DNA of 64,000 nt from Gammaproteobacteria bacterium (GTDB lineage Bacteria > Pseudomonadota > Gammaproteobacteria > Pseudomonadales > Pseudohongiellaceae), in the NCBI GenBank assembly GCA_030654835.1, contig JAURWS010000012.1, forward strand, positions 245,836-309,835, read 5' to 3'. Below are positions 1 to 64,000 of this stretch, piece after piece. Positions within the stretch are counted from its first letter, which is position 1. Each line of letters opens with the position of its first letter. The notes beneath the pieces were generated by a model. It searched no databases. It had not been told where the DNA came from and saw nothing but the letters and a program-made list of their open reading frames with translations. A program made the translations under genes and the position numbers.

Positions 1-1277
1 CACAAGGGCGTAGAGGGCATCGTCACCAGCGAGTCTTCGTCCTCGCCCTGCAGGCTGGAAGCGTCGCCGAATTGCGGTTCGCCTTCTTCCTCGAAGGTCA
101 TGAGTGGCTCTTGTGCCGTTGTGCGCACCGGGCCGATGCGTATCGCGGTGTCTGCCAGGGTTGCATATTTGATTTCTTCAGTATCGATGTCGTACCAGGG
201 AATGGTGACACCGGGAATCCGCACAGTGCCGGTGTCGGTCATCAGCAGGGAGTTTGATTCGATGCGGCTGCCGACGATGTTGCCATCGACATAGGTGCGT
301 TCGATGGAGGGGGCCTCCGGGTAGACATTGACCGTCTCGATGGGCGGCGTTTGCAACGGCGGCAGGGCGGCGCCGTCCAGACCGGAAGCTTTCATGCTGA
401 TGATGCGGTTGACCGCGTCGCCGACCCGCACATTGGTGAAATCGTTGTCCCAGCTTTCCTCGATGGTCAGTTCGCTGGCGGGCAGCCAGGTCGCATCCAC
501 CGGGAAGTCGACCGGCTTCTCACGCACCTCGATATCGAAGCCCTCGGAGAATGAGGTAATGGTGCGGGTGTTGAGATTGCGGAACACGTAATTGCTGGAG
601 CCGTCAGTGACTTCGCCACGGAACATGATATCCGGAATCGCCAGCGCGCCGCTGCGCTGCGGGAATATCGCATACTGCTTTTCGTAGACTCCGTAGCGCA
701 CGCCATCCACCAGCTTTTCGTACTGATTGGGGGTGCCGATCATCTGAATCACCGTGTCCGGTAGTTCGAGATCGGTGAAGATCGGATTGCGAATGCCATT
801 GATCGTGTAATACAGGCGAATGGTGAACAGCAGCTGTTCCTGAACGTAGATGCTCTCCTTGTTGACGATGGTCTCCATGAAGAGGTCCTGCCCGGCAACA
901 CTGCCCTGGGTTTTGGGCAACACGTTGACGGACAAGGCCTGTGTGTATGAACCAGCGACGAGCAGGGCAGGAATGTCCAGCTGACCTTCGCGCAATGGGA
1001 AGAGGGTGAGGTGGTAGTCTATCCAGGATTCGACACGATTATTGCTGCTGCGCATCTGGCTGGAAGTGCGGGTGGAGACCACTTGAAAATCCGCCTCCAG
1101 GGGCGTCAGATCCATTTCCACGCCGCCTTGCTGACCATCGACCCGCAGCGTCAAGGTGACCGTTTCGCCACGAATCAATTCGTTGCGATCCACCGTCGCC
1201 GTGACCGGCTGGGCGTAGCTCAGTGAGGAGAACAGAGTGAGTGCCGCCGCGAGCAGGCATGCCAACAGGTTTACCAT
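1..1277 (-). CDS. batD: BatD-family protein (partial, 3' end outside window)
   Basis: Membrane-anchored periplasmic protein of the Bat (MoxR-associated) operon; its biochemical role is unknown. It is absent from the ORF track because the frame runs off the left edge. Reading the minus strand from ATG at 1277 gives a signal peptide (MVNLLACLLAAALTLFSSLSYA, cleavage near residue 22). Open sequence of BatD type follows: beta-rich repeats with VTATVDRNELIRGETVTLTL near the mature N-terminus, later YVQEQLLFTIRLYYTING and PDIMFRGEVTDGSS. The ATG overlaps the end of the preceding batB/C gene (ATATGGTAA), so translation is probably coupled. About 425 residues are visible, and the C-terminal membrane segment expected for BatD lies outside the window. 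Confidence 0.88.
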   Translation of the reverse strand, partial: MVNLLACLLAAALTLFSSLSYAQPVTATVDRNELIRGETVTLTLRVDGQQGGVEMDLTPLEADFQVVSTRTSSQMRSSNNRVESWIDYHLTLFPLREGQLDIPALLVAGSYTQALSVNVLPKTQGSVAGQDLFMETIVNKESIYVQEQLLFTIRLYYTINGIRNPIFTDLELPDTVIQMIGTPNQYEKLVDGVRYGVYEKQYAIFPQRSGALAIPDIMFRGEVTDGSSNYVFRNLNTRTITSFSEGFDIEVREKPVDFPVDATWLPASELTIEESWDNDFTNVRVGDAVNRIISMKASGLDGAALPPLQTPPIETVNVYPEAPSIERTYVDGNIVGSRIESNSLLMTDTGTVRIPGVTIPWYDIDTEEIKYATLADTAIRIGPVRTTAQEPLMTFEEEGEPQFGDASSLQGEDEDSLVTMPSTPL

Positions 1278-3070
1278 ATTTGTGTTTCCGCTGACTGGTT
1301 GTTGGAGCGGCTGTCTACTTGTCGCCGTCGGTACTCAAACTGGAATTTGCGCTGCAGAAGCTCACCCGGATCGTCGTCGATTCTGCGCAGCCACTGCTCC
1401 AGAGACTCCTGGCTCTCGTTTTCGGCATTGCTCAGCTGCGGTTCTTCGCCTTGATTCTCTTCTTCGCTTTCCTTTTGTTCACCGTCTTGAGGTTCGCTCT
1501 CTTCCTGTTCCTCTTTGTCGCCGCCTTCCTGCTGTTCCTGTTGTTCTTCCTCTTTAGGCTCGGATTCTTCTTTCTGTTCCTGTTGCTCCTCCTGCTGCTC
1601 CTGTTCTTCTTCGTCGCTCATCTGCTCTTCCTGCGACTGTTCCTCTTCCTGTTGCTGTTGTTCTTCGAGCAGCTTCTGGACGATTTCGCGGTTATGGATC
1701 GCATCTTCGTGATCCGGCTGCAGCGCGATGGCAACATTATAAGAGGCAATAGCCTGCTCGAAATTGGCACCCTTTGCGTAGGCGTTGCCGAGGTTGTAGT
1801 GACTGTCGGCGTCTTCGGTGCTCAGTGCTGCGGCAAAGGCCTGTACGGCAGCGGGATAGTCTCCCGCATGATAGGCGGCCGAGCCCTGCCAGCTCGGATC
1901 ACTGAACAGACTTGCGGCGCTGATCGGGTCCTGATTGGCGTAGGCTTCTTCGCCCCGCTGATCCCTGGTTTTCCACAGATCGATCCACTCGGCGGCCTCT
2001 GCAGGGGCGGTCGGCGTGAGGGCGGAGAGGGTGGCGATGGCGGCAGTGGCAGACAGAATCCAGCCACGTCGGAAAATCAGGGCGCTGAGAGGCAGAACCA
2101 GGAGCAATAGCCAGGGGCCAACTTCGTGCCAGATGTCAAAGTTCTGATCGACATCCGCGAGATCCTCTTCGCTGAAGAAGTCGTCCTCGGCCATCAGATA
2201 ATTGATGTCTTCGGCAGTCAGTTGCATGTCGACATAGCGGCCATTAACCAGTGCTGCGAGATCCTGAAGGCTGGCCTTGTCCAATTGCGGCACGATGATT
2301 TCGCCAGTGTCCGAGCGCAGGAAATCGCCTCCGGCGGCGGGAATCGGGGCGCCTTCCTCGGTGCCTACACCAAGAATGGAGAGTCGGTAGCCCGTCTGCT
2401 GCAGGAGTTCACCGATCTGGGCATGATCTCGACGCTCGACACCATCGGTGACCAGCAAGATGGTTCCCGAGGCGGCGCCGGCGTCGGTCAGCAGGCCCTT
2501 GGCACGCTCGATGGCGGCAATGGTATTGCTGCCGAAGGCCGGCATGATGTTGGGATTGATGGACGGCACGAGAGATCGAATGGTCACGGAATCTTCGGTA
2601 AGAGGCGTCACCGTGTGGGCGTCGCCGGCATAGACCACGAGAGCCGTCTGGCCTTCGGTACGCATGTCCAGGACATCCATAACCTTGCGCTTGCTGACTG
2701 TCAGGCGATTGGGGTCGAAGTCTGCTGCATACATTGACAGCGACTGGTCATAGACAATCACCAGGGCATCCTGGCGCTGTTGCACCGGTTGCGCGATCTT
2801 CTCCCACACCGGCCCGGCGAGAGCCAGGATGGCCAGTGTCCACAGCGTCAGCAGTAATACCAGCGGGGTACGCTCTGCGGCACTCTTGCTACCGTCCAGC
2901 AGATAGGGGAGCAGATCTTTGTCGATTGCTCTGTCCCAAGAACTGGCAGATTCATTGATGCGCCACAGGTACAGCACCAGCAGCAACGCGGGGATCAGTG
3001 CCAGCAACCAGAGCGGGCGCAGGAAATGGAAGTTTTGCTCGATCAGCATCAACAGCGAGGATTCATTCAT
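1271..3070 (-). CDS. batB: BatB/BatC-type VWA-TPR membrane protein with acidic Glu/Gln tail
   Basis: A 599-residue fusion of the BatB and BatC activities. Two N-terminal membrane segments (about residues 15-35 and 60-75) precede a von Willebrand A domain with a MIDAS motif DQSLSMYAAD (about 107) and TDGVERR. A third membrane stretch lies near 315-335, then a TPR block (DADSHYNLGNAYAKGANFEQAIASYN, about 420-450). After that comes a run of over 100 residues rich in Glu and Gln, ending in the family's conserved LRRIDDDPGELLQRKF element. It overlaps batA by 4 nt and batD by 7 nt, indicating one operon. VWA partners of MoxR ATPases are thought to help assemble or activate envelope complexes; the client here is unknown. 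Confidence 0.9.
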   Translation of the reverse strand: MNESSLLMLIEQNFHFLRPLWLLALIPALLLVLYLWRINESASSWDRAIDKDLLPYLLDGSKSAAERTPLVLLLTLWTLAILALAGPVWEKIAQPVQQRQDALVIVYDQSLSMYAADFDPNRLTVSKRKVMDVLDMRTEGQTALVVYAGDAHTVTPLTEDSVTIRSLVPSINPNIMPAFGSNTIAAIERAKGLLTDAGAASGTILLVTDGVERRDHAQIGELLQQTGYRLSILGVGTEEGAPIPAAGGDFLRSDTGEIIVPQLDKASLQDLAALVNGRYVDMQLTAEDINYLMAEDDFFSEEDLADVDQNFDIWHEVGPWLLLLVLPLSALIFRRGWILSATAAIATLSALTPTAPAEAAEWIDLWKTRDQRGEEAYANQDPISAASLFSDPSWQGSAAYHAGDYPAAVQAFAAALSTEDADSHYNLGNAYAKGANFEQAIASYNVAIALQPDHEDAIHNREIVQKLLEEQQQQEEEQSQEEQMSDEEEQEQQEEQQEQKEESEPKEEEQQEQQEGGDKEEQEESEPQDGEQKESEEENQGEEPQLSNAENESQESLEQWLRRIDDDPGELLQRKFQFEYRRRQVDSRSNNQSAETQIW

Positions 3071-4131
3071 GACTGGCCTCCTGTCACGGCTGCGGAGTCA
3101 GTCGTGGCGTCGTCGGCTCTGCGCGCCGGAGAGCGCTGCAGGATAGAGCCCCACGGCAATGTGGCCAGTGCGAGCAGAAAGCTGAGCAGTACTGCGGCGC
3201 CGAGAGGCCAGTAGAAAAGAACGTTGATGGGGCGGAAGGTCTGCTCATCCTGCTCTATTGCCTCCAGCGTGTCCAGCTCGGCGTAGATGTCCACCAGATC
3301 CTCGACATCTCGTGCCCGGAAGTATTTGCCACCGGTCGATTCGGCGATCAGTGTGAGATTTTCCTCGTCCAGCTCGGCCGACGGATTGATGGCGCGGGCC
3401 CCCTGGAATGAGCGCTGCACCAGCGTATCGGCACCCATGCCGATGGTGTAGATCTTGATTTTCTCGGTCTGTGCCAGCTGGCCTGCCTGCACGGGGGAGA
3501 TGGCACCGGAGTTGTTGACGCCGTCGGTCAGCAGAACCAGCACACGGCTGTTCTCAGGACGCTCGCGCAGGTGCTTGACGCCCAGGCCGATCGCATCACC
3601 AATCGCGGTGGCTGACTCTTCAATCATGCCAATTTCGAGTTCGGTAATCAGTTTGGCGACAGTGGTGCGATCGAAGGTCATCGGCGTCTGAATGTAGGCG
3701 TGAGCGGCAAACAGAATCAGTCCGAGACGGTCGCCCTCGCGGCGTTCAGCGAAGTCACTGACCACAACCTTCATCACTTCGAAGCGCGATAGTTGCACGT
3801 TGTTGATGACCATGTCCCGCGCTTCCATACTGCCCGAGATATCCACGGCCAGCATCAGATCCCGGCCATTGGAGGGCAGCAGAATTGGGTCGCCGACCCA
3901 CTGCGGACGGCTGGCGGCTGTGACCACACATACCCAGATCAAGGCGCAGCAGATGATCTTGAGCAGGCGGTAGGCATCGACGCGATTGGAGTCGGTCTGC
4001 AGTTGCGAGAGTCGTTGATAGAAAGGCACGAACAGGGCTGCCTCCTGCCTGGCTGCCCGTGCAAAGAAACGGTAGACCAGTAGCGGCAGCGGGAGGGCGG
4101 CGAAGGCCCAAGGCCAGGTAAACTCAAGCAT
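3067..4131 (-). CDS. batA: BatA-type von Willebrand factor A membrane protein
   Basis: A 354-residue inner-membrane VWA protein of the aerotolerance (Bat) family. N-terminal membrane segments (LEFTWPWAFAALPLPLLVYRF and IICCALIWVCVVTAAS) flank a short cytoplasmic stretch. A VWA domain follows with a canonical MIDAS motif LAVDISGSMEARD (around residue 93), the threonine-containing loop QTPMTF and VLLTDGVNNSG. A last membrane segment lies near 305-325 (INVLFYWPLGAAVLLSFLLAL). It starts within the DUF4381 gene (8-nt overlap) and its stop overlaps the start of batB/C, so these genes form a translationally coupled series. BatA and BatB are paralogues, and the intact MIDAS here argues for metal-dependent partner binding. 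Confidence 0.9.
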   Translation of the reverse strand: MLEFTWPWAFAALPLPLLVYRFFARAARQEAALFVPFYQRLSQLQTDSNRVDAYRLLKIICCALIWVCVVTAASRPQWVGDPILLPSNGRDLMLAVDISGSMEARDMVINNVQLSRFEVMKVVVSDFAERREGDRLGLILFAAHAYIQTPMTFDRTTVAKLITELEIGMIEESATAIGDAIGLGVKHLRERPENSRVLVLLTDGVNNSGAISPVQAGQLAQTEKIKIYTIGMGADTLVQRSFQGARAINPSAELDEENLTLIAESTGGKYFRARDVEDLVDIYAELDTLEAIEQDEQTFRPINVLFYWPLGAAVLLSFLLALATLPWGSILQRSPARRADDATTDSAAVTGGQS

Positions 4132-4696
4132 GGTTGGAAACCGGTGTTGAAGTGGATGTATTCTCAGATGCTTTGTCTGAGCCGATTTTAGCCAAATACA
4201 GGCTCGTTATCCATTGATGAGCCATGCGGTAAAGATGCTCGTCATCGACATCCCAGCGGCGCGCGAAACGCCCCTGCACCAGGGTGGCGGCGAGGGAGTC
4301 ATCGAGCAGCGAGGTGTCGCCCTTGTTGCGCAGATAGGCGATCCATTGCTCGCCACTGAGGCTGGCAGGCAGTTCTCCGGGGAAGTGTTTCAAGGCTACA
4401 CGTCGGAGCACGGCGTTGACCTCGTTCACGAAGTTCAGCTTCAGCGTATCGTCCTCCTTCTGGGGATCGGCAGCCTTGGCAGCCCGGTATTCGCTGACAC
4501 ATTTGTCCAATTCGCGTACGGAAAAGGCGCAGATGCGGCGCTGTTTCCAGCCTGCATAATAACGGCGCCCGATTATCACCACGACAATCACGAGGATGAT
4601 CAGGAGTATCCACCAACCGGGTGCGGGTGGCCAGATGCCAACGGGTTCCGGCAAATGGATGTCGGCTAACTGGCTTAAAGGATCTGTGCTGTCCAT
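4124..4696 (-). CDS. DUF4381 family membrane protein
   Basis: A 190-residue protein with one N-terminal membrane helix (WWILLIILVIVVVIIGRRYY, about residues 27-46) preceded by the family-typical proline-rich start LADIHLPEPVGIWPPAPGW. A soluble cytoplasmic domain of about 130 residues follows (LNEVNAVLRRVALKHFP... SGEQWIAYLRNKG). DUF4381 genes sit between the DUF58 and VWA genes in MoxR operons of many Gammaproteobacteria, as here. The start overlaps the DUF58 stop by 22 nt. No enzymatic motif is visible. The operon context suggests a scaffold or partner of the MoxR-VWA machinery. Confidence 0.85.
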   Translation of the reverse strand: MDSTDPLSQLADIHLPEPVGIWPPAPGWWILLIILVIVVVIIGRRYYAGWKQRRICAFSVRELDKCVSEYRAAKAADPQKEDDTLKLNFVNEVNAVLRRVALKHFPGELPASLSGEQWIAYLRNKGDTSLLDDSLAATLVQGRFARRWDVDDEHLYRMAHQWITSLYLAKIGSDKASENTSTSTPVSNHA

Positions 4697-5652
4697 TGTC
4701 TTATCTGCTCAACAACCAGCTGGTTGGTTCGTAATTTGAGGAAGGGAATCTGCAGTTTGACCAACTCTGACTGCAGCGCGCCCATGCGCTCCTGAAAGTT
4801 CTGTTGATAGGTGCGCCGGGCTGTCTGGCTGTAGGAGTTCAGTGTGCCTTTGTGCTGGCCATCGGTAATGCTGTAGAAACCGGGGACGGGCAGGTTCTCT
4901 TCCAGTGCGTCATAGACGAAGCAACACACGACGTTGTTGTGGCGGGACAGCTGGTAGAGGTACTGCATGGCAGTGTCATCCATGGTGGTGAAATCACTGA
5001 GAATGTACAGCGTGCTGCCCGGCTTGGTGATACGGCGGATCTGCCCCAGCGCTCCGGCAAGCCCTCTCTGGCTGGCAGGGACGTTGGGGGGAGACTGCCG
5101 GTTGGCCGCGTCGGTGAGCCGGTTGTTGTACATGTGAATCTGATTGAGCAGATGCAGAGCCGAGCGACGGCTGCGTTTCGGACGGACCAGCGAATGACTG
5201 CTGTCTGAGTACACCAGCCCGCCCACACGATCGCCATTGTCGATTGCCATCCAGCAGAAAATGGCTGCTGCCTGTGCGGCGATCACCGACTTGAAGGCGA
5301 CCTGACTACCGAAGAACATGCTGCTGGACTGATCGACCGCGATGATGACGGGGCGTTCACGCTCCTCACGGAAGACTTTTGTGAAAGGCTTGCCCGTCCG
5401 GGCGGTGACACGCCAGTCAATCGTGCGAATGTCATCACCCTGCTGGTAAGGGCGAAACTCTTCGAAATCGATGCCTCGACCGCGCATCTTGGACATGTGC
5501 AGGCCGGAGATGCCGGCGATGGAGCGGGTATAGGGCACGTACTCAACGATCTTGGCAGCGTGGCGCTGGATCAGCAGCTGCTGCAGACTGATGACCGCTC
5601 CCTTGCTCTGATAGAGCGCCACCTGTGAATCAATCTGCGGAATCATGGACAT
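4675..5652 (-). CDS. DUF58 domain protein of MoxR operon
   Basis: A 325-residue soluble protein of the DUF58 family, whose fold is VWA-like. The hallmark block SGLHMSKMRGRGIDFEEFRPYQQGDDIRTIDWRV (split here; about residues 48-82) is present, followed by IIAVDQSSSMFFG with a MIDAS-like DxSxS. The coding region lies 8 nt downstream of moxR and overlaps DUF4381. DUF58 proteins are assumed to be adaptors between MoxR AAA+ ATPases and their substrates. An internal ATG two codons downstream (MIPQID) is an alternative start. Nothing looks truncated. Confidence 0.88.
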   Translation of the reverse strand: MSMIPQIDSQVALYQSKGAVISLQQLLIQRHAAKIVEYVPYTRSIAGISGLHMSKMRGRGIDFEEFRPYQQGDDIRTIDWRVTARTGKPFTKVFREERERPVIIAVDQSSSMFFGSQVAFKSVIAAQAAAIFCWMAIDNGDRVGGLVYSDSSHSLVRPKRSRRSALHLLNQIHMYNNRLTDAANRQSPPNVPASQRGLAGALGQIRRITKPGSTLYILSDFTTMDDTAMQYLYQLSRHNNVVCCFVYDALEENLPVPGFYSITDGQHKGTLNSYSQTARRTYQQNFQERMGALQSELVKLQIPFLKLRTNQLVVEQIRQWTAQIL

Positions 5653-5660
5653 AAAGGTTC

Positions 5661-6620
5661 TCAGGCGGCCGGGACGCGTTCGAGGATAGTGGTCAGCACC
5701 TTGTCCGGGGTGACACCACTGGCCTCAGCCTCGAAACTGAGCAGGATACGGTGACGCAACACGTCGAAGAAGACGGCCTGAATGTCGTCCGGGCTGACGA
5801 AGTCCTTGCCGTGAATCCAGGCATGTGCGCGCGAGCAACGATCAAGAGAGATTGTGCCACGCGGGCTGGCGCCATATTCGAGCCAGGAGGCCAGATCGTC
5901 ACCGTACAGAGCAGGGTGCCGGGTCGCCATGATCAGCTGAATGATGTATTCCTCGACGGCAGGTGCCATGTGCATGGCGAGAATTTCCTGTCGTGCGGCA
6001 AACAGAATTTCCTGGCTGATGACGCGTGGTGCTTCTGGCACCTTGTTCTGTGCCTCGTTGCGAACCAGTTGCAGAATTCGGCGTTCCGCCTCAGTGGAGG
6101 GGTAACCAATGGAGACGTGCATCAGGAAGCGGTCGAGCTGTGCTTCCGGCAGAGGGTAGGTACCTTCCTGTTCGATGGGGTTCTGAGTTGCCATCACGAG
6201 AAACAGAGGGGGCAGTTGGAACGATTCACGACCCACGCTGACTTGATGTTCGGCCATCGCTTCCAGAAGCGCTGATTGTACTTTGGCAGGCGCCCTGTTG
6301 ATTTCGTCGGCCAGCACCAGGTTGTGGAAGATCGGGCCCGGCTGAAAGCGGAAGGAGCCATCTTCCGGACGGAAGATCTCCGTGCCTGTAATGTCGCTCG
6401 GCAACAGGTCGGGAGTAAATTGAATGCGGTGAAAATCTCCTTCAATTGCGCGCGACAAGTCTTTGATTGCTTTTGTTTTTGCGAGGCCAGGGGCACCTTC
6501 CACCAAGAGGTGGCCATCGGCCAGCAGAGCGATCAGCAAGCGGTCTACCAGACGCTCTTGCCCTATGATCTGTTGAGAAAGCCAAGTCTTGAGATCTGTG
6601 ATTATTGCGTGGTGACTCAT
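5661..6620 (-). CDS. MoxR-family AAA+ ATPase
   Basis: A 319-residue AAA+ ATPase, probably acting as a chaperone with the downstream DUF58 and VWA proteins. Walker A is LLVEGAPGLAKTKAI (about residues 36-50). Walker B is LVLADEINRAPAKVQSALLEAMAE, sensor 1 is VMATQNPIEQEGTYPLPEAQLDRF, and the lid domain contains GASPRGTISLDRCSRAHA with the sensor 2 arginine. Length is normal for MoxR. It is the first gene of the minus-strand Bat operon, so the operon promoter should lie in 6621-6848, which it shares divergently with the DUF2835-pyrD genes. I saw no convincing promoter there. Confidence 0.93.
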   Translation of the reverse strand: MSHHAIITDLKTWLSQQIIGQERLVDRLLIALLADGHLLVEGAPGLAKTKAIKDLSRAIEGDFHRIQFTPDLLPSDITGTEIFRPEDGSFRFQPGPIFHNLVLADEINRAPAKVQSALLEAMAEHQVSVGRESFQLPPLFLVMATQNPIEQEGTYPLPEAQLDRFLMHVSIGYPSTEAERRILQLVRNEAQNKVPEAPRVISQEILFAARQEILAMHMAPAVEEYIIQLIMATRHPALYGDDLASWLEYGASPRGTISLDRCSRAHAWIHGKDFVSPDDIQAVFFDVLRHRILLSFEAEASGVTPDKVLTTILERVPAA

Positions 6621-6848
6621 AATTATTTCTCTGGTTCTTATTAGTTAAATGCTTGATCTACTAGGGCGAAAGTCAGGGATTGTAACTGTTTTACCTGCGA
6701 TGTCTAGGGACGATTTGTCGCAGAGTGTGGCGCATGGTGCAGGGCTTGCAGCCCGGGTTTTTGCGCAGACTTGCCGGATGAATTCCCCTATAATCCGGCC
6801 TCGACCAGACTCACCCCCAAGGCGGGCAGTGCACCCCCGGGATTTGCC

Positions 6849-7070
6849 ATGAAACGATTGACACTCGACCTGAATATTTCCGCTGAACAGTATCAGATTC
6901 TCTATGGAGGCACTGTACGCGATGTGCAGGCACTCTCCAGAGAAGGATTGCGCGTGCGCTTTCCCGGACGCATCCTGCAAAAATTTCTGGACCACAAGGG
7001 GATATCCGGCACCTTTGTCATCGAGTTTGACGATTCTCACAAATTCAGAGCGATAACCAAAATTGTATAG
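6849..7070 (+). CDS. DUF2835 family small protein
   Basis: A 73-residue protein starting [21 protein letters not shown] and containing the family block [27 protein letters not shown]. The ORF track extends it upstream to 6771. I use the ATG at 6849 because homology begins there and the upstream residues are low-quality. DUF2835 has no assigned function; the size and beta-rich pattern suggest a small soluble fold. Its last codons overlap the start of pyrD (TTG at 7063), so the two are probably co-transcribed and coupled. Confidence 0.8.
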
Positions 7071-8088
7071 TCTGCTGCGCAATCTGCTGTTTTGCCTCCC
7101 CGCCGAGGCCTCCCACACCCTCACCCTGCCTCTGCTGGATGTGGCGCGAGCCACGGGTCTTATTGGTCTGGTCGCCGGGCATCCGGTAGTCAGTGATCCG
7201 GTCTCCGTCATGGGCTTGAAATTTCCCAATCCCGTGGGATTGGCAGCGGGACTCGACAAGAATGCGGAGCACATTGACGCTCTGGCCGCGTTGGGGTTTG
7301 GTTTCATTGAGGTCGGCACTCTCACCCCGAGGCCGCAGCCGGGCAATCCGAAACCGCGCCTGTTCCGCCTGCGTGAGCAGCAGGCCATCATCAATCGCAT
7401 GGGCTTCAACAACAAGGGTATCGATTACGCGCTCGCCAGCATTACCCGCAGCCAGTATCGGGGAATCCTCGGGATCAACATCGGCAAGAATTTCGACACG
7501 CCGGTGGAGAAAGCTGCCGATGACTATTTGATTGGCATGCGCAAGTGCTACAGCCTGGCGAGTTATATCGTCGTCAATCTCTCCTCACCCAACACCCCGG
7601 GGCTGCGTAGTCTGCAATTCGGCGATGAGCTGCGCCGCTTGCTCGCGGTGCTGAAGTCTGAGCAGGCGTCTCTCGCTATAAGTCACGGCCGCAAGGTGCC
7701 GCTGGCGGTCAAGATTGCTCCCGATCTGGCCGATCATGAGATCGGTCAGATTGCGGCTGCCCTGATTGAAAATGATATCGAATGTGTAATTGCCACCAAC
7801 ACCACACTGGATCGTAGCGCGGTGCAGGATAGTCCCTACAAGGATCAGGCGGGCGGGCTTAGCGGTGCGCCGCTGACGGACAAGTCTACCCATGTAATCA
7901 GTGTGTTGGCTGATGCCCTGCAGGGAAAGCTCCCGATTATCGGAGTAGGTGGAATCATCACAGGCGCTGACGCCGCCGCCAAGATCAACGCCGGTGCAGC
8001 ATTGGTGCAGATATACAGTGGCTTTATCTATCGCGGACCGGAATTGATCAGCGAGTCAATTGAGGCAATTGCCAGGCTGCGAAAATGA
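7063..8088 (+). CDS. pyrD: Dihydroorotate dehydrogenase (quinone), class 2
   Basis: Oxidises dihydroorotate to orotate in pyrimidine synthesis, passing electrons to quinone at the inner membrane. It has 341 residues. The N-terminal amphipathic helices ([22 protein letters not shown]) typical of class 2 enzymes are present. FMN and substrate motifs include [38 protein letters not shown] and NRMGFNNKG. The catalytic serine sits in [13 protein letters not shown], and the C-terminal phosphate-binding loop is [28 protein letters not shown]. The start is TTG at 7063, overlapping the DUF2835 stop. The stop overlaps the following ATG (ATGATAG). Confidence 0.96.
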
Positions 8089-8369
8089 TAGAGCTGCGTC
8101 TCTATGGGACTTCAGGCTGCCATCTTTGCGAACAGGCCGAGGGAGTGCTGCAACCTGTGCTGGCTCATATCAATGAGCATCTGGTCAATGGCGGGCTGGC
8201 GGGGGTCGCTGTGGTGTTGCGGGTGGTGGAAATTACCGATGACCCTGAGCTCATGCAACGCTACTCACTGAGCATTCCCGTCATCCGGCTTGCGGAATCA
8301 GACGACGAGCTGGGTTGGCCCTTCGACGAGGCCCAGGCATGGGAATTCTTGATCGCTCAACTTGAATAG
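8085..8369 (+). CDS. DUF836 glutaredoxin-like protein
   Basis: A 94-residue thioredoxin-fold protein of the DUF836/glutaredoxin-like group. The N-terminal strand [22 protein letters not shown] carries a CxxC redox pair (CHLC, residues 13-16). A conserved cis-proline region ([11 protein letters not shown]) follows, then a C-terminal tail ending [17 protein letters not shown]. The ATG overlaps the pyrD stop by 4 nt. The 3' end overlaps the convergent tatD gene by 72 nt. A substrate cannot be named. Confidence 0.82.
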
Positions 8370-9170
8370 GCGTCGGGCATTCTCTGTGGTCTGCTGGGCG
8401 ATTTCCATTGCCGACCGGCCGGTCGTTAATGCGAGTACTCGTAGAACTTCAGTCAGGTAGGCTGGCTCATTGCGGCGGCTCTTTGGGCGTGGGCGCAAGG
8501 TTCTGGGCAGCAGATAGGGGGCGTCGGTCTCCAGCAACAAGCGCTCGGCGGGGATGTCATGCAGCAGTTCCAGCAGGTGGCTGCCGCGTCTCTCGTCACA
8601 GGCCCAGCCGGTAATGCCGATATACATGTCCAGATCCAGATAATCGTAGAGTTCGTGCTTCTCGCCGGTGAAGCAGTGCACGACACCGCCCGCCCGCAGA
8701 TCATCACGGCAGCTGTGCAGAATCGGAAAGAGTCGCTTATGCGCGTCACGCTGGTGCAGGAACACGGGCTTGTCGATCTCGCAAGCCAGTTGCAGATGCT
8801 GCAGAAACACATCTTCTTGAACGGGGCGTGGTGAGAAATCCCGGTTGAAGTCCAGCCCGGTTTCTCCAACCGCACGCACATTGTCCAGTCTTGCCAGCTC
8901 GGCAATGTGGGCAAAGTTGTCCAGGGTGCAGGCTTGCGCCTCGTGCGGGTGATAGCCGGCGGTCAGGGACAGGAAGCCGGGATAAGCGGTGGCAATTGTC
9001 AGGGCTTTCTCAGTCGACGGCAGGCTCGTGCCTGTGACCAGCATGTGCACGATACCGGCGGCGCGTGCCCGACCGATCACGCTGTCGAGGTCATGATCGA
9101 AGGACTCATGGCCCAGATTGGCGCCAATGTCGATAAGCGGCAATGCCTGCGGAATATTTCTATCAGTCAT
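8298..9170 (-). CDS. tatD: TatD-family metal-dependent hydrolase
   Basis: A TIM-barrel metallohydrolase, with 3'-5' DNase or RNase activity in studied TatD proteins. About 290 residues from the chosen ATG. It begins LPLIDIGANLGHESFDHDL, the D-x-G-x-N variant of proper TatD rather than the D-x-H-x-H of YcfH. AVGETGLDFNRDFSPRPVQ, KPVFLHQRDAH, GVVHCFTGE, GITGWACDERRG and LLLETDAPYLLPRTLRPRPKSRRNEP give the metal ligands. I start at 9170 (MTDRNIP), 20 codons inside the track ORF, because this ATG overlaps the upstream HDOD stop (ATGACTGA). The last 24 codons overlap the DUF836 gene antisense, so that tail is probably non-essential. Confidence 0.92.
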   Translation of the reverse strand: MTDRNIPQALPLIDIGANLGHESFDHDLDSVIGRARAAGIVHMLVTGTSLPSTEKALTIATAYPGFLSLTAGYHPHEAQACTLDNFAHIAELARLDNVRAVGETGLDFNRDFSPRPVQEDVFLQHLQLACEIDKPVFLHQRDAHKRLFPILHSCRDDLRAGGVVHCFTGEKHELYDYLDLDMYIGITGWACDERRGSHLLELLHDIPAERLLLETDAPYLLPRTLRPRPKSRRNEPAYLTEVLRVLALTTGRSAMEIAQQTTENARRLFKLSDQEFPCLGLVEGPTQLVV

Positions 9171-10422
9171 TGCCAACCGCTGTCTGCATCTCTCCAGACC
9201 AGCGAATGCTGTCCAGGTAAGCCTTTTCAAACTCCTGTACGCCTACATTCAACTCCTTCAGGCGCTGCCAGTCGATCTCATCCCAGTTTGCTCTCTCGTT
9301 GGCGATGACGGATGCCAGGACCAGTCCGATCCTGCCCTGCCCGGTGAGCAGGCCTTCCATCACATCCCGGGACAACGGCATGGTGGTGAGAATGTCCAGG
9401 AGCTCCATATCGAAGAAGGCATCGAGGTTGGAGAGCAGGCCACTGGTGAAATATGCATCGCTCTCCGCTGGTGAAGCGAAGCGTTCGGCGATCAGTTGAC
9501 ACATCTTCGCTCGAGTCATGGTGTGCAATGAGAGAGCGTGCGGCTTGTCGGCCATGCTGCTGAGTGAAAGCAATGTCGCCCAGCTTTTTACTTGACGCAG
9601 TCCGAGCAGGGATACTGCATGTTGCAGTGAAGTGATCTCACGTCGCGCTGAGAATGCGGCCGAGTTCACCAGACGAATGAGTTTGACGCTGAGTACGGGA
9701 TCCTTCGCGATGACGTTGGCAATCTCGGCCAGTTCGGCATCTGGGTTCTGGATTTGCGCCAGCAGATTCATGACCACCAGCTTGCTGGCCGGTACCTTGC
9801 GCCCCTTGATGTGCTCCGGTCTGCTCAGGAAGTAACCTTGAAACAGAGTAAACCCCAGCTCTTTGCAGGCGTGAAACATCTCATGCGTCTCGACCTTCTC
9901 GGCCAGCAATTGAACATTGAAAGGTTTGAGTGTCTGCACATGCGCGTGCAACGCATTTTGATCGAGCGCGAGGACATCGAGCTTCACGATGTCGGCAATT
10001 CTCAGCACTGGGTCCCATCGGGAGTCATAGACGAAGTCGTCGAGCGCGATAGTATAACCACTGTCCTTGAGGGCCTGCAGGTGACGAATCAATTCATCAT
10101 CGACCTCGACTGTCTCCAGCACTTCAATAACGTAGCGCTTCCTGTCGAATGGAGGTGGGTTGAGAATCAGGTTGCGAGTGAAGTTGATGTAAGCAGGGTG
10201 ATGCTGAACGACCTCCTCTATATTGAGCTCGTTGAATGCATTGAGCATCACCTGCGACGTTGCAGCGTCGCCGTCCAGGAAGCTCGCTTGATTGTTCATG
10301 TCTGAGCGAAACAGGAGTTCGTACGCCGAAATGTTGAGATCCTTGTCGAAAATTGGCTGCCTGGCCAAGAGGGTATGCTGAATGCTCATGAAATCGATGG
10401 GCTCTTTATTGTGGTTCGGCAT
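9163..10422 (-). CDS. EAL-HDOD signalling protein (YuxH/CdgJ-like)
   Basis: A 419-residue regulator with a degenerate N-terminal EAL phosphodiesterase domain (LLARQPIFDKDLNISAYELLFRS, with ELL in place of EAL; later IALDDFVYDSRWDPVLRIADIVKLDV and LLAEKVETHEMF). A C-terminal HDOD domain follows (DAELAEIANVIAKDPVLSVKLIRLVNSAAF... SLLGLRQVKSWATLL). Proteins with this pairing affect motility and c-di-GMP-linked behaviour in Vibrio and Pseudomonas, often without catalysis. The altered EAL signature argues for loss of PDE activity here. The stop overlaps tatD. ATG at 10389 (MSIQHTLL) is an alternative start closer to the conserved domain. Confidence 0.9.
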   Translation of the reverse strand: MPNHNKEPIDFMSIQHTLLARQPIFDKDLNISAYELLFRSDMNNQASFLDGDAATSQVMLNAFNELNIEEVVQHHPAYINFTRNLILNPPPFDRKRYVIEVLETVEVDDELIRHLQALKDSGYTIALDDFVYDSRWDPVLRIADIVKLDVLALDQNALHAHVQTLKPFNVQLLAEKVETHEMFHACKELGFTLFQGYFLSRPEHIKGRKVPASKLVVMNLLAQIQNPDAELAEIANVIAKDPVLSVKLIRLVNSAAFSARREITSLQHAVSLLGLRQVKSWATLLSLSSMADKPHALSLHTMTRAKMCQLIAERFASPAESDAYFTSGLLSNLDAFFDMELLDILTTMPLSRDVMEGLLTGQGRIGLVLASVIANERANWDEIDWQRLKELNVGVQEFEKAYLDSIRWSGEMQTAVGND

Positions 10423-10578
10423 TGTAACTCAGGTCGTGGGTATTAACAGGGCCATCTCGTAGCCTTCTGGCCGAATTTCCACGGTAGACCTGTGTGATCT
10501 AATCCACCATAATAGCCCGCCAATAGTGACCGGGGTTGCCCCGGTGAGATTAACCAACCGCGATATTGAAGGTGTGAA

Positions 10579-11628
10579 GTGGGTATAGCAAAGGCAAAGA
10601 AAGAGCTCAACTGGGCCGATCTGGGATTCCAGTATCGACAGACTGATTTCCGCTTCAGCGCGACGTTTACCGACGGCGTCTGGTCTCAAGGAGAGCTGGT
10701 GAGTTCGCCTGTGATTGCTGTACATGAGGGGGCACCCGCCCTTCATTACGCCCAGCAATGTTTCGAGGGCATGAAGGCGCAGACGGCACCTGATGGTCGG
10801 GTTCTACTGTTTCGCCCCGACCTCAATAGTGAACGCATGAATCAGGCCGCCGGTCGTCTGCTGATGCCGGAAGTCCCCTATGAATTGTTCATGCGCGGGG
10901 TGGAAGAGACGGTGCGTGCCAATTATGCATGGATTCCGCCTCATGGTTCGGGTGCGTCCCTCTACATCCGTCCAATGTTGATTGGTGTAGGGGAGAACCT
11001 TGGCTTGCGAACTGCGAAGGCCTTCGAGTTTCGCGTGTTCTGTTCGCCCGTTGGCCCATACTACAAGAGCGCGGGCATGGCGGTAATTTCCCTGGCGGTG
11101 TCGGACATCGACCGAGCGGCGCCTGCAGGTACCGGGGCATTCAAAGTCGGCGCCAATTATGCGGGCGGTCTGCTGGCGACACGTCAGGCGCAGGCGCTGG
11201 GAGCAAACGAGGCTCTCTATCTGGATTCTGCCACGCGAACCTTCATCGACGAGGCTGGATCTGCCAATATCATCGTAGCGATGACGGGCAATCGTCTGGT
11301 ATCACCAAAGTCCAATGCCATACTGCCGAGCGTGACTCGTCGCTCCGTCATGACTCTTGCGGAGCAGTATCTGCACATGCAGGTGGAGAACAGGCCAATC
11401 AATCTGCGCGAGGAAATTGCTGAGTTCGAGGAAGTGGCTGCCTGTGGTACCGCAGCCGTGCTGTCGCCGGTTGGCAAGATCTGGGTCGACGGGCAGTGGC
11501 GCAAATTTTACGGTGACGGCGAAAAGGTCGGCCCCGTGATGCAGAAAGTTTATGACTTGCTGGTCGGTATTCAGCGTGGTGAATTGGCCGATGAAAATAG
11601 CTGGACCTATGAGGTCAAGATCGATTGA
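10579..11628 (+). CDS. ilvE: Branched-chain amino acid aminotransferase
   Basis: PLP-dependent transaminase for leucine, isoleucine and valine (fold type IV). 349 residues, the length of the longer bacterial/mitochondrial-type enzymes rather than E. coli IlvE. Motifs: HYAQQCFEGMKAQTAPDG, FRPDLNSERMNQAAGRLLMP, SLYIRPMLIGVGENLGL, and the PLP lysine in GTGAFKVGANYAGGLLATRQAQ. EALYLDSATRTFIDEAGSANI and EEVAACGTAAVLSPVG follow. The start is a GTG at 10579 (MGIAKAKKELNW). No ATG near the conserved N-terminus competes. It is followed by two stem-loops. Confidence 0.95.
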   Translation: MGIAKAKKELNWADLGFQYRQTDFRFSATFTDGVWSQGELVSSPVIAVHEGAPALHYAQQCFEGMKAQTAPDGRVLLFRPDLNSERMNQAAGRLLMPEVPYELFMRGVEETVRANYAWIPPHGSGASLYIRPMLIGVGENLGLRTAKAFEFRVFCSPVGPYYKSAGMAVISLAVSDIDRAAPAGTGAFKVGANYAGGLLATRQAQALGANEALYLDSATRTFIDEAGSANIIVAMTGNRLVSPKSNAILPSVTRRSVMTLAEQYLHMQVENRPINLREEIAEFEEVAACGTAAVLSPVGKIWVDGQWRKFYGDGEKVGPVMQKVYDLLVGIQRGELADENSWTYEVKID

Positions 11629-11636
11629 CGGAGCAC

Positions 11637-11696
11637 CTCGCCATGTTGTTTTGATGGCGAGTTCTGCCTGGCTTGCAAGTCTGTGACAAGCCAGGC
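11637..11696 (+). terminator. Tandem stem-loops after ilvE
   Basis: Two perfect inverted repeats directly follow the ilvE stop. CTCGCCAT (11637-11644) pairs with ATGGCGAG (11654-11661), and GCCTGGCTTG (11666-11675) pairs with CAAGCCAGGC (11687-11696). The second is followed by CTCTTCCC rather than a clean T-run, so termination strength is uncertain. The position between ilvE and topA fits a terminator. Confidence 0.6.
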
Positions 11697-11865
11697 CTCT
11701 TCCCGTAATCCCCCCACTGCCTGACGTATCTCTCAGCAACAAACGCTTGACCCTCAGGCGCCGAGCACTTATATATGTCGGCTCTTTTTTGTCTCGGCTA
11801 CGCAAAAAGCTTGTGTGCCGGGCCTGCCCAAGACTCGCAGCCCTATTCAGGAACCGTTCAAAACA

Positions 11866-14487
11866 ATGAGTAAATCGTTGGTGATTGTGGAGTCGCCCGC
11901 CAAGGCGAAGACCATTAACAAGTACCTTGGCAAGGAGTTTGTCGTCAAATCCAGTGTTGGTCACATTCGTGATCTGCCTGTCAGCGGCAATGGGGCTGCA
12001 GTCGATACCAAAGAACGCGCGAAAGCAGCGGCGATCACCCGCAAGCTCAGCGCCGATGAAAAGCTCGAGCACAAGAAATCCAAAGCGAAGGGCCAATTGC
12101 TTGCACGCATGGGTGTCGATCCCGAGAACGATTGGCGCGCTCAATACGAAATTCTGCCTGGCAAGGAGAAGGTCGTCGCTGAACTGAAGCGTCTGGCCAA
12201 GACTGCCGACACTATCTATCTCGCAACCGACCTTGACCGCGAAGGGGAGGCCATTGCCTGGCACCTCAAGGAAGCTATTGGGGGGGACGAGAGCCGCTAC
12301 AAGCGAGTTGTCTTCAACGAGATCACCAAGAAAGCGATCAATGAGGCCTTCTCTCATCCGGGCGAGCTGGACATGAAATATGTGCAGGCTCAGCAGGCGC
12401 GGCGTTTTCTGGATCGCGTGGTGGGCTTCATGGTCTCACCGCTGCTGTGGGCAAAAGTTGCTCGCGGCCTGTCGGCGGGGCGTGTGCAGTCAGTTGCTGT
12501 CAGGCTGGTGGTGGAGCGCGAGCGCGAGATCCGCGCCTTTATCCCCGAAGAGTATTGGGAAGTCTTTGCGGATCTCAAAACCGCCAAGCGCGATGAGCTG
12601 CGCTTTCAGGTGGCGAAGCAAGCGGGGGAGAACTTCCGGCCTGTCGACAAGGAGGGCACTGAGAAAGCGCTGGCAAAATTGCAGGGTGCTGCTTACGTAG
12701 TCAGCAAGCGTGAAGACAAACCGACATCTTCCAAGCCCAAGGCTCCGTTGATTACCTCCACACTGCAGCAGGCCGCCAGCACGCGTCTTGGTTTCGGCGT
12801 GAAGAAGACGATGACTCTCGCTCAGCGACTGTACGAAGCGGGTTACATCACCTATATGCGAACCGATTCGACGCATCTGAGCGAAGACGCGTTGACGATG
12901 TGCCGAGAGTACATCGGCAAGAAATTCGGCAAAAACTATCTGCCGGTCGAACCCCAGCGTTATAGCGCCCGCGAAGGAGCCCAGGAGGCGCACGAAGCCA
13001 TTCGCCCGACCGAGGTCAACACGTCGGCCACCGATCTCCAGAATATGGAGCGGGACGCGGAGCGGCTCTATGCCCTGATCTGGCAGCACTTCGTTGCCTG
13101 TCAGATGCCACCGGCACTATACCTGAGCAGTCTGATTTCCGTGACAGCGGGTGACTTTGAGCTGCGCACCAAGGGCCGCATCATGCAGTTCGATGGCTAC
13201 ATGCGCGTGCTACCCACCAAGGAAGAGGATGTCGTTCTCCCGGCTGTAGAGGTTGGAGAGACACTGGCATTGCAGAAGCTCGACCCCGTTCAGCATTTTA
13301 CCAAGCCATCACCGCGCTATACCGAGGCGAGCCTAGTCAAGGAGCTGGAGAAACGTGGCATCGGCCGACCCTCGACCTATGCAGCGATTATCTCCACGAT
13401 TCAAGAGCGTGGTTACGTCAACGTCGAAAACCGTCGCTTTTACGCGCAGAAGATGGGCGACATTGTTGCCGAGCGCCTGATTGAGAGCTTCTCGGATCTC
13501 ATGGATTACGATTTCACCGCCAAGATGGAGGATGAACTGGATCAAGTGGCCGCTGGCAGTCTGGATTGGAAGCAGGTCCTCAACACCTTCTATGCCGGAT
13601 TCTCCAGTCAGCTCGATGTGGCATCTGCAGACGACACTGGCATGCGTGAAAACAAGCCGACTGATACCGATATCCCGTGTCCGAAGTGCGGCCGTCATAT
13701 GCAGATCCGTACGGCGTCTACGGGCGTGTTCCTGGGTTGCTCCGGTTACTCGCTGCCACCCAAAGAGCGCTGCAAATCCACCATCAATCTGACGCCGGGT
13801 GAAGAGGCCATCAGCACCGATGATGCTGACGAAGCCGAAGAGGTGGAAAACCAACGCCTGCGCGTGCGCAAGCGGTGCAAGCTCTGCAATGCCACGATGG
13901 ACAGTTATCTGATCGATGACAAGCGCAAGCTGCACATCTGCGGCAATAACCCCGATTGCGCGGGTTACGAAGTGGAAGAGGGCGGTTTCAAGATTCGCGG
14001 CTATGAAGGCCCGCTGATCGAATGCGACAAATGTGGTTCCGACATGCAGCTGAAGACGGGTCGTTTTGGCAAGTACTTCGGATGCACCAATGAGGCCTGC
14101 AAGAACACCCGCAAATTGCTGCGCAGTGGTCAGGCGGCGCCACCCAAGGTGCCGCCAGTCGCGATGCCGGAGCTGCGCTGCGAGAAGGTCGATGACCATT
14201 ACGTACTGCGTGACGGTGCCGGTGGTCTGTTCCTGGCAGCGAGCAAATTCCCCAAGAACCGCGAGACTCGTGCGCCGTTGGTGGCAGAGCTGGTAGCTCA
14301 CAAGGACGAGCTGGATCCCAAGTATCAGTTCCTGGTGAGTGCGCCGCAGACCGATGCCGTCGGCAACAAGTCAGTCATCCGTTACAGCCGCAAGTCGGCC
14401 GAGCAGTATGTGCAGACGGAAGTCGATGGCAAGCCCACGGGCTGGAAGGCGTTCTACAGGAATGGTCGTTGGGTCGTCGATCAGTAG
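11866..14487 (+). CDS. topA: DNA topoisomerase I
   Basis: Type IA topoisomerase relaxing negative supercoils. 873 residues from ATG 11866. The track ORF opens with a GTG 17 codons earlier, but [22 protein letters not shown] is the standard start. A Toprim domain spans residues 1-160 ([19 protein letters not shown] with the metal acidic residues). The catalytic tyrosine is in [15 protein letters not shown] (about residue 330), and the gate region contains [17 protein letters not shown]. Three C-terminal zinc-ribbon modules follow: [22 protein letters not shown] and [22 protein letters not shown] basic-aromatic tail comes last ([14 protein letters not shown]). Confidence 0.97.
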
Positions 14488-14523
14488 AGAAGACGGCGCC
14501 CTGAGGTGGAAGAATGGATGGCT

Positions 14524-14556
14524 GGCGGCGATGAGGAGTGCATCCTGATCGCCGCC
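14524..14556. terminator. Bidirectional hairpin between topA and lexA
   Basis: GGCGGCGATGAGGA (14524-14537) pairs with TCCTGATCGCCGCC (14543-14556), with one mismatch and a 5-nt loop. It lies in the 76-bp gap between convergent topA and lexA, so it can serve both. There is no long T-tract on either side. Confidence 0.5.
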
Positions 14557-14563
14557 CAGACTG

Positions 14564-15172
14564 TCAAAGCCCTCGTCGGATGATCCCCACGCTAATCCCC
14601 TCAATCGTGAATTGCTGATAGCGTAAATCCACCTCTATCGGTGCAAAATCATCATTCTCAGCAATGAGTTGCAGCTTGAACTTGTTGCGTCCCTTCAAGA
14701 GCCGTTTGACGGTGACATCCTCGTCAATTCGCGCCACTACGATGTCTCCAGAGTCGGCATCGGTGGTCTTGTGCACAGCCAACAGGTCGCCATCGTTGAT
14801 ACCGATCTTGATCATGCTGTTGCCCTTGACGGTCAGCAGGAAGTCGGCGCGAGGGCGAAAGAAGTCCGCTGGAATGTCGCAGTAATCATCGATCGACTCG
14901 ATTGCCAGAATCGGGCTGCCAGCGGCGACCTGCCCGATGATCGGCAGTCCGGCATGTTCCACGGCCGGAAGGCGAATGCCGCGCGATGTTCCAGGAATCA
15001 TTTGGATAGCCTGTTTCTTCTCCAGCGCACGCAGGTGTTCCTCTGCCGCGTTGGGTGACTTGAACCCCATCTTTTTGGCGATCTCCGAGCGGGTCGGCGG
15101 GAAGCCGGTTTCCTGCTGATAGTCCTTGATGTAAGCGAGTATTTCGGCTTGACGCGGGGTGAGATTGATCAT
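14564..15172 (-). CDS. lexA: LexA SOS repressor
   Basis: 202-residue self-cleaving SOS repressor. The start is set at 15172 ([18 protein letters not shown]); the 64 upstream codons of the track ORF span the promoter. The winged-helix DNA-binding region covers residues 1-65 ([31 protein letters not shown]). The cleavage site is Ala84-Gly85 in [10 protein letters not shown], and the catalytic dyad is Ser119 ([10 protein letters not shown]) and Lys156 ([11 protein letters not shown]). Residue positions match E. coli LexA exactly. A LexA box lies 32-47 bp upstream, so the gene is autoregulated. The sulA neighbour seen in Pseudomonas is absent. Confidence 0.97.
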
Positions 15173-15203
15173 GGTGTCATCGCCTGCAGAGTAAATGGAA
15201 GTG

Positions 15204-15219
15204 CTGTAAGTATATACAG
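15204..15219. promoter_or_regulatory. LexA box (SOS operator)
   Basis: CTGTAAGTATATACAG matches the gammaproteobacterial LexA consensus CTGT-N8-ACAG at both half sites. It sits 32 bp upstream of the lexA ATG and about 97 bp upstream of nagZ on the other strand. Autoregulation of lexA is the expected function; an effect on nagZ is possible but untested. Confidence 0.9.
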
Positions 15220-15315
15220 CTGCGCGTGGATGACAAGTGCTTTGCTCGGCCAGCCTGAATTTGTGATAATCCCGCGTCCCGATCCAATCCGGCCCCGGAG
15301 GCCGCGTTAACCGCC

Positions 15316-16380
15316 ATGATTCTGTCAAGCACACACAACGGCCCGTCCACTTCGACCCGCGCACCGGGTGTCCTCATGCTCGATCTGCATGGTTTGCAGT
15401 TACAGGCGGAGGAGCGTGATCTGTTGCGCTCGCCGCAGGTGGGCGGTGTCATTCTCTTCGCACGCAACTACGCGGACCCGGTGCAGTTGCGTACGTTGAC
15501 CGCAGAGATTCGTGCCTGCAATCCTGATGTGCTGATCGCCGTGGACCAGGAGGGAGGCAGGGTGCAGCGTCTGCAGAAGGGCTTTACGCGTTTGCCGCCA
15601 ATGCTGCGCTTCTCGCGCTGCTGGGACGAGGATCCTGGTTTTGCGATCGAGCAGGCCAGGCAGTGTGGCTGGCTCATGGCGGCCGAGGTGCTGGCCAGTG
15701 GCATTGATTTCAGTTTTGCTCCCGTCCTCGATCTGCACACTGGCCTGAGCCAGGTGATCGGCAATCGTGCCTTCGCCACTGATCCGGAGCGAGTCAGCAT
15801 TCTGGCCAGCGCCTTCATGAGTGGCATGCACGACGCTGGCATGGCGACCACGGGCAAGCATTTCCCCGGACATGGCAACGTGGCGGCGGATTCGCACACA
15901 GACATCCCCGTCGATACCCGCACCCTTGCTCAGATTCATGAGCAGGATCTGCAACCCTTCGCGCGCTGCGTCGGGCTTCTGGATGCCGTAATGCCAGCCC
16001 ATGTGATCTATGAAAAGGTTGATCCTGCCTGCGCCGGGTTTTCGAAGTATTGGCTGCAGACGGTGCTGCGCGGCGAGCTGGGCTTTGATGGTGTCATCTT
16101 CAGCGACGATCTGGTGATGGCGGGCGCCGCCGCAGCAGGCGGTATGGAGCAGCGCGTTGATGCCGCGCTGGGGGCGGGTTGTGACATGATCCTGGTCTGC
16201 AATGATCGCGAACAGGCTTTGCGGGCGCTGGCCCATCTGGAAAATTTGCAGGTGCCGGGCAATCCGCGCCTGACGCGCATGCAGCATCGCCAGCGTTGGA
16301 CCCCAGAGCTTCTGGGGCAGTCCGAACAGTGGAGCAGGGCGAAGACTCTGGTGGAAGCATTGACCCGGGAGGCATCATGA
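15316..16380 (+). CDS. nagZ: Beta-N-acetylhexosaminidase (peptidoglycan recycling)
   Basis: Cytoplasmic GH3 enzyme that removes GlcNAc from anhydro-muropeptides during wall recycling. 354 residues. [32 protein letters not shown] is the NagZ N-terminal signature. [46 protein letters not shown], the histidine-containing loop [19 protein letters not shown] and the nucleophile region [12 protein letters not shown] follow. The ATG at 15316 adds about 19 residues before the conserved start; no better initiator exists between it and MLDLHG. It overlaps hpt by 4 nt (ATGA). Confidence 0.95.
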
Positions 16381-16925
16381 TCGAAGAAATCAAACGCGTA
16401 TTGCAGGAGGCGCGCTGCCTGTTCACCGGGCAGGAGGTCGAGGCGGCACTGGACCGCATGGCCGCTGCGATTACCCGCGAACTGGCCGACAGCAATCCCG
16501 TGGTACTGAGCGTGATGACGGGCGCTGTGGTCGTCACCGGCAAACTCCTGCCGAGGCTGTCTTTTCCTCTGCAGGTCGATTATCTGCATGCCACTCGGTA
16601 TCGCGAACGGCTGACGGGCACAGATCTGCAGTGGAAGGCTTATCCGACGATTCCATTGCGTGGACGCAACGTGCTGATCGTGGATGACATTCTGGACGAG
16701 GGCGACACTCTGGCTGGTATCGTCAATTATTGCCTCCAGCAGGAGGCGGCGAGCGTCAAGTGTGCGGTGCTGGTGGACAAACAGCATGATCGGCGCACAC
16801 CGATACTTCCGCAGGCCGACTTCACCGCTCTGGTGGCGCCGGACAGTTATCTGTTTGGTTACGGGATGGACTACAAAGGCTATCTGCGCAACGCCCCCGG
16901 CATTTATGCCGTGGCCGGAACCTGA
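16377..16925 (+). CDS. hpt: Hypoxanthine-guanine phosphoribosyltransferase
   Basis: Purine salvage enzyme making IMP and GMP from free bases and PRPP. 182 residues from ATG 16377, which overlaps the nagZ stop; the track ORF starts 27 codons upstream inside nagZ. The PRPP-binding loop is RNVLIVDDILDEGDTLAGI (about residues 98-116). The C-terminal base-binding block VAPDSYLFGYGMDYKGYLRNAPGIYAV is intact. The nagZ-hpt pairing occurs in other Gammaproteobacteria. Its last 22 nt overlap the convergent mnmH gene. Confidence 0.92.
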   Translation: MIEEIKRVLQEARCLFTGQEVEAALDRMAAAITRELADSNPVVLSVMTGAVVVTGKLLPRLSFPLQVDYLHATRYRERLTGTDLQWKAYPTIPLRGRNVLIVDDILDEGDTLAGIVNYCLQQEAASVKCAVLVDKQHDRRTPILPQADFTALVAPDSYLFGYGMDYKGYLRNAPGIYAVAGT

Positions 16926-18034
16926 GCCCAGGAGAGAAATTCCTCGCCACTGCCTTCGAAGCTGACGCTTACCTGACGCTTGCTCAGTTGATACGCATAC
17001 ATGGGGTCATAGTAATGCTGCAACAGCTTGACGATCCAGACGGCGTGCGCGTCTGTGTCACCGGAGTCTGTCTGTATTCTGAGCGCTTCCTGCATGTCTC
17101 CAGCAATTTCCTGATAACGATCCCCGCCCAGCCGCCGTTGAATGCGCGCGAGACTGCCCAGCAGGTATTGTGAGAAGCGCGTGAACCCGAGCGCGGGGTC
17201 AGCCTGTTGAAACTCAAGCAGATTCTCGCAGATATAATCATTGAGGATCGTGTTGGTGCGGGTCTCCAGTGGCGCGCGGATCAAGGCGAGCGGGGAGCGT
17301 CGCATTGCTTCGTAAAGTCGGTGTGGCACGGAGAGCGAGCCAATTGCTTTGCTCTCATCCTCCAGATACCAAACCCCGGCCCCTAGCGCTGACAGTTGCA
17401 GAAAGCGAATGGCCAGCGCGTTCTCGAAGTTGATCTGCTCCGGTTGACCACCGAGCTGACTGCCGAAGGCCGAGCCTCTGTGTCCGGCCAGCCCTTCGAG
17501 ATCTGCGGAAGCAGTGAGACTGCGCAGCAGAGCCGTCTTGCCGGAGCCAGTCGGGCCGGCTACTACAACGAAGTGCCGTGTCTCGCTGACCTCCTCTATC
17601 GTTTCTGTCAGAAACTGGCGTAACGCCTTGTACCCGCCCGGCACTCTTGGGATCTGGACGCCAGCGTCGGACAGCCATTGCTGGGCAATCTGCGAACGCA
17701 ATCCACCTCTGAAACAATAGAGCCAACCCTGCGGGTGTGCCTGCCGCCATTGCTTCCATGCTTCTACCCTTTGCTCCTTGATTTCTCCGCACACCAGACG
17801 ATGTCCCAGATCGATGGCAGCCTGCTGTCCGGTTAGTTTGTAGGCTGTACCCACGCGGCGTCGTTCGTCGTCATCGAGAAGGGGCAGATTGCTGGCGAGT
17901 GGGAAGGCTCCTTTGATGAACTCGATCGGCGCGCGCACGTCCAGCAGGGGAATCTTGTCCAGGAACAGGGATCGATAGAGGCTGCGAGCCTCATCCGGTG
18001 CTTGGAGAATAGTGTGCTGAAGATTGCTGCTCAT
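16904..18034 (-). CDS. mnmH: tRNA 2-selenouridine/geranyl-2-thiouridine synthase
   Basis: Modifies the wobble 2-thiouridine of certain tRNAs by geranylation and selenation. 376 residues from ATG 18034 (MSSNLQHTIL); the track ORF adds 35 unlikely residues. An N-terminal rhodanese domain (KIPLLDVRAPIEFIKGAFPLASNLPLL) carries the catalytic cysteine in GWLYCFRGGLRSQIAQQWL. A C-terminal P-loop domain follows with VVVAGPTGSGKTALLRSL. The AFGSQLGGQPEQINFENALAI block is also typical. Selenation would require SelD, which is not in this window. Confidence 0.94.
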   Translation of the reverse strand: MSSNLQHTILQAPDEARSLYRSLFLDKIPLLDVRAPIEFIKGAFPLASNLPLLDDDERRRVGTAYKLTGQQAAIDLGHRLVCGEIKEQRVEAWKQWRQAHPQGWLYCFRGGLRSQIAQQWLSDAGVQIPRVPGGYKALRQFLTETIEEVSETRHFVVVAGPTGSGKTALLRSLTASADLEGLAGHRGSAFGSQLGGQPEQINFENALAIRFLQLSALGAGVWYLEDESKAIGSLSVPHRLYEAMRRSPLALIRAPLETRTNTILNDYICENLLEFQQADPALGFTRFSQYLLGSLARIQRRLGGDRYQEIAGDMQEALRIQTDSGDTDAHAVWIVKLLQHYYDPMYAYQLSKRQVSVSFEGSGEEFLSWAQVPATA

Positions 18035-18157
18035 CGACGACTGCTGTTCAAGGTATGAGAAAGGCGGTCGATATATCACGAATAGAAGCATAGCGACAAG
18101 GGGAATCCGAGACGTGATGAATGTCTGGACAGGAAGCACAGGCGTAGAGAGTTGGGT

Positions 18158-19840
18158 ATGAGGGAAGTTGCCGATTCAGCGCGCGCACCGGTTTGGTGGT
18201 GGCCATTACGTCAGCACAGAAGGTGGCTGCTGTGTGGGGGCGTGCCAGTTGCTGGTGCGGTCGCAGCACTGATCTTCATGCTGGAACCCGTTTTCGAATC
18301 GCGAGCCCTGGTAGAAGTGCAGGTCGTTGCCGCCGGAACAGCCGCCGATTCTTCGCCGCCAGGCATTTCCAGTGCCGCAGCTCTGGCGGAAAATGCCCAG
18401 TTCCTGCACTCCGAATTCATGAACACTCAGCGAGAAATCGTGGCATCGGCGACAGTCGCCGGTGTTTCGCGCCCGTCATTGCGTGTGGAGGTGGTACCGC
18501 AGACCCATCTGCTTGCGGTCCACTATCTTGCCAATGATCCCCGTACAGCCCAGGCAGGCGCGGAATCGGTGGTCAGCGCTTATGTTGATTACACCGCTCG
18601 AACCCAAGTCGAACAGATTGCGGATGCTGCCGCGCTTCTGATCAGGAAGCTTGAGAGTGTGATCGATGCACCGGCATTGAATTTGAGGGATGTCGGGGTC
18701 ATTGAGGAGCCATTTGCCGACTTTCCAGTGACTGCGAACTTGCCAGTGATAGCAGAACTTCTGCCTCCTCCGCTGCCTCTTGCCACTCCGTTGCAGTCGT
18801 TCGAAGGGCTTGGAGATGCGTTGGTGCAGAGAGTTGTGGAGAGCTACGACGATTCTCTGGACAACCTGGTCGATGCACGCGTCATTGATTCCGCCAGCCT
18901 GCCTCAAGAGCCCCTGCCAGGCCCGCATCCGCTCTGGATTTTTCTCGGTTATCTCAGTGCGGTGGCTGTCCCCGCTGCCATTCTGCTGGCCAGATTTTAC
19001 TGGCGGGATACCTTGGATTTTTCGACAGACACTCAGCGGCAGCTCGGCTTGCCCTGCCTCGGCAGCTTGCCTGCCGTGCATGCCGGGGTGGACCCTGACG
19101 GAGCGATGGACGCCGGCTTCGGCGCCGCTGTGCATAGCCTGCGTACCGCTGTGCAGCTGCTGCGCGCTCCGCAGGAGACGCTTGAGCAGTTTCCCTGTGG
19201 CAGGATTATTCTGGTGACCTCCGGGAGCAAGGGTGAGGGTAAGACGACGGTGGCGACCAATCTGGCGCTGGCTCTGGGGCGCATGGAAAAAGTCCTCTTG
19301 ATCGATGCCGATATGCGCGGCAAGCGCAGCTGTTTGGGAGTGCCTGCCGGTGCGCCGGGCTTGTCGCATCTGATAGCAGGAGCCGCCCAGCTCCGTGATT
19401 GCATGCACAGCCTCGTCGACCGGCGTGTTGACGTCATCCCGGCGGGCATCATGCCGCCCAATCCGCAGGAGCTGCTGGCCAGCAAACGCTTTCGCAGAGT
19501 GCTGGATATGCTGGAGCGTCGCTATGACACGATTGTCGTGGACGCTCCGGCTCTGGAAGACGCCCGGGATACGCTGCAATTGGCCCGGCACTGCAGTGAC
19601 CTGCTGTTCGTTATCGGAGCAGGGGGCACGCGGGTAGCAAATGCAAGAGAGCATTTGACGCAATTAAGTGAGAACGGCGTGAAGGTCAGCGGTGTGGTGC
19701 TCAATCGGGTCGGCCACGCTGGCCAATCTGCAGGAAGTCACCTGGAATCGGGTCAGGAGCAGATGTTGTCAAACCAAGCGTTGTCAAACCAAGCACAGGG
19801 CACGCAGCAGAGCGCTGCCGGAACGAGGGCCTTCGCATGA
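18158..19840 (+). CDS. Wzc/CpsD-like polysaccharide copolymerase-tyrosine kinase (orphan)
   Basis: About 560 residues. A Wzz-type N-terminal half has TM1 near residues 28-47 (LCGGVPVAGAVAALIFMLEPVF) and a periplasmic loop with coiled-coil potential. TM2 lies near 262-283 (LWIFLGYLSAVAVPAAILLA). A BY-kinase domain follows: Walker A TSGSKGEGKTTVATNLALAL, Walker A' VLLIDADMRGKR and Walker B YDTIVVDAP. The C-terminal tail (GQSAGSHLESGQ... AAGTRAFA) lacks the tyrosine cluster that Wzc-type kinases autophosphorylate. No glycosyltransferase, flippase, polymerase or export gene is nearby. The track starts at TTG 18152; I prefer ATG 18158. The stop overlaps the next gene (ATGA). Confidence 0.85.
   Translation: MREVADSARAPVWWWPLRQHRRWLLCGGVPVAGAVAALIFMLEPVFESRALVEVQVVAAGTAADSSPPGISSAAALAENAQFLHSEFMNTQREIVASATVAGVSRPSLRVEVVPQTHLLAVHYLANDPRTAQAGAESVVSAYVDYTARTQVEQIADAAALLIRKLESVIDAPALNLRDVGVIEEPFADFPVTANLPVIAELLPPPLPLATPLQSFEGLGDALVQRVVESYDDSLDNLVDARVIDSASLPQEPLPGPHPLWIFLGYLSAVAVPAAILLARFYWRDTLDFSTDTQRQLGLPCLGSLPAVHAGVDPDGAMDAGFGAAVHSLRTAVQLLRAPQETLEQFPCGRIILVTSGSKGEGKTTVATNLALALGRMEKVLLIDADMRGKRSCLGVPAGAPGLSHLIAGAAQLRDCMHSLVDRRVDVIPAGIMPPNPQELLASKRFRRVLDMLERRYDTIVVDAPALEDARDTLQLARHCSDLLFVIGAGGTRVANAREHLTQLSENGVKVSGVVLNRVGHAGQSAGSHLESGQEQMLSNQALSNQAQGTQQSAAGTRAFA
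19766..19795 (+). repeat. 15-bp tandem duplication in kinase C-terminal tail
   Basis: TTGTCAAACCAAGCG is followed at once by TTGTCAAACCAAGCA, giving the peptide repeat LSNQALSNQAQ. It adds five residues to the low-complexity tail of the tyrosine-kinase gene without changing frame. Confidence 0.85.
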
Positions 19841-20184
19841 ATCTAGATGAGTTGCAGGCCATGCTGGATACGGGTGACTGTATGGTGCAGCGTCAGCCTG
19901 CTCAGGTTGCCGGAGCCACGGCCACCGTCGCAGCGGCAATTGCCGACGTCTCCCGGGCGCAAGCGCCAGTCAGACTGGTGCCGCGACCGCCACAGACAGC
20001 GTCAACCGAATCTCAGCCAACGAGCCAACCAGCCACCTTGCAGGAGCGTCTGCACGAGATCGAGATGGCGCAGAAGCTGGGCTATCTGCTGTGCCGCTGC
20101 AGCTGGCCGCCGCAGATCATGGTGCTCACGGGCTCCGACCACGTTTACCGCTGTCGCCGCTGTTCCCGGGTGCGGGAAATGTAA
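19837..20184 (+). CDS. Small zinc-ribbon-like protein coupled to the tyrosine kinase
   Basis: A 115-residue protein that I do not recognise. The N-terminus MNLDELQAMLDTGDCMVQRQP is followed by a disordered Ala/Thr/Pro/Gln-rich linker (about 20-70). A compact C-terminus then carries four cysteines, LLCRCSWPPQIMVLTGSDHVYRCRRCSRV (CxC ... CxxC), which could bind one zinc. The ATG overlaps the kinase stop, so translation is coupled and a role with the kinase is plausible but unproven. There is no signal peptide or membrane segment. Confidence 0.7.
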   Translation: MNLDELQAMLDTGDCMVQRQPAQVAGATATVAAAIADVSRAQAPVRLVPRPPQTASTESQPTSQPATLQERLHEIEMAQKLGYLLCRCSWPPQIMVLTGSDHVYRCRRCSRVREM

Positions 20185-20273
20185 GGGTTGGCAAGCAAAA
20201 TGCTACACAAGGGTATCCAGTGGCCCACCGGCAGCGAGTTGCCGGACACTGAGCACGGAGAGGAACCCTGAAG

Positions 20274-20924
20274 ATGCTGAAATTTCCATTGCTTGCCATT
20301 TGTATTGCGCCGCTGCTTTCCTGCACCGGAATGCAGGCGCTATACAACGATGGCGTAGCCTTTTCCGACCATATCGGACTCACCTCGGATCATCAGGTGG
20401 AGCGGAATGCCCATTGGGTGCTGTCACAAGACACCAGTTTTTACGTGGCGATGAGCGGTATCAATGAGCTGATTGCGCTGACGGTCCCGACCGCGCTGCC
20501 AGCGACGGTAGATACCAATCCACCAGATCAGGTAAGCGACCTGCTGATGAGCGAAATTGGTCTACGCTTTCCCCGGGTAATGCGGGCTGGAGAGGTGGAG
20601 TCAATCTTCAGCGCTCGCCAGAGTGCGGCCAGCAGCGGTTTGGACTACGTGGTATACCCGCGACTGCTGCTCTGGGAGGATACTGCGGGCACCTGGTCAG
20701 AAATTGCCGACACTCTTCGATATACCGATGCGCCTGCATTGCTCGATGGTTTTGGTCTCGATCGTGCCCGTCTGCAGCTGACGTTGCTGGAGGTCAACAG
20801 TGGCCGCATCATGGATGTCGTCGCCATCGACAGCCGAGGTGGACTGTTGGCACTGTATCAGGAGAACCCGCAACGTCTTCTCGCGTCTGCACTTGGCCGT
20901 TACGTCGATAGTCTGGTACCTTGA
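20274..20924 (+). CDS. Outer-membrane-type lipoprotein, probably DUF4823
   Basis: A 216-residue protein with a lipoprotein signal MLKFPLLAICIAPLLSCTG (lipobox LLSC, Cys17; +2 Thr favours the outer membrane). The mature part has a repeating pattern: QVERNAHWVLSQDTSFYVAM, then SEIGLRFPRVM, DYVVYPRLLLWEDTAGTWSEI and RARLQLTLLEVNSGRIMDV. This resembles small lipoproteins of the DUF4823 type. It sits 89 bp after the zinc-ribbon gene in the same direction and may belong to that transcript. Function unknown. Confidence 0.75.
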   Translation: MLKFPLLAICIAPLLSCTGMQALYNDGVAFSDHIGLTSDHQVERNAHWVLSQDTSFYVAMSGINELIALTVPTALPATVDTNPPDQVSDLLMSEIGLRFPRVMRAGEVESIFSARQSAASSGLDYVVYPRLLLWEDTAGTWSEIADTLRYTDAPALLDGFGLDRARLQLTLLEVNSGRIMDVVAIDSRGGLLALYQENPQRLLASALGRYVDSLVP

Positions 20925-20975
20925 ATTCGCGTCTGCGGCCCGGCCTGGGCTGCACCTGAGCGGATTCGCCCCTTG

Positions 20976-21590
20976 ATGATGACCCGTCTGCCGACTGACC
21001 TGCTAACTGATGTGCCAGCTGATGTGCCAGCGGGAATCCCGCCTCGGGAACCTGAGCATCTGCTGCGCGCCCTGGATGCCGTGCCGCAACCTGCTCCCGT
21101 ACATCTTTGGAATCCTCCCTGGTGCGGTGAAATTGATATCCTCATTGCCCGTGATGGTCGGTGGTACCACGAAGGTCGCCCGGTCCTGCGGCATACGCTG
21201 GTGCAGTTGTTTTCCTCTTTGCTGCGGCTGGAGCCCGACGGTCGCCACGTGCTTGTAACCCCCGTAGAGAAGCTCGGCATTCGGGTCGAAGACTGCCCGT
21301 TTGTCGCGCAATTGCTGGAGAGCGAAGGACAGGGCCTGGAACAGGTACTGCGGTTCACCCTCAATACCGGTGAAGTGGTGATCGCTGGGCACGATCACCC
21401 GCTCATGGTGGAATCATTGACGGACGAGCCTCATCCGGTGCTGATGGTTCGAGATGGGCTGCGAGCACTGATCGCTCGCAGTGTCTTCTATCAACTGGTA
21501 GAACTGGCAGAGGAGCAGGATATTGAGGGGCGCTCGGTGCTGGTTGTCTGGAGCCTTGGCAGCCGTTTCGAGTTAGGGAGTCTCGCGTAA
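20976..21590 (+). CDS. DUF1285 family protein
   Basis: About 204 residues. The core is PPWCGEIDILIARDGRWYHEGRP, then LVQLFSSLLRLEPDGRHVLVTPVEKLGIRVEDCPFVA and FTLNTGEVVIAGHDHPLMV, which are diagnostic of DUF1285. It is followed by VRDGLRALIARSVFYQLVELAEE. The track starts at TTG 20973; ATG codons at 20976 and 20979 are alternatives. The N-terminal 30 residues are repetitive (DLLTDVPADVPAGIP). A structure of a family member is known but the role is not. It is probably cytosolic. Confidence 0.85.
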   Translation: MMTRLPTDLLTDVPADVPAGIPPREPEHLLRALDAVPQPAPVHLWNPPWCGEIDILIARDGRWYHEGRPVLRHTLVQLFSSLLRLEPDGRHVLVTPVEKLGIRVEDCPFVAQLLESEGQGLEQVLRFTLNTGEVVIAGHDHPLMVESLTDEPHPVLMVRDGLRALIARSVFYQLVELAEEQDIEGRSVLVVWSLGSRFELGSLA

Positions 21591-21612
21591 TGGCCGGTCG
21601 AAGCGGCATCGG

Positions 21613-21918
21613 TTACTGGAGAGGAGCACCTCTGCTGATCGGGCCGGGCTGTCGATCGGAGCGTGTGGTTCTCACCGTGGCAGGTCGCAGGCCATCAACA
21701 GCCGCCTCGGTCACCGAGATTGCCGCTTGAGAGACAACTTTTGCCGCCTCCTTGCCGTGGGCAATGCCTGCATCTGCACCCTTCACGCTCAGTTGTGCCA
21801 CCCTGGCGACACTGTGCTGGGCCGGGGCCATGATGAAACCGCAGCCCGTGAGGGGTGTGGACAGCGCCAGAAGCAATATCACCAGTCTTGTCTTTCCAAT
21901 CGTCAGTGTTCTTCTCAT
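21613..21918 (-). CDS. Small predicted lipoprotein
   Basis: A 101-residue protein starting MRRTLTIGKTRLVILLLAL with lipobox LTGC (Cys about residue 26). The mature part GFIMAPAQHSVARVAQLSVKGADAGIAHGKEAAKVVSQAA is Ala/Val-rich, and the tail is basic and disordered. ATG 21918 is chosen over 21933 because GAGGAG lies 7-8 nt upstream. No family was recognised. Convergent with DUF1285. Confidence 0.6.
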   Translation of the reverse strand: MRRTLTIGKTRLVILLLALSTPLTGCGFIMAPAQHSVARVAQLSVKGADAGIAHGKEAAKVVSQAAISVTEAAVDGLRPATVRTTRSDRQPGPISRGAPLQ

Positions 21919-22257
21919 GATTGCTCCTCGCAAAATTCCATAGAGGCGTCACCCGGATGAGCGCCCAGAATATCCTCCAGAGATGAGCAATTCTTATGCC
22001 GACAATGCGGGATTCATCCATCTGATGAGGATGTCGTGAGCTGAAGAGAAGCGACAATGCATTGTCAATTTGGCGCTGAAAAGAGCTGTTCACATGGACC
22101 ACGGCCGGTCCTGAATTGTTGACGCATGGGGACAAACCCGGCATCATTACCAGCCTTTTTCAGGCCATCCGGCGCAGCCCTACGACAAAGGAAATGTCTG
22201 TCTGCAGTGCGAGTTACGATTACTCTTTTTACTTCTATCATCAAATTTGGAGAATCC
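21919..22257. other. 339-bp intergenic region upstream of etfBA
   Basis: This region separates the divergent lipoprotein and etfB genes. Track ORFs crossing it are not supported. A candidate sigma-70 promoter for etfBA is TTGACG (22119-22124), a 17-bp spacer and CATCAT (22142-22147); the -10 match is poor. A ribosome-binding sequence TTGGAGAATCC precedes the etfB ATG. Nothing else was seen. Confidence 0.35.
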
Positions 22258-23007
22258 ATGAAGATTCTTGTGGCTGTCAAACGTGTTGTTGATGCAAACG
22301 TGAAAGTGCGCGTCAAGGCAGATAACAGCGGGGTCGAATTGACCAATGCCAAGATGGCGATCAACCCGTTCTGCGAGATTGCCGTCGAAGAGGCGATCCG
22401 CATCAAGGAGAAAGGGCAGGCAGACGAGGTGATAGTAGTCTCGATTGGTGACAAAGCCTGTCAGGAACAGATTCGCACCGCGCTGGCGCTGGGGGCTGAT
22501 CGTGGTATTCACGTTGACGCTGCTGATGGATTGCAGCCACTGGCAATCGCCAAGCTGCTGCACAGTCTGGTCAAGAAAGAGGGCATTGATCTGGTGATCG
22601 TCGGCAAGCAGTCCATCGATACCGACAATAATCAGGTCGCTCAGATGCTGGCCGCCCTGGCTGGCGCCCCACAAGGCACCTTCGCCTGTGGAGTCGAAAT
22701 TGCCGATGGCAAAGTGCGAGTGACGCGCGAGATTGATGGTGGCGAACAGACAGTATTGTTGAGCCTGCCTGCGGTAATTTCTTCGGATCTGCGCCTGAAT
22801 GAGCCGCGCTATGCGTCGCTTCCCAATATCATGAAAGCCAAGAAGAAGCCTATCGACACGCTGACGCCGCAGGAGTTGGGCGTGGATGTCAGCTCCGGCT
22901 TGCGCATCGTCAGCGTGGAGCCTCCACCCTCACGTTCAGCGGGGGTCCGTGTTGGCAGCGTCGACGAGCTGATCAGCAAACTCAAATTCGAAGCCAAGGT
23001 CATCTGA
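22258..23007 (+). CDS. etfB: Electron transfer flavoprotein beta subunit
   Basis: Small ETF subunit that binds AMP and passes electrons from acyl-CoA and other dehydrogenases to ETF-ubiquinone oxidoreductase. 249 residues from ATG 22258 ([19 protein letters not shown]); the 44 upstream residues of the track ORF are rejected. Typical blocks: [89 protein letters not shown]. The latter contains the ETF-beta signature that loops to dehydrogenase partners. It precedes etfA by 52 bp in the usual order. Confidence 0.96.
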
Positions 23008-23059
23008 GCGTAGCGCATCACCTGGCAATCATTTAGTGCATGAACATATAGGTCAATCC

Positions 23060-23986
23060 ATGAGCGTATTAGTCATTGCAGAACACGATAACGCCGCCCT
23101 GAAACCGGCGACTCTGAGTGCTGTCACAGCGGCCCAGTCCATCGGACAGGATATTGTCATCCTGGTTGCCGGAGCAGGATGTGCGGCTGTCGGTGCCGCT
23201 GCAGCAAGCGTGGCAGGAATCAGCAAGGTGTTGGTGGCCGACAATTCGGTCTATGAGCATCAGCTGCCAGAGAGTGTTGCTCTTCTGGTTGCCGAAGTGG
23301 GCAAGGGTTATTCCCATATTCTGGCGACGGCCACCACCACTGGCAAGAATTTGCTGCCCAGGGTGGCGGCGTTGCTGGATGTCGCACAGATTTCCGAGAT
23401 AGTGGCGGTGAAGAGTGCTGATACCTTCGTGCGCCCGATTTATGCCGGCAATGCCCTGGCAACGGTGCAATCGTCTGATCCGATCAAAGTCATTACCGTG
23501 CGGGGTACCGCCTTTGCCGAGGCCGCGACAGGTGGTGTGGCGCCGATAGTGGCTCTGGATATTGTGAAGAGCCAGTCGCTGTCAGCCTTTGTCAGTCAGC
23601 AATTGTCGGTCTCCGAACGTCCCGAGTTGACGGCAGCCTCCATCGTCATCTCCGGGGGGCGTGGCATGCAGAGCGGTGAGAATTTTGTGCTGATCGAGCG
23701 TGTGGCCGACAAACTGGGTGCCGCGATCGGCGCATCGCGTGCGGCGGTGGATGCGGGTTTTGTTCCGAATGACATGCAGGTTGGCCAGACCGGCAAAATT
23801 GTCGCCCCTGATCTTTACATTGCGGTGGGTATCTCTGGCGCGATTCAGCATCTGGCCGGTATGAAAGACAGCAAGGTAATCGTCGCCATCAACAAGGATG
23901 AGGAGGCGCCGATATTCCAGGTCGCCGATTATGGCTTGGTGGATGATCTGTTCAAGGTGCTGCCTGAACTCGCCGAGAAGCTCTGA
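23060..23986 (+). CDS. etfA: Electron transfer flavoprotein alpha subunit
   Basis: FAD-binding partner of EtfB. 308 residues from ATG 23060 ([22 protein letters not shown]); the track start at GTG 23036 is less likely. The C-terminal FAD domain is clear: [102 protein letters not shown] (read in segments). It ends before a strong stem-loop shared with rne. Confidence 0.96.
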
Positions 23987-24027
23987 GAAACCATTCGATT
24001 CGCACTCTGCGCCAGTTTTGGCGGGTT

Positions 24028-24079
24028 ACAAACAAGAACGCCCCGTGGCACGTTGATGCCACGGGGCGTTCTTGTTTGT
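24028..24079. terminator. Strong bidirectional terminator between etfA and rne
   Basis: A perfect 23-bp inverted repeat: the left arm at 24028-24050 contains AACGCCCCGTGGCA and the right arm at 24057-24079 contains TGCCACGGGGCGTT, with a 6-nt loop (CGTTGA). The outer arms are A-rich on one side and T-rich on the other (ACAAACAAG / CTTGTTTGT), so either transcript gets a GC stem followed by U-rich sequence. It lies between the convergent etfA and rne stops. Confidence 0.9.
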
Positions 24080-24105
24080 GGAGCTGGAGGCTCGTCCGGA
24101 TCGGA

Positions 24106-27105
24106 CTATTCGCCCTTCTCAGCCGCTGCGGCGGCGGCCGCAAGCATCTGCTGTCGACGCTTGATCTCGCGCGGATCGTTGGGAGCGCGACCGGCCAATG
24201 CGGGGATCACGGGTTCCACAGGAGTGGCGGCTTCTGCCGGGGTTTCAACAGGCTCTGCCGTTGCCGCTGTCGCGATTACTTCGGGCTCAGCCGCTGCAGC
24301 CACTTCAACTACTTTGATGGTCGCCTCGGCAACGGCTGTTGGAGCTGAAACCAACACTTCCTCTGCTGCGGCTTCTTCAACCACGCCAATATCGAAAGAT
24401 TCCTGGACCATCACTTTGGCGGTGGAATGACGTCTTTGCACTGGTGCAACTACAGGCGCGCTGGTTTCTATGGCTTCCTCTGCTGCAGGAGCGGCACTCT
24501 GTACGCCTTCATCACCCTCTGTTTCAGCGTCAGTCTCCACCGGTGAACCATCTTCATTCAGTGCCGGTGCCGCACTTCGTGACCGATTGCGACGTCTGTC
24601 AGACGGGCGACGATTGCGCCGTGATGAGCGGCCGCCTTCGGCAGGTGCGCTGCCGTCAGCAGCTGCGCCTTCCAGATCGTCTCCTTCCGCTGGTTCTGTC
24701 GCTTCCTCAGTTGCTGTCGAAGTCGGGACAGCCACATCGGCGTCCCGTTCAGCAGCCTGCACGCGTTGCGGTGGTGGGCGTCGGACCGGAGCCTGTACTG
24801 CGCCTTCCAGCACATTACCGTCCTTATCTTCGATGGCTGCCACTTCAGCGCCTTGATCTTCGTTCAGTTCGCCACCTTCTGCTTCCCCGGGGCGCGGACC
24901 GCGACGTCGCTGATTGGTGTTCTTCGGACGACGATTGCCACTGCGACGCTGTGCGTTGCGAGCCTCATCATCGGCACCCGCTTCGGCATTGTCTTCAACG
25001 CGTGGTTCTTCCGTACGCGGTTCATCCCGGCGAGCGCCGTCGCGACGTGGCTCGTCTCTGCGACCTTCACGTTTCTCATCCTTGCGTTCCTCGCGGTTGC
25101 CTGGTTGGGCTGCCGCGCCTTCTGTGGTGCGGTTGCGATCGCGGTCTCTGCCGCCGCGTTTGCGGCCCTGACCACCTTCACGCGCCGGTGCAGCAGAATC
25201 ACCTGCTGCGCCCGCTTCTGATTTGCCCTCGACCTTCGGTTCCTGGCCGTCTCTGCGCGTTGCGGGCTTGCCGCCACGGCGTTGATCACGATCACGATCA
25301 CGATCACGATCTCCGCGCTCGCGGCGTGGGTCACGATTGCGAGCGGGCTTGCTCTCAGCCTCTACCTTCGGCGCTTCCTCTTCCTCATCAGCGAAGATGC
25401 TGCTGACGGCGGCAATCAATGAGCCGATCAAGCCTTTCTTTTTCTTCTCAACTTTCTCGACCTTGTCGCGAGCCTCAGGCGCGGCGACCACAGGTGCGGG
25501 TGGCATTGACAGCGTAGGGGCCTGGACAGCCGCTTGCTGCTGCACCGGGACAGGCTTCACATGTTTGTGGTTGTGATGCTCGGGTGAGTCGACATGAATC
25601 TCGATCTCATAGCTGGCCGTCGCCACGCCATCAGTCTGATTGACGCCCTGGATTTCGTAATGCGGTGTCTCCAGCGCTGCATTGGCAACGATGACCAGTT
25701 TGGTCCCGCTTTGAGCCTCGATGGCAGCTACGGCGGCACGCTTCTCGTTGAGCAGGTAGGATGCCACGGTGATCGGTACAATCGCTCGGATTTCACTGTT
25801 CTTGCGCTTATTGGCCTCTTCCTGCAGTACGCGCAGGATTGACAGCGCCTGGGACTTCACGTCACGGATGGCGCCCTGACCGCTACAGCGCGGACAGACA
25901 ATGGTGCTGGTCTCTTCGAGGGAAGGGCGCAGACGCTGGCGGGACATTTCCAGCAGGCCGAAACGGGAGATGCGGCCGACCTGCACGCGCGCACGGTCCG
26001 CTTCCAGCGCATCTCGCATGCGGTTTTCTACTTCCTTCTGGTTACGGGCGGAACTCATGTCGATGAAGTCGATCACGATCAGGCCGCCCATGTCGCGCAG
26101 ACGCAACTGACGGGCGATCTCATCGGCCGCTTCGAGGTTGGTGTTCAGCGCGGTCTCTTCGATGTCGGAGCCGCGGGTTGCACGGGAGGAGTTGATGTCA
26201 ATGGACACCAGTGCCTCGGTCGGGTCGATCACAATGGAGCCGCCGGAAGGGAGCTTCACCTCGCGTTGGAACGCAGTCTCGATCTGGCCTTCGATCTGGT
26301 AGCGATTGAACAGCGGCAGGGACTCCTGATACAGCTTGATGCGTGCTTCGTAGTGCGGCATGACCTGACGCACGAATGTGATGGCTTCGTCGAAGGCTTC
26401 CTTGGTGTCGAAGAGGACTTCGCCGATGTCCTGGCGCAGGTAGTCACGAATGGTACGAATGATGACGTTGCTTTCCTGATAGATCAAGAAGGGGGCAGTC
26501 TTCTGGGTAGAGGCTTCGGTAATGGAATTCCACAGGGAGAGCAGGTAGTCCAAGTCCCATTGCAGTTCTTGCTGCTGTTTGCCGACACCGGCGGTGCGCA
26601 CGATCATGCCCATGCCGTCGGGAATTTCCAGGCCACTGAGTGCCTCGCGAATCTCGGAGCGCTCGTCACCTTCGATGCGACGGGAGATACCCCCGGCACG
26701 CGGGTTATTGGGCATGAGAACCAGGTAGCGGCCAGCGAGGCTGACGAAAGTGGTCAGTGCTGCGCCTTTGTTGCCGCGCTCTTCCTTCTCCACCTGCACA
26801 ATGACTTCGGTGCCTTCGGCAACGGATTCCTTGATGTTGACGCGACCGCCATCGCCACCGCCACGCTTGGTAAAGTACTGGGGAGAGATTTCCTTGAGGG
26901 GCAGGAAGCCGTGACGTTCAGCACCGAAGTCCACAAAAGCGGCTTCCAGGCTGGGTTCAACGCGGGTAATGCGGCCTTTGTAAATGCTGGCTTTTTTCTG
27001 AACTCTGGAGCGGTTCTCGATGTCCAGGTCGTAAAGACGTTGACCATCAACCAGAGCTACGCGCAACTCCTCTTCTTGAGTCGCATTGATTAACATTCTT
27101 TTCAT
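24106..27105 (-). CDS. rne: Ribonuclease E
   Basis: Essential endoribonuclease and degradosome scaffold. 999 residues from ATG 27105 ([30 protein letters not shown]); the track adds four codons. An S1 domain covers about 35-125. The DNase I-like domain holds the metal aspartates in [25 protein letters not shown] and [10 protein letters not shown]. The Zn-link is CPRCSGQG. The C-terminal half is disordered with Arg-rich RNA-binding stretches ([36 protein letters not shown]), acidic segments and the terminal element [17 protein letters not shown]. The NDPR element resembles that described in Pseudomonas RNase E. Transcription starts in a long upstream leader. Confidence 0.96.
25284..25311. repeat. 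6-bp tandem repeat in rne arginine-rich region
   Basis: Four consecutive copies of GATCAC plus a partial copy (GATC) encode alternating Arg-Asp (RDRDRDRD) on the minus strand. The unit is a multiple of three, so slippage would alter domain length without a frameshift. Confidence 0.9.
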
Positions 27106-27788
27106 GATTAGGTTCACTTTTCTGTTGAGCCAGAACCGTAAACCCGGGGTACATCAAACCTGCAGGCAGCGCATTACTGAAAGCGGATTTGCTTTCTTTT
27201 CAACAGAACCATGGCGAGATATTAACTGCATTGCTGACCCTGGTGAGCTGGGAACTGAAATCCGATAACGAAAATCTCTGACTTTGTTGTGGCGCAGCGT
27301 CGCGGCGGCACACTGACAGAGAGTGGCGTGTGTTGCCTGGCTCTGTCGGAAAGTCGATTCATGTAAACCTGACTGCTTCCAGTGCTGTCTCATCTGTTAA
27401 TGGCGTGAGACGGCACCTTCCTGAATTTGATACGACCCGAATTTATCTGGCTGTATTTTTTTTCGTACCGGCGCTTATTGCCAGTACTCCGTATGTTTTC
27501 AACACCGTGTTTCCGATGCTTAGTTCACTGCTTTGGTCTTGCCTGAAATCTTGTCGCGGCACAGCGCCTGCCTTGCCCCTAATGACTGATTGACATGGCG
27601 TCAGAAGGTCAGAAATTTCATGTGTCAGGGAGTAGGCCAAATGGGCCGACGCTCCCCATACTCTGCAGCGCCCGCGAAATATAACAGTAAATACTTTTTA
27701 ATTCAAACACCTGGAGAGCTTGCCCCGGGTTTGTGTGCGGGTCTAGAATAGCTCGCTGCGTGGCATTGCACAAACAAGGACACAGTCG
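27106..27788. other. Long non-coding region: probable rne 5' leader and recombinase promoter region
   Basis: 683 bp without a supportable gene between the divergent rne and recombinase genes. Long leaders upstream of rne are known to mediate autoregulation in enterobacteria, and this region is a candidate for the same. One small hairpin is visible (GAAAGC 27179-27184 / GCTTTC 27191-27196), plus a run of eight T on the plus strand near 27454. Track ORFs 27330-27593 (+) and 27443-27640 (-) have no recognisable content. AAGGACACAG precedes the recombinase ATG as a weak ribosome site. Confidence 0.5.
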
Positions 27789-28472
27789 ATGACTATTTAC
27801 CTGTATGTACGCACCTCCGAGTTCGAAGCGGCCGTAAACCCACATGGCTCAGCGGGGGCGTTGAGTGACTATCTGGCAACAGAATGGCAGGCCATGAAGC
27901 AGGTATGTGAGGATCGCCGTTGGGGTTCTGCGGTGCCTGTCACCGATTTCGGCACTGCCTGGAATACCGATTTCGCTGCACGAGCAGGTGGTGGACATCT
28001 GCAGGAGACACTGAGAGCGGGGGATGTCGTGGTGGTGTACGCCTTGGAGCGGTTGTTCAGCTCCTGCTATGATGCCGTCACCACGCTGGAGCACCTGAAG
28101 GCGATTGGCGTCGAATTGTTTGTGGTGGAGCTCGGTGGGAACGCCACCGACCCCGCACTGCAGTTTGATCTTGTCAGTGCCGCCAGACTGTTTGCGGCGC
28201 TGGAGCGTCGACGCTCTGTGGAACGCATCAAGAACATCAAGAAGGTTCAGCGCGACAAGGGGCGATTCCTTGGCGGCAGTCGGCCCTTTGGCTACATGAT
28301 CCATTCGAATGGCCGTCTTATAGAGAATCCCATGGAACAGAAGGTGTTGAAGAGAATCATGCAACTGCGCGAGCAGGGCCTCTCGTTGCGCAGCATTGCC
28401 GCCGAGGTCAGTACGCCCGTTGCCCCAGTGAGCTTCAAGACCGTGCAAAGGATCCTGCAACGCAATGTTTAA
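27789..28472 (+). CDS. Serine recombinase (resolvase/invertase family)
   Basis: 227 residues. The resolvase catalytic domain has the nucleophile Ser10 in IYLYVRTSE (usual Y-x-R-x-S), the strand GDVVVVYALERLFSS, IGVELFVVELGG and a helix E region LFAALERRRSVERIKNIKK. A C-terminal recombinase/HTH part contains GRFLGGSRPFGYMI, ENPMEQKVLKRIMQLREQGLSLRSIAAEV and KTVQRILQRN. The DRLxR motif reads ERLFS: the first arginine is kept, the second (R71 of gamma-delta resolvase) is serine. No transposase or inverted-repeat end accompanies it. The last 8 nt overlap lolC (AATGTTTAA), an unusual partner for a recombinase. Confidence 0.85.
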   Translation: MTIYLYVRTSEFEAAVNPHGSAGALSDYLATEWQAMKQVCEDRRWGSAVPVTDFGTAWNTDFAARAGGGHLQETLRAGDVVVVYALERLFSSCYDAVTTLEHLKAIGVELFVVELGGNATDPALQFDLVSAARLFAALERRRSVERIKNIKKVQRDKGRFLGGSRPFGYMIHSNGRLIENPMEQKVLKRIMQLREQGLSLRSIAAEVSTPVAPVSFKTVQRILQRNV

Positions 28473-29739
28473 ACCCGTCGCGCTCTTCATAGGCTTGCGT
28501 TACACACGAACGCGCAAGAAGAGCCAGATCATTTCCTTTGTCTCCATTGTTTCCACCCTCGGAATCACAGTGGGCGTATTGGCGCTCATTGTGGTGCTCT
28601 CCGTCATCAATGGTTCTACCAGCACGATGCGAGACGAGACGCTCAAGTCCGTGCCGCATGCCAGCATTGCTGACGGGAATGGTATGGCGATCCAATGGCC
28701 AGACCTGCTGGCGGCGGTGCAAAGCCATCCTCAGGTGCTCGGTGCGGCACCATATATGGAGGGTGAAGGTTGGTTGCGTTATGACGGTGGTGGAGAGTTC
28801 ATTCAGATCCGTGGCGTCGATCCAGTCCATGAATCGGACGTATTGCAGGTTGAGAGCCCCGGCTTCGAGACGCTGCTGGAAAGGCTGAGCGCGACAGACA
28901 ACGGCATTATTCTCGGATTGAGCATGGCGAATCGCCTGGGCATGTATCAGGGTGATGAGTTGACGCTGATGTCACTCAACAGCCTTATCGGCCGTAACCT
29001 CAGCGATGTGATGAAGTTTCGCGTGGTGGGTGCTGCCGACTTCGGTTTCTATGGCAACAACAATACCGTGATGATCGGGTTGCCCGCCGCCCAGGGCCTG
29101 TTTGGCGACGACGAGACCGGAGTGGTGAATGCCGCGCAGGACGTGCATCTGCGCCTTCGGGTCACGGATGTGTTCAATGCCGGTGTGATTGCACAGGACG
29201 CACTGAACTCGTTGCCTGCTGCACTTGCCAGTGATCAGCTTGCCGCCAGCAGCTGGAGCGAGACGCAGAGCAGCCTGTTCGACGCCTTGCGGCTGGAAAA
29301 GACCTTGACCGGGTTCATGTTGTTGATGATTGTGGTCATTGGTGCCGTCAACATCGTGTCGACGCTGGTGATGGTGGTCGCCGACAAGAGCGCCGACATT
29401 GCCATTCTGCGTACCATGGGGGCCAGCCGGGCGACGATCATGACGGTGTTCGTGACGCAGGGCACCACAGTCGGGATCTTCGGTACTGCGCTGGGAGCGG
29501 TGCTCGGTGTGTTGCTCTCTCTCAATCTCACGCGGGTGATGCAGGGAATCGAGTCAACGCTCAATGCCGCGTTCTCTCCAGACGATGTCTACATGATTAC
29601 TTATCTGCGCGCCGAGCTGCGCGCAGATGACGTGGTGCTGATCTGCATCAGCGCCCTGGCGGTGAGTTTCCTTGCCACTCTCTATCCTGCTTACCGGGCA
29701 ACGCGTATTCAGCCCGCCGAAGTGCTGAGGTATGAATAA
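28465..29739 (+). CDS. lolC: Lipoprotein-releasing ABC transporter permease LolC
   Basis: Inner-membrane permease of LolCDE, which extracts outer-membrane lipoproteins and hands them to LolA. 424 residues. N-terminal block FIGLRYTRTRKKSQIISFVSIVSTLGITVGVLALIVVLSVINGS contains TM1 (about 22-46). A periplasmic domain covers about 50-270. Three further TM helices form the FtsX domain ([64 protein letters not shown]), ending IQPAEVLRYE. ATG 28465 overlaps the recombinase stop, so it may be co-translated with it. lolD follows after 3 nt. Confidence 0.94.
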   Translation: MFKPVALFIGLRYTRTRKKSQIISFVSIVSTLGITVGVLALIVVLSVINGSTSTMRDETLKSVPHASIADGNGMAIQWPDLLAAVQSHPQVLGAAPYMEGEGWLRYDGGGEFIQIRGVDPVHESDVLQVESPGFETLLERLSATDNGIILGLSMANRLGMYQGDELTLMSLNSLIGRNLSDVMKFRVVGAADFGFYGNNNTVMIGLPAAQGLFGDDETGVVNAAQDVHLRLRVTDVFNAGVIAQDALNSLPAALASDQLAASSWSETQSSLFDALRLEKTLTGFMLLMIVVIGAVNIVSTLVMVVADKSADIAILRTMGASRATIMTVFVTQGTTVGIFGTALGAVLGVLLSLNLTRVMQGIESTLNAAFSPDDVYMITYLRAELRADDVVLICISALAVSFLATLYPAYRATRIQPAEVLRYE

Positions 29740-29742
29740 GCC

Positions 29743-30516
29743 ATGAATCAAGTCTCTCTCTCTGCTTCAACCACTCCTGCCGGTGGTGCCATCAATCACG
29801 ATCTGGGGCCCGAGCTAATGCTCGAGTGTCGGCACCTCGGCAAGATCTACTCTCAGGGTCCGGAGGAGGTGATGGTACTGGAGGACGTCAATCTGCAGGT
29901 GTACGCCGGGGAGCGTATCGCCATCGTGGGCAGCTCTGGCTCGGGCAAGACGACCTTGCTGAACCTGCTCGGAGGGCTCGACCTGCCTACGAAGGGGGAT
30001 GTCCTGGTGGCCGGCATGAACCTCGCGTCCCTCAATGAGACCCAGCGTGGCCAGATGCGCAACCGCTATCTGGGATTCGTCTATCAGTTTCATCACCTGC
30101 TGGGTGAGTTCACGGCGCTTGAGAATGTCTGCATGCCCCTCTTGATCGCCGGTCTTGATGTCCGCCGCGCGGCTCAACGTGGAGAGGCGATTCTGACTCG
30201 CGTTGGTCTCGGGCATCGCCTGGAACACAAACCTTCGGAGCTCTCCGGCGGAGAGCGTCAGCGCGTCGCCATTGCCCGCGCGTTGGTCACGGAGCCGCGT
30301 TGTGTGCTGCTCGATGAGCCAACCGGCAACCTGGATCGCCATACGGCACACGAGATTCATCTGCTGATGGCGGAGCTGAACACCCAGCTCGCGACCAGCT
30401 TCATCGTCGTCACCCATGATGAGGAGTTTGCCCGCTCGCTGGACAGGGTGCTGCTGCTGCGCAACGGGCGACTGGAACCACAGGGCGCAATGGACGGGGA
30501 TGCTGATGGCCGCTGA
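29743..30516 (+). CDS. lolD: Lipoprotein-releasing ABC transporter ATPase LolD
   Basis: ATPase of the LolCDE complex. 257 residues. Walker [22 protein letters not shown]-loop [21 protein letters not shown] (the LolD-type Q-F-H-H-L-L sequence), ABC signature [15 protein letters not shown], Walker [13 protein letters not shown] and H-loop VVTHDEEFA. An N-terminal extension of about 25 residues ([20 protein letters not shown]) precedes the usual start. The 3' end overlaps lolE. Confidence 0.95.
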
Positions 30517-31798
30517 GACGCGCAGCTCCTCCGCCATAGGGCCTCTCGCGGCCAGCTCATTCGCTGCGTGGATGGCGTTGCGTTATGTCAGCGTGGGGCG
30601 CCGCAGTCAGCTCGTGTCGTTCATGTCCTTGCTGACCATAAGCGGTCTTGCGCTGGGCATCACCATCCTGATCACCGTATTGTCAGTAATGAATGGTTTT
30701 GACCGGGAAGTGCGCGAGAACATCCTCGGGATTCTGCCCCATGCCACCGTCAAGGCGCAGGAGCGACAAACGCCGGAGCAGTGGGGGCCTATTCAAGCGT
30801 TGCTGGATGCCAATCCCCGGGTGCTTGCCACTGCGCCGCTGATCGAAGCCACTGGAGTGCTGGCGGTGCCGGGTTATTCCAAAGGTGTTCTCGTCAATGG
30901 CATCGACCCGGAGCAGGAAGGGCGCATTTCCATCCTCGACCGGTTCATGCTTAGTGGCAGTCTGGCTGGGTTGAACGAGGGGCGTTTCAACATCGTGCTG
31001 GGGGCGACCCTGGCGGAGAATCTGGGTGTCGGGCTGGGTGACAAGGTCAGTCTCTATTCCCTGAATGTATCGGTCAACCCGCTGGTGCCATTGCCGACTC
31101 AACGCCAGTTCACGGTGGCTGGTATTTATCGTGTAGGCACTCTCGAACTGGATAGCGCCATGGCGATGATCACGCTGCAGGATGCGCAGGCGTTATATCG
31201 CTACCGCGACAGTTACACCGGCCTGCGCTTCCGCATTGACGACCTGTTCGCGGTGCGTGAGGTGCGCGCTGAGCTGCAGGAGCAGTTGTCAGTGGACTTC
31301 GAGGTGCAGACCTGGACGCAGCTGTTCGGCAATATTTACGAAAACATCCAATTTTCACGCACCATCGTTGGTTTCCTTCTGTGGTTGCTGGTGGGGGTTG
31401 CGGCCTTCAATCTGGTGGTAAGCCTCATCATGATCGTGCGTGACAAGCGCGGCGACATCGCCATCCTGCGAACCCTGGGTGCCAGTCCACAGACCATCGG
31501 TCGCATCTTCATGACGCAAGGTTGCGTCGTAGGCCTGATCGGCACTGGCTTGGGGGTCGTGTTCGGAGTGTTCTTCGCACTGACAATCAGTGACATCGCC
31601 GGACTAATCGAGTCTGTTCTGGGCGTGAAACTGCTCAGCGCAGAGGTCTATCCGGTGGACTTCCTGCCGTCGCAGATACTTTTCAGTGACATTGTGGGCG
31701 TCAGTGCAGGGGTATTCCTGCTCTCTGTAATGGCGACACTTTATCCAGCCTACCGAGCGTCACAGGTGCAGCCTGCCGAAGCTCTGCGCTTCGAGTAA
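30506..31798 (+). CDS. lolE: Lipoprotein-releasing ABC transporter permease LolE
   Basis: Second permease of LolCDE. 430 residues from ATG 30506 ([28 protein letters not shown]); the track ORF begins inside lolD and its first 30 residues are rejected. ATG 30500 is possible, but the GGGG at about 30495 is better spaced for 30506. TM1 is [28 protein letters not shown], and a periplasmic domain follows. Three C-terminal FtsX helices ([28 protein letters not shown] and onward) end [10 protein letters not shown]. It is paralogous to lolC. Confidence 0.94.
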
Positions 31799-31878
31799 AT
31801 TTATTCAGGCGTGGTAGCAGCCGGTTACCGGACTTGCTCCTATACTGGAAGTGAATTTTCTGCTTGGACTGCCGAACC

Positions 31879-34401
31879 ATGCGCTCACGGATGATCGCGT
31901 TCTGCTGCGGCGTTGCCGCTGTCTCTCGTTTTCCAGATCTGCCCGCCATTCATGCCATCTGGCTGGTCGTGCTGGCCGTGCCGCTATGCGTGACCTGGTG
32001 GCGTGGCCCGGCACTGATGGCGATAGCAGCGGCCTTGCTGCTGGGGCTTGGCTGGGCCGTCGGCGTTGGCAATGCCCATGTGGCTGCGCTTTTGCCGGGT
32101 GATCTGGAGGGAGAAGACTTCTGGGTCATCGGTGAGGTGCGTGGCCTGCCACAAACCAGCGCGCGCTCCCAGCAGTTCACATTCCAGGTAGAGCAAAGCT
32201 GTTTCACCCTGTTGCCCGATGATTGTTACCGTCAGCCTCCGGAACTCGCAGCTCGGTTCAATGCTCGCAAAATTCTGCTCAACCACTATAGCGACGCCGA
32301 TATGATCCCCGATCAGCGCTGGCTGCTGCGTGTGCGCTTGAATCAACCCCACGGCTTCGCCAATCCCGGTGGTTTCGACTACGAAGGCTGGCTGTTTCAA
32401 CAGGGCTTCATGGCAAAAGGCTATGTGCGTGAGAATCCCTTCAATGCGCGCCTTGACGACAGCTCGCAGTTGCTGGCATTGCCATCCATCTCCCTCATTC
32501 GCTACCACCTGCGCTCCAGGCTGTTGGAGGCGATGCGGGAGTTGCCTCATGCCAGCATTATTCTGGCACTGGTGCTGGGGGATCAGGAGCAAATCAGTGC
32601 AGAGAGCTGGTCGCTGTTCACCGCAACGGGGACCAATCATCTGATCGTCATTTCCGGGATGCACGTGGCCTTCATCGCGTTGCTCTGCTATGGGCTGAGC
32701 AACCGGCTGGCACGCCTGAGCCCGTGGTTGTTGCTGCGCATCCCCGCGCAGAAATGTGGGGCGGTGAGCGCCGTCCTTGGTGCCTTTGTGTATTGCCTGC
32801 TGGCGGGATTCTCGGTGCCGACGCAACGCTCCTGCATCATGGTGCTGGTCTTCATGAGTGGTCAGCTTGTCGGCCGACAATTTCCGCCTTCATTCAGTTT
32901 CTGTCTGGCGTTGACTCTGGTGCTGCTGATCAATCCCTTGAGTGTAACCGGGGCAGGATTCTGGTTGTCGTTCGGAGCGGTCGGTACGTTGTTGCTGGCC
33001 TTCGGTGGCATCAGACGATTGCGCGGTGCGAACCGTCGTCGCAGTAAAAAAACAGACGAGTTCGGCAGCGTTGACGACGATGAGCGCCCGCGCTGGGACG
33101 GGCGGCGCCTGTGGCAGCAACACGTGCAGCCGCAATATGTGGTGTTCATCGGCATGATCGTGCCGTTGGCAATCATGATGCAGCAGTTGTCATTGCTCTC
33201 GCCCTTGGCCAACGTGCTGGCGATTCCTCTGGTGAATATTCTGGTGGTGCCTCCGGCCTTGCTGGGGACTTTGCTGTTGGTGATCCATGCCCCGCTTGGC
33301 ACGCTGCTTTTGACCCTCGCCAACCATGTGTTGGGCGTGGTGATCTGGATGCTGCAGGGATTGACCAGTCACGCATCTGGGTTGGTGCTCTGGCAGTTTT
33401 TCGGGCTCACGACGGCGTCTCTGGTGTTTGCCTGTGCTGGCTCGTTGCTGATGCTGATGCCACGCGGCTGGCCCTCCCGTTGGCTGGCGTTAGTGATGTT
33501 CCTGCCACTGCTTTTTCCGCAGCGGCAGCTTCTCAAGGACGGTGTTGCCGAGCTCACGGTGCTCGACGTCGGGCAGGGGCTTGCTGTGGTGGTCCAGACT
33601 GCGACCCATGTGCTGGTCTATGACACCGGGCCGCGTCTCAGCGAGAGCTTCGACACTGGCAGCGCGGTGGTTTTTCCGTTCCTGAGGCAAGGTGGTTTAC
33701 GTAGAGTGGATCGCTTGATCGTGAGCCATGCTGACAACGATCATGCCGGAGGTCTGGAGTCCGTGCTGAAGCTGCTGGAGGTGGAGAACATAGCGGGCAG
33801 TACATGGCCGGAGGAGGGCGGCGAGCCAGTGAATTTTGCGTTGTGCGAGCAGGGCGAACGCTGGGTATGGGATGGGGTGACATTCGAGATTCTTCACCCT
33901 TCAGGGGGAATGACTTACGCGGGCAATGACAGCTCCTGTGTGTTGCGCATCGAAACCGGTGAGCAGAGCGTGTTGTTGCCGGGTGACATTGAGGTCGGGG
34001 CAGAGCGGCATCTGTTGCAGCAACAGGGCACCGCGCTCGCCAGCGATGTGCTGATCGCGCCCCATCATGGTAGTCGTACCTCGTCCTCGGAGAGATTTCT
34101 GGAGGTTGTGCAACCCAGTGTGGTGTTGTATTCGGCGGGCTATCGCAGTCAGTTCGGACATCCGGCGTCGGCAGTGGTGGCTCGCTACGACGCGCTGGGC
34201 GCGGTGCCTTACAACACCGCGTTGTCCGGCGCACTCAGTCTGCGCCTAGGGGAGGTATCTGGCCCGGTGGTGCCCACAGAGTTTCGCAGCAGTCACCGGC
34301 GCTACTGGTTCACGCGACCGACGCAGGAATCGGCGCGTTTGCACGGGGTCGGCAGCCCCCGCTTGGAGGTGGTCAAGTCGCGCTCACGTGGCGGTGATTG
34401 A
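31879..34401 (+). CDS. comEC: DNA internalization protein ComEC/Rec2
   Basis: Inner-membrane channel carrying transforming ssDNA into the cytoplasm. About 840 residues, full length. An N-terminal DUF4131-type membrane and OB region contains GEVRGLPQTSARSQQFTF. The competence domain holds ALVLGDQEQISAESWSLFTATGTNHLIVISGMHVAF, with many TM helices to about 540. A C-terminal metallo-beta-lactamase domain follows (LTVLDVGQGLAVVVQT, YDTGPRLSESFDTGSAVV, LIVSHADNDHAGGLESV, VLIAPHHGSRTSSSERFL). The track starts at TTG 31864; ATG 31879 or 31894 fit the family better. Natural competence is only implied; no pilus genes are in this window. Confidence 0.93.
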   Translation: MRSRMIAFCCGVAAVSRFPDLPAIHAIWLVVLAVPLCVTWWRGPALMAIAAALLLGLGWAVGVGNAHVAALLPGDLEGEDFWVIGEVRGLPQTSARSQQFTFQVEQSCFTLLPDDCYRQPPELAARFNARKILLNHYSDADMIPDQRWLLRVRLNQPHGFANPGGFDYEGWLFQQGFMAKGYVRENPFNARLDDSSQLLALPSISLIRYHLRSRLLEAMRELPHASIILALVLGDQEQISAESWSLFTATGTNHLIVISGMHVAFIALLCYGLSNRLARLSPWLLLRIPAQKCGAVSAVLGAFVYCLLAGFSVPTQRSCIMVLVFMSGQLVGRQFPPSFSFCLALTLVLLINPLSVTGAGFWLSFGAVGTLLLAFGGIRRLRGANRRRSKKTDEFGSVDDDERPRWDGRRLWQQHVQPQYVVFIGMIVPLAIMMQQLSLLSPLANVLAIPLVNILVVPPALLGTLLLVIHAPLGTLLLTLANHVLGVVIWMLQGLTSHASGLVLWQFFGLTTASLVFACAGSLLMLMPRGWPSRWLALVMFLPLLFPQRQLLKDGVAELTVLDVGQGLAVVVQTATHVLVYDTGPRLSESFDTGSAVVFPFLRQGGLRRVDRLIVSHADNDHAGGLESVLKLLEVENIAGSTWPEEGGEPVNFALCEQGERWVWDGVTFEILHPSGGMTYAGNDSSCVLRIETGEQSVLLPGDIEVGAERHLLQQQGTALASDVLIAPHHGSRTSSSERFLEVVQPSVVLYSAGYRSQFGHPASAVVARYDALGAVPYNTALSGALSLRLGEVSGPVVPTEFRSSHRRYWFTRPTQESARLHGVGSPRLEVVKSRSRGGD

Positions 34402-34440
34402 GTATGGTAAAGTAGCCGCCGTCATTACCGGAGGTAGACT

Positions 34441-35076
34441 GTGGTTGAAATAATCAAGGCAGGCGGTTGGTTGATGCTGCCCATCATTCTGAGTTCGATC
34501 GTGGCCATTGCCATCGTCATCGAGCGCTTCTGGACACTCAGCACGACGCGCATCTCCCCCCGCTATACCCTCGGCCAGGTGTGGACCTGGATCAAGAATA
34601 ACGAACTCGACGCAGTGCATCTGCGCGAGCTGAGACTTGCCTCACCGCTTGGTCAGATTCTGGCCGCAGGCCTGATCAACGCCAAGTATGGACGCAGTGC
34701 GATGACCGAGAGCATCGAGCAGGCGGCCAGCCTGGTTGTGCACGATCTCGAACGTTACCTCAATACACTGGGCATCATCGCTGCCATTACCCCGTTGCTT
34801 GGTCTGCTGGGCACCGTGTTCGGCATGATCCAGGTTTTCAGCGAAATCATGGTGCAGGGTACCGGTGATCCCGGTGCGCTGGCGGGTGGCATCTCGCAGG
34901 CACTGATCACGACGGCAGCCGGACTTTGTGTCGCCATTCCCAGCTATATGTTCCATCGTATGTTCATGCGTCGTGTTGATACCCTGGTGCTGAATCTGGA
35001 GCAGGAATCGATCAAGCTCGTGGACGCCTTGCACAGCGATCGCCGTGTCGAAATCAGAGAGATTGGCAACCCGTGA
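34441..35076 (+). CDS. exbB: MotA/TolQ/ExbB proton channel family protein
   Basis: A 211-residue stator protein. TM1 is GGWLMLPIILSSIVAIAIVIERFW (about 7-30). A cytoplasmic loop follows, then TM2 and TM3 in LGIIAAITPLLGLLGTVFGMIQVF and ISQALITTAAGLCVAIPSYMFHRMF. The GLLGTV-G-M motif and T-A-A-G-L are the ExbB/TolQ proton-path signatures. It starts with GTG 34441, 6 nt after GGAGG. It overlaps exbD by 4 nt. The comEC-exbB-exbD-msbA/lpxK order recalls Pseudomonas. The energised partner is not in the window. Confidence 0.92.
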   Translation: MVEIIKAGGWLMLPIILSSIVAIAIVIERFWTLSTTRISPRYTLGQVWTWIKNNELDAVHLRELRLASPLGQILAAGLINAKYGRSAMTESIEQAASLVVHDLERYLNTLGIIAAITPLLGLLGTVFGMIQVFSEIMVQGTGDPGALAGGISQALITTAAGLCVAIPSYMFHRMFMRRVDTLVLNLEQESIKLVDALHSDRRVEIREIGNP

Positions 35077-35498
35077 AGTTTCAGCGCCGCATTACACAGG
35101 ACTTGGAGATCAATCTGACACCGTTGATTGATGTGGTCTTCCTGTTGCTGATCTTCTTCATGGTCTCCACGACGTTCACGCGTGAGAACCGCCTGGCCGT
35201 CAACCTGCCCGAAGCTGACGGTGAGCCCGTGCAGGAGAACGCGCGCACAATCGAGATTTCCGTCAGTCAGGGCGGAGCTTATGCGATTGACGGTCGCACG
35301 CTGGTGAATTCAGAACTCAGCACCTTGATGCAGGGGCTGGAGGAAGTGGCACTGGGCGACCGGGATGTGGCACTGATCCTCATCGCCGACGCCGAGGCCT
35401 CCCACCAATCCGTAGTCACGGCCATGGATGCCATCGGCAAATCCGGTTTCAGCAGGCTGAGTATTGCCACGCGCCAACCGGATGATGAAGACAACTGA
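35073..35498 (+). CDS. exbD: ExbD/TolR family biopolymer transport protein
   Basis: A 141-residue partner of ExbB. A single TM helix (INLTPLIDVVFLLLIFFMVSTTF, about 14-36) carries the proton-binding aspartate in PLIDVVF. The periplasmic domain contains ISVSQGGAYAIDGRTL and VALILIADAEASHQSVVTAMDAIGKSGFSRLSIAT. GTG 35073 overlaps the exbB stop (GTGA). The stop is 59 bp before msbA. Confidence 0.93.
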   Translation: MKFQRRITQDLEINLTPLIDVVFLLLIFFMVSTTFTRENRLAVNLPEADGEPVQENARTIEISVSQGGAYAIDGRTLVNSELSTLMQGLEEVALGDRDVALILIADAEASHQSVVTAMDAIGKSGFSRLSIATRQPDDEDN

Positions 35499-35556
35499 AC
35501 CCTGCGCGGGAGCTGTTATCAAGCCCCCGCATTCACCGAACAGACGACAGCAGAGC

Positions 35557-37317
35557 ATGGCAAAACAGAAAATGGATCAGAAGGGCTGGGAGCTTTACAA
35601 GCGCCTGCTCACATACGTGAAGCCGCATCGCATGGTGTTTGGCATCAGCGTGCTCGGTTACATCATTTTCTCCATCACCACTGTGGCAACTGGAGAGTGG
35701 CTGGGCTGGACAATCGATCAGGTCACTGCGAAGAATCCGGACGCCCGCATGATCAGTTCGCTGTTGTGTGTGGGGATTGTCGTCGTGCGCGGCATTGGCG
35801 GGTTCATGGGCGGCTACTCGCTGGAATATATCTCCAACCATATCGTGCATAAGCTGCGCTGCGACATCATGGACAAGATGCTGGAGTTGCCGGTGCGCTA
35901 TTACGACAACAGCACGGCAGGACGTCTGGTCTCCAAGGTCACCTATGACGTCGCCCAGATCAGCGGAGCGGCGACCAATGCCGTCACGGTGATTTTTCGG
36001 GAAGGACTCACGGTCGTCGGGCTGCTCGCCGCCTTGTTCTGGAGCAATTGGCAGTTGAGCATGGTGTTCCTGCTGGTGGCCCCTTGTGTCGCCGCCGTGG
36101 TGAGTTTTGCCTCCGGCAAGTTCCGCAAATACAGCGCGCAGATGCAGAACTCCATGGGCGACGTGACGCAGATCACCAACGAATCCATCAAGGGGCAGCG
36201 TGTGGTCCGGACCTTCAATGCCAGAGACTTCGTCCTGAATCGCTTCCGCTATGCCAGTGAACGCAATCGTCGCCAGAACATGAAAATGGTGGGCACGCAG
36301 TCTGTAGCGATCCCCACCATCCAGTTTCTGGTCAGTGTAGCCATGGCTGTTCTCATCTGGTTTGCGATGTCCCCGGAGCTGTTCGCCAGCGCCACCGCCG
36401 GTGAGTTCGTGACCTTCCTGACGTTCGCGAGCCTGCTCGCCAAGCCCATCCGTCAGTTGTCGCAGGTCAACTCAGTGGTGCAGCGGGGTATCTCCGCCGC
36501 CGAAAGTATCTTCTCGCTGCTGGACGAAGCACCCGAGAAGGACATCGGCACCTATGAGGTCGCTAGGGTGCGCGGGGAGGTGACATTTGAGGACGTCAGT
36601 TTCGGTTATAAAGAAGGTGAGCCAGTTCTCTCGCACATCAATATTCATGTGAAGCCAGGGCAGAGCGTTGCACTGGTGGGAAGATCCGGCAGTGGCAAAT
36701 CTACGCTCGTGAGTCTGCTGCCGCGTTTCTATAACGTCGATGCGGGCGTGTTGAAGATCGATGGCGTCCCGGTGCAGGACTACACACTGCATAACTTGCG
36801 GCAGCAAATCGCGGTGGTCAGCCAGGACGTGGTGTTGTTCGAAGGAACCGTGGCCGACAACATTGCGTACGGCAGCGATGGCAGCATCACCGATGAGGCG
36901 ATTATCGAAGTGGCGAGGAATGCCCATGCGATGGAGTTTATCGAGAAGCTCGACAACGGCATCCACTCCATCGTCGGCGATTCCGGTCTGATGCTCTCGG
37001 GCGGGCAGCGCCAGCGCGTAGCGATTGCCCGGGCATTCCTGAAGGATGCCCCGATTCTGGTGCTCGATGAGGCAACCTCCGCGCTGGACTCCGAATCCGA
37101 GCAGTATATTCAGCAGGCGCTGAGCACGCTGATGAAAGGGCGTACTACTTTCGTGATTGCACATCGACTCTCTACCATTGAGAACGCCGATATCATCATC
37201 GTGATGGACAAGGGCAGGATCGTCGAGTCCGGGACACATCAGGAGCTGCTGACGCTCAGGGGGCATTACGCCGGTCTGCACAAGATTCAATTCACCGAAC
37301 CGGCGCAGGGTGATTGA
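35557..37317 (+). CDS. msbA: Lipid A export ATP-binding/permease protein MsbA
   Basis: Homodimeric ABC exporter flipping lipid A-core across the inner membrane. 586 residues from ATG 35557 (MAKQKMDQKGWELYKRLLTYVKPHR); the track ORF extends into exbD. Six TM helices lie in residues 25-310. The nucleotide-binding domain has Walker A VALVGRSGSGKSTLVSLLPRF, signature [16 protein letters not shown], Walker B ILVLDEATSALD and H-loop IAHRLSTIENADIIIVMDKG. The stop overlaps lpxK (TGATG), the classic pair for lipid A biogenesis. Confidence 0.95.
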   Translation: MAKQKMDQKGWELYKRLLTYVKPHRMVFGISVLGYIIFSITTVATGEWLGWTIDQVTAKNPDARMISSLLCVGIVVVRGIGGFMGGYSLEYISNHIVHKLRCDIMDKMLELPVRYYDNSTAGRLVSKVTYDVAQISGAATNAVTVIFREGLTVVGLLAALFWSNWQLSMVFLLVAPCVAAVVSFASGKFRKYSAQMQNSMGDVTQITNESIKGQRVVRTFNARDFVLNRFRYASERNRRQNMKMVGTQSVAIPTIQFLVSVAMAVLIWFAMSPELFASATAGEFVTFLTFASLLAKPIRQLSQVNSVVQRGISAAESIFSLLDEAPEKDIGTYEVARVRGEVTFEDVSFGYKEGEPVLSHINIHVKPGQSVALVGRSGSGKSTLVSLLPRFYNVDAGVLKIDGVPVQDYTLHNLRQQIAVVSQDVVLFEGTVADNIAYGSDGSITDEAIIEVARNAHAMEFIEKLDNGIHSIVGDSGLMLSGGQRQRVAIARAFLKDAPILVLDEATSALDSESEQYIQQALSTLMKGRTTFVIAHRLSTIENADIIIVMDKGRIVESGTHQELLTLRGHYAGLHKIQFTEPAQGD

Positions 37318-38336
37318 TGACGATCGTCGACGCCTGGTACAAGAAACACGCCTGGCTTTGGCTGCTGTGGCCGCTCTCCATTCTGTTTACACTGCTGGCC
37401 CGCCAGCGTCGCGCGCGCTTACAGCGTGCCTGGCCGCTCGAAGCTACGGACATTCCCGTGGTGGTGGTCGGCAATATCACCGTCGGTGGCACCGGCAAGT
37501 CTCCGTTCGTGATCGCGTTGGTCAGACAGTTGCAGGCCATTGGCTTGCGGCCCGCCGTCATCACGCGCGGCTATGGTGGCCGTGCACCGCACTATCCCTG
37601 CTTTCTCGATGCGGCCTCGACGGTGGAGGAGGCTGGCGACGAGGCAATCATGATCAGGCGCAGCGTGTCCTGCCCCGTGGTAGTGGATCGTCGGCGTGTG
37701 CGCGCCATTGAAGCGTTGCGCAGGAGTCAGGCCTGCGACGTGATAATCAGCGACGACGGGCTGCAGCATTACGCCATGCCACGAGCCCTCGAAATAGTCA
37801 TGCTCGATGGCGAACGCCTGCTTGGCAATGGGCTTTGCCTGCCCGCCGGTCCTCTACGCGAACCCGCCGCAAGGCTGGAAGAGGTCGACTATGTCGTAGT
37901 GAACGGCGACAGCAGGGATACCACCCTTGCCTCCGGACGCTTTGGTCGCAAGCCGACGATGCACCTGCAGCCGGCTGCCTGGGTGAATCTGCGCAGCGGC
38001 GCGCGAGTTGATCTGCACAGTCTGCCACTGGCCGGAGCGGGCCGCCTGCATGCCTTCGCCGGGATCGGTAATCCACAACGCTTCTTTGCGACAGTGCGCT
38101 CGCTCGGGTATTCGCCGTTGTGCCACCCGTTCCCGGATCATTATCGGTTTGGTGCCCAGGATCTGCGCTTCGCGTCTGGCAATACCGTGGTGATGACCCA
38201 GAAAGACGCCGTGAAGTGCGAGAGTTTTGCCGGGCCTGACTATTGGTACCTCGCGGTGGAGGCGGAACTGGATGCCGATTTCAGTGCACACCTGTTGCAG
38301 AATATAAGCGCCAGGATTGCCGCTGCTACCCATTAA
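37317..38336 (+). CDS. lpxK: Tetraacyldisaccharide 4'-kinase
   Basis: Phosphorylates the 4' position of lipid A precursor at the inner membrane. 339 residues from ATG 37317; the track uses the TTG one codon earlier. An N-terminal hydrophobic segment (WLWLLWPLSILFTLLARQRR) precedes the P-loop VVVVGNITVGGTGKSPFVIALVRQL. Further motifs: AVITRGYGG, GDEAIMIRRSVSCPVVVDRRRV, DVIISDDGLQHYAMPRALEIVMLDGERLLGNGLCLPAGPLREP and HPFPDHYRF. Translationally coupled to msbA. Confidence 0.95.
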   Translation: MTIVDAWYKKHAWLWLLWPLSILFTLLARQRRARLQRAWPLEATDIPVVVVGNITVGGTGKSPFVIALVRQLQAIGLRPAVITRGYGGRAPHYPCFLDAASTVEEAGDEAIMIRRSVSCPVVVDRRRVRAIEALRRSQACDVIISDDGLQHYAMPRALEIVMLDGERLLGNGLCLPAGPLREPAARLEEVDYVVVNGDSRDTTLASGRFGRKPTMHLQPAAWVNLRSGARVDLHSLPLAGAGRLHAFAGIGNPQRFFATVRSLGYSPLCHPFPDHYRFGAQDLRFASGNTVVMTQKDAVKCESFAGPDYWYLAVEAELDADFSAHLLQNISARIAAATH

Positions 38337-38353
38337 GACTTGAGGATTGAACA

Positions 38354-38539
38354 ATGGACCAGAAATTATTGAGTATTCTCGCGTGCCCCCTCTGCAAGGG
38401 GCCGCTCAAGCATGATCGTCAGGCGTCCGAGCTTATTTGCTTTGGCGACGCGCTGGCGTTTCCCGTTCGTGACGGCATCCCGGTGATGCTGGAATCCGAA
38501 GCGAGACATCTGACCCAGGAAGAACGGGAGAAGCGCTGA
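38354..38539 (+). CDS. Trm112 family zinc-ribbon protein (YcaR-like)
   Basis: A 61-residue protein, [21 protein letters not shown], with CPLC and the rest of the Trm112/UPF0434 fold ([21 protein letters not shown]). One CxxC is visible. It sits between lpxK and kdsB as in many Gammaproteobacteria, and its stop overlaps the kdsB ATG (TGATG). The bacterial role is unknown. Confidence 0.9.
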
Positions 38540-39291
38540 TGTCCTTTGTGGTGGTGATCCCCGCGCGCTTTGCATCGACCAGGCTGCCCGGCAAGCCGTT
38601 GCTGGATATCGCTGGCAAGCCGATGCTGCAGCATGTTTACGAGCGGGCGCTGCAGAGCGACGCACGCGCCGTGTACATTGCCACAGATGACGAACGCATC
38701 CGCGAGGCGGCTTCACGTTTTACCAGCAACGTCTGTATGACGCTCTCCACCCATCAGTCCGGCACCGACCGCATTCAGGAAGTGGCGCGGCAACTGGAGT
38801 TGTTGCAGGACGAGATCGTCGTCAACGTGCAGGGCGACGAGCCGTTGATTCCCCCCTCGGCAATCAATCTGGTGGCGCACAATCTGCAACGCAATCCGGA
38901 CGCCGGCATTGCCTCGCTGTACGAAGATATTCGCAGCGAACAGGAATACCGTAATCCCAATGCCGTGAAGGTAGTGACGGACCTGCAGGGATATGCCCTG
39001 TATTTCAGTCGCTCACCCATTCCCTGGCGGGCACCCGACGCGACAGAGCAGCCATTTGGCAAACGCCACATCGGTATCTATGCCTACCGTGTGGCGACAC
39101 TGGACAGCTATGTCACCTGGCCGCAGGTGGCACTGGAGGTGTCGGAGCGTCTGGAGCAACTGCGTGCGATGAGCCATGGCATCCGCATACACATGGGGCG
39201 TGCAAGCGAGAAGATGCCCGCCGGCGTGGACACCCCCGAAGATCTGGAGGCGGTGCGCGCTCATGTGCAGGCTTCTCAGGTCGCACGCTAA
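38539..39291 (+). CDS. kdsB: 3-deoxy-manno-octulosonate cytidylyltransferase
   Basis: Makes CMP-Kdo for LPS inner core. 250 residues: FVVVIPARFASTRLPGKPLLDIAGKPMLQHVYERAL (nucleotide-binding N-terminus), IATDDERIREAA, QSGTDRIQEVARQLEL and VVNVQGDEPLIPPSAI. YFSRSPIPWRAP, KRHIGIYAYRVATLDSYVTWP and VGVDTPEDLEAVRAH-type sequence (AGVDTPEDLEAVRA) close the fold. The ATG overlaps the Trm112 stop. Confidence 0.96.
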   Translation: MSFVVVIPARFASTRLPGKPLLDIAGKPMLQHVYERALQSDARAVYIATDDERIREAASRFTSNVCMTLSTHQSGTDRIQEVARQLELLQDEIVVNVQGDEPLIPPSAINLVAHNLQRNPDAGIASLYEDIRSEQEYRNPNAVKVVTDLQGYALYFSRSPIPWRAPDATEQPFGKRHIGIYAYRVATLDSYVTWPQVALEVSERLEQLRAMSHGIRIHMGRASEKMPAGVDTPEDLEAVRAHVQASQVAR

Positions 39292-39323
39292 CCGAAACCT
39301 GTCAGCGCATCAGGAGCACGACA

Positions 39324-39821
39324 TTGACACGCAACAAGGATGCACCAATCAGGGTTCTCATGGTTTGTCTGGGCAACATCTGTCGCTCGCCCACCGCCCA
39401 CGGCGTGTTTCAGCAGCGGGTCGAGAGTGCCGGACTGGCTGGGCTGATCGAGGTGGATTCCGCTGGAACCGGTGATTTTCATCTTGGCGAGAAGCCGGAT
39501 GTCCGCTCCCGCAAAGCCGCACAGCAGCGCGGCTACAACCTCAGCAGCCTGCGGGCCCGACAGGTGCGTAGTGATGATTTCGAGAGTTTCGATTACATCC
39601 TCGCCATGGATGACAACAACCTGCGCGACCTGCAGGCGCTGTGTCCGGCGCCCTTGCAACACAAGCTGCGCCTGTTCATGGAATTTGCGGACAATAACTA
39701 TCTTTCTGTACCCGATCCTTATTACGGAGAGGGAGAAGGGTTTCAACTGGTGCTGAATCTGGTGGAAGAGGCGGCCGATGCGCTGCTGGACCACATCAGG
39801 AAACAGGATCTGCAAGGCTGA
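39324..39821 (+). CDS. Low-molecular-weight protein tyrosine phosphatase
   Basis: A 165-residue cysteine phosphatase. The P-loop VLMVCLGNICRSPTAHGVF gives the C(x)5R-S signature, GTGDFHLGEKPDVRSRKAAQQRG follows, and the general acid lies in VPDPYYGEGEGF. The start is TTG 39324 with AGGAG 8 nt upstream. In other species such enzymes dephosphorylate BY-kinases; the kinase at 18.2 kb is a distant candidate partner. Here it lies in the kdsB-murB run, as in Pseudomonas. Confidence 0.93.
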   Translation: MTRNKDAPIRVLMVCLGNICRSPTAHGVFQQRVESAGLAGLIEVDSAGTGDFHLGEKPDVRSRKAAQQRGYNLSSLRARQVRSDDFESFDYILAMDDNNLRDLQALCPAPLQHKLRLFMEFADNNYLSVPDPYYGEGEGFQLVLNLVEEAADALLDHIRKQDLQG

Positions 39822-39836
39822 TCAGCGGAAGGGTTC

Positions 39837-40916
39837 ATGGCAGGGTTAGTAGCAGGGTTTGTTCCAGCGTTCATCCAGGAAAATGTCGATCTCAGCTCCC
39901 GCAACACCTTGGGCATTCACGCCCGTGCCCGTTATTTCTGTGCGGTGCGCAGTCTGCAGGAGCTGAGGGTGGCGTTGCAGTTCCGGCGCGTAAGGCAGCT
40001 GCCATTGCTGGTGCTCGGTGGCGGCAGCAACGTGTTGTTGTGTGCGGATTATCCCGGAGTCGTGGTGCAGATGGCGTTGTTGGGTATCGAAGTGCTGGCT
40101 GAACGCGATGGCGAACTGCTGGTGCGCGCCGCCAGCGGCGAGAGCTGGCATGGCTTTGTGCAGCACTGTCTGCAGAACGGCTATTTCGGATTGGAAAACC
40201 TTGCTTTGATTCCGGGCAGCGTGGGCGCCGCACCAATCCAGAACATTGGCGCCTATGGGGTCGAAGTGCGCGATCTGGTGAGCGAGGTGACTGTGCTGGA
40301 CGTCGGCAGCGGTGAAATTGAGACGCTGACGGCTGCGCAATGCGAGTTTGACTATCGCGACAGTGTCTTCAAAGGGCGCCTGCGTGGCAGGAAGATCGTG
40401 CTGGATGTGACCTTCCGCCTGCATCGGCAACCGCGCGTCAATCTCTCCTACTCCGCACTCGCGCAGGCTTTGTCGGAGGTCACTGATCCGCAACCGGGCG
40501 ATGTCTTTGCCGCCGTCTGCGCGATTCGCACCAGCAAGCTGCCAGACCCGGCGGTGCTGGGAAATGCGGGAAGCTTCTTCAAGAATCCAGTGATCGCCAA
40601 GGCGAGCTATGAAAGGTTGCTGCAGACTTACGCCGGGTTGCCTTCATACCCCGTGCATGACCGGGCGGGTCAGTTGTCGACAACGACGGTCAAGGTGCCG
40701 GCGGCGTGGTTGATCGAGCGGGCTGGCTGGAAGGGTAAGAGTTGTGGCCGTGCGGCCGTGTATCAGCAACAGCCTCTGGTGCTGGTCAATCTCGGGGGGG
40801 CTACTGCGTTGGAACTGGTGGCGCTGGCCAGGCAGATCATGGCATCGGTGGAACGACTGTTTGATATCCGGCTGGAACCCGAGGTGCAATGGATCCCCAC
40901 CGAACCGCTCGATTGA
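39837..40916 (+). CDS. murB: UDP-N-acetylenolpyruvoylglucosamine reductase
   Basis: FAD enzyme making UDP-MurNAc. 359 residues. NVDLSSRNTLGIHARARYF, LVLGGGSNVLLCADYPGVVVQM (FAD loop), LENLALIPGSVGAAPIQNIGAYGVEV, ECEFDYRDSVFK-type sequence (CEFDYRDSVFKGRL) and the catalytic serine region PAVLGNAGSFFKNPVI are present. GRAAVYQQQPLVLVNLGGAT and a final EPEVQWIP close it. This is the E. coli-type (type I) enzyme. GGAAGGG precedes the ATG. A 6-bp hairpin (ACTTGC-CATC-GCAAGT) overlaps and follows the stop. Confidence 0.96.
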   Translation: MAGLVAGFVPAFIQENVDLSSRNTLGIHARARYFCAVRSLQELRVALQFRRVRQLPLLVLGGGSNVLLCADYPGVVVQMALLGIEVLAERDGELLVRAASGESWHGFVQHCLQNGYFGLENLALIPGSVGAAPIQNIGAYGVEVRDLVSEVTVLDVGSGEIETLTAAQCEFDYRDSVFKGRLRGRKIVLDVTFRLHRQPRVNLSYSALAQALSEVTDPQPGDVFAAVCAIRTSKLPDPAVLGNAGSFFKNPVIAKASYERLLQTYAGLPSYPVHDRAGQLSTTTVKVPAAWLIERAGWKGKSCGRAAVYQQQPLVLVNLGGATALELVALARQIMASVERLFDIRLEPEVQWIPTEPLD

Positions 40917-41028
40917 ACTTGCCATCGCAAGTCCGAGGCAGCGCTTCATCTAGCGGATGTACTTGCTTTGGAGGCTGTGGTAAAAATTGTCCAATACTTC
41001 CCCAGACTCAGATTAAAGACATTATCCA

Positions 41029-41754
41029 ATGAGACGACCCAAAATGCAGACCTCTGAGCCTTCTATCGCATCTGGCACCGCGTCAGGTGTGGCAAGCCCG
41101 ATTCGGGTGATGCTCGTGGATGAGCATGAGCTGGTGCGTTGCGGCATCGCCCGGTTGATCGCTGATGAAACCGACATGCAGGTGGTGGCTCAGGCGGTGT
41201 CCGGTGAATCTGCCCTGGAGCTGCTGGATATCGTCGCGCCTGAAGTCATCCTGGTCGATGTGAAGATGTCCGGCTTGGTCGGGGTGGACACCATTCAGCG
41301 CATCGTGCGTGTGCGCCCCTCGGTGCGGGTAATTGCAATGTCTACTCTTGAGGTGGGGCTGATACCGGCCCGCATGCTGCGGGTAGGGGCAGTGGCCTTC
41401 ATTACCAAGTGTGTACCGGTTCAGGAATTGATGCATGCCATACGTCTGGCGCACGCGGGACAACGCTACATCACGCAACGCATTTCCCGGCATCTCGCAC
41501 TCAACCCCTTCGAGGAACCACGCATAACGCCTTTCGATTCACTCTCGCAGCGTGAATTGCAGGTCGCGCTGATGCTCATTGATTGTCATAAGGTCAACAG
41601 AATTTCCGACCAGCTTAGCCTGAGTCCGAAGACTATCTACAGCTATCGATACCGGATTTTCGAGAAGCTGGGGCTGAGCAGCGACGTCGAACTGACGATA
41701 CTCGCTGTCAGACATGGGCTCAGTGATGCCAGTGCCCTCAATAGTGCCTCCTGA
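41029..41754 (+). CDS. gacA: GacA/UvrY-like LuxR-family response regulator
   Basis: 241 residues. A REC domain is preceded by a 25-residue extension (PSIASGTASGVASP) not usual in GacA. The acidic pocket is MLVDEHELVRCGI (D-E rather than D-D), the phospho-acceptor is Asp77 in VILVDVKMSG, the switch threonine/serine is VIAMST and the lysine is FITKCV. A C-terminal LuxR HTH is present (LSQRELQVALMLIDCHKVNRISDQLSLSPKTIYSYRYRIFEKLGL). It overlaps uvrC by 41 nt, the classic gacA/uvrY-uvrC arrangement, which supports the assignment. GacA controls small regulatory RNAs in related bacteria. Confidence 0.9.
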   Translation: MRRPKMQTSEPSIASGTASGVASPIRVMLVDEHELVRCGIARLIADETDMQVVAQAVSGESALELLDIVAPEVILVDVKMSGLVGVDTIQRIVRVRPSVRVIAMSTLEVGLIPARMLRVGAVAFITKCVPVQELMHAIRLAHAGQRYITQRISRHLALNPFEEPRITPFDSLSQRELQVALMLIDCHKVNRISDQLSLSPKTIYSYRYRIFEKLGLSSDVELTILAVRHGLSDASALNSAS

Positions 41755-43642
41755 TTCCGCCACCACCGCACAGGTCCCACCCCGATTTGACCCCAAAGCG
41801 CTGATCGCGACTCTCAGTACGCGGCCGGGCGTTTATCGCATGTTCGATGCGGGTGGTGCGCTCCTCTATGTAGGCAAGGCGAAGAACCTTCGCAAGCGCG
41901 TCTCCAACTACTTTCGCGCCTCGGGTCTGGACACCAAGACGATGGCGCTGGTGGCACGCATCGAAGGTATTGAAGTCACCATCACCAGCACCGAGACCGA
42001 GGCGCTGTTGCTGGAACAGACGCTCATCAAGCAGCATCGTCCGCCGTACAACATAGAATTGCGCGATGACAAATCCTATCCCTACATCATGCTCACCAGC
42101 AAGGAAGAGTATCCGCGCCTGGCGTTCTATCGCGGCAGCAAGAAACGCGATGCGACCTTTTTCGGGCCGTATCCGAGCGCGAGTGCCGTGCGGGAAAGTC
42201 TGGGGATATTGCAGAAAGTGTTCCGTCTGCGTCAGTGCGAGGACAGTTACTTTCGCAATCGCTCGCGCCCCTGTCTGCAGTATCAGATTCAGCGCTGCAC
42301 CGGGCCGTGTGTCGGATTGATCTCAGCGGAGGATTACGCGCAGGACGTCCACTTCTCGACGCTCTTCCTCAACGGCAAGAGCGATACGTTGATCAAGGAA
42401 TTGACCCGAACGATGGAGACCAGGGCGGGGGCGCTGGATTTCGAGCAGGCTGCCGTGATTCGCGATCAGATCGGTGATCTGCGGCGAATTCATGAGCAGC
42501 AGTATGTGTCCGATCAGGGGGGCGATGCCGATGTGCTCGCCGCCGCATTGTCAGCGGCATACGCCAGCGTGCACCTGATTGTCATTCGCGGCGGTCGCCT
42601 GATCGGCAGCAAGAATTTTTTCCCGCGCGACCGACTCGCGGGCTCGGAGAGTGAACTGCTCTCGGCGTTTATCGCGCGTTATTACATTCAGGAAGACAAC
42701 GCTGCCAATATTCCGCGCGAAATCATCATCAGCCCCGCCATAGAAGACGAGAAAAGTCTTGAAGAAGCATTGAGCTTTTGCGCAGACAAGGCCATCAAGA
42801 TCAGTGCCTCCGTTCGTGGGCATCGTGCCAGGTGGCTCGCAATGGCAGTCACGAATGCACAGCAGAGTCTGACGAGTTTTGTCAGCAACAAACAGAACGT
42901 GCAGCAACGTTTTCTGCAACTGCAAGAGGCGCTGAATCTCGATGAAATGCCGCAGCGCATCGAGTGCTTCGACATCAGTCACACGGCAGGGGAGAGCCCC
43001 GTGGCCTCATGCGTAGTGTTCGATGTGAATGGTCCGCTCAAGACCGACTATCGACGCTTCAATATCGAGGGGATTACGGGCGGTGATGATTATGCTGCGA
43101 TGGAACAGGCACTGAGCCGTCGCTTCATTCGCGTTGCTCGTGAGGCGGCAGAAAGCGTAGATGGTGGCAAGGTGCCCGACATACTTCTGATTGATGGCGG
43201 CAAGGGACAATTGGCGCAGGCGCGGCGCGTGCTCGATGAGTGTCAACTCGGCAGCGTGCAATTGCTTGGTATTGCGAAGGGCATCAGTCGCCGGGCAGGG
43301 CAGGAAACGTTGTTTCTCTCCGTTCCGGATGAGGTCAACGGTGACAAGGTGACGGAGATCGTTCTACCGACCGAGTCCATTGCGTTACATCTGCTACAGC
43401 AGATTCGCGATGAGGCACATCGCTTTGCCATCACCGGACATCGTGCACGGCGTGCCAAGACCCGTAATACTTCCGAATTGGAACAGATCCCGGGGCTGGG
43501 CCCGAAGCGGCGTAGAGAACTGTTGCGGCATTTTGGCGGTCAGCAGGAAGTGCTGCGTGCCAGTGTCGAACAACTGACCAAGGTGGCGGGTATCAGCAGA
43601 AAGCTGGCAGAAGACATTTATGCTCATCTGCATAACGAGTAG
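41714..43642 (+). CDS. uvrC: Excinuclease ABC subunit C
   Basis: Makes both incisions in nucleotide excision repair. About 640 residues. An N-terminal GIY-YIG nuclease (TRPGVYRMFDAGGALLYVGKAKNLRKRVSNYF) is followed by ITSTETEALLLEQTLIKQHRPPYNI and a UVR motif (LDFEQAAVIRDQIGDLRRIHEQQ). The RNase H-like C-nuclease has ECFDISHTAGESPVASCVVF and LLIDGGKGQLAQARRVL. A helix-hairpin-helix tail closes it (IPGLGPKRRRELLRHFGG, VAGISRKLAEDIYAHL). Start ATG 41714 or 41726; both lie inside gacA. Confidence 0.96.
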   Translation: MGSVMPVPSIVPPDSATTAQVPPRFDPKALIATLSTRPGVYRMFDAGGALLYVGKAKNLRKRVSNYFRASGLDTKTMALVARIEGIEVTITSTETEALLLEQTLIKQHRPPYNIELRDDKSYPYIMLTSKEEYPRLAFYRGSKKRDATFFGPYPSASAVRESLGILQKVFRLRQCEDSYFRNRSRPCLQYQIQRCTGPCVGLISAEDYAQDVHFSTLFLNGKSDTLIKELTRTMETRAGALDFEQAAVIRDQIGDLRRIHEQQYVSDQGGDADVLAAALSAAYASVHLIVIRGGRLIGSKNFFPRDRLAGSESELLSAFIARYYIQEDNAANIPREIIISPAIEDEKSLEEALSFCADKAIKISASVRGHRARWLAMAVTNAQQSLTSFVSNKQNVQQRFLQLQEALNLDEMPQRIECFDISHTAGESPVASCVVFDVNGPLKTDYRRFNIEGITGGDDYAAMEQALSRRFIRVAREAAESVDGGKVPDILLIDGGKGQLAQARRVLDECQLGSVQLLGIAKGISRRAGQETLFLSVPDEVNGDKVTEIVLPTESIALHLLQQIRDEAHRFAITGHRARRAKTRNTSELEQIPGLGPKRRRELLRHFGGQQEVLRASVEQLTKVAGISRKLAEDIYAHLHNE

Positions 43643-43719
43643 AATGAAAAGTGTTCGCACACGAACCATCCTCATATCGTGGACGTTATGCAGTGAGCAA
43701 CAGGAGATTCAGCAACACC

Positions 43720-44271
43720 ATGAACATTGCCAATATCGTGACATGCTCCCGTGTGCTGATGATCCCAATGGTTATCGCTCTGTACTATTCATCGATTCCG
43801 CATGGCACGCTGCTGGCTGCAGGACTCTTTGCGATCGCTAGTCTGACCGACTGGCTGGATGGATATCTGGCACGCAGGCTCAAGCAGACCTCTCCCTTTG
43901 GTGCATTCCTCGATCCGGTCGCAGACAAGCTGCTGGTGGTCATGGCACTGGTGCTGCTGGCTGCGAATTTCCCGAGCCCCTGGTTCGTCATGCCCACTGC
44001 GATCATCATCGCCCGTGAAGTATTTGTATCGGCACTGCGGGAATGGATGGCCAACTGCAACAAGCGTGACCTCGTGGCCGTGGGCTATATCGGCAAGGTC
44101 AAGACCACCGTGCAAATGATCGCGATCACCATTCTGATCGGCGTGGACGCCAGCACACCGGAAATTTTTACACAGCTTGGCATCTTGTTGATCTATGTCT
44201 CCGCAGTGTTCAGCCTGTGGTCAATGATCAGTTATCTGCGTGCGGCATTGCCCACCTTGATGATGAAATGA
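43720..44271 (+). CDS. pgsA: CDP-diacylglycerol-glycerol-3-phosphate 3-phosphatidyltransferase
   Basis: Commits CDP-DAG to phosphatidylglycerol synthesis. 183 residues from ATG 43720 (MNIANIVTCSRVLMIPMVIALYY). The CDP-alcohol phosphotransferase motif is ASLTDWLDGYLARRLKQTSPFGAFLDPVADKLLV. Further TM segments (ALVLLAANFPSPWFVMPTAIIIAREVFVSALREWMA) are typical. uvrC-pgsA-tRNA gene order is conserved in Gammaproteobacteria. Confidence 0.96.
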   Translation: MNIANIVTCSRVLMIPMVIALYYSSIPHGTLLAAGLFAIASLTDWLDGYLARRLKQTSPFGAFLDPVADKLLVVMALVLLAANFPSPWFVMPTAIIIAREVFVSALREWMANCNKRDLVAVGYIGKVKTTVQMIAITILIGVDASTPEIFTQLGILLIYVSAVFSLWSMISYLRAALPTLMMK

Positions 44272-44342
44272 CAAGGACTTTTGTGACGGATTCAGCGGTT
44301 GAGGTCGAGTAAATTCAGTAGAAAAAATCCACGTCTAATTGC

Positions 44343-44370
44343 TTGACATAGTTTGTTATGGCATTAGAAT
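44343..44370 (+). promoter_or_regulatory. Sigma-70 promoter of the tRNA operon
   Basis: TTGACA (44343-44348), a 16-bp spacer and TAGAAT (44365-44370), followed by the GC-rich AGGCGCC discriminator typical of stable-RNA promoters. It lies about 110 bp upstream of tRNA-Gly. Confidence 0.75.
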
Positions 44371-44481
44371 AGGCGCCTCTTTACGGCCTCTGGGCTTACC
44401 AGCAAGGGTAAGACGGCATTCAGAAGTACGAAAGAGTCCGGTTGGAAATCACGCAAGATCAGCCGGAATGACAGAAATAAA

Positions 44482-44557
<76 letters not shown>

Positions 44558-44649
44558 ATTTCTAGTCATGATTATCTATCTTCAGGCCAATTTGACAGCG
44601 TATCCTTACGTCGGCCAGTCTAGCTGTTAGGTAAGTTTGTAGGACTTTT

Positions 44650-44723
44650 GGCTGGGTGGCAGAGTGGTCATGCAGCGGACTGCAACTCCGCGTACGCCGG
44701 TTCGATTCCGACCCCAGCCTCCA
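44650..44723 (+). tRNA. cysT: tRNA-Cys (GCA)
   Basis: 74 nt with encoded CCA. Acceptor GGCTGGG pairs with CCCAGCC. Anticodon loop ACTGCAACT with GCA; T-arm CCGGTTCGATTCCG. Lies 92 nt after tRNA-Gly in the same transcript. Confidence 0.97.
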
Positions 44724-44799
44724 TTAGTAAAATCCCCGATCGCATTGCCGGCATTCTTCCGGTTCCGTACAGTAATATCGTAAAGCCTCCGCACTTCCA

Positions 44800-44885
44800 G
44801 CCCGGGTGGCGAAATTGGTAGACGCAAGAGACTTAAAATCTCTCGACCACTGGTCGTACCGGTTCGATTCCGGTTCCGGGCACCA
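44800..44885 (+). tRNA. leuZ: tRNA-Leu (TAA)
   Basis: 86 nt class II tRNA with encoded CCA. Acceptor GCCCGGG pairs with TCCGGGC (one G-U). Anticodon loop ACTTAAAAT with TAA, variable arm CGACCACTGGTCG, T-arm CCGGTTCGATTCCGG. Last of the tRNA operon. Confidence 0.97.
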
Positions 44886-44956
44886 ACAAAATCAATGAGT
44901 TACATAAGCTTCTCGCAAAATTCTCTTCATTTCATTAAACCCCGACAGAGGGCATC

Positions 44957-45388
44957 GTGAAATATCGCACCATGCAGATCGATGACTACACCGACGCACT
45001 TGCGCTCTGGCTGGGTGCCGAAGGCGTACAGTTACGCTCAGCCGATTCTCTCGAAGGCATTGCCCGATATTTGGAGCGCAATCCAGGCTTGAGTTTCGTT
45101 GCGGAGAGTGACGGCAAAGTGGTCGGTACGATCATGGCCGGCCACGACGGGCGACGCGGTTATATTCAGCATCTGGCCATACAGGTAGAGTTTCGCAAGG
45201 CGGGCGTTGGCAGTGAGTTACTGCGCCGTTGTCTTGTTGCACTCAAGCAAGCGGGCATCAGCAAGTCTCATGTTCATGTCCTCAGCGATAATAATATTGC
45301 CAGAGAATTCTGGCTCGCACGAGGCTGGCAAATGCGTGAAGACATTGCAATGTTTTCATTTGTGAACGATGGTGATGATAATGCGTGA
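44957..45388 (+). CDS. GNAT family N-acetyltransferase
   Basis: A 143-residue acetyltransferase. YRTMQIDDYTDALALWLG gives the N-terminal strand and helix, FVAESDGKVVGTIMAGHDGRRGYIQHLAI the central strands. The acetyl-CoA loop is VEFRKAGVGSELLRRCLVAL, and the C-terminus is HVLSDNNIAREFWLARGWQMRED. GTG 44957 follows GAGGG at good spacing. The substrate is unknown. The stop overlaps the GFA-family gene. Confidence 0.88.
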   Translation: MKYRTMQIDDYTDALALWLGAEGVQLRSADSLEGIARYLERNPGLSFVAESDGKVVGTIMAGHDGRRGYIQHLAIQVEFRKAGVGSELLRRCLVALKQAGISKSHVHVLSDNNIAREFWLARGWQMREDIAMFSFVNDGDDNA

Positions 45389-45737
45389 GATGCAGACTCT
45401 TATTGGCAGTTGTCACTGCGGCGCGATTCGATTTCAGATTGAAACGGACTTTCCCGAGCTGACCACGTGTGACTGTTCGATCTGTACCCGCAAGAATGCG
45501 CTGATGGTGAAGGTGCATGAAGGTGCATTCACATTGCTTAGCGGCGAATCATTTCTGACCGAGTACCAGTTTCATACGCGCACTGCCCGGCACTTTTTCT
45601 GCAAGGTTTGCGGGATCTATCCGTTCCACCGCAAACGTTTGGCACCGGATTCCTATGGCGTCAATGTCTTCTGTCTTGAAAATTTCGACCCTGCGGAAAT
45701 CCCCGTGCGCGCGACTGTTGGTAAAGGGATGTCGTGA
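45369..45737 (+). CDS. GFA-family (CENP-V/GFA) zinc protein
   Basis: About 120 residues. The zinc cysteines lie in GSCHCGAIRFQIE, LTTCDCSICTRKNALM and FFCKVCGIYPFHRKR, with the family core TARHFFCKVCGI. GFA proteins are named for a glutathione-formaldehyde adduct activity that is not general; the true function here is unknown. The start is uncertain: ATG codons at 45369, 45375, 45381 and 45390 are all in frame. The first overlaps the GNAT stop. Confidence 0.85.
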   Translation: MVMIMREMQTLIGSCHCGAIRFQIETDFPELTTCDCSICTRKNALMVKVHEGAFTLLSGESFLTEYQFHTRTARHFFCKVCGIYPFHRKRLAPDSYGVNVFCLENFDPAEIPVRATVGKGMS

Positions 45738-45756
45738 TCCGCTCTGAGAAAATCCG

Positions 45757-47127
45757 CTAACACATCAGGCGAAAGCAACTTCCCTTGCCCTGCGTGCTGT
45801 TCACCGAGAGTGTCGCGTTGTTCAATCGCGCTAACTGCCGTGACAGGCTCAGGCCTACGCCTGTGCCGGTTTCTTTGGTGGTGAAGAAGGGTGTGAAGAT
45901 ATCATCTATGAAGACGGGGTTGATGCCGCAGCCGTTGTCGCGTACCTCAATGACAATGCGCTTTGAGTCCAGTGGTCGGTGTGCCGTCAGTTCGATGCGC
46001 GGATGTTCCGCACCCTTGACCGCGTCTGTGGCATTGCTGAGCAGGTTGAGCAGGATCTGTTCGATGTGATTGCTGTCCGCGTGAATGTGCAGATTCGCAG
46101 GTGTCACCTGATGTATGAACGTTATACCCTCACTGTCGAAGCGCTCCTCCAACAAAGTGGCGAGGCGCTGAAAGAGGCTCTGCAATTCAATGTTACCCTG
46201 CAGCGGACGTGGTGGGTTGCTGAGTGAACGATAAGCCTCCACAAAGCGCAGCAATCCCTGACTGCGTGCGGCAATCGACTCGATGCCCTGGACGATGTCA
46301 CGGTACTGTTCTGCATCTGCGGTGACACTTGCCTGTGCTGGCTGCGCTTCACGAATCACATGCTCCAGATGACTGCTCAGAGACACGATAGGTGTCATCG
46401 AATTCATGATCTCGTGCGTGAGCACCTTGATCAACTTCTGCCAGCTTTCAATCTCCTTCTCATCCAGCGCGGATTTGATGTTGTGCATGGACACCAGCTT
46501 GTGGTCACGCTCCAGCAGCCGGAATTCTGTTGCGGAGAGCATCAGCTGCACGCTGTCGCGACTGATCTCCGTCTTGAGCACGCGCTTTTCACCCGCTTTC
46601 AGATGGCGGAGCGCATCGGCCAGTGGCGGGCAGATGGAATCAATGCGCGAGAGATTGGTGACATGGCGGCTCTTCAACATATCCTTGGCCGCTTCATTGA
46701 TGATCGCAATATCACCCGCGTCATCGAAGCTGAGCAGTGCAGTGTCCACATGTTCGACCACCAGATGCAGGTACTCGTGCTGAGCCGAGCGGTCAGCCTT
46801 CAATTTGCGATACTTTTCCAGCAGGGTGCGCTGCGCTTGCGCAAAATTCTGCGCGGAGATTTCTGCATTGGAGTGCGAAGTGGTGCTGGAGAAATCATTG
46901 TAGGAAATGTTGTTGATGAACTGCGCAAAGTTCTCATTGCTGCGTTCGATCATCTTCATGAGATTGAAGGTCAGTATCAGGATGACGATAGCACTCAGGA
47001 CCGGAGTGCCCACCCACTCGGTAGCGAGCAGGCTGTAGCAGAATACGAAGACCGCACCGATCAGCAGAGTGATGTAGATAATCGCCTGCCCGCGATGACC
47101 TTTGAGGCTACTAATCAGTGAGTTCAT
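45757..47127 (-). CDS. Membrane PAS sensor histidine kinase (NtrB-like)
   Basis: 456 residues from ATG 47127 (MNSLISSLKGHRGQA); the 81 extra track residues run through a decayed abiEii gene. Two N-terminal TM helices (about 14-33 and 40-57) precede a coiled linker. A PAS-like domain follows (LHLVVEHVDTALLSFDDAGDIAIINEAAKDML), then the HisKA box with His238 in KVLTHEIMNSMTPIVSLS. The HATPase has an N-box LLNLLSNATDAVKGAEH, G1 VRDNGCGI and G2 GTGVGLSLSRQLARL. The cognate regulator is probably the sigma-54 activator at 48716-50095, upstream on the same strand but separated from it by an AbiE module. No sigma-54 promoter was found directly upstream of this gene. Confidence 0.9.
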   Translation of the reverse strand: MNSLISSLKGHRGQAIIYITLLIGAVFVFCYSLLATEWVGTPVLSAIVILILTFNLMKMIERSNENFAQFINNISYNDFSSTTSHSNAEISAQNFAQAQRTLLEKYRKLKADRSAQHEYLHLVVEHVDTALLSFDDAGDIAIINEAAKDMLKSRHVTNLSRIDSICPPLADALRHLKAGEKRVLKTEISRDSVQLMLSATEFRLLERDHKLVSMHNIKSALDEKEIESWQKLIKVLTHEIMNSMTPIVSLSSHLEHVIREAQPAQASVTADAEQYRDIVQGIESIAARSQGLLRFVEAYRSLSNPPRPLQGNIELQSLFQRLATLLEERFDSEGITFIHQVTPANLHIHADSNHIEQILLNLLSNATDAVKGAEHPRIELTAHRPLDSKRIVIEVRDNGCGINPVFIDDIFTPFFTTKETGTGVGLSLSRQLARLNNATLSVNSTQGKGSCFRLMC

Positions 47128-47203
47128 ATTTTTCCATCTTGTGCATTGCCTTGCTTGTAGGCTTGCGCCAGTCGTGTGCATCACATTACGAGTGCTCTGG
47201 TCC

Positions 47204-47798
47204 TCAACGTCTCGGTTGCAAATGCTTGAAGTAGGCTTCCCGCACGACAGCCGCTCCGCGCTCTGCATCAAACTTGGGCAGCCCCGGCCGCAGCAACGTG
47301 TCCATATCCCGACAAAAGGCTGTTTTGCGCAGTCGGGCGTCGAGCAGCGCATGGGCCTCATCACTCCCAATATATGTCTCTTCTCTCTCCCTTGGTGGTT
47401 TCTTCCCGCTGCAATCCCAGAGGGATAAATCGATAGGAAGTGCGCAGGATTTTGGATGGCTTCACGACATTGCGAATCGCCAGCCAGGCATCAGCGATCA
47501 AAGAATCGGTCGGTTGTCCCAGCACCGGTGTCAGAACGCGACGCAGATGCTGATCCAGTGTCTGCGAGTCCATTGCTTTCACGAGTACCAGATCAATGTC
47601 TTCCGAATAGCGCGCGGCAGGTGCCAGGTGAGCCTTGTGCAGTACAGTGCCTCCACGCATCGCCAGATGTTCAGCCAGAACGGGATCGGTGAAAATGGCA
47701 GTGACTCCACGGCACAGTCGCAGATCCTGTTCGATCTGGCTGCGTTTAGGCCAGGGAGCATGTGCCTGCCACGTTGTCAGGTGGGTGTGCTGAATCAT
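47204..47798 (-). pseudogene. abiEii: Broken AbiEii-type nucleotidyltransferase toxin
   Basis: Remnant of the AbiE toxin. The open N-terminal part (47361-47798, 145 residues) keeps the nucleotidyltransferase motif MRGGTVLHKAH ... ARYSEDIDLVLV and SYRFIP. The frame then stops at WE* just after a GA-rich run. The C-terminal end is readable one frame over (REETYIGSDEAHALLDARLRK then FCRDMDTLLRPGLPKF, stop at 47204). AbiEii proteins are usually near 300 residues; the two parts add to about 195. So about 100 residues of the middle are missing, in addition to a frameshift. The ATG overlaps the abiEi stop. A toxic product is unlikely. Confidence 0.85.
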
Positions 47799-48622
47799 GT
47801 ATTTGCACTCCCTGTGTCCATGCCCAACCGTACTTTAAATGTAGTATCCACTTTAGACGACGCATCCCGCTTTTGCCCGCGCTCCAGTGGCACGAGGTGT
47901 AGTGGTTTATCCCTTAGCCATTCAACGATCCGAGCGGCAAGGACACTCTCGCCATCCAGAGCCAACATTGCCCCGAGGCGTTGCGCGGTCGGAACTTCCT
48001 GCAGTGCTTCCAGAGCTTCGACCAGACCCTCGGGTGTGCAGGAAGCCCGCAGTCCTCGCAACACCTCCTGAACGCGGGGAATGCCACCGACTAAGGTGGC
48101 CCGGCCCACAAGCTCAAGCGCGGTCAGTTCTGGTGTGCCAACTCTGAAGCGCCCGTTCGGCGTTTCTTGCCAGCGAGTCGGCATACTTTCGACCCGTGCC
48201 CGCGTGTGAAATACCACCTCATGACGACCAACAAAGATCGGACGTCGGCGTTCGGACACCATCACCTGTATCACCATCACTGCGTAGGGTGAGGCGCCGT
48301 AAGTTTCGGCCGCGCTTAACAGTGCAACGTAGTAGGGAATCCCTAATGTCTTGCCCATATAACGATCCAGCCAGGTCTCCAGTGGCGGTGCGCCAGCGGT
48401 GGCATGCTGCAGCGGTACGATGAGCCAGTGATCCGAGCCACGAGACACGCGAACTAGCCTTCCGCGCTGCTGCTGCCGATATAGTGCCTGACGCAGTGCC
48501 TCTGAGCTGACACCGGGCAGCGCTGCGCGGATGTCCTGCGTGTGCAGATTGAGCTTCCCGGCGCGCTCGGCGTCGTCGAGTACCTTGGATAAGGGGCTGA
48601 TGGCGGACATAAATTTGGCCAT
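47795..48622 (-). CDS. abiEi: AbiEi-type antitoxin/transcriptional regulator
   Basis: 275 residues from ATG 48622 (MAKFMSAISPLSKVLDDAERAG). The track start at 48649 lies inside the operator palindrome, so the later ATG is preferred. An N-terminal winged helix is present (LNLHTQDIRAALPGVSSEALRQALYRQQQRGRLVRVSRG). The AbiEi C-terminal domain follows (PYYVALLSAAETYGASPYAV, VQVMVSERRRPIFVGRHEVVFHTRARV, TPELTALELVGRATLVGGI). AbiEi proteins bind inverted repeats to repress their own operon. The gene looks intact although its toxin is broken. It lies between the regulator and kinase genes of a two-component system. Confidence 0.88.
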   Translation of the reverse strand: MAKFMSAISPLSKVLDDAERAGKLNLHTQDIRAALPGVSSEALRQALYRQQQRGRLVRVSRGSDHWLIVPLQHATAGAPPLETWLDRYMGKTLGIPYYVALLSAAETYGASPYAVMVIQVMVSERRRPIFVGRHEVVFHTRARVESMPTRWQETPNGRFRVGTPELTALELVGRATLVGGIPRVQEVLRGLRASCTPEGLVEALEALQEVPTAQRLGAMLALDGESVLAARIVEWLRDKPLHLVPLERGQKRDASSKVDTTFKVRLGMDTGSANT

Positions 48623-48632
48623 TCTTGGGTAT

Positions 48633-48669
48633 TTCGCGCAATGTATCATTATTCGTTACATTGCGCGAA
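48633..48669. promoter_or_regulatory. Perfect 13-bp palindrome, probable AbiEi operator
   Basis: TTCGCGCAATGTA (48633-48645) and TACATTGCGCGAA (48657-48669) form a perfect inverted repeat with an AT-rich 11-nt spacer, 11 bp upstream of the abiEi ATG. A -10-like TAATGAT lies in the spacer on the minus strand, so binding would block transcription. It also fits the expected site for an autorepressing AbiEi. Confidence 0.75.
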
Positions 48670-48715
48670 TCCTCTCCGTATGTCACTCACTGTCCCGCAA
48701 GCAGCGTCTGAGGTA

Positions 48716-50095
48716 CTACTGATCGACAAGTTCATACTTCTCCATCTTCCGATACAGCGTCGTTCTACCAAGCCCGAGCAGTTTCGCCACCTGCGTGAGA
48801 TTTCCCTCGCACTGCCGGATAGCGTTACTTATGGCATTTCTTTCCAGCTCCGCGAGGTTCAGGCTACCTGTCGGCTCTTCCAGCACGCGGGTCCCGATTA
48901 GGAAATCCTCCACCGTGAGTTTTGCTTCGGAAGAGATGATGATAGCCCGCTCCACGGCATGCTTCAGTTCGCGCACATTGCCGGGCCACTCGTAAGACTG
49001 CAGCTTGCGCGCGGTGGTCTTGGGAATGCTCACTTCGGGGCGGTTGTATTTCTGAGCGAACACGTGGAGATAGTGTTCCAGCAACAGCGGAATATCAGCG
49101 GTGCGCTCACGCAACGACGGCAGACGGATCTCCACCGTGTTGATGCGGTACAACAAGTCGCGGCGGAATATATCCGGGTTGGAGAGGTCGCGAATAGAAG
49201 CGTTGGTGGCGCAGATCAGGCGAAGGTTGATCGGCATGGGTTTCTGTCCACCCACTCGCGTGATCGTGCGTGACTCGAGCGCACGCAAAAGCTTGGCCTG
49301 CGTGTTGGCTTCCAGGTTGCCAATTTCGTCAAGGAACAAGGTGCCACCTGTCGCAAGTTCGAATTTTCCTGGACGATTTTCCCGTGCGTCGGTGAAAGCG
49401 CCCTTGTTGTAACCGAACATCTCCGACTCGAAAAGTGTGGCCGGAATGGCGCCGATATCCACGGAGATCATCGGCCCGCTGGCCCGCAGAGATTTATTAT
49501 GAATCGCGTGAGCGACCAGATCCTTGCCGGTGCCGTTCTCTCCCGTGATCAGCACGTTGGCATCGGTCGCGGCTACCCGATTGATCAGTGAACGCACTAC
49601 GGCGAAGGAATCGGACTCGCCTATCAGTGCGGCGAACCCGCGCCCCAGCTCTTCGCTAAGCGCCTGCTGCGTGTGCTGCAACTGTTCGATGCGGCGATGG
49701 GATTCGCCCAGCTTCAGGCAGGTGCGCAACGTGGCCACCAGCTTCTCGTTGACCCACGGCTTCTGTACGAAGTCGGCCGCGCCAAGCTTGATCGCCCTCA
49801 CCGCGAGATCGATCTCGCCGTAGGCAGTGGACATCACAACTTGAATGCCAGGATCAGTCTGCTTGATCTTCTGCAGCCAGTAGAGCCCCTCTTCACCGCT
49901 GGTCATGCCCCGCGTGAAGTTCATGTCCAGCAGCACGAGGTCGGGCGGGAAGGCAGTCAACTCGTTACTTAGCTCGGAAGGATTGGACAGGCAGCGCACG
50001 TTGGCAAACTCGCGTTTGAGGATCATCTGCGCCGAAAGCAGCACGTCGCGGTCGTCATCGACGACGAGGAGGTTGCCACTGGTTCTTGTTGTCAT
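48716..50095 (-). CDS. Sigma-54-dependent NtrC-family response regulator
   Basis: 459 residues from ATG 50095 (MTTRTSGNLLVVDDDRDVL); 65 upstream track residues are rejected because they read through the promoter. A receiver domain has phospho-acceptor Asp57 (LVLLDMNFTRG), TAYG and KPWVNEK. The AAA+ domain has Walker A GENGTGKDLVAHAIH, sigma-54 contact loop GAFTDA (usual GAFTGA) and Walker B GGTLFLDEIGNL. A Fis-type HTH closes it (LERNAISNAIRQCEGNLTQVAKLLGLGRTTLYRKMEKY). A -24/-12 promoter and dyads upstream indicate autoregulation. The divergent FtsX transporter operon carries the same dyads. Confidence 0.93.
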   Translation of the reverse strand: MTTRTSGNLLVVDDDRDVLLSAQMILKREFANVRCLSNPSELSNELTAFPPDLVLLDMNFTRGMTSGEEGLYWLQKIKQTDPGIQVVMSTAYGEIDLAVRAIKLGAADFVQKPWVNEKLVATLRTCLKLGESHRRIEQLQHTQQALSEELGRGFAALIGESDSFAVVRSLINRVAATDANVLITGENGTGKDLVAHAIHNKSLRASGPMISVDIGAIPATLFESEMFGYNKGAFTDARENRPGKFELATGGTLFLDEIGNLEANTQAKLLRALESRTITRVGGQKPMPINLRLICATNASIRDLSNPDIFRRDLLYRINTVEIRLPSLRERTADIPLLLEHYLHVFAQKYNRPEVSIPKTTARKLQSYEWPGNVRELKHAVERAIIISSEAKLTVEDFLIGTRVLEEPTGSLNLAELERNAISNAIRQCEGNLTQVAKLLGLGRTTLYRKMEKYELVDQ

Positions 50096-50122
50096 TGCCT
50101 GGTTCCTGCTGAAACGCGGTCC

Positions 50123-50138
50123 GGCAATGCTAGCGCCG
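50123..50138 (-). promoter_or_regulatory. Candidate sigma-54 promoter of the response-regulator gene
   Basis: On the minus strand the sequence reads CGGCGCTAGCATTGCC. The invariant GG and GC are separated by exactly 10 nt, with TTGC at -12 and GGCGC at -24. Predicted start near 50112, giving a leader of about 17 nt to ATG 50095. The first base is C instead of T. Confidence 0.55.
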
Positions 50139-50141
50139 ATT

Positions 50142-50156
50142 GTTTCAGAATGGAAC
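50142..50156. promoter_or_regulatory. Dyad operator copy 1 (response-regulator promoter)
   Basis: GTTTCAGAATGGAAC is a near-palindrome of the type GTTYCA-N3-TGRAAC. It lies immediately upstream of the -24 element, centre about -37 from the predicted start. Confidence 0.55.
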
Positions 50157-50188
50157 AGTTGGCCATGCGATCCCATGTTCCTGAAGTT

Positions 50189-50203
50189 GTTCCATTTTGA
50201 TAG
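50189..50203. promoter_or_regulatory. Dyad operator copy 2 (response-regulator promoter)
   Basis: GTTCCATTTTGATAG. The GTTCCA half is exact. Its first 14 bases are identical to the first copy upstream of the transporter operon. Centre about 84 bp upstream of the predicted start. Confidence 0.6.
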
Positions 50204-50210
50204 GCCCCTT

Positions 50211-50225
50211 GTTCCGGGGTCGAAC
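50211..50225. promoter_or_regulatory. Dyad operator copy 3 (response-regulator promoter)
   Basis: GTTCCGGGGTCGAAC, within the perfect dyad TTGTTC-N7-GAACAA (50209-50227). It has the same 15-bp layout, 22 bp centre-to-centre from copy 2. The inner bases are weaker matches. Confidence 0.45.
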
Positions 50226-50297
50226 AACGGAAGGCGGCAGGATACATACAGACTGGTGTCTGGTTCCGATCTGCTGATCCAGGAACCCAACCCAAGA

Positions 50298-50663
50298 TTA
50301 AAGCAGAGGCAGCACGCGCAATCTGGTCCGCTTTGGATCGATGGTCAGCAGTGCGCCGCTGCTCAGTTCCGCTTCCATTTGGCGAATAGCGATGATTACT
50401 TGGGTACCAATTAACTCCGGAGCCGTTCTTTCTGCACGAATCTGGATGACACTGGGCTTCAAACCTCCTGTGGCAGCCAGAATTGCGCTAAAGTCGAGAT
50501 CGTGAGTAATTACGGTGTAACCGCTTTGCCCAGCAAAGGTCATGATGTCCTTATCCAGCGCGCTTTTCTTGCCAACAGTGGACCAATGCACCGCTTCAAA
50601 TCCGGCAGAGGTGAGCATTCCAACCCAGAGGGGAGACAGATTCATGTCGATTAGGAATTTCAT
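50298..50663 (-). CDS. DUF5615 PIN-like toxin-type protein
   Basis: 121 residues. MKFLIDMNLSPLWVGMLTSAGFEAVHWSTVG carries the first acidic residue of the PIN-like fold. ALDKDIMTFAGQSGYTVITHDLDFSAILA carries the D-x-D and HDLDF motif characteristic of DUF5615/Mut7-C proteins, and PSVIQIRAERT follows. Length is normal, so it is probably intact. It overlaps the DUF433 gene by 4 nt. Such pairs are regarded as toxin-antitoxin modules related to VapBC. Activity is untested here. Confidence 0.85.
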   Translation of the reverse strand: MKFLIDMNLSPLWVGMLTSAGFEAVHWSTVGKKSALDKDIMTFAGQSGYTVITHDLDFSAILAATGGLKPSVIQIRAERTAPELIGTQVIIAIRQMEAELSSGALLTIDPKRTRLRVLPLL

Positions 50664-51076
50664 GCAGAGGTCAGCATGACCTCGCGTTCTTCAGCTCGCC
50701 AAGCAGCATAGCGCAGCGCCTGCATGATGTCTTCGCGTTCCAGATATGGGTATTCTGTCAGCAGATCTTCGATGCTGGCGCCTGTTCCAATCTGGCCGAC
50801 GATCATGCTGACGGTCACTCGCATGCCGCGGACACAAGCTTTGCCGCCCATCATTCCGGGTTGCTGGGTGATTCTCTCAAGTTGATACATATCTCTTCCT
50901 CGTTTCTGAAGCGGATGAGCCTCGTAAAGAGGTTGTACCTCCGCAACTCCTTGTTGTCCTGCAGTGGATTCCGGAGTGACGCCCAGTGCCCCGATCAGCT
51001 TGCGCAGCAGTCTTGCCTGTTGCTGTGGATTCAGAGCAAGAATTTCTTCTTCAAATTTTCTGAAATCATGTGGCAT
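50660..51076 (-). CDS. DUF433 antitoxin-type protein
   Basis: 138 residues from ATG 51076 (MPHDFRKFEEEILALNPQQQARLLRKLIG); the track start adds nine residues. An N-terminal helical part resembles VapB/RelB-like helices. The C-terminal DUF433 HTH domain is YQLERITQQPGMMGGKACVRGMRVTVSMIVGQIGTGASIEDLLTEYPYLEREDIMQALRYAAW. It overlaps the DUF5615 toxin-type gene and is probably its antitoxin and repressor. The pair lies between the two sigma-54 regulatory regions. Confidence 0.85.
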   Translation of the reverse strand: MPHDFRKFEEEILALNPQQQARLLRKLIGALGVTPESTAGQQGVAEVQPLYEAHPLQKRGRDMYQLERITQQPGMMGGKACVRGMRVTVSMIVGQIGTGASIEDLLTEYPYLEREDIMQALRYAAWRAEEREVMLTSA

Positions 51077-51204
51077 GGTGAGCACCGGGCAGTGGACTAT
51101 CAAGTATGTCTAATGAAAGAGCTGGCAGTACTGGTCAGTATAGTCCCGACGACTGAAGTCTGCCAAAGGCTCAGAAGCGACAGTAGTACTCAAGCGTGCA
51201 AACT

Positions 51205-51219
51205 GTTCCATTTTGATAC
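51205..51219. promoter_or_regulatory. Dyad operator copy 4 (transporter promoter)
   Basis: GTTCCATTTTGATAC, nearly identical to copy 2. Centre about 121 bp upstream of the predicted start of the ABC transporter operon, a typical distance for an NtrC-family activator site. Confidence 0.6.
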
Positions 51220-51228
51220 GTTCGCCCT

Positions 51229-51243
51229 GTCCCAATGTGAAAC
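51229..51243. promoter_or_regulatory. Dyad operator copy 5 (transporter promoter)
   Basis: GTCCCAATGTGAAAC, with an exact TGAAAC half. It is 24 bp centre-to-centre from copy 4, so two activator dimers would sit on roughly the same face of the helix. Confidence 0.6.
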
Positions 51244-51306
51244 GCTTCTATTGCCTCGCTATTCGCCAGTATTTGTAATTGATTGATTTATAATGAAAAA
51301 CATGGG

Positions 51307-51322
51307 TGGCACAAAACGTGCT
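51307..51322 (+). promoter_or_regulatory. Sigma-54 promoter of the ABC transporter operon
   Basis: TGGCACAAAACGTGCT matches TGGCAC-R-N4-TTGCW except for one base. GG and GC are exactly 10 nt apart. Predicted start near 51333, leader about 104 nt to the ATPase ATG. A sigma-70 -10-like TATAAT at 51289-51294 lacks a good -35. Confidence 0.7.
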
Positions 51323-51436
51323 CCACATGTGTCATACGTCGGATGCGGTGCCGTCCTCTTCGGCGTATCCTCCGGGTCGGCTGGTACCCGCCTTTTCGAC
51401 CCGGTGGTTTTCAATCTGTTCACAAAAGGAAACACG

Positions 51437-52114
51437 ATGATCATCAGAACTGAAGGCCTCTCCAAACTGTTCCGCACCGACGAGGTGGAAACCACCGCGC
51501 TGGATTCGATCAATCTCACCATCGAGAAGGGCGAGTTCACTTCCATCATGGGCCCGTCCGGTTGTGGCAAGTCCACGCTGCTGAACATCCTCGGTCTGAT
51601 CGACAATCCCGATGGTGGCAAGTACTGGTTCCTTGATGAGGAAGTGTCTTCTTACTCCGAACGCCAGCGCGCGATGCTGCGCAAGCAAAATATCGGCTTT
51701 GTGTTCCAGAGTTTCAATCTGATCGACGAGTTGACGGTGTATGAGAATGTGGAGTTGCCGCTGATCTATACGAAGACACCTGCTGCCGAGCGCAAGAAAA
51801 AAGTGGAGGCTGTGCTCGAAAAGATGAACATGTCGCACCGCATGAAACACTTTCCGCAACAGCTGTCTGGTGGTCAACAGCAACGCGTGGCGGTGGCACG
51901 GGCGATTGTGAATACGCCGAATTTGATTCTCGCTGATGAACCCACGGGCAACCTCGATAGTGAGCATGGCGCAGAGGTGATGAAGATTCTCAGCACGCTC
52001 AACGATGAGGGTACAACGATTGTGATGGTGACGCACTCGCCTGAAGATGCTGCGGTGGGCAAGCGGATTGTGCGGGTGCTGGATGGGCGGATTGTGAGTG
52101 AAGCAAATTCCTGA
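51437..52114 (+). CDS. MacB/LolD-type ABC transporter ATPase
   Basis: 225 residues from ATG 51437 (MIIRTEGLSKLFRTDEVETTALDSINL), preceded by AAAGGA; the track extension upstream spans the promoter. Walker A SIMGPSGCGKSTLLNILGLID, Q-loop FVFQSFNLIDELTVYENVELPLIY, signature LSGGQQQRVAVARAIV, Walker [13 protein letters not shown] and H-loop VTHSPEDA. This is the shared ATPase for the three permeases that follow. The class works by mechanotransmission across the envelope rather than by classical import. Confidence 0.93.
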   Translation: MIIRTEGLSKLFRTDEVETTALDSINLTIEKGEFTSIMGPSGCGKSTLLNILGLIDNPDGGKYWFLDEEVSSYSERQRAMLRKQNIGFVFQSFNLIDELTVYENVELPLIYTKTPAAERKKKVEAVLEKMNMSHRMKHFPQQLSGGQQQRVAVARAIVNTPNLILADEPTGNLDSEHGAEVMKILSTLNDEGTTIVMVTHSPEDAAVGKRIVRVLDGRIVSEANS

Positions 52115-52163
52115 GCAACGCTTCGTCAACTGATATCTGAAATTTACAGACAAGAGAGAAAGT

Positions 52164-54575
52164 ATGAAATCCCTGTTCGCCTCCTCCGTAACAATTGCGC
52201 TACGAAAAATCGTCAGAGAAAAATTCTACGTCTTCATCTGCGTGGCAAGTCTGGCTCTGGGAGTCACTTGTGCTCTAGTAATTTCTCTCTATCTCCATAG
52301 CGAGATTACCTATGATCAATATCATGAAAATTATGAGCGAATTTACAAAGTAAACACTGCGCTTTCTGATGTCGAAATTCCTGTGTCCGGCCATGTGGTT
52401 GGAGCGCTTCTGGTGCAGGATAACGTCGACATCGTTGATTCTGTGCGCTTCAGGAGCGCTCCCGAAAAGACCTTTACATTTGATCAAAACACCATCCTCT
52501 GGGATGACATCTACCTTGCTGATCCGAGCGTGTTCAGTGTGTTCACGATCAACGTAATTCATGGAGACAAGCAAACAGCCCTGGCCGACCCAAATTCAAT
52601 CGCAATAAGCGAGTCCTTCTCCCGGATATACTTTGGCGACGAAAATCCCTTGGGCCGCGTTCTCTCAACCGCAGAGCACTATTTTCGCGTCACGCTGGTT
52701 TATGAGAACCTCCCCGAGAATGTGGAGTTGCATCACGATGCGCTACTGCCTATGAGTCTAGTTGAAAGCTACGCTCCCGCAGAACTAACTGATTACTTCC
52801 AGCGGTTCGTCAGCGGAAGTACCACCTATCTTCTGGTTTCGGACACATTCAATCCAGAAACTTTCGATGAAGTCTCACAACGTTTTTTCGAAACTCATAT
52901 GGCAGCTGGCTATCCCCCGGGAGTCGGATCATTCGAGCTGCAGATTCAACCCCTGACCTCTGTCTACTACGGCAAGCAATTTCCAGGGGAAGGGAAGAGA
53001 GGAAACATCGTCAATCTTTACGGTCTGTCCGCGCTGGCGGCATTCCTGCTTCTCATTGCCTGCGTGAACTACATCAACATTACGACGGCACGTGCCACGA
53101 AGCGAGCCAGGGAAGTAGGTGTGAGGAAGGTGCTTGGCGCGCAGAAGCATCAACTGGTGATTCAGTTTCTTGGTGAATCGTTCTTCATGTGCACACTCGG
53201 GTTCCTCACTGCAATCATAATGACCGTATGCGTTCTTGAGACAGGAATTATCAATGATCTGACTGGTAAGTCGGAACTCCTCAAAAATCTGTTCAGCTCT
53301 GCAATGCTGTCATATGTAGGAGTGTCCTGGATCTTTGTCAGCCTGATTTCCGGGTTGTACCCCGCTTTTCATCTTTCTCGCACTTCGGTCCTTTCGGGTC
53401 TCATGAATCAGATTGGTAGCGGACCGGGCATGTGGAATGTGCGGCAACTGCTTGTGCTGTTCCAACTGGTCATCTCCAGCAGCGTGATCATCTGTGTGCT
53501 GATGATGGAGAATCAGGTACGTTTTGTATTGAACTCACCGCTGGGTTTCGAGAAGGACAATCAACTTGTCGCGCGACTGCAAGGGGCCGATGTTCTCGCT
53601 AGTCTCCCCGCGATCAGGGCGGAGCTGGCGTCCCACAACGAAATCGTTTCTGTGACTACTGCGCAGAGAGCGCCTGGTCGCGGATTGAACGTTTCCATAA
53701 ACGATATCGAAAGCAATGATGGCACTGACGTCAGTACCGTGGTTCATACGTTCGCTGTAGGCGCGGACTATCTCGACGCTCTGGGGATCGAGCTGATACA
53801 AGGCAGGGAATTTTCTGACGACATGACGACCGAATCACCCGTGCTGGTCAATGAAACTCTGGTCCGACAAATGGAGTGGGAGCAACCAATTGGAAAGCAG
53901 ATTGGGGGTGGCGAAATCGTGGTGGGAGTGTTCAAGGACTTCCACTACTTGTCGCTGCATGAACCAATCGGACCTATGGTGCTAAGACCAACGCTGGAAG
54001 ACTTCAGTCAACTGACTCCTCAACAGCGCGAAGATGTCAATCGTGAGCTCCTGATCGGCATTAGTGGGAATAATGTCGAAGAGACGCAACGCTTCATCCG
54101 AGAGACGCTGGAGCGGTTCACCGATAATCCCGCGACGCAGCTGACCTTACTGGACGAAAGCTGGAGAAATTTCTACGAAGAGGACCTCAGGGCTACGAAA
54201 ATGGCTAGAGTCTTTGCGGTAATCAGCATAGGAATTTCTTTACTGGGACTTATCGGCCTGTCTGCCTATGCCACTGAACAGCGCAGCAAGGAGATTGCTG
54301 TGCGAAAGATTCTCGGAGCTTCCGTTGGGCAAGTGCTGCGCATGCTGTCAAAGAGCACTCTGGCACTGACCGCTCTCGCCGCAATTCCCGCATCGCTTGC
54401 CAGCTATTACGCAATCGAATTCTGGCTGGCGAGATTCGCCTATAGAACCGAGATCGGTCTAGCGCCCTTCTTGATAGCGTTTACTGCTATTGCAGTGATC
54501 AGTGTCGCGACAGTATCTCTGCAATCCTACAGAGCGGTAAGTGCGAACCCGGCGGAGAAGCTGCGCTATGAATAA
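52164..54575 (+). CDS. FtsX/MacB-type ABC permease 1
   Basis: 803 residues, a duplicated MacB-type permease. TM1 is FYVFICVASLALGVTCALVISLYL (about 17-40), then a large periplasmic domain (EITYDQYHENYERIYKVNTALSD). A first FtsX domain at about 275-410 contains IACVNYINITTARATKRAREVGVRKVLGAQ. A further TM segment lies near 425-445, then a second periplasmic domain. The last FtsX domain (680-803) contains SAYATEQRSKEIAVRKILGASVGQVLRML and ends SANPAEKLRYE. It has the same length as the next gene, suggesting tandem duplication. Codon use looks less GC-rich than in the core genes. Substrate unknown. Confidence 0.88.
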   Translation: MKSLFASSVTIALRKIVREKFYVFICVASLALGVTCALVISLYLHSEITYDQYHENYERIYKVNTALSDVEIPVSGHVVGALLVQDNVDIVDSVRFRSAPEKTFTFDQNTILWDDIYLADPSVFSVFTINVIHGDKQTALADPNSIAISESFSRIYFGDENPLGRVLSTAEHYFRVTLVYENLPENVELHHDALLPMSLVESYAPAELTDYFQRFVSGSTTYLLVSDTFNPETFDEVSQRFFETHMAAGYPPGVGSFELQIQPLTSVYYGKQFPGEGKRGNIVNLYGLSALAAFLLLIACVNYINITTARATKRAREVGVRKVLGAQKHQLVIQFLGESFFMCTLGFLTAIIMTVCVLETGIINDLTGKSELLKNLFSSAMLSYVGVSWIFVSLISGLYPAFHLSRTSVLSGLMNQIGSGPGMWNVRQLLVLFQLVISSSVIICVLMMENQVRFVLNSPLGFEKDNQLVARLQGADVLASLPAIRAELASHNEIVSVTTAQRAPGRGLNVSINDIESNDGTDVSTVVHTFAVGADYLDALGIELIQGREFSDDMTTESPVLVNETLVRQMEWEQPIGKQIGGGEIVVGVFKDFHYLSLHEPIGPMVLRPTLEDFSQLTPQQREDVNRELLIGISGNNVEETQRFIRETLERFTDNPATQLTLLDESWRNFYEEDLRATKMARVFAVISIGISLLGLIGLSAYATEQRSKEIAVRKILGASVGQVLRMLSKSTLALTALAAIPASLASYYAIEFWLARFAYRTEIGLAPFLIAFTAIAVISVATVSLQSYRAVSANPAEKLRYE

Positions 54576-54659
54576 CCGCTACGAAAAAAACCGGAAAGGA
54601 TTACAGGTGTTCGATCTAACCTGCTACCAGCACTTGAAATCCTCGCACGGGAAGTCCTG

Positions 54660-57071
54660 ATGTTCAACCTGGCGATCACAATTGCAGTACGCAAACTGCT
54701 AAGAGAAAGGCTCTATGTGTCGATCTCCATCGGTAGCCTGACGATTGGCATTGCCTGTTCACTGATCATTGCGTTGTATCTTTACAGTGAGTTGACCTAT
54801 GACCAGTCGCACAAGAATCATGAACGAATCTATCGGCTAAGTTCTACTGCTTATACCATGACCATGAATGGTGCCGGGACAGAAACCGGACCAATCCTCA
54901 TGCGAGAAAATCCGGAGATTCTTGACTACGTGCGATTTCGTGCCGCCCCAGAACAGTGGTTTACTGTTGGTGACAATTCGCGCGTTTGGGAAGAGATATA
55001 TCTCACAGATCCAAGCGTCTTTAATGTCTTCACGTTGAATGTCATCCACGGTGACAAAGACGCGGCATTAGATGATCCCTATTCAATCGCTATCAGTGAA
55101 TCGTTCGCCAAACACTACTTCGGCGACAGGAATCCGGTCGGAGAGGTTATAAATACTGAGCGATTCGGATTTCGCGTTTCGCTGGTGTACGAGGACATGC
55201 CTGAGAATGTCCAGTTCAAGTACGATGCCATTCTTCCGTTCGAGCTGATGGAAGTCTACAGCCCGGGATTTCCTGGCTCATCTAGTAACGGAAAATACCT
55301 GGCGGCCGTGACAACGTACCTGCTGGTCAGTGATGATTTCTCTCCAGAAGTATTCGATACGATTCGCAAAGGATATTTTGAGACATACCTCCAATCTGAA
55401 CTCCCAGTCGAGGCTGGTGAGTACAAGCTGCATGCGCAACTTCTAACGGAAAACTACTACAGCGAGCCAATTCTGGATGGTGGACGCACTGGCAACGTCG
55501 CGACTGTCTACACCCTTGCTGGGCTCGCCGTGTTTCTCCTGCTGATGGCCTGTATCAACTACATTAACCTGACCACGGCTCGCGCAGGCAAGCGCCTTCT
55601 CGAGATAGGCATGCGTAAGGTGCTGGGTGCAAGCCGATCTCAGCTGATTGTTCAGTTACTCTGTGAATCGTTTGTGTATTGCACAGTCAGTCTGCTGGCG
55701 GGAATTCTGTTGGCGGTCTGCGTTCTGGAACTCTCCTTGCTGGATGAACTGGTTGGTAAGTCCGAGTTACTGACAATGCTCTCTCGTCCACCTGTGGCTC
55801 TTCTTGTTCTTGTATTATGGATCACTGTCAGTCTTGTCGCCGGGCTCTATCCGGCTCTACACCTGGCAAGAACGCGCGTCATGTCCAGTCTGAAACCTGC
55901 TGCCAGAATGAAGCAGCTCCCCGGTGTCCGTGAAGTGCTGGTTGTTTTTCAACTGGTCATCTCATGCTGCATTATTATTTGCGTATTGATCATGCAGAAC
56001 CAGGTGCATTTCGTCCTGAATGCCCCCCTGGGTTTTGAAACGAAAGACAAACTGACTGTCCGTCTGAGGGGCGCGGATGTAATAGAACAGATAGGAGCTA
56101 TCAGGCAGCAGCTATTGCAGTCAGGCTCTGTGAGAGCTGTCGCGACGGCTGGGTTCGCACCGGGACAAGGACTGGCCATGTCCATCACCGAAGTGGAAAG
56201 CAACGATGGAGTACTCAACACAACCATGACTCATCCTCTCAATATAGAGCCAGATTTTCTAACCGTCATGGATATCGATGTGATTGCGGGGAGAGGGTTC
56301 TCGTCACTACCAGATGAGAAGGAGTTGTCCTATGTGATGGTCAGTGAGGCACTGGTCCGTCAGATGGACTGGGACCAGCCTCTTGGCAAAAGAATCGGCA
56401 GAGGAGAAGTGATCGGAGTATTCAGAGATATTCACTACCAATCGCTGCATGAACCCATTGGTCCGCTCGTACTCTGGCCACTGAACAGTGCCCCGAACGC
56501 CTTCAGCAGTCTGTCCGAGTCGGCACGCGCTCAGCTAGAGCGCGATCTTATAATTGCAGTGACGGATGATCTGTCTGCAGCACGCCGCGACATTCTGGAG
56601 GTGCTATCCAGATTTACATCAGGTCGCAATCTGGAACTTCGAAGCCTGGAAGACAGCTGGCTGCGCTTCTATCAGGACGACGTCAAAGCCGCCCGGCTAG
56701 TGAGCATTTTTGCAGGCATCAGCATTTTCATTTCCCTGCTGGGTCTCATTGGACTGACTTCTTACGCGGCGGAGCAACGCAGCAAGGAGCTCGCCATACG
56801 CAAAGTGCTGGGGGCCTCAGTCGGCCAGACTCTGCTGTTGCTTTCCCGGCATGCGATGCTTGCGTTGGCGTTGGCGATTGTCCCTGCATCGCTGCTAAGC
56901 CTTTACCTCATGCAAATCTGGTTGAGCCGGTTTACCTATACAGATGATGTCACAGTAGCGCCCTTCATATGGGCGTTTTTACTGATAGCCGCCATCAGCC
57001 TCACAACAGTTGTATTACAGTCATGGCGAACAGTGACGGGAAATCCTGTCGAAAGATTGCGTTACGAATGA
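54660..57071 (+). CDS. FtsX/MacB-type ABC permease 2 (paralogue of permease 1)
   Basis: 803 residues, colinear with permease 1. TM1 is LYVSISIGSLTIGIACSLIIALYL, followed by ELTYDQSHKNHERIYRLSSTAYT. The first FtsX domain has MACINYINLTTARAGKRLLEIGMRKVLGASRSQLIVQLLCESF. The second is SYAAEQRSKELAIRKVLGASVGQTLLLLSRH, ending TGNPVERLRYE. An 84-bp gap separates it from permease 1, without a visible promoter. Most changes from permease 1 are conservative and both copies are intact, so both are probably functional. They may form heterodimers with each other or with permease 3. Confidence 0.88.
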   Translation: MFNLAITIAVRKLLRERLYVSISIGSLTIGIACSLIIALYLYSELTYDQSHKNHERIYRLSSTAYTMTMNGAGTETGPILMRENPEILDYVRFRAAPEQWFTVGDNSRVWEEIYLTDPSVFNVFTLNVIHGDKDAALDDPYSIAISESFAKHYFGDRNPVGEVINTERFGFRVSLVYEDMPENVQFKYDAILPFELMEVYSPGFPGSSSNGKYLAAVTTYLLVSDDFSPEVFDTIRKGYFETYLQSELPVEAGEYKLHAQLLTENYYSEPILDGGRTGNVATVYTLAGLAVFLLLMACINYINLTTARAGKRLLEIGMRKVLGASRSQLIVQLLCESFVYCTVSLLAGILLAVCVLELSLLDELVGKSELLTMLSRPPVALLVLVLWITVSLVAGLYPALHLARTRVMSSLKPAARMKQLPGVREVLVVFQLVISCCIIICVLIMQNQVHFVLNAPLGFETKDKLTVRLRGADVIEQIGAIRQQLLQSGSVRAVATAGFAPGQGLAMSITEVESNDGVLNTTMTHPLNIEPDFLTVMDIDVIAGRGFSSLPDEKELSYVMVSEALVRQMDWDQPLGKRIGRGEVIGVFRDIHYQSLHEPIGPLVLWPLNSAPNAFSSLSESARAQLERDLIIAVTDDLSAARRDILEVLSRFTSGRNLELRSLEDSWLRFYQDDVKAARLVSIFAGISIFISLLGLIGLTSYAAEQRSKELAIRKVLGASVGQTLLLLSRHAMLALALAIVPASLLSLYLMQIWLSRFTYTDDVTVAPFIWAFLLIAAISLTTVVLQSWRTVTGNPVERLRYE

Positions 57072-57144
57072 AATTTGGTATTTCTGCAGCGTTTAATGCC
57101 CCGCCGGTTCAGGGGAGAGCAACAGTCATCTCTAAGGAGAAATA

Positions 57145-59568
57145 GTGTTCACTCACATGAGAATCACTCTGCGAAACTTGCGTCGCGAAAAATTCTACGC
57201 AGGCATCAACGTGCTCGGTCTCGCCGTCGCCATCGTCTGCACGTTTCTCATCGGCATGCATGTGACCAACGAACTGACTTACGATGAGCATGTGGAAGGG
57301 CACGAGAACATCTACCGCGCAACGCTCGACCTGACCAACAACACTGGTACGACCACGTTTGCACAGATGTCGCACTTCATGGGGCCTGCACTGGCAGTGC
57401 AGAATCCGGCGATTAAAGCGTTTGTCCGCTTCAGGGCGATGCCAGGACAGAGCCTGATTCGTGTGCAGGGGCAACCCTACTACTGGGACAATGTTTACGA
57501 AGCCGATGACAACGTCTTCGCAGTGTTTGACCACAAAGCCGTCTACGGCGATATGCAGACCGCTCTCATCGATCCCGGTGCAGCCGCGATCAGCAATCGC
57601 TTCAACCAGATTCACTTCGGTGGCGCCGATTCAATTGGTGAAACCATTACCGTTAACAATCGCGACTATCGAGTGGGCCTGGTCTATGAGGATCAGTCGG
57701 GCAATACCCACTTCAAGTACGACGTGCTGCTTTCGATTAATGGTCTGGCGTATCCGGAGCCGGCCGCCTTGCCAATGTCGCTGTTCACGGTCAGCACCTA
57801 TACTTATTTCGTACTGACAGATAACTATGCTGCAGCGGATTTTTCAGAGTTTTTTGCATCCTACTGGGAGAACACTAACGGAGAATTGTTGCGCGGAGCA
57901 GGACTGAGCAATGCCATGCACATTACTCCGATTGCGGATGTCCATTACGGTCCGTCGATGGAGTACGATCAACCGGTAGGCAATATCTCAATTGTGTACG
58001 CCTATGCGGTGATTGGCGCCTTGATCCTGTTGGTGGCCTGCATCAACTATGTCAATCTCGCGACAGCCCGTTCCGCAGGGCGGTTCAAGGAAGTGGCCGT
58101 ACGCAAGGTGCTTGGTGTGAATCGCGGAGCGCTGATTGCGCAGTTTTTGCTGGAATCCGTCTGTATCGCGCTGGCCTCGGGTGGGGTAGCTTTGGCGGGG
58201 CTTGAAGTGCTGGTGCAATCGGGTGTCGCCGAGCTGTTCAGTGGAGCTTTGGAGCCAGCCGTATATCGTGAGCCTGTGTTCCTGTTTTCTATTCTCTTGG
58301 GCAGTGTGATGCTGGGGTTGGTGTCAGGTTTGTATCCGGCCTTCTATCTGTCCTCGCGATTCGTGATGCCCGGAAGTGTACGTCACTCCAACAATCGCTC
58401 GGATTCCTTGCTGCGTCGGCTGCTGGTGATCTTCCAGTTTGCAGTCACCGTTTCCGTGATCGCCGGCAGTATGTTGATCGTCGCGCAGATGCGCTACATC
58501 CAGAATGCCCCACTGGGTTTCGACAGAGACAACAAACTCGTCGTTGATGTGCAGGGCGTCGATTTTATTGAGCGCACGCCGGTGCTTGCCGATCGCCTGC
58601 AAAGTCTGCCGCAGGTAGCAGGTGTCACGTTGACGGCACTGGACCCGGCGGTGGAATCCTATGCGGGCAACTGGCAGTTGGAAAACAATGATGGCGCGCT
58701 GGAGCCGTACTTTCTGAGCTTCCAGAACGTCGACAGCCGTTATCTCGACGTCATGGGTATGGAGCTGGTCGCGGGTCGATTCTTCACGGCCGAAGATGCA
58801 CGCAACCTCGTGGTGGTCAATGAGACACTCGTGGAGCAGATGGGCTGGACCAATCCGATCGGCAAGCGCACCGGCATGCCGGCAAATGCGCTGGGATCGG
58901 AAATCGTCGGCGGTGTGGTGAAGGATTTTCACTTTGCTGGATTGCAGGAAGCGATTGGACCGTTGATCCTGCGACAGACGAATCCCAGCTTCTACAGCGT
59001 GGTGACCAATCCTGAGCAACGCGCTGCCCAGAGCGCCAGGATCACGATTGCGCTCACCGATGGCACTGATTCGAAAACGTTGAATCGTTTGGAAAGCATC
59101 TGGCGCGAAGTGATGCCGGAACTTCCCTTCGACTATCGCACCCTCGACGACATCATTCGTCAACAATACGACAGCGAGAATCGAATCCTCGACATCATTG
59201 CCTGGTTCGCCGCCGTGTGCATCCTGATTTCCTGTCTGGGGCTGTTAGGGCTGAGCGCCTATTCCACCGAGCGTAGAACCCGCGAGATCGGTATACGCAA
59301 GGTCTTCGGTGCCAGCGTTGGCCAGATCATGACTGTGTTGTTCCGCAATATTTTTGTGCTGGTTTGCATTGGTTCAGTGATCGCGTCGGTACTGTCGTGG
59401 TACACCATCAATGCGTGGTTGCAGAACTTCGCTTATCGCGATGAGATCAACCTGCTGGTGTTTCCGGCAGCCGCTGCACTCGCGACTCTTTCTGCATTCC
59501 TGACGATGGCGCTGCAATCGTGGAGCACGATCAGAAAAAATCCTGTTCATGCGTTGCGATATGAGTAG
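57145..59568 (+). CDS. FtsX/MacB-type ABC permease 3
   Basis: 807 residues, more divergent and more GC-rich than permeases 1 and 2. The start is GTG 57145 (MFTHMRITLRNLRREKFYAGINVLGL) because CTAAGGAG lies 5-6 nt upstream; ATG 57157 is the alternative. TM1 is INVLGLAVAIVCTFLIGMHV, then ELTYDEHVEGHENIYRATLD. The FtsX domains are VACINYVNLATARSAGRFKEVAVRKVLGVNRGALIAQFL and LSAYSTERRTREIGIRKVFGASVGQIMTVLF, ending RKNPVHALRYE. It is followed closely by the adaptor gene. Confidence 0.88.
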   Translation: MFTHMRITLRNLRREKFYAGINVLGLAVAIVCTFLIGMHVTNELTYDEHVEGHENIYRATLDLTNNTGTTTFAQMSHFMGPALAVQNPAIKAFVRFRAMPGQSLIRVQGQPYYWDNVYEADDNVFAVFDHKAVYGDMQTALIDPGAAAISNRFNQIHFGGADSIGETITVNNRDYRVGLVYEDQSGNTHFKYDVLLSINGLAYPEPAALPMSLFTVSTYTYFVLTDNYAAADFSEFFASYWENTNGELLRGAGLSNAMHITPIADVHYGPSMEYDQPVGNISIVYAYAVIGALILLVACINYVNLATARSAGRFKEVAVRKVLGVNRGALIAQFLLESVCIALASGGVALAGLEVLVQSGVAELFSGALEPAVYREPVFLFSILLGSVMLGLVSGLYPAFYLSSRFVMPGSVRHSNNRSDSLLRRLLVIFQFAVTVSVIAGSMLIVAQMRYIQNAPLGFDRDNKLVVDVQGVDFIERTPVLADRLQSLPQVAGVTLTALDPAVESYAGNWQLENNDGALEPYFLSFQNVDSRYLDVMGMELVAGRFFTAEDARNLVVVNETLVEQMGWTNPIGKRTGMPANALGSEIVGGVVKDFHFAGLQEAIGPLILRQTNPSFYSVVTNPEQRAAQSARITIALTDGTDSKTLNRLESIWREVMPELPFDYRTLDDIIRQQYDSENRILDIIAWFAAVCILISCLGLLGLSAYSTERRTREIGIRKVFGASVGQIMTVLFRNIFVLVCIGSVIASVLSWYTINAWLQNFAYRDEINLLVFPAAAALATLSAFLTMALQSWSTIRKNPVHALRYE

Positions 59569-59588
59569 AGGAAAATGTCTGGAGAGTA

Positions 59589-60842
59589 ATGGACAAGGTC
59601 ATTGAAAAGAAAAAGCGGCCCCTCTGGCAATGGGGCGCGATGGGATTGGGCGTTGCAGGATTGCTCTGGTTCATGCAGGGCATGCTGGCCGATGCAGCGA
59701 TCCGCACGTATCGGGTGGACGCGGAGCAGCTCGTGATGTCGGAGGTGACACTGGGCGCCTTCGAGGATGTCACGCCGATACGCGGCACCATCCAGCCGTT
59801 CACCAGCGTGTTTCTCGATGCCGTCAACGGCGGCGTCGTCGAGGAAGTGCTGGCGGAGGAGGGCAGCTTCGTGGAGGCCGGGCAACCACTACTGAAGCTG
59901 AGCAATGGCGATCTGCAGTTACAAGTGGCGAGCAATGACACGCAGACCACCGAGCAGTTGAACAATCTCGCCAACATCAGCAACGGTCTGGAGACCACGC
60001 GCCTGATGACCGAACGTGCGCTGATTGATACCGAGTATCGCATCAAGGTGCTGGAGCGTCAGAAGCAACGACTGGAGCAGTTGCTGGGCGACAATCTGGT
60101 GTCGAGGGAAGAGTACGACGCGATCTCCGACGAACTGGCATACCAGAAGAATATTCACGCCAACACAATGGAACGGCAGGTACTGGAGGAACGCATTCGC
60201 AAGGAGCGAACACTGCAGATCGCCGGGCAGACGAACAAACTGCAGGACAACCTGGCACTGGCCCTGAACAGTTTTGAAAATCTGCTGGTGCGCGCGCCGG
60301 TGGCTGGACAACTAACGTCGTTGCCGGTGGAGATTGGTGAGAGCAAGATTCGCGGGCAGCGGCTCGGGCAGATTGATGTCATCGACCAGTACAAGATTGT
60401 CGCGCAGGTGGACGAGTACTACGTGACGCGAGTCGCCCCCGGACAATCCGCACGCTTCACGTTGGCTGGCCAGCAGTACCAGGCCAGTGTGCTGAAGGTG
60501 TATCCGGAAATCACTGAAGGTACGTTCACCGTGGATCTGATAATGGAAGGTGGCACGCCCGACAACCTGCGTCGCGGACAAACCCTGCAGCTGGACCTCA
60601 CGCTGGGGAATCCTGTGGAGTCCTTGCTGCTGCCGCTCGGTGGTTTCATTCAGGATACGGGAGGCAACTGGGTTTTCGTGGTGGACGCGGAAGGTAATTA
60701 CGCCGTGCGCCGCGACATCGTTACCGGGCGACGCAACAACCGTTATGTGGAAGTACGCGAGGGATTGTCGTCGGGTGAGAAAGTGATTACGTCCGCGTAT
60801 TCGCAGATGGGTGAGGTGGAGCGGATTGAGCTGGCTCAATAG
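59589..60842 (+). CDS. HlyD/MacA-type periplasmic adaptor
   Basis: 417-residue membrane fusion protein. An N-terminal anchor (LWQWGAMGLGVAGLLWFMQGML, about 12-33) is followed by a lipoyl half-motif with GTIQPFTSVFLDAVNGGVVEEVLAEEGSFVEAGQPLLKL. A coiled-coil hairpin lies near 115-220 (VLERQKQRLEQLLGDNLVSREEYDAISDELAYQKN). The second lipoyl half is LLVRAPVAGQLTSLPVEIGESK, and the beta-barrel and proximal domains follow (VRRDIVTGRRNNRYVEVREGLSSGEKVITSAYS). With the ABC genes it would form a tripartite pump or envelope complex. An outer-membrane TolC-type gene is not adjacent. Confidence 0.92.
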   Translation: MDKVIEKKKRPLWQWGAMGLGVAGLLWFMQGMLADAAIRTYRVDAEQLVMSEVTLGAFEDVTPIRGTIQPFTSVFLDAVNGGVVEEVLAEEGSFVEAGQPLLKLSNGDLQLQVASNDTQTTEQLNNLANISNGLETTRLMTERALIDTEYRIKVLERQKQRLEQLLGDNLVSREEYDAISDELAYQKNIHANTMERQVLEERIRKERTLQIAGQTNKLQDNLALALNSFENLLVRAPVAGQLTSLPVEIGESKIRGQRLGQIDVIDQYKIVAQVDEYYVTRVAPGQSARFTLAGQQYQASVLKVYPEITEGTFTVDLIMEGGTPDNLRRGQTLQLDLTLGNPVESLLLPLGGFIQDTGGNWVFVVDAEGNYAVRRDIVTGRRNNRYVEVREGLSSGEKVITSAYSQMGEVERIELAQ

Positions 60843-60851
60843 CAGTAATTA

Positions 60852-60923
60852 ACTGTGGGAGCGGGCCCTGCCCGCGATTGGATTAGATGCAGTTCAATCG
60901 CGGGCAGGGCCCGCTCCCACAGT
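60852..60923. repeat. REP-like palindrome with 29-bp perfect stem
   Basis: Left arm 60852-60880 (ACTGTGGGAGCGGGCCC...) and right arm 60895-60923 are perfectly complementary with a 14-nt loop. The core GTGGGAGCGGGC / GCCCGCTCCCAC resembles REP elements of Pseudomonas. It lies between the convergent adaptor gene and the DUF222 remnant and could terminate both transcripts. A damaged relative occurs at 63813-63876. Confidence 0.85.
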
Positions 60924-62051
60924 AACAGAGCATCGCTCCCACTGCCATGTTGTAATCCATGCGCTCCCCTTGCCAGAGCGTTACAGCGGTGCGTGAGTCA
61001 ATGACCAGCCCGAGACTGTCGTGCTCCTGCTCGATGGCGAGCGTTTCGCTCACTGTCTCGTTAGCACTATCAAATTGCGGAACAACCGCCACCATCGCGC
61101 ACTTGCAGCGCGCGGCGGATGGAGGGAGGGATCGTGCGAGTCCTGCGCCCCACATTCAGGACGTCGCCGCGCGAGTCTTCCAGAACAATGACTATCGATG
61201 CGTCGCAGCACAGACGCCTGGTAGTGGCGGCAGACAGTGGGAAATGATCGGTGCCGCACTCGACTGAGCATTGATGGCGGTCTGTGTGTAGTACCCCCTC
61301 AGCCACCCTCTCGCGCTCGATGTGTACCATCACCTGATATTTTTCGGCAGAGGATAGTGGCCGCAATCCCTCATCCATCGTACTCATTGCCTGCTCGGCG
61401 AGCGCCAGCAATGTATCGGCACGTTTCTGCGGGAACGTTTTTACAGGGATTTCTTCCTCCGACTCTTCCGGCTCTTCCGACTCTTCTGATTCGGCCACCG
61501 GAGGATTCAGCGCTGACACCATCGCATCCATGGCAGTCAAGAAGACTGCGCCATCCTCCGGCGTCAAGCGACCGCGCAGCACCAGCATCCCGTCTTCGTC
61601 GAAGTGACAGACGAATTCCCGTGCCTCGCAATTGTTGCGATCGCGCGCCGTTTCACTCAACCGCTCAGTACGACGATATTTGCGTACCAACTGCTCAATA
61701 TGCTGTGCCGTGCCATGTCGGGCCACCTGCAGCAGCATCGTCTCGTGCTCGGGTTTGGTCAGACGGGTCATGGCGCGCACTTTGGAGTAAATGATTTCGC
61801 CGGTGCGAAACGTTTCATCGATGCCTGGGAAATTCTGCAGGCTTTTCGCCACGCGCACTTTTTCGCGTGCGGCGCCGAGATCGATCCCGCAATAATAATT
61901 GAGCCAGTGCGCCGGAGATTTCATGCCAGCTCCCTCCCATGCATTACGTTCGATCAACGCGGCGAGTGATCTCGTTGCTCAGGGCAGCGTTGTCCTCAGG
62001 GATAAACGAGATGGGGGCGGGCAGGGTTGCGAGCGAAGATGCGTGTGACAT
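60883..62051 (-). pseudogene. Decayed DUF222/HNH nuclease-like gene
   Basis: Three pieces in different frames reconstruct one gene. (1) N-terminus from ATG 62051, MSHASSLATLPAPISFIP to SNEIT, which then frameshifts. (2) The DUF222 body (61070-61957), AWEGAGMKSPAHWLNYYCGI, GAAREKVRVAKSL, VCHFDEDGMLVLRGRLTPEDGAVF, then RRALQVRDGGGCS and a stop. (3) A C-terminal end in the third frame, TAVTLWQGERMDYNMAV, running into the REP element. The HNH core expected right after RDGGC (P-G-C, HHI and zinc cysteines) is absent between pieces 2 and 3. Near the N-terminus about 15 residues are also missing. A nuclease activity is therefore very unlikely. Confidence 0.85.
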
Positions 62052-62090
62052 GGAACAATTCCTCCATGAATCTAGTGTGATGGAATAGTA

Positions 62091-62106
62091 CTGTTTATAT
62101 ATACGT
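62091..62106. promoter_or_regulatory. Weak LexA-box-like sequence upstream of DUF222 remnant
   Basis: CTGTTTATATATACGT keeps the CTGT half and AT-rich centre of a LexA box but has GT in place of the final AG. It lies about 40 bp upstream of the first ATG of the pseudogene. It may be a decayed SOS operator or chance. Confidence 0.25.
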
Positions 62107-62184
62107 ATTGTAACTCCAATAGTCTGATACAGCATGGAAATATGCTGGTTTTATGCGGGAAATTTCGGTTCATGCTTTAGCCTG

Positions 62185-62511
62185 TCAGGCCGCAATCGTA
62201 ATACCTCGCGGACGCGCTTTATCAGCCGAACGTACCGTAATCTCTACTCGCTGATCCAGTGACACAAGTGCCTGCATCAAGCGTTCGAGTGAAATATTTT
62301 GCAGTTTGAAGTGGCGAATCTGAGAGACCTTGGGCTGAGTCATGCCTGTGATGGTCGCCACTTCTGTTTGATTCAGGCCACGTGCCGCAATCAGATCATT
62401 GAATTTCACTGCCAGGATGGTTTTGGCAGACAGTTCTTCGGCGTCGTCGAATCCTAGATCGCTCAGTACATTGTCAGTGCCGATTGGGTCAGTTCTTGAG
62501 ACCATTTTCAT
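62185..62511 (-). CDS. higA: HigA-type XRE antitoxin
   Basis: 108 residues. The helix-turn-helix is FNDLIAARGLNQTEVATITGMTQPKVSQIRHFKLQNISLERLMQALVSLDQRVEITVR (HTH_37 type), preceded by NVLSDLGFDDAEELSAKTILAVK. The ATG overlaps the stop of a truncated HigB-like toxin (ATGA), which gives the usual toxin-first order of higBA. The gene appears intact and may still act as a repressor. Confidence 0.88.
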   Translation of the reverse strand: MKMVSRTDPIGTDNVLSDLGFDDAEELSAKTILAVKFNDLIAARGLNQTEVATITGMTQPKVSQIRHFKLQNISLERLMQALVSLDQRVEITVRSADKARPRGITIAA

Positions 62512-62651
62512 TCCCTGCTGCGCTTGTGACGGGCGAGCACCGCTTTCAATCGAGATTCAATCAAGGCGATTTGTACCGACTCTGAGAACGCCTTGAAGTC
62601 TTTCTTTGATGACCCCTCCCAGAACAGCAACTTCCGTTGTTTAGTCTCCAT
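62508..62651 (-). pseudogene. higB: HigB/Gp49-like toxin with internal deletion
   Basis: 47 codons, below the ORF-track cut-off. METKQRKLLFWEGSSKKDFKAFSESVQ matches the N-terminus of phage-Gp49-type HigB toxins (usual WVGSSKKDL...P..V). IALIESRLKAVLARHKR matches their C-terminal helix (usual DLI..RLK). About 60-70 residues of the RNase core between them are missing. The reading frame is maintained, so the deletion was in-frame. It overlaps higA by 4 nt. Confidence 0.75.
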
Positions 62652-62854
62652 GAATATACCTGTTCGAGTATAAATGGCAAGTTATACGTTCTTCTGCTTG
62701 GAGTATAGACGTGCCGGGAAATCGGCGCCGCCTCAGGCCATTGATGGAAGTCTTTCACAGTTCGGCCGGATTCAGGTGCCCAGGCTGACACGCGCTGCCT
62801 AAATGCCTATCATGGCGCCATGAATCAATCTTGCGGCATCAGTGGGCTCACATC

Positions 62855-63325
62855 GTGTCAATAGAAATCTGGGAAATGCTGAGTTACATCGTGACTGTCG
62901 TCGGCTTGCCGCTGGCGATTCTGGTGTTCCTGTTCGAGCAGCACAAGGAGCGTGAGAGCGAGGAGGAAGAGGTCTACCAGCTGCTGTCGGACAATTATCA
63001 GGACTTTCTGAAGGTCGCGCTGGAGAATCCGGACCTGCGCCTGTTTTCCGTGGAGGTCACCAATTTGAATGAGGAGCAGCGCGAGCGCCAGTTCATCATC
63101 TTCGCGATGGTATGCTCGCTGTTCGAACGTGCCTTTCTGCTCTTATATGAGGACAAAATGGCGCCCAAGCAGGCGCGGCGCTGGAACTCGTGGGAAGACT
63201 ATATTCTGGAGTGGTGTCAGAAGCCCAACTTCCGTGAGAGCCTGCCCAAGCTGCTGCGTGGTGAAGATCCGGGTTTTGTCCGCTATGTGCAGGAGTTGAT
63301 CAGCTCCGGCAAGACCCAGACTTGA
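62855..63325 (+). CDS. Small single-TM membrane protein of unknown function
   Basis: 156 residues from GTG 62855 (MSIEIWEMLSYIVTVVGLPLAILVFLFEQ); the track starts at TTG 62831. One N-terminal TM helix (about 7-27) precedes a cytoplasmic helical domain with charged coiled sequence (HKERESEEEEVYQLLSDNYQDFLKVAL). Conserved-looking aromatic stretches follow (FERAFLLLYEDKM, RRWNSWEDYILEWCQKPNFRESLPKLL). I do not recognise the family. The next gene follows after 48 bp. Confidence 0.7.
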   Translation: MSIEIWEMLSYIVTVVGLPLAILVFLFEQHKERESEEEEVYQLLSDNYQDFLKVALENPDLRLFSVEVTNLNEEQRERQFIIFAMVCSLFERAFLLLYEDKMAPKQARRWNSWEDYILEWCQKPNFRESLPKLLRGEDPGFVRYVQELISSGKTQT

Positions 63326-63373
63326 GCATATCCAGGTATGTGTAACTAAGAATCTGAAAGGAGACCGCCAATC

Positions 63374-63796
63374 ATGACACATGCATCGCGATTACTGGCC
63401 CTGTGCGGGCTCTCGCTGCTGGCTTGCGCATCCGCATGGCCGCAGGCTTCGATGAAGACGCAGAGCGTCAAGGACATCATGACGACGGTCATCGCGCCCG
63501 CTACCAATACGCTGTGGGGCGCCTCGAATGTACAGACGGATGCTCAGTGGCAGGAGCTGGAGCAGGCAGCGCAGCAGGTGATCGAGGCTGGCACACAGAT
63601 CGCCGACGGCGCGGGCAGTCATGACGCGGTGGCTGTGAATGCAGACTGGCAGGCATACGCAGACGAGATGATCGCCGCCGCCCGCAGTGCGCTCGCTGCA
63701 ATTCAGAAGCGCGACGAGGAGGCTTTGTTCAACGCTGGTAATGACCAGCTTTATCCGCCTTGCGAGAGTTGTCACGCTCAGTATCTGCCGAAGTAA
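63374..63796 (+). CDS. Periplasmic c-type cytochrome (cytochrome c-prime-like)
   Basis: 140 residues with signal peptide MTHASRLLALCGLSLLACASAWPQA. The mature part is helical: VIAPATNTLWGASNVQTDAQWQELEQAAQQVIEAGTQI, then WQAYADEMIAAARSALAAI. It carries a single C-terminal heme-binding site, YPPCESCHAQYLP (CxxCH). A four-helix bundle with C-terminal heme is the cytochrome c-prime pattern. AAAGGAG precedes the ATG. Electron partner unknown. Confidence 0.85.
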   Translation: MTHASRLLALCGLSLLACASAWPQASMKTQSVKDIMTTVIAPATNTLWGASNVQTDAQWQELEQAAQQVIEAGTQIADGAGSHDAVAVNADWQAYADEMIAAARSALAAIQKRDEEALFNAGNDQLYPPCESCHAQYLPK

Positions 63797-63812
63797 CTGG
63801 CGGCGCAGGGGT

Positions 63813-63876
63813 AATCGCGGGCGGGCCTTTATGCCCTCGGGTACGCTCCCACAGAACTTATCGCGGGCAGGCCCGC
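63813..63876. repeat. Degenerate REP-like elements at the right edge
   Basis: AATCGCGGGCGGGCC and CGCTCCCACAG (63813-63854) match the right arm of the 60.9-kb palindrome but are interrupted by about 16 nt. A second copy, TCGCGGGCAGGCCCGCTTG (63861-63879), forms a small hairpin. The remaining 63880-64000 shows no gene. Confidence 0.6.
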
Positions 63877-64000
63877 TTGTATGTTTATGGTGGACAAGCG
63901 ATAAGGGGCTTGTCGGGGGTGGAGGGACTAGGCTCGCATCTGCATAGACAGACCGTGGGAGACATCGCCCCACCTTCTCACCGCAAGCGCCAATAAGGAA

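Follow-up and report, generated by a model that had tools for sequence, protein, structure and literature searches.

Paired 17-bp dyads very probably link an NtrC-family response regulator to a sigma-54-type promoter of an FtsX-type export operon in a Pseudohongiellaceae genome

Do the repeated dyads that lie near an NtrC-family response regulator gene and an ABC transporter operon belong to that regulator, and which of the neighboring genes would they control? The window analyzed here (the whole 64,000-nucleotide stretch of gammaproteobacterial DNA) contains five such dyads, as a preliminary description had reported, with the full 17-bp frames beginning one base earlier than given there. The dyads conform to the consensus TGTTYCA-N3-TGRAACA, with the frame TGT-N11-ACA, and are arranged as follows (G005 and G011 are related genomes):

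50141-50157, no strand assigned: regulator-proximal dyad, TGTTTCAGAATGGAACA, preceding the regulator in every gammaproteobacterial orthologue examined
50188-50204, no strand assigned: first dyad of the 50188/50210 pair, TGTTCCATTTTGATAGG, whose flank matches the enhancer of a G005 FtsX operon
50210-50226, no strand assigned: second dyad of the 50188/50210 pair, TGTTCCGGGGTCGAACA, at 22-bp spacing
51204-51220, no strand assigned: distal dyad of the ABC-operon enhancer, TGTTCCATTTTGATACG, second in the window as a single site and orthologous in G011
51228-51244, no strand assigned: proximal dyad of the ABC-operon enhancer, TGTCCCAATGTGAAACG, 24 bp from the distal dyad

The spacings of 22 and 24 bp agree with those described previously, and the near-identity of the second and fourth copies also holds, with the count of identical bases being 15 in the 17-bp frame (TGTTCCATTTTGATA) rather than 14. 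When a weight matrix is built solely from distant orthologues (regulator identity of 60-80%), 51204/51228 ranks first (score 38.2) and 50188/50210 second (25.8) among ∼190,000 pair placements in the window; the best other placement scores 11.0, and the maximum over 20 shuffled windows is 11.4. As single sites the five dyads rank 1, 2, 3, 4, and 7, so the 50210 dyad alone is unremarkable and it is the pairing that stands out. Searches of the window's own genome (G000) with a single dyad return too many chance matches to define unlinked targets. We note an isolated near-perfect dyad, CGTTCCATTCTGGAACA, at G000:C40:12256-12272, which could be an unlinked target or a chance occurrence, and because it has no partner dyad we do not call it a target.

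The regulator and the transporter operon are encoded on opposite strands, with sequence elements typical of sigma-54 control ahead of the operon:

48716-50095, minus strand: NtrC-family response regulator (Pfam Response_reg, Sigma54_activat, HTH_8; ATG at 50095)
51276-51288, minus strand: IHF-consensus match AATCAATCAATTA, a perfect match to WATCAANNNNTTR, between the ABC enhancer and promoter
51307-51322, plus strand: sigma-54 -24/-12 promoter of the ABC operon, TGGCACAAAACGTGCT (10/11 consensus positions)
51437-52114, plus strand: ABC transporter ATPase (Pfam ABC_tran)
52164-54575, plus strand: FtsX/MacB-type permease 1 (Pfam FtsX, MacB_PCD)
54660-57071, plus strand: FtsX/MacB-type permease 2 (an 803-aa frame resembling permease 1, with MacB_PCD matches)
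57145-59568, plus strand: FtsX/MacB-type permease 3 (Pfam FtsX, MacB_PCD)
59589-60842, plus strand: HlyD-family membrane-fusion protein, the last gene of the operon (Pfam HlyD_3)

The regulator combines a receiver, a sigma-54 AAA+ domain, and a Fis-type HTH in one protein, with Pfam matches far above the cut-off and a start codon (ATG at 50095) that is conserved with its orthologues. The sigma-54 contact loop reads GAFTDA rather than GAFTGA, keeping the core GAFT and replacing the next G, and this is the common form among 40 regulator homologues (GAFTDA in 29 and GSFTDA in 7 more). There is one rpoN in the genome (Sigma54_DBD match, E 3.8e-71). The -24/-12 element TGGCACAAAACGTGCT begins 79 bp past the start of the proximal dyad at 51228, bearing out the earlier placement of a promoter with GG-N10-GC spacing downstream of this dyad pair, and the same geometry recurs in relatives. 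The match at 51276-51288, one of four perfect IHF-consensus matches in the 64-kb window, may be a DNA-bending IHF site. The ATPase is 83-96% identical in G011, G007, and G023. No TolC-type gene is seen in the ABC operon, and a DUF222/HNH-like frame (61070-61957, minus strand, assigned by look only) follows the HlyD gene on the opposite strand.

Orthologues of the regulator are present in 4 of the 56 related genomes searched, with 93, 91, 80, and 62% identity. Phylogenetic conservation of the dyad had been suggested as a check, and each gammaproteobacterial orthologue of this gene is indeed preceded by the dyad. Regulator and ABC genes point directly away from each other in G007 and G023, and the region between them holds three dyads: a single one next to the regulator gene and, nearer the ABC genes, two that are 23-24 bp apart. 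In thirteen enhancer units (that of the window plus 12 in seven relatives: G011, G005, G007, G023, L052, L053, and L054), a GG-N10-GC promoter lies at a distance of 76-79 bp, counted from where the proximal dyad starts, with 22-24 bp between the dyads of the gammaproteobacterial pairs. Among these units are additional FtsX operons in G005, G011, and G023 and in a Pseudohongiella metagenome-assembled genome (MAG). The exceptions to this geometry are the 50188/50210 pair of the window and one L053 unit. Among ten genomes searched in full, the paired-dyad pattern has five matches, all of them in the cluster (G000, G007, G011, and two in G005), compared with one match for a reversed-pattern control, and there is no match in the whole genomes of five relatives lacking a close regulator orthologue. 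What is observed directly is the sites themselves, how they are conserved, paired, and spaced, and that they are linked to the regulator. We also note that the orthologous clusters of L039, L040, L042, and L053 each contain more than one separate FtsX operon, that most of these operons have a dyad pair and a -24/-12 promoter of their own, and that the number and order of these operons vary among these relatives.

The association extends well beyond the gammaproteobacteria. Scanning of GTDB genomes identifies 80 homologous loci, mostly in Bacteroidota, whose neighbors often include a kinase, FtsX permeases, an ABC ATPase, and HlyD. Little is found when the gammaproteobacterial 14-position consensus is scanned directly over these distant homologues. 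Enumeration of spaced half-sites, however, finds TGT and ACA exactly 11 bp apart before 39 of 72 regulators (6.4 expected), and 11 bp is the only gap length that stands out. TGT-N11-ACA lies within 300 bp before the regulator in all six gammaproteobacterial orthologues for which the region is covered (0.4 expected), before 30 of 42 homologues in the mostly Bacteroidota set L055-L098 (2.6 expected), before 9 of 30 in the more distant set L099-L128 (42-46% identity; 2.4 expected), and before 1 of 24 other NtrC-family regulators. The distant homologues commonly have pairs with a 22-23 bp spacing; in Bacteroidales such as L107, L113, L114, and L126 these precede -24/-12 promoters by 69-71 bp, and paired dyads with -24/-12 elements 69-81 bp away are seen in the Bacteroidota loci overall.

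The fourth base of the dyad is associated with the residue that follows the conserved Arg of the regulator's recognition helix: residue T goes with base T in 12 of 14 cases, Q with C in 16 of 19, and P with A in 7 of 13. A naive permutation reproduces this association in 0 of 5,000 trials, but the tree provides only two to four independent contrasts (none contrary), and because these are so few we treat the covariation as suggestive; it may largely reflect shared ancestry. In the tree, the gammaproteobacterial regulators group together in a supported clade that is surrounded by sequences from Bacteroidota, Ignavibacteriota, and Chlorobiota, which, in a sample chosen by similarity to the window, hints at transfer of the regulator between phyla. 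The window's own genome has two paralogous regulator-kinase-FtsX systems, L043 (G000:C40:62000-81900) and L044 (G000:C31), and TGT-N11-ACA is not found in the stretches of C40 and C31 examined, an argument that the systems are insulated from one another in specificity. Near HlyD, L043 has a TGGCACAGTCTCTGCT promoter with dyads of another specificity, GTTCCC/GGGAAC.

Because such sites recur at matching distances in related systems, even in Bacteroidota, the regulator very probably uses the dyads as its own switches for the transporter. Spaced palindromes are bound by many factors and binding by this regulator is a prediction, but we consider it very improbable that the dyads belong to another transcription factor, given that the pairs are absent from five relatives without the regulator, that the frame travels with the regulator across phyla, and that the inner dyad base varies with its recognition helix. 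It had been proposed that the regulator binds these dyads and activates both itself and the transporter; the link to the transporter is strongly supported, with binding predicted from the sequence, and it is sigma-54 self-activation that is not supported, as set out below.

Two further genes lie between the 50188/50210 and 51204/51228 pairs:

50298-50663, minus strand: DUF5615 (PIN-like) protein, putative toxin (Pfam PF18480, PF18478)
50660-51103, minus strand: DUF433 protein, putative antitoxin (Pfam PF04255)

Their position between two enhancers, together with 88-90% identical copies that adjoin another enhancer in G005, could suggest that the dyads are operators of this toxin-antitoxin pair. 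However, G007 and G023 have these dyads too, and there the divergent regulator and ABC genes are immediate neighbors with no DUF pair in between (the DUF5615 gene is absent from this intergenic region in both), and we reject this reading as scarcely credible. Toxin-antitoxin genes do recur at the cluster, with DUF5615/DUF433 also present in G005 (L040 102-904), and a Phd-like antitoxin frame, read by eye, lies between two G005 FtsX operons, upstream of L040 6870.

What would the single dyad at 50141 do? Two overlapping promoter candidates are located here:

50123-50138, minus strand: the -24/-12 candidate of the preliminary description, CGGCGCTAGCATTGCC (8/11 consensus positions), probably not a promoter of this type
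50127-50155, minus strand: putative sigma-70-like promoter TTCCAT-N17-TAGCAT under the 50141 dyad, proposed from the TAGCAT spacing in orthologues

TAGCAT lies exactly 8 bp past the regulator-side dyad in six of the eight promoters compared (window, G011, G005, G007, L052, and L053); L054 has TAGGAT and G023 is ambiguous. A TTCCAT-like hexamer stands 17 bp ahead of this element. The -35 hexamers of these sigma-70-like promoters are weak, and the constant spacing indicates that the dyad would cover the -35 region. The 50141 dyad is thereby a probable autoregulatory operator, and its conserved placement over a sigma-70-like promoter points to autorepression, as in PspF. Judged by this layout, autorepression is likelier than the sigma-54 self-activation suggested previously, in which the regulator would drive its own gene from a promoter at 50138 (minus strand) using the 50188/50210 pair. 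Such a promoter has in its favor a GG-N10-GC element with 8 of 11 consensus positions and a dyad pair 66-88 bp upstream, but the element is kept only in the window and in G011, a 93%-identical relative, and its distance of 66 bp from the nearest dyad of the pair breaks with the 76-79 bp found elsewhere. In most orthologues the proximal dyad is followed after 8 bp by TAGCAT, with no -24/-12 element in its place, and we regard self-activation as unlikely.

The three regulator-side sites had also been treated as one unit, and they are better divided into the likely autoregulatory 50141 dyad and the 50188/50210 pair, which resembles a displaced enhancer of another FtsX operon. The stretch from just past the 50141 dyad through the 50210 dyad aligns to a G005 FtsX-operon enhancer (score 39, compared to a maximum of 20 when shuffled), and the similarity ends soon past the second dyad. 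There is no -24/-12 promoter at the usual distance from the pair, and the DUF5615 gene ends ∼70 bp beyond it. We conclude that 50188/50210 is probably a relic enhancer; the simplest account of its history would be that an FtsX operon was lost or moved and that the toxin-antitoxin pair stayed or arrived. NtrC-type enhancers can act at a distance, and both dyads are still recognizable (single-site scores of 15.0 and 10.9), such that the pair could conceivably be a working remote enhancer for the 51307 promoter ∼1.1 kb away, or part of a three-site autorepression array with 50141. We think this possible but rather doubtful, as decay of the half-sites is more advanced than at 51204/51228 and a promoter is lacking at the usual distance. 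With the relic reading preferred, the locus shows an apparent enhancer that outlived its operon after rearrangement.

The signal would reach the regulator through a kinase encoded nearby:

45757-47127, minus strand: sensor histidine kinase (HATPase_c; two transmembrane [TM] helices with a very short loop, by hydropathy)

This is presumably the cognate kinase and would phosphorylate the regulator. In G011, G007, and L052-L054 its gene comes immediately after that of the regulator and overlaps it, and the near-loopless two-TM topology is shared with 15 of the 17 kinase homologues tested by hydropathy. The two genes are apart in the window, with an AbiEi/AbiEii module between them, and are apart in G005 too; the gene cluster is evidently fluid, since kinase and regulator are split in these two although their genes overlap in most orthologues. 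The AbiEi/AbiEii toxin-antitoxin module occupies 47361-48649 (minus strand), and AbiEii looks truncated, being just 145 aa long and aligning to ∼64 of the 238 positions of its profile.

Together, we regard as highly probable an NtrC-type two-component regulon with an export operon driven from 51204/51228, autorepression at 50141, and a relic enhancer at 50188/50210. Weighing against it are the GAFTDA loop, the small number of independent contrasts for the residue-base association, the weak -35 hexamers, and the sparser occurrence of the frame before the more distant homologues. The kinase would phosphorylate the regulator (48716-50095), which would then assemble on the 51204/51228 pair and loop, probably with IHF, to sigma-54 RNA polymerase at 51307-51322, switching on the ABC-FtsX-FtsX-FtsX-HlyD operon. 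By binding the single 50141 dyad over its own sigma-70-like promoter the regulator would limit its own synthesis, and the 50188/50210 enhancer, left by a lost or moved FtsX operon and without its own promoter, may still add to binding. The exported substrate is probably an antimicrobial peptide or other envelope-stress compound. In Bce modules, intramembrane-sensing kinases work with FtsX-type transporters, and because the kinase here resembles them, our working guess is that the signal is a peptide or envelope stress and that it may be relayed through the transporter.

Sigma-54 control of FtsX-type exporters has so far been proposed from promoter scans alone, in a 2025 position-specific scoring matrix (PSSM) survey of gammaproteobacteria, Opitutia, and Bacteroidia, which reports that FtsX-like (COG0577) permeases are preceded by sigma-54 promoters and presents this as the first evidence of the link (PMC12316311). 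The passages of it drawn on here name no activator or enhancer sites, both of which are proposed here. A 2011 survey has no mention of FtsX or MacB (PMC3162934), and we find no described controller for this transporter family in the open-access literature, although an earlier description elsewhere is possible. Sequence comparison provides a candidate activator, binding site, enhancer geometry, and possible recognition code for FtsX-type exporters, and gives the transporter family a wiring diagram. The motif and geometry are usable for regulon searches in many genomes, including those of gut Bacteroidales.

The locus fits a known type of control, that of a regular sigma-54 enhancer system. It resembles the NtrC/glnA type in its receiver-AAA+-Fis HTH regulator, in the paired 17-bp dyads before a -24/-12 promoter, and in a possible IHF site between them, but differs in the core TGTTYCA-N3-TGRAACA, the GAFTDA loop, and an FtsX-type export operon in place of nitrogen genes. 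The Escherichia coli PspF-pspA system similarly has a regulator divergent from a sigma-54 membrane-stress operon, matching the ancestral layout of G007 and G023, and enhancer binding there activates the operon and represses the regulator, as the layout suggests here; when PspF binds the pspA enhancer, with IHF, its own expression goes down (PMC3709507). PspF, however, has no receiver domain and is held by PspA, whereas this regulator has a Response_reg domain and a kinase, and here a separate single dyad covers the regulator promoter. Bce-type antimicrobial-peptide resistance modules (PMC10314905) likewise combine an FtsX-type ABC transporter with a two-TM kinase that has almost no extracellular loop, but the present system has an NtrC-type regulator with sigma-54 rather than an OmpR-type regulator, as well as an HlyD adaptor, as in Gram-negative exporters. 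A broader reading, to which we give somewhat less than an even chance, is that one NtrC-type lineage keeps this arrangement (a pair of TGT-N11-ACA dyads at 22-24 bp spacing, followed after ∼70-80 bp by a sigma-54 promoter, with FtsX-type exporters and a kinase of almost no loop alongside) across Bacteroidota, Chlorobiota/Ignavibacteriota, and some gammaproteobacteria, with an inner base that changes with one recognition-helix residue, and would constitute a widespread, undescribed sigma-54 counterpart of the Gram-positive Bce peptide-sensing modules.
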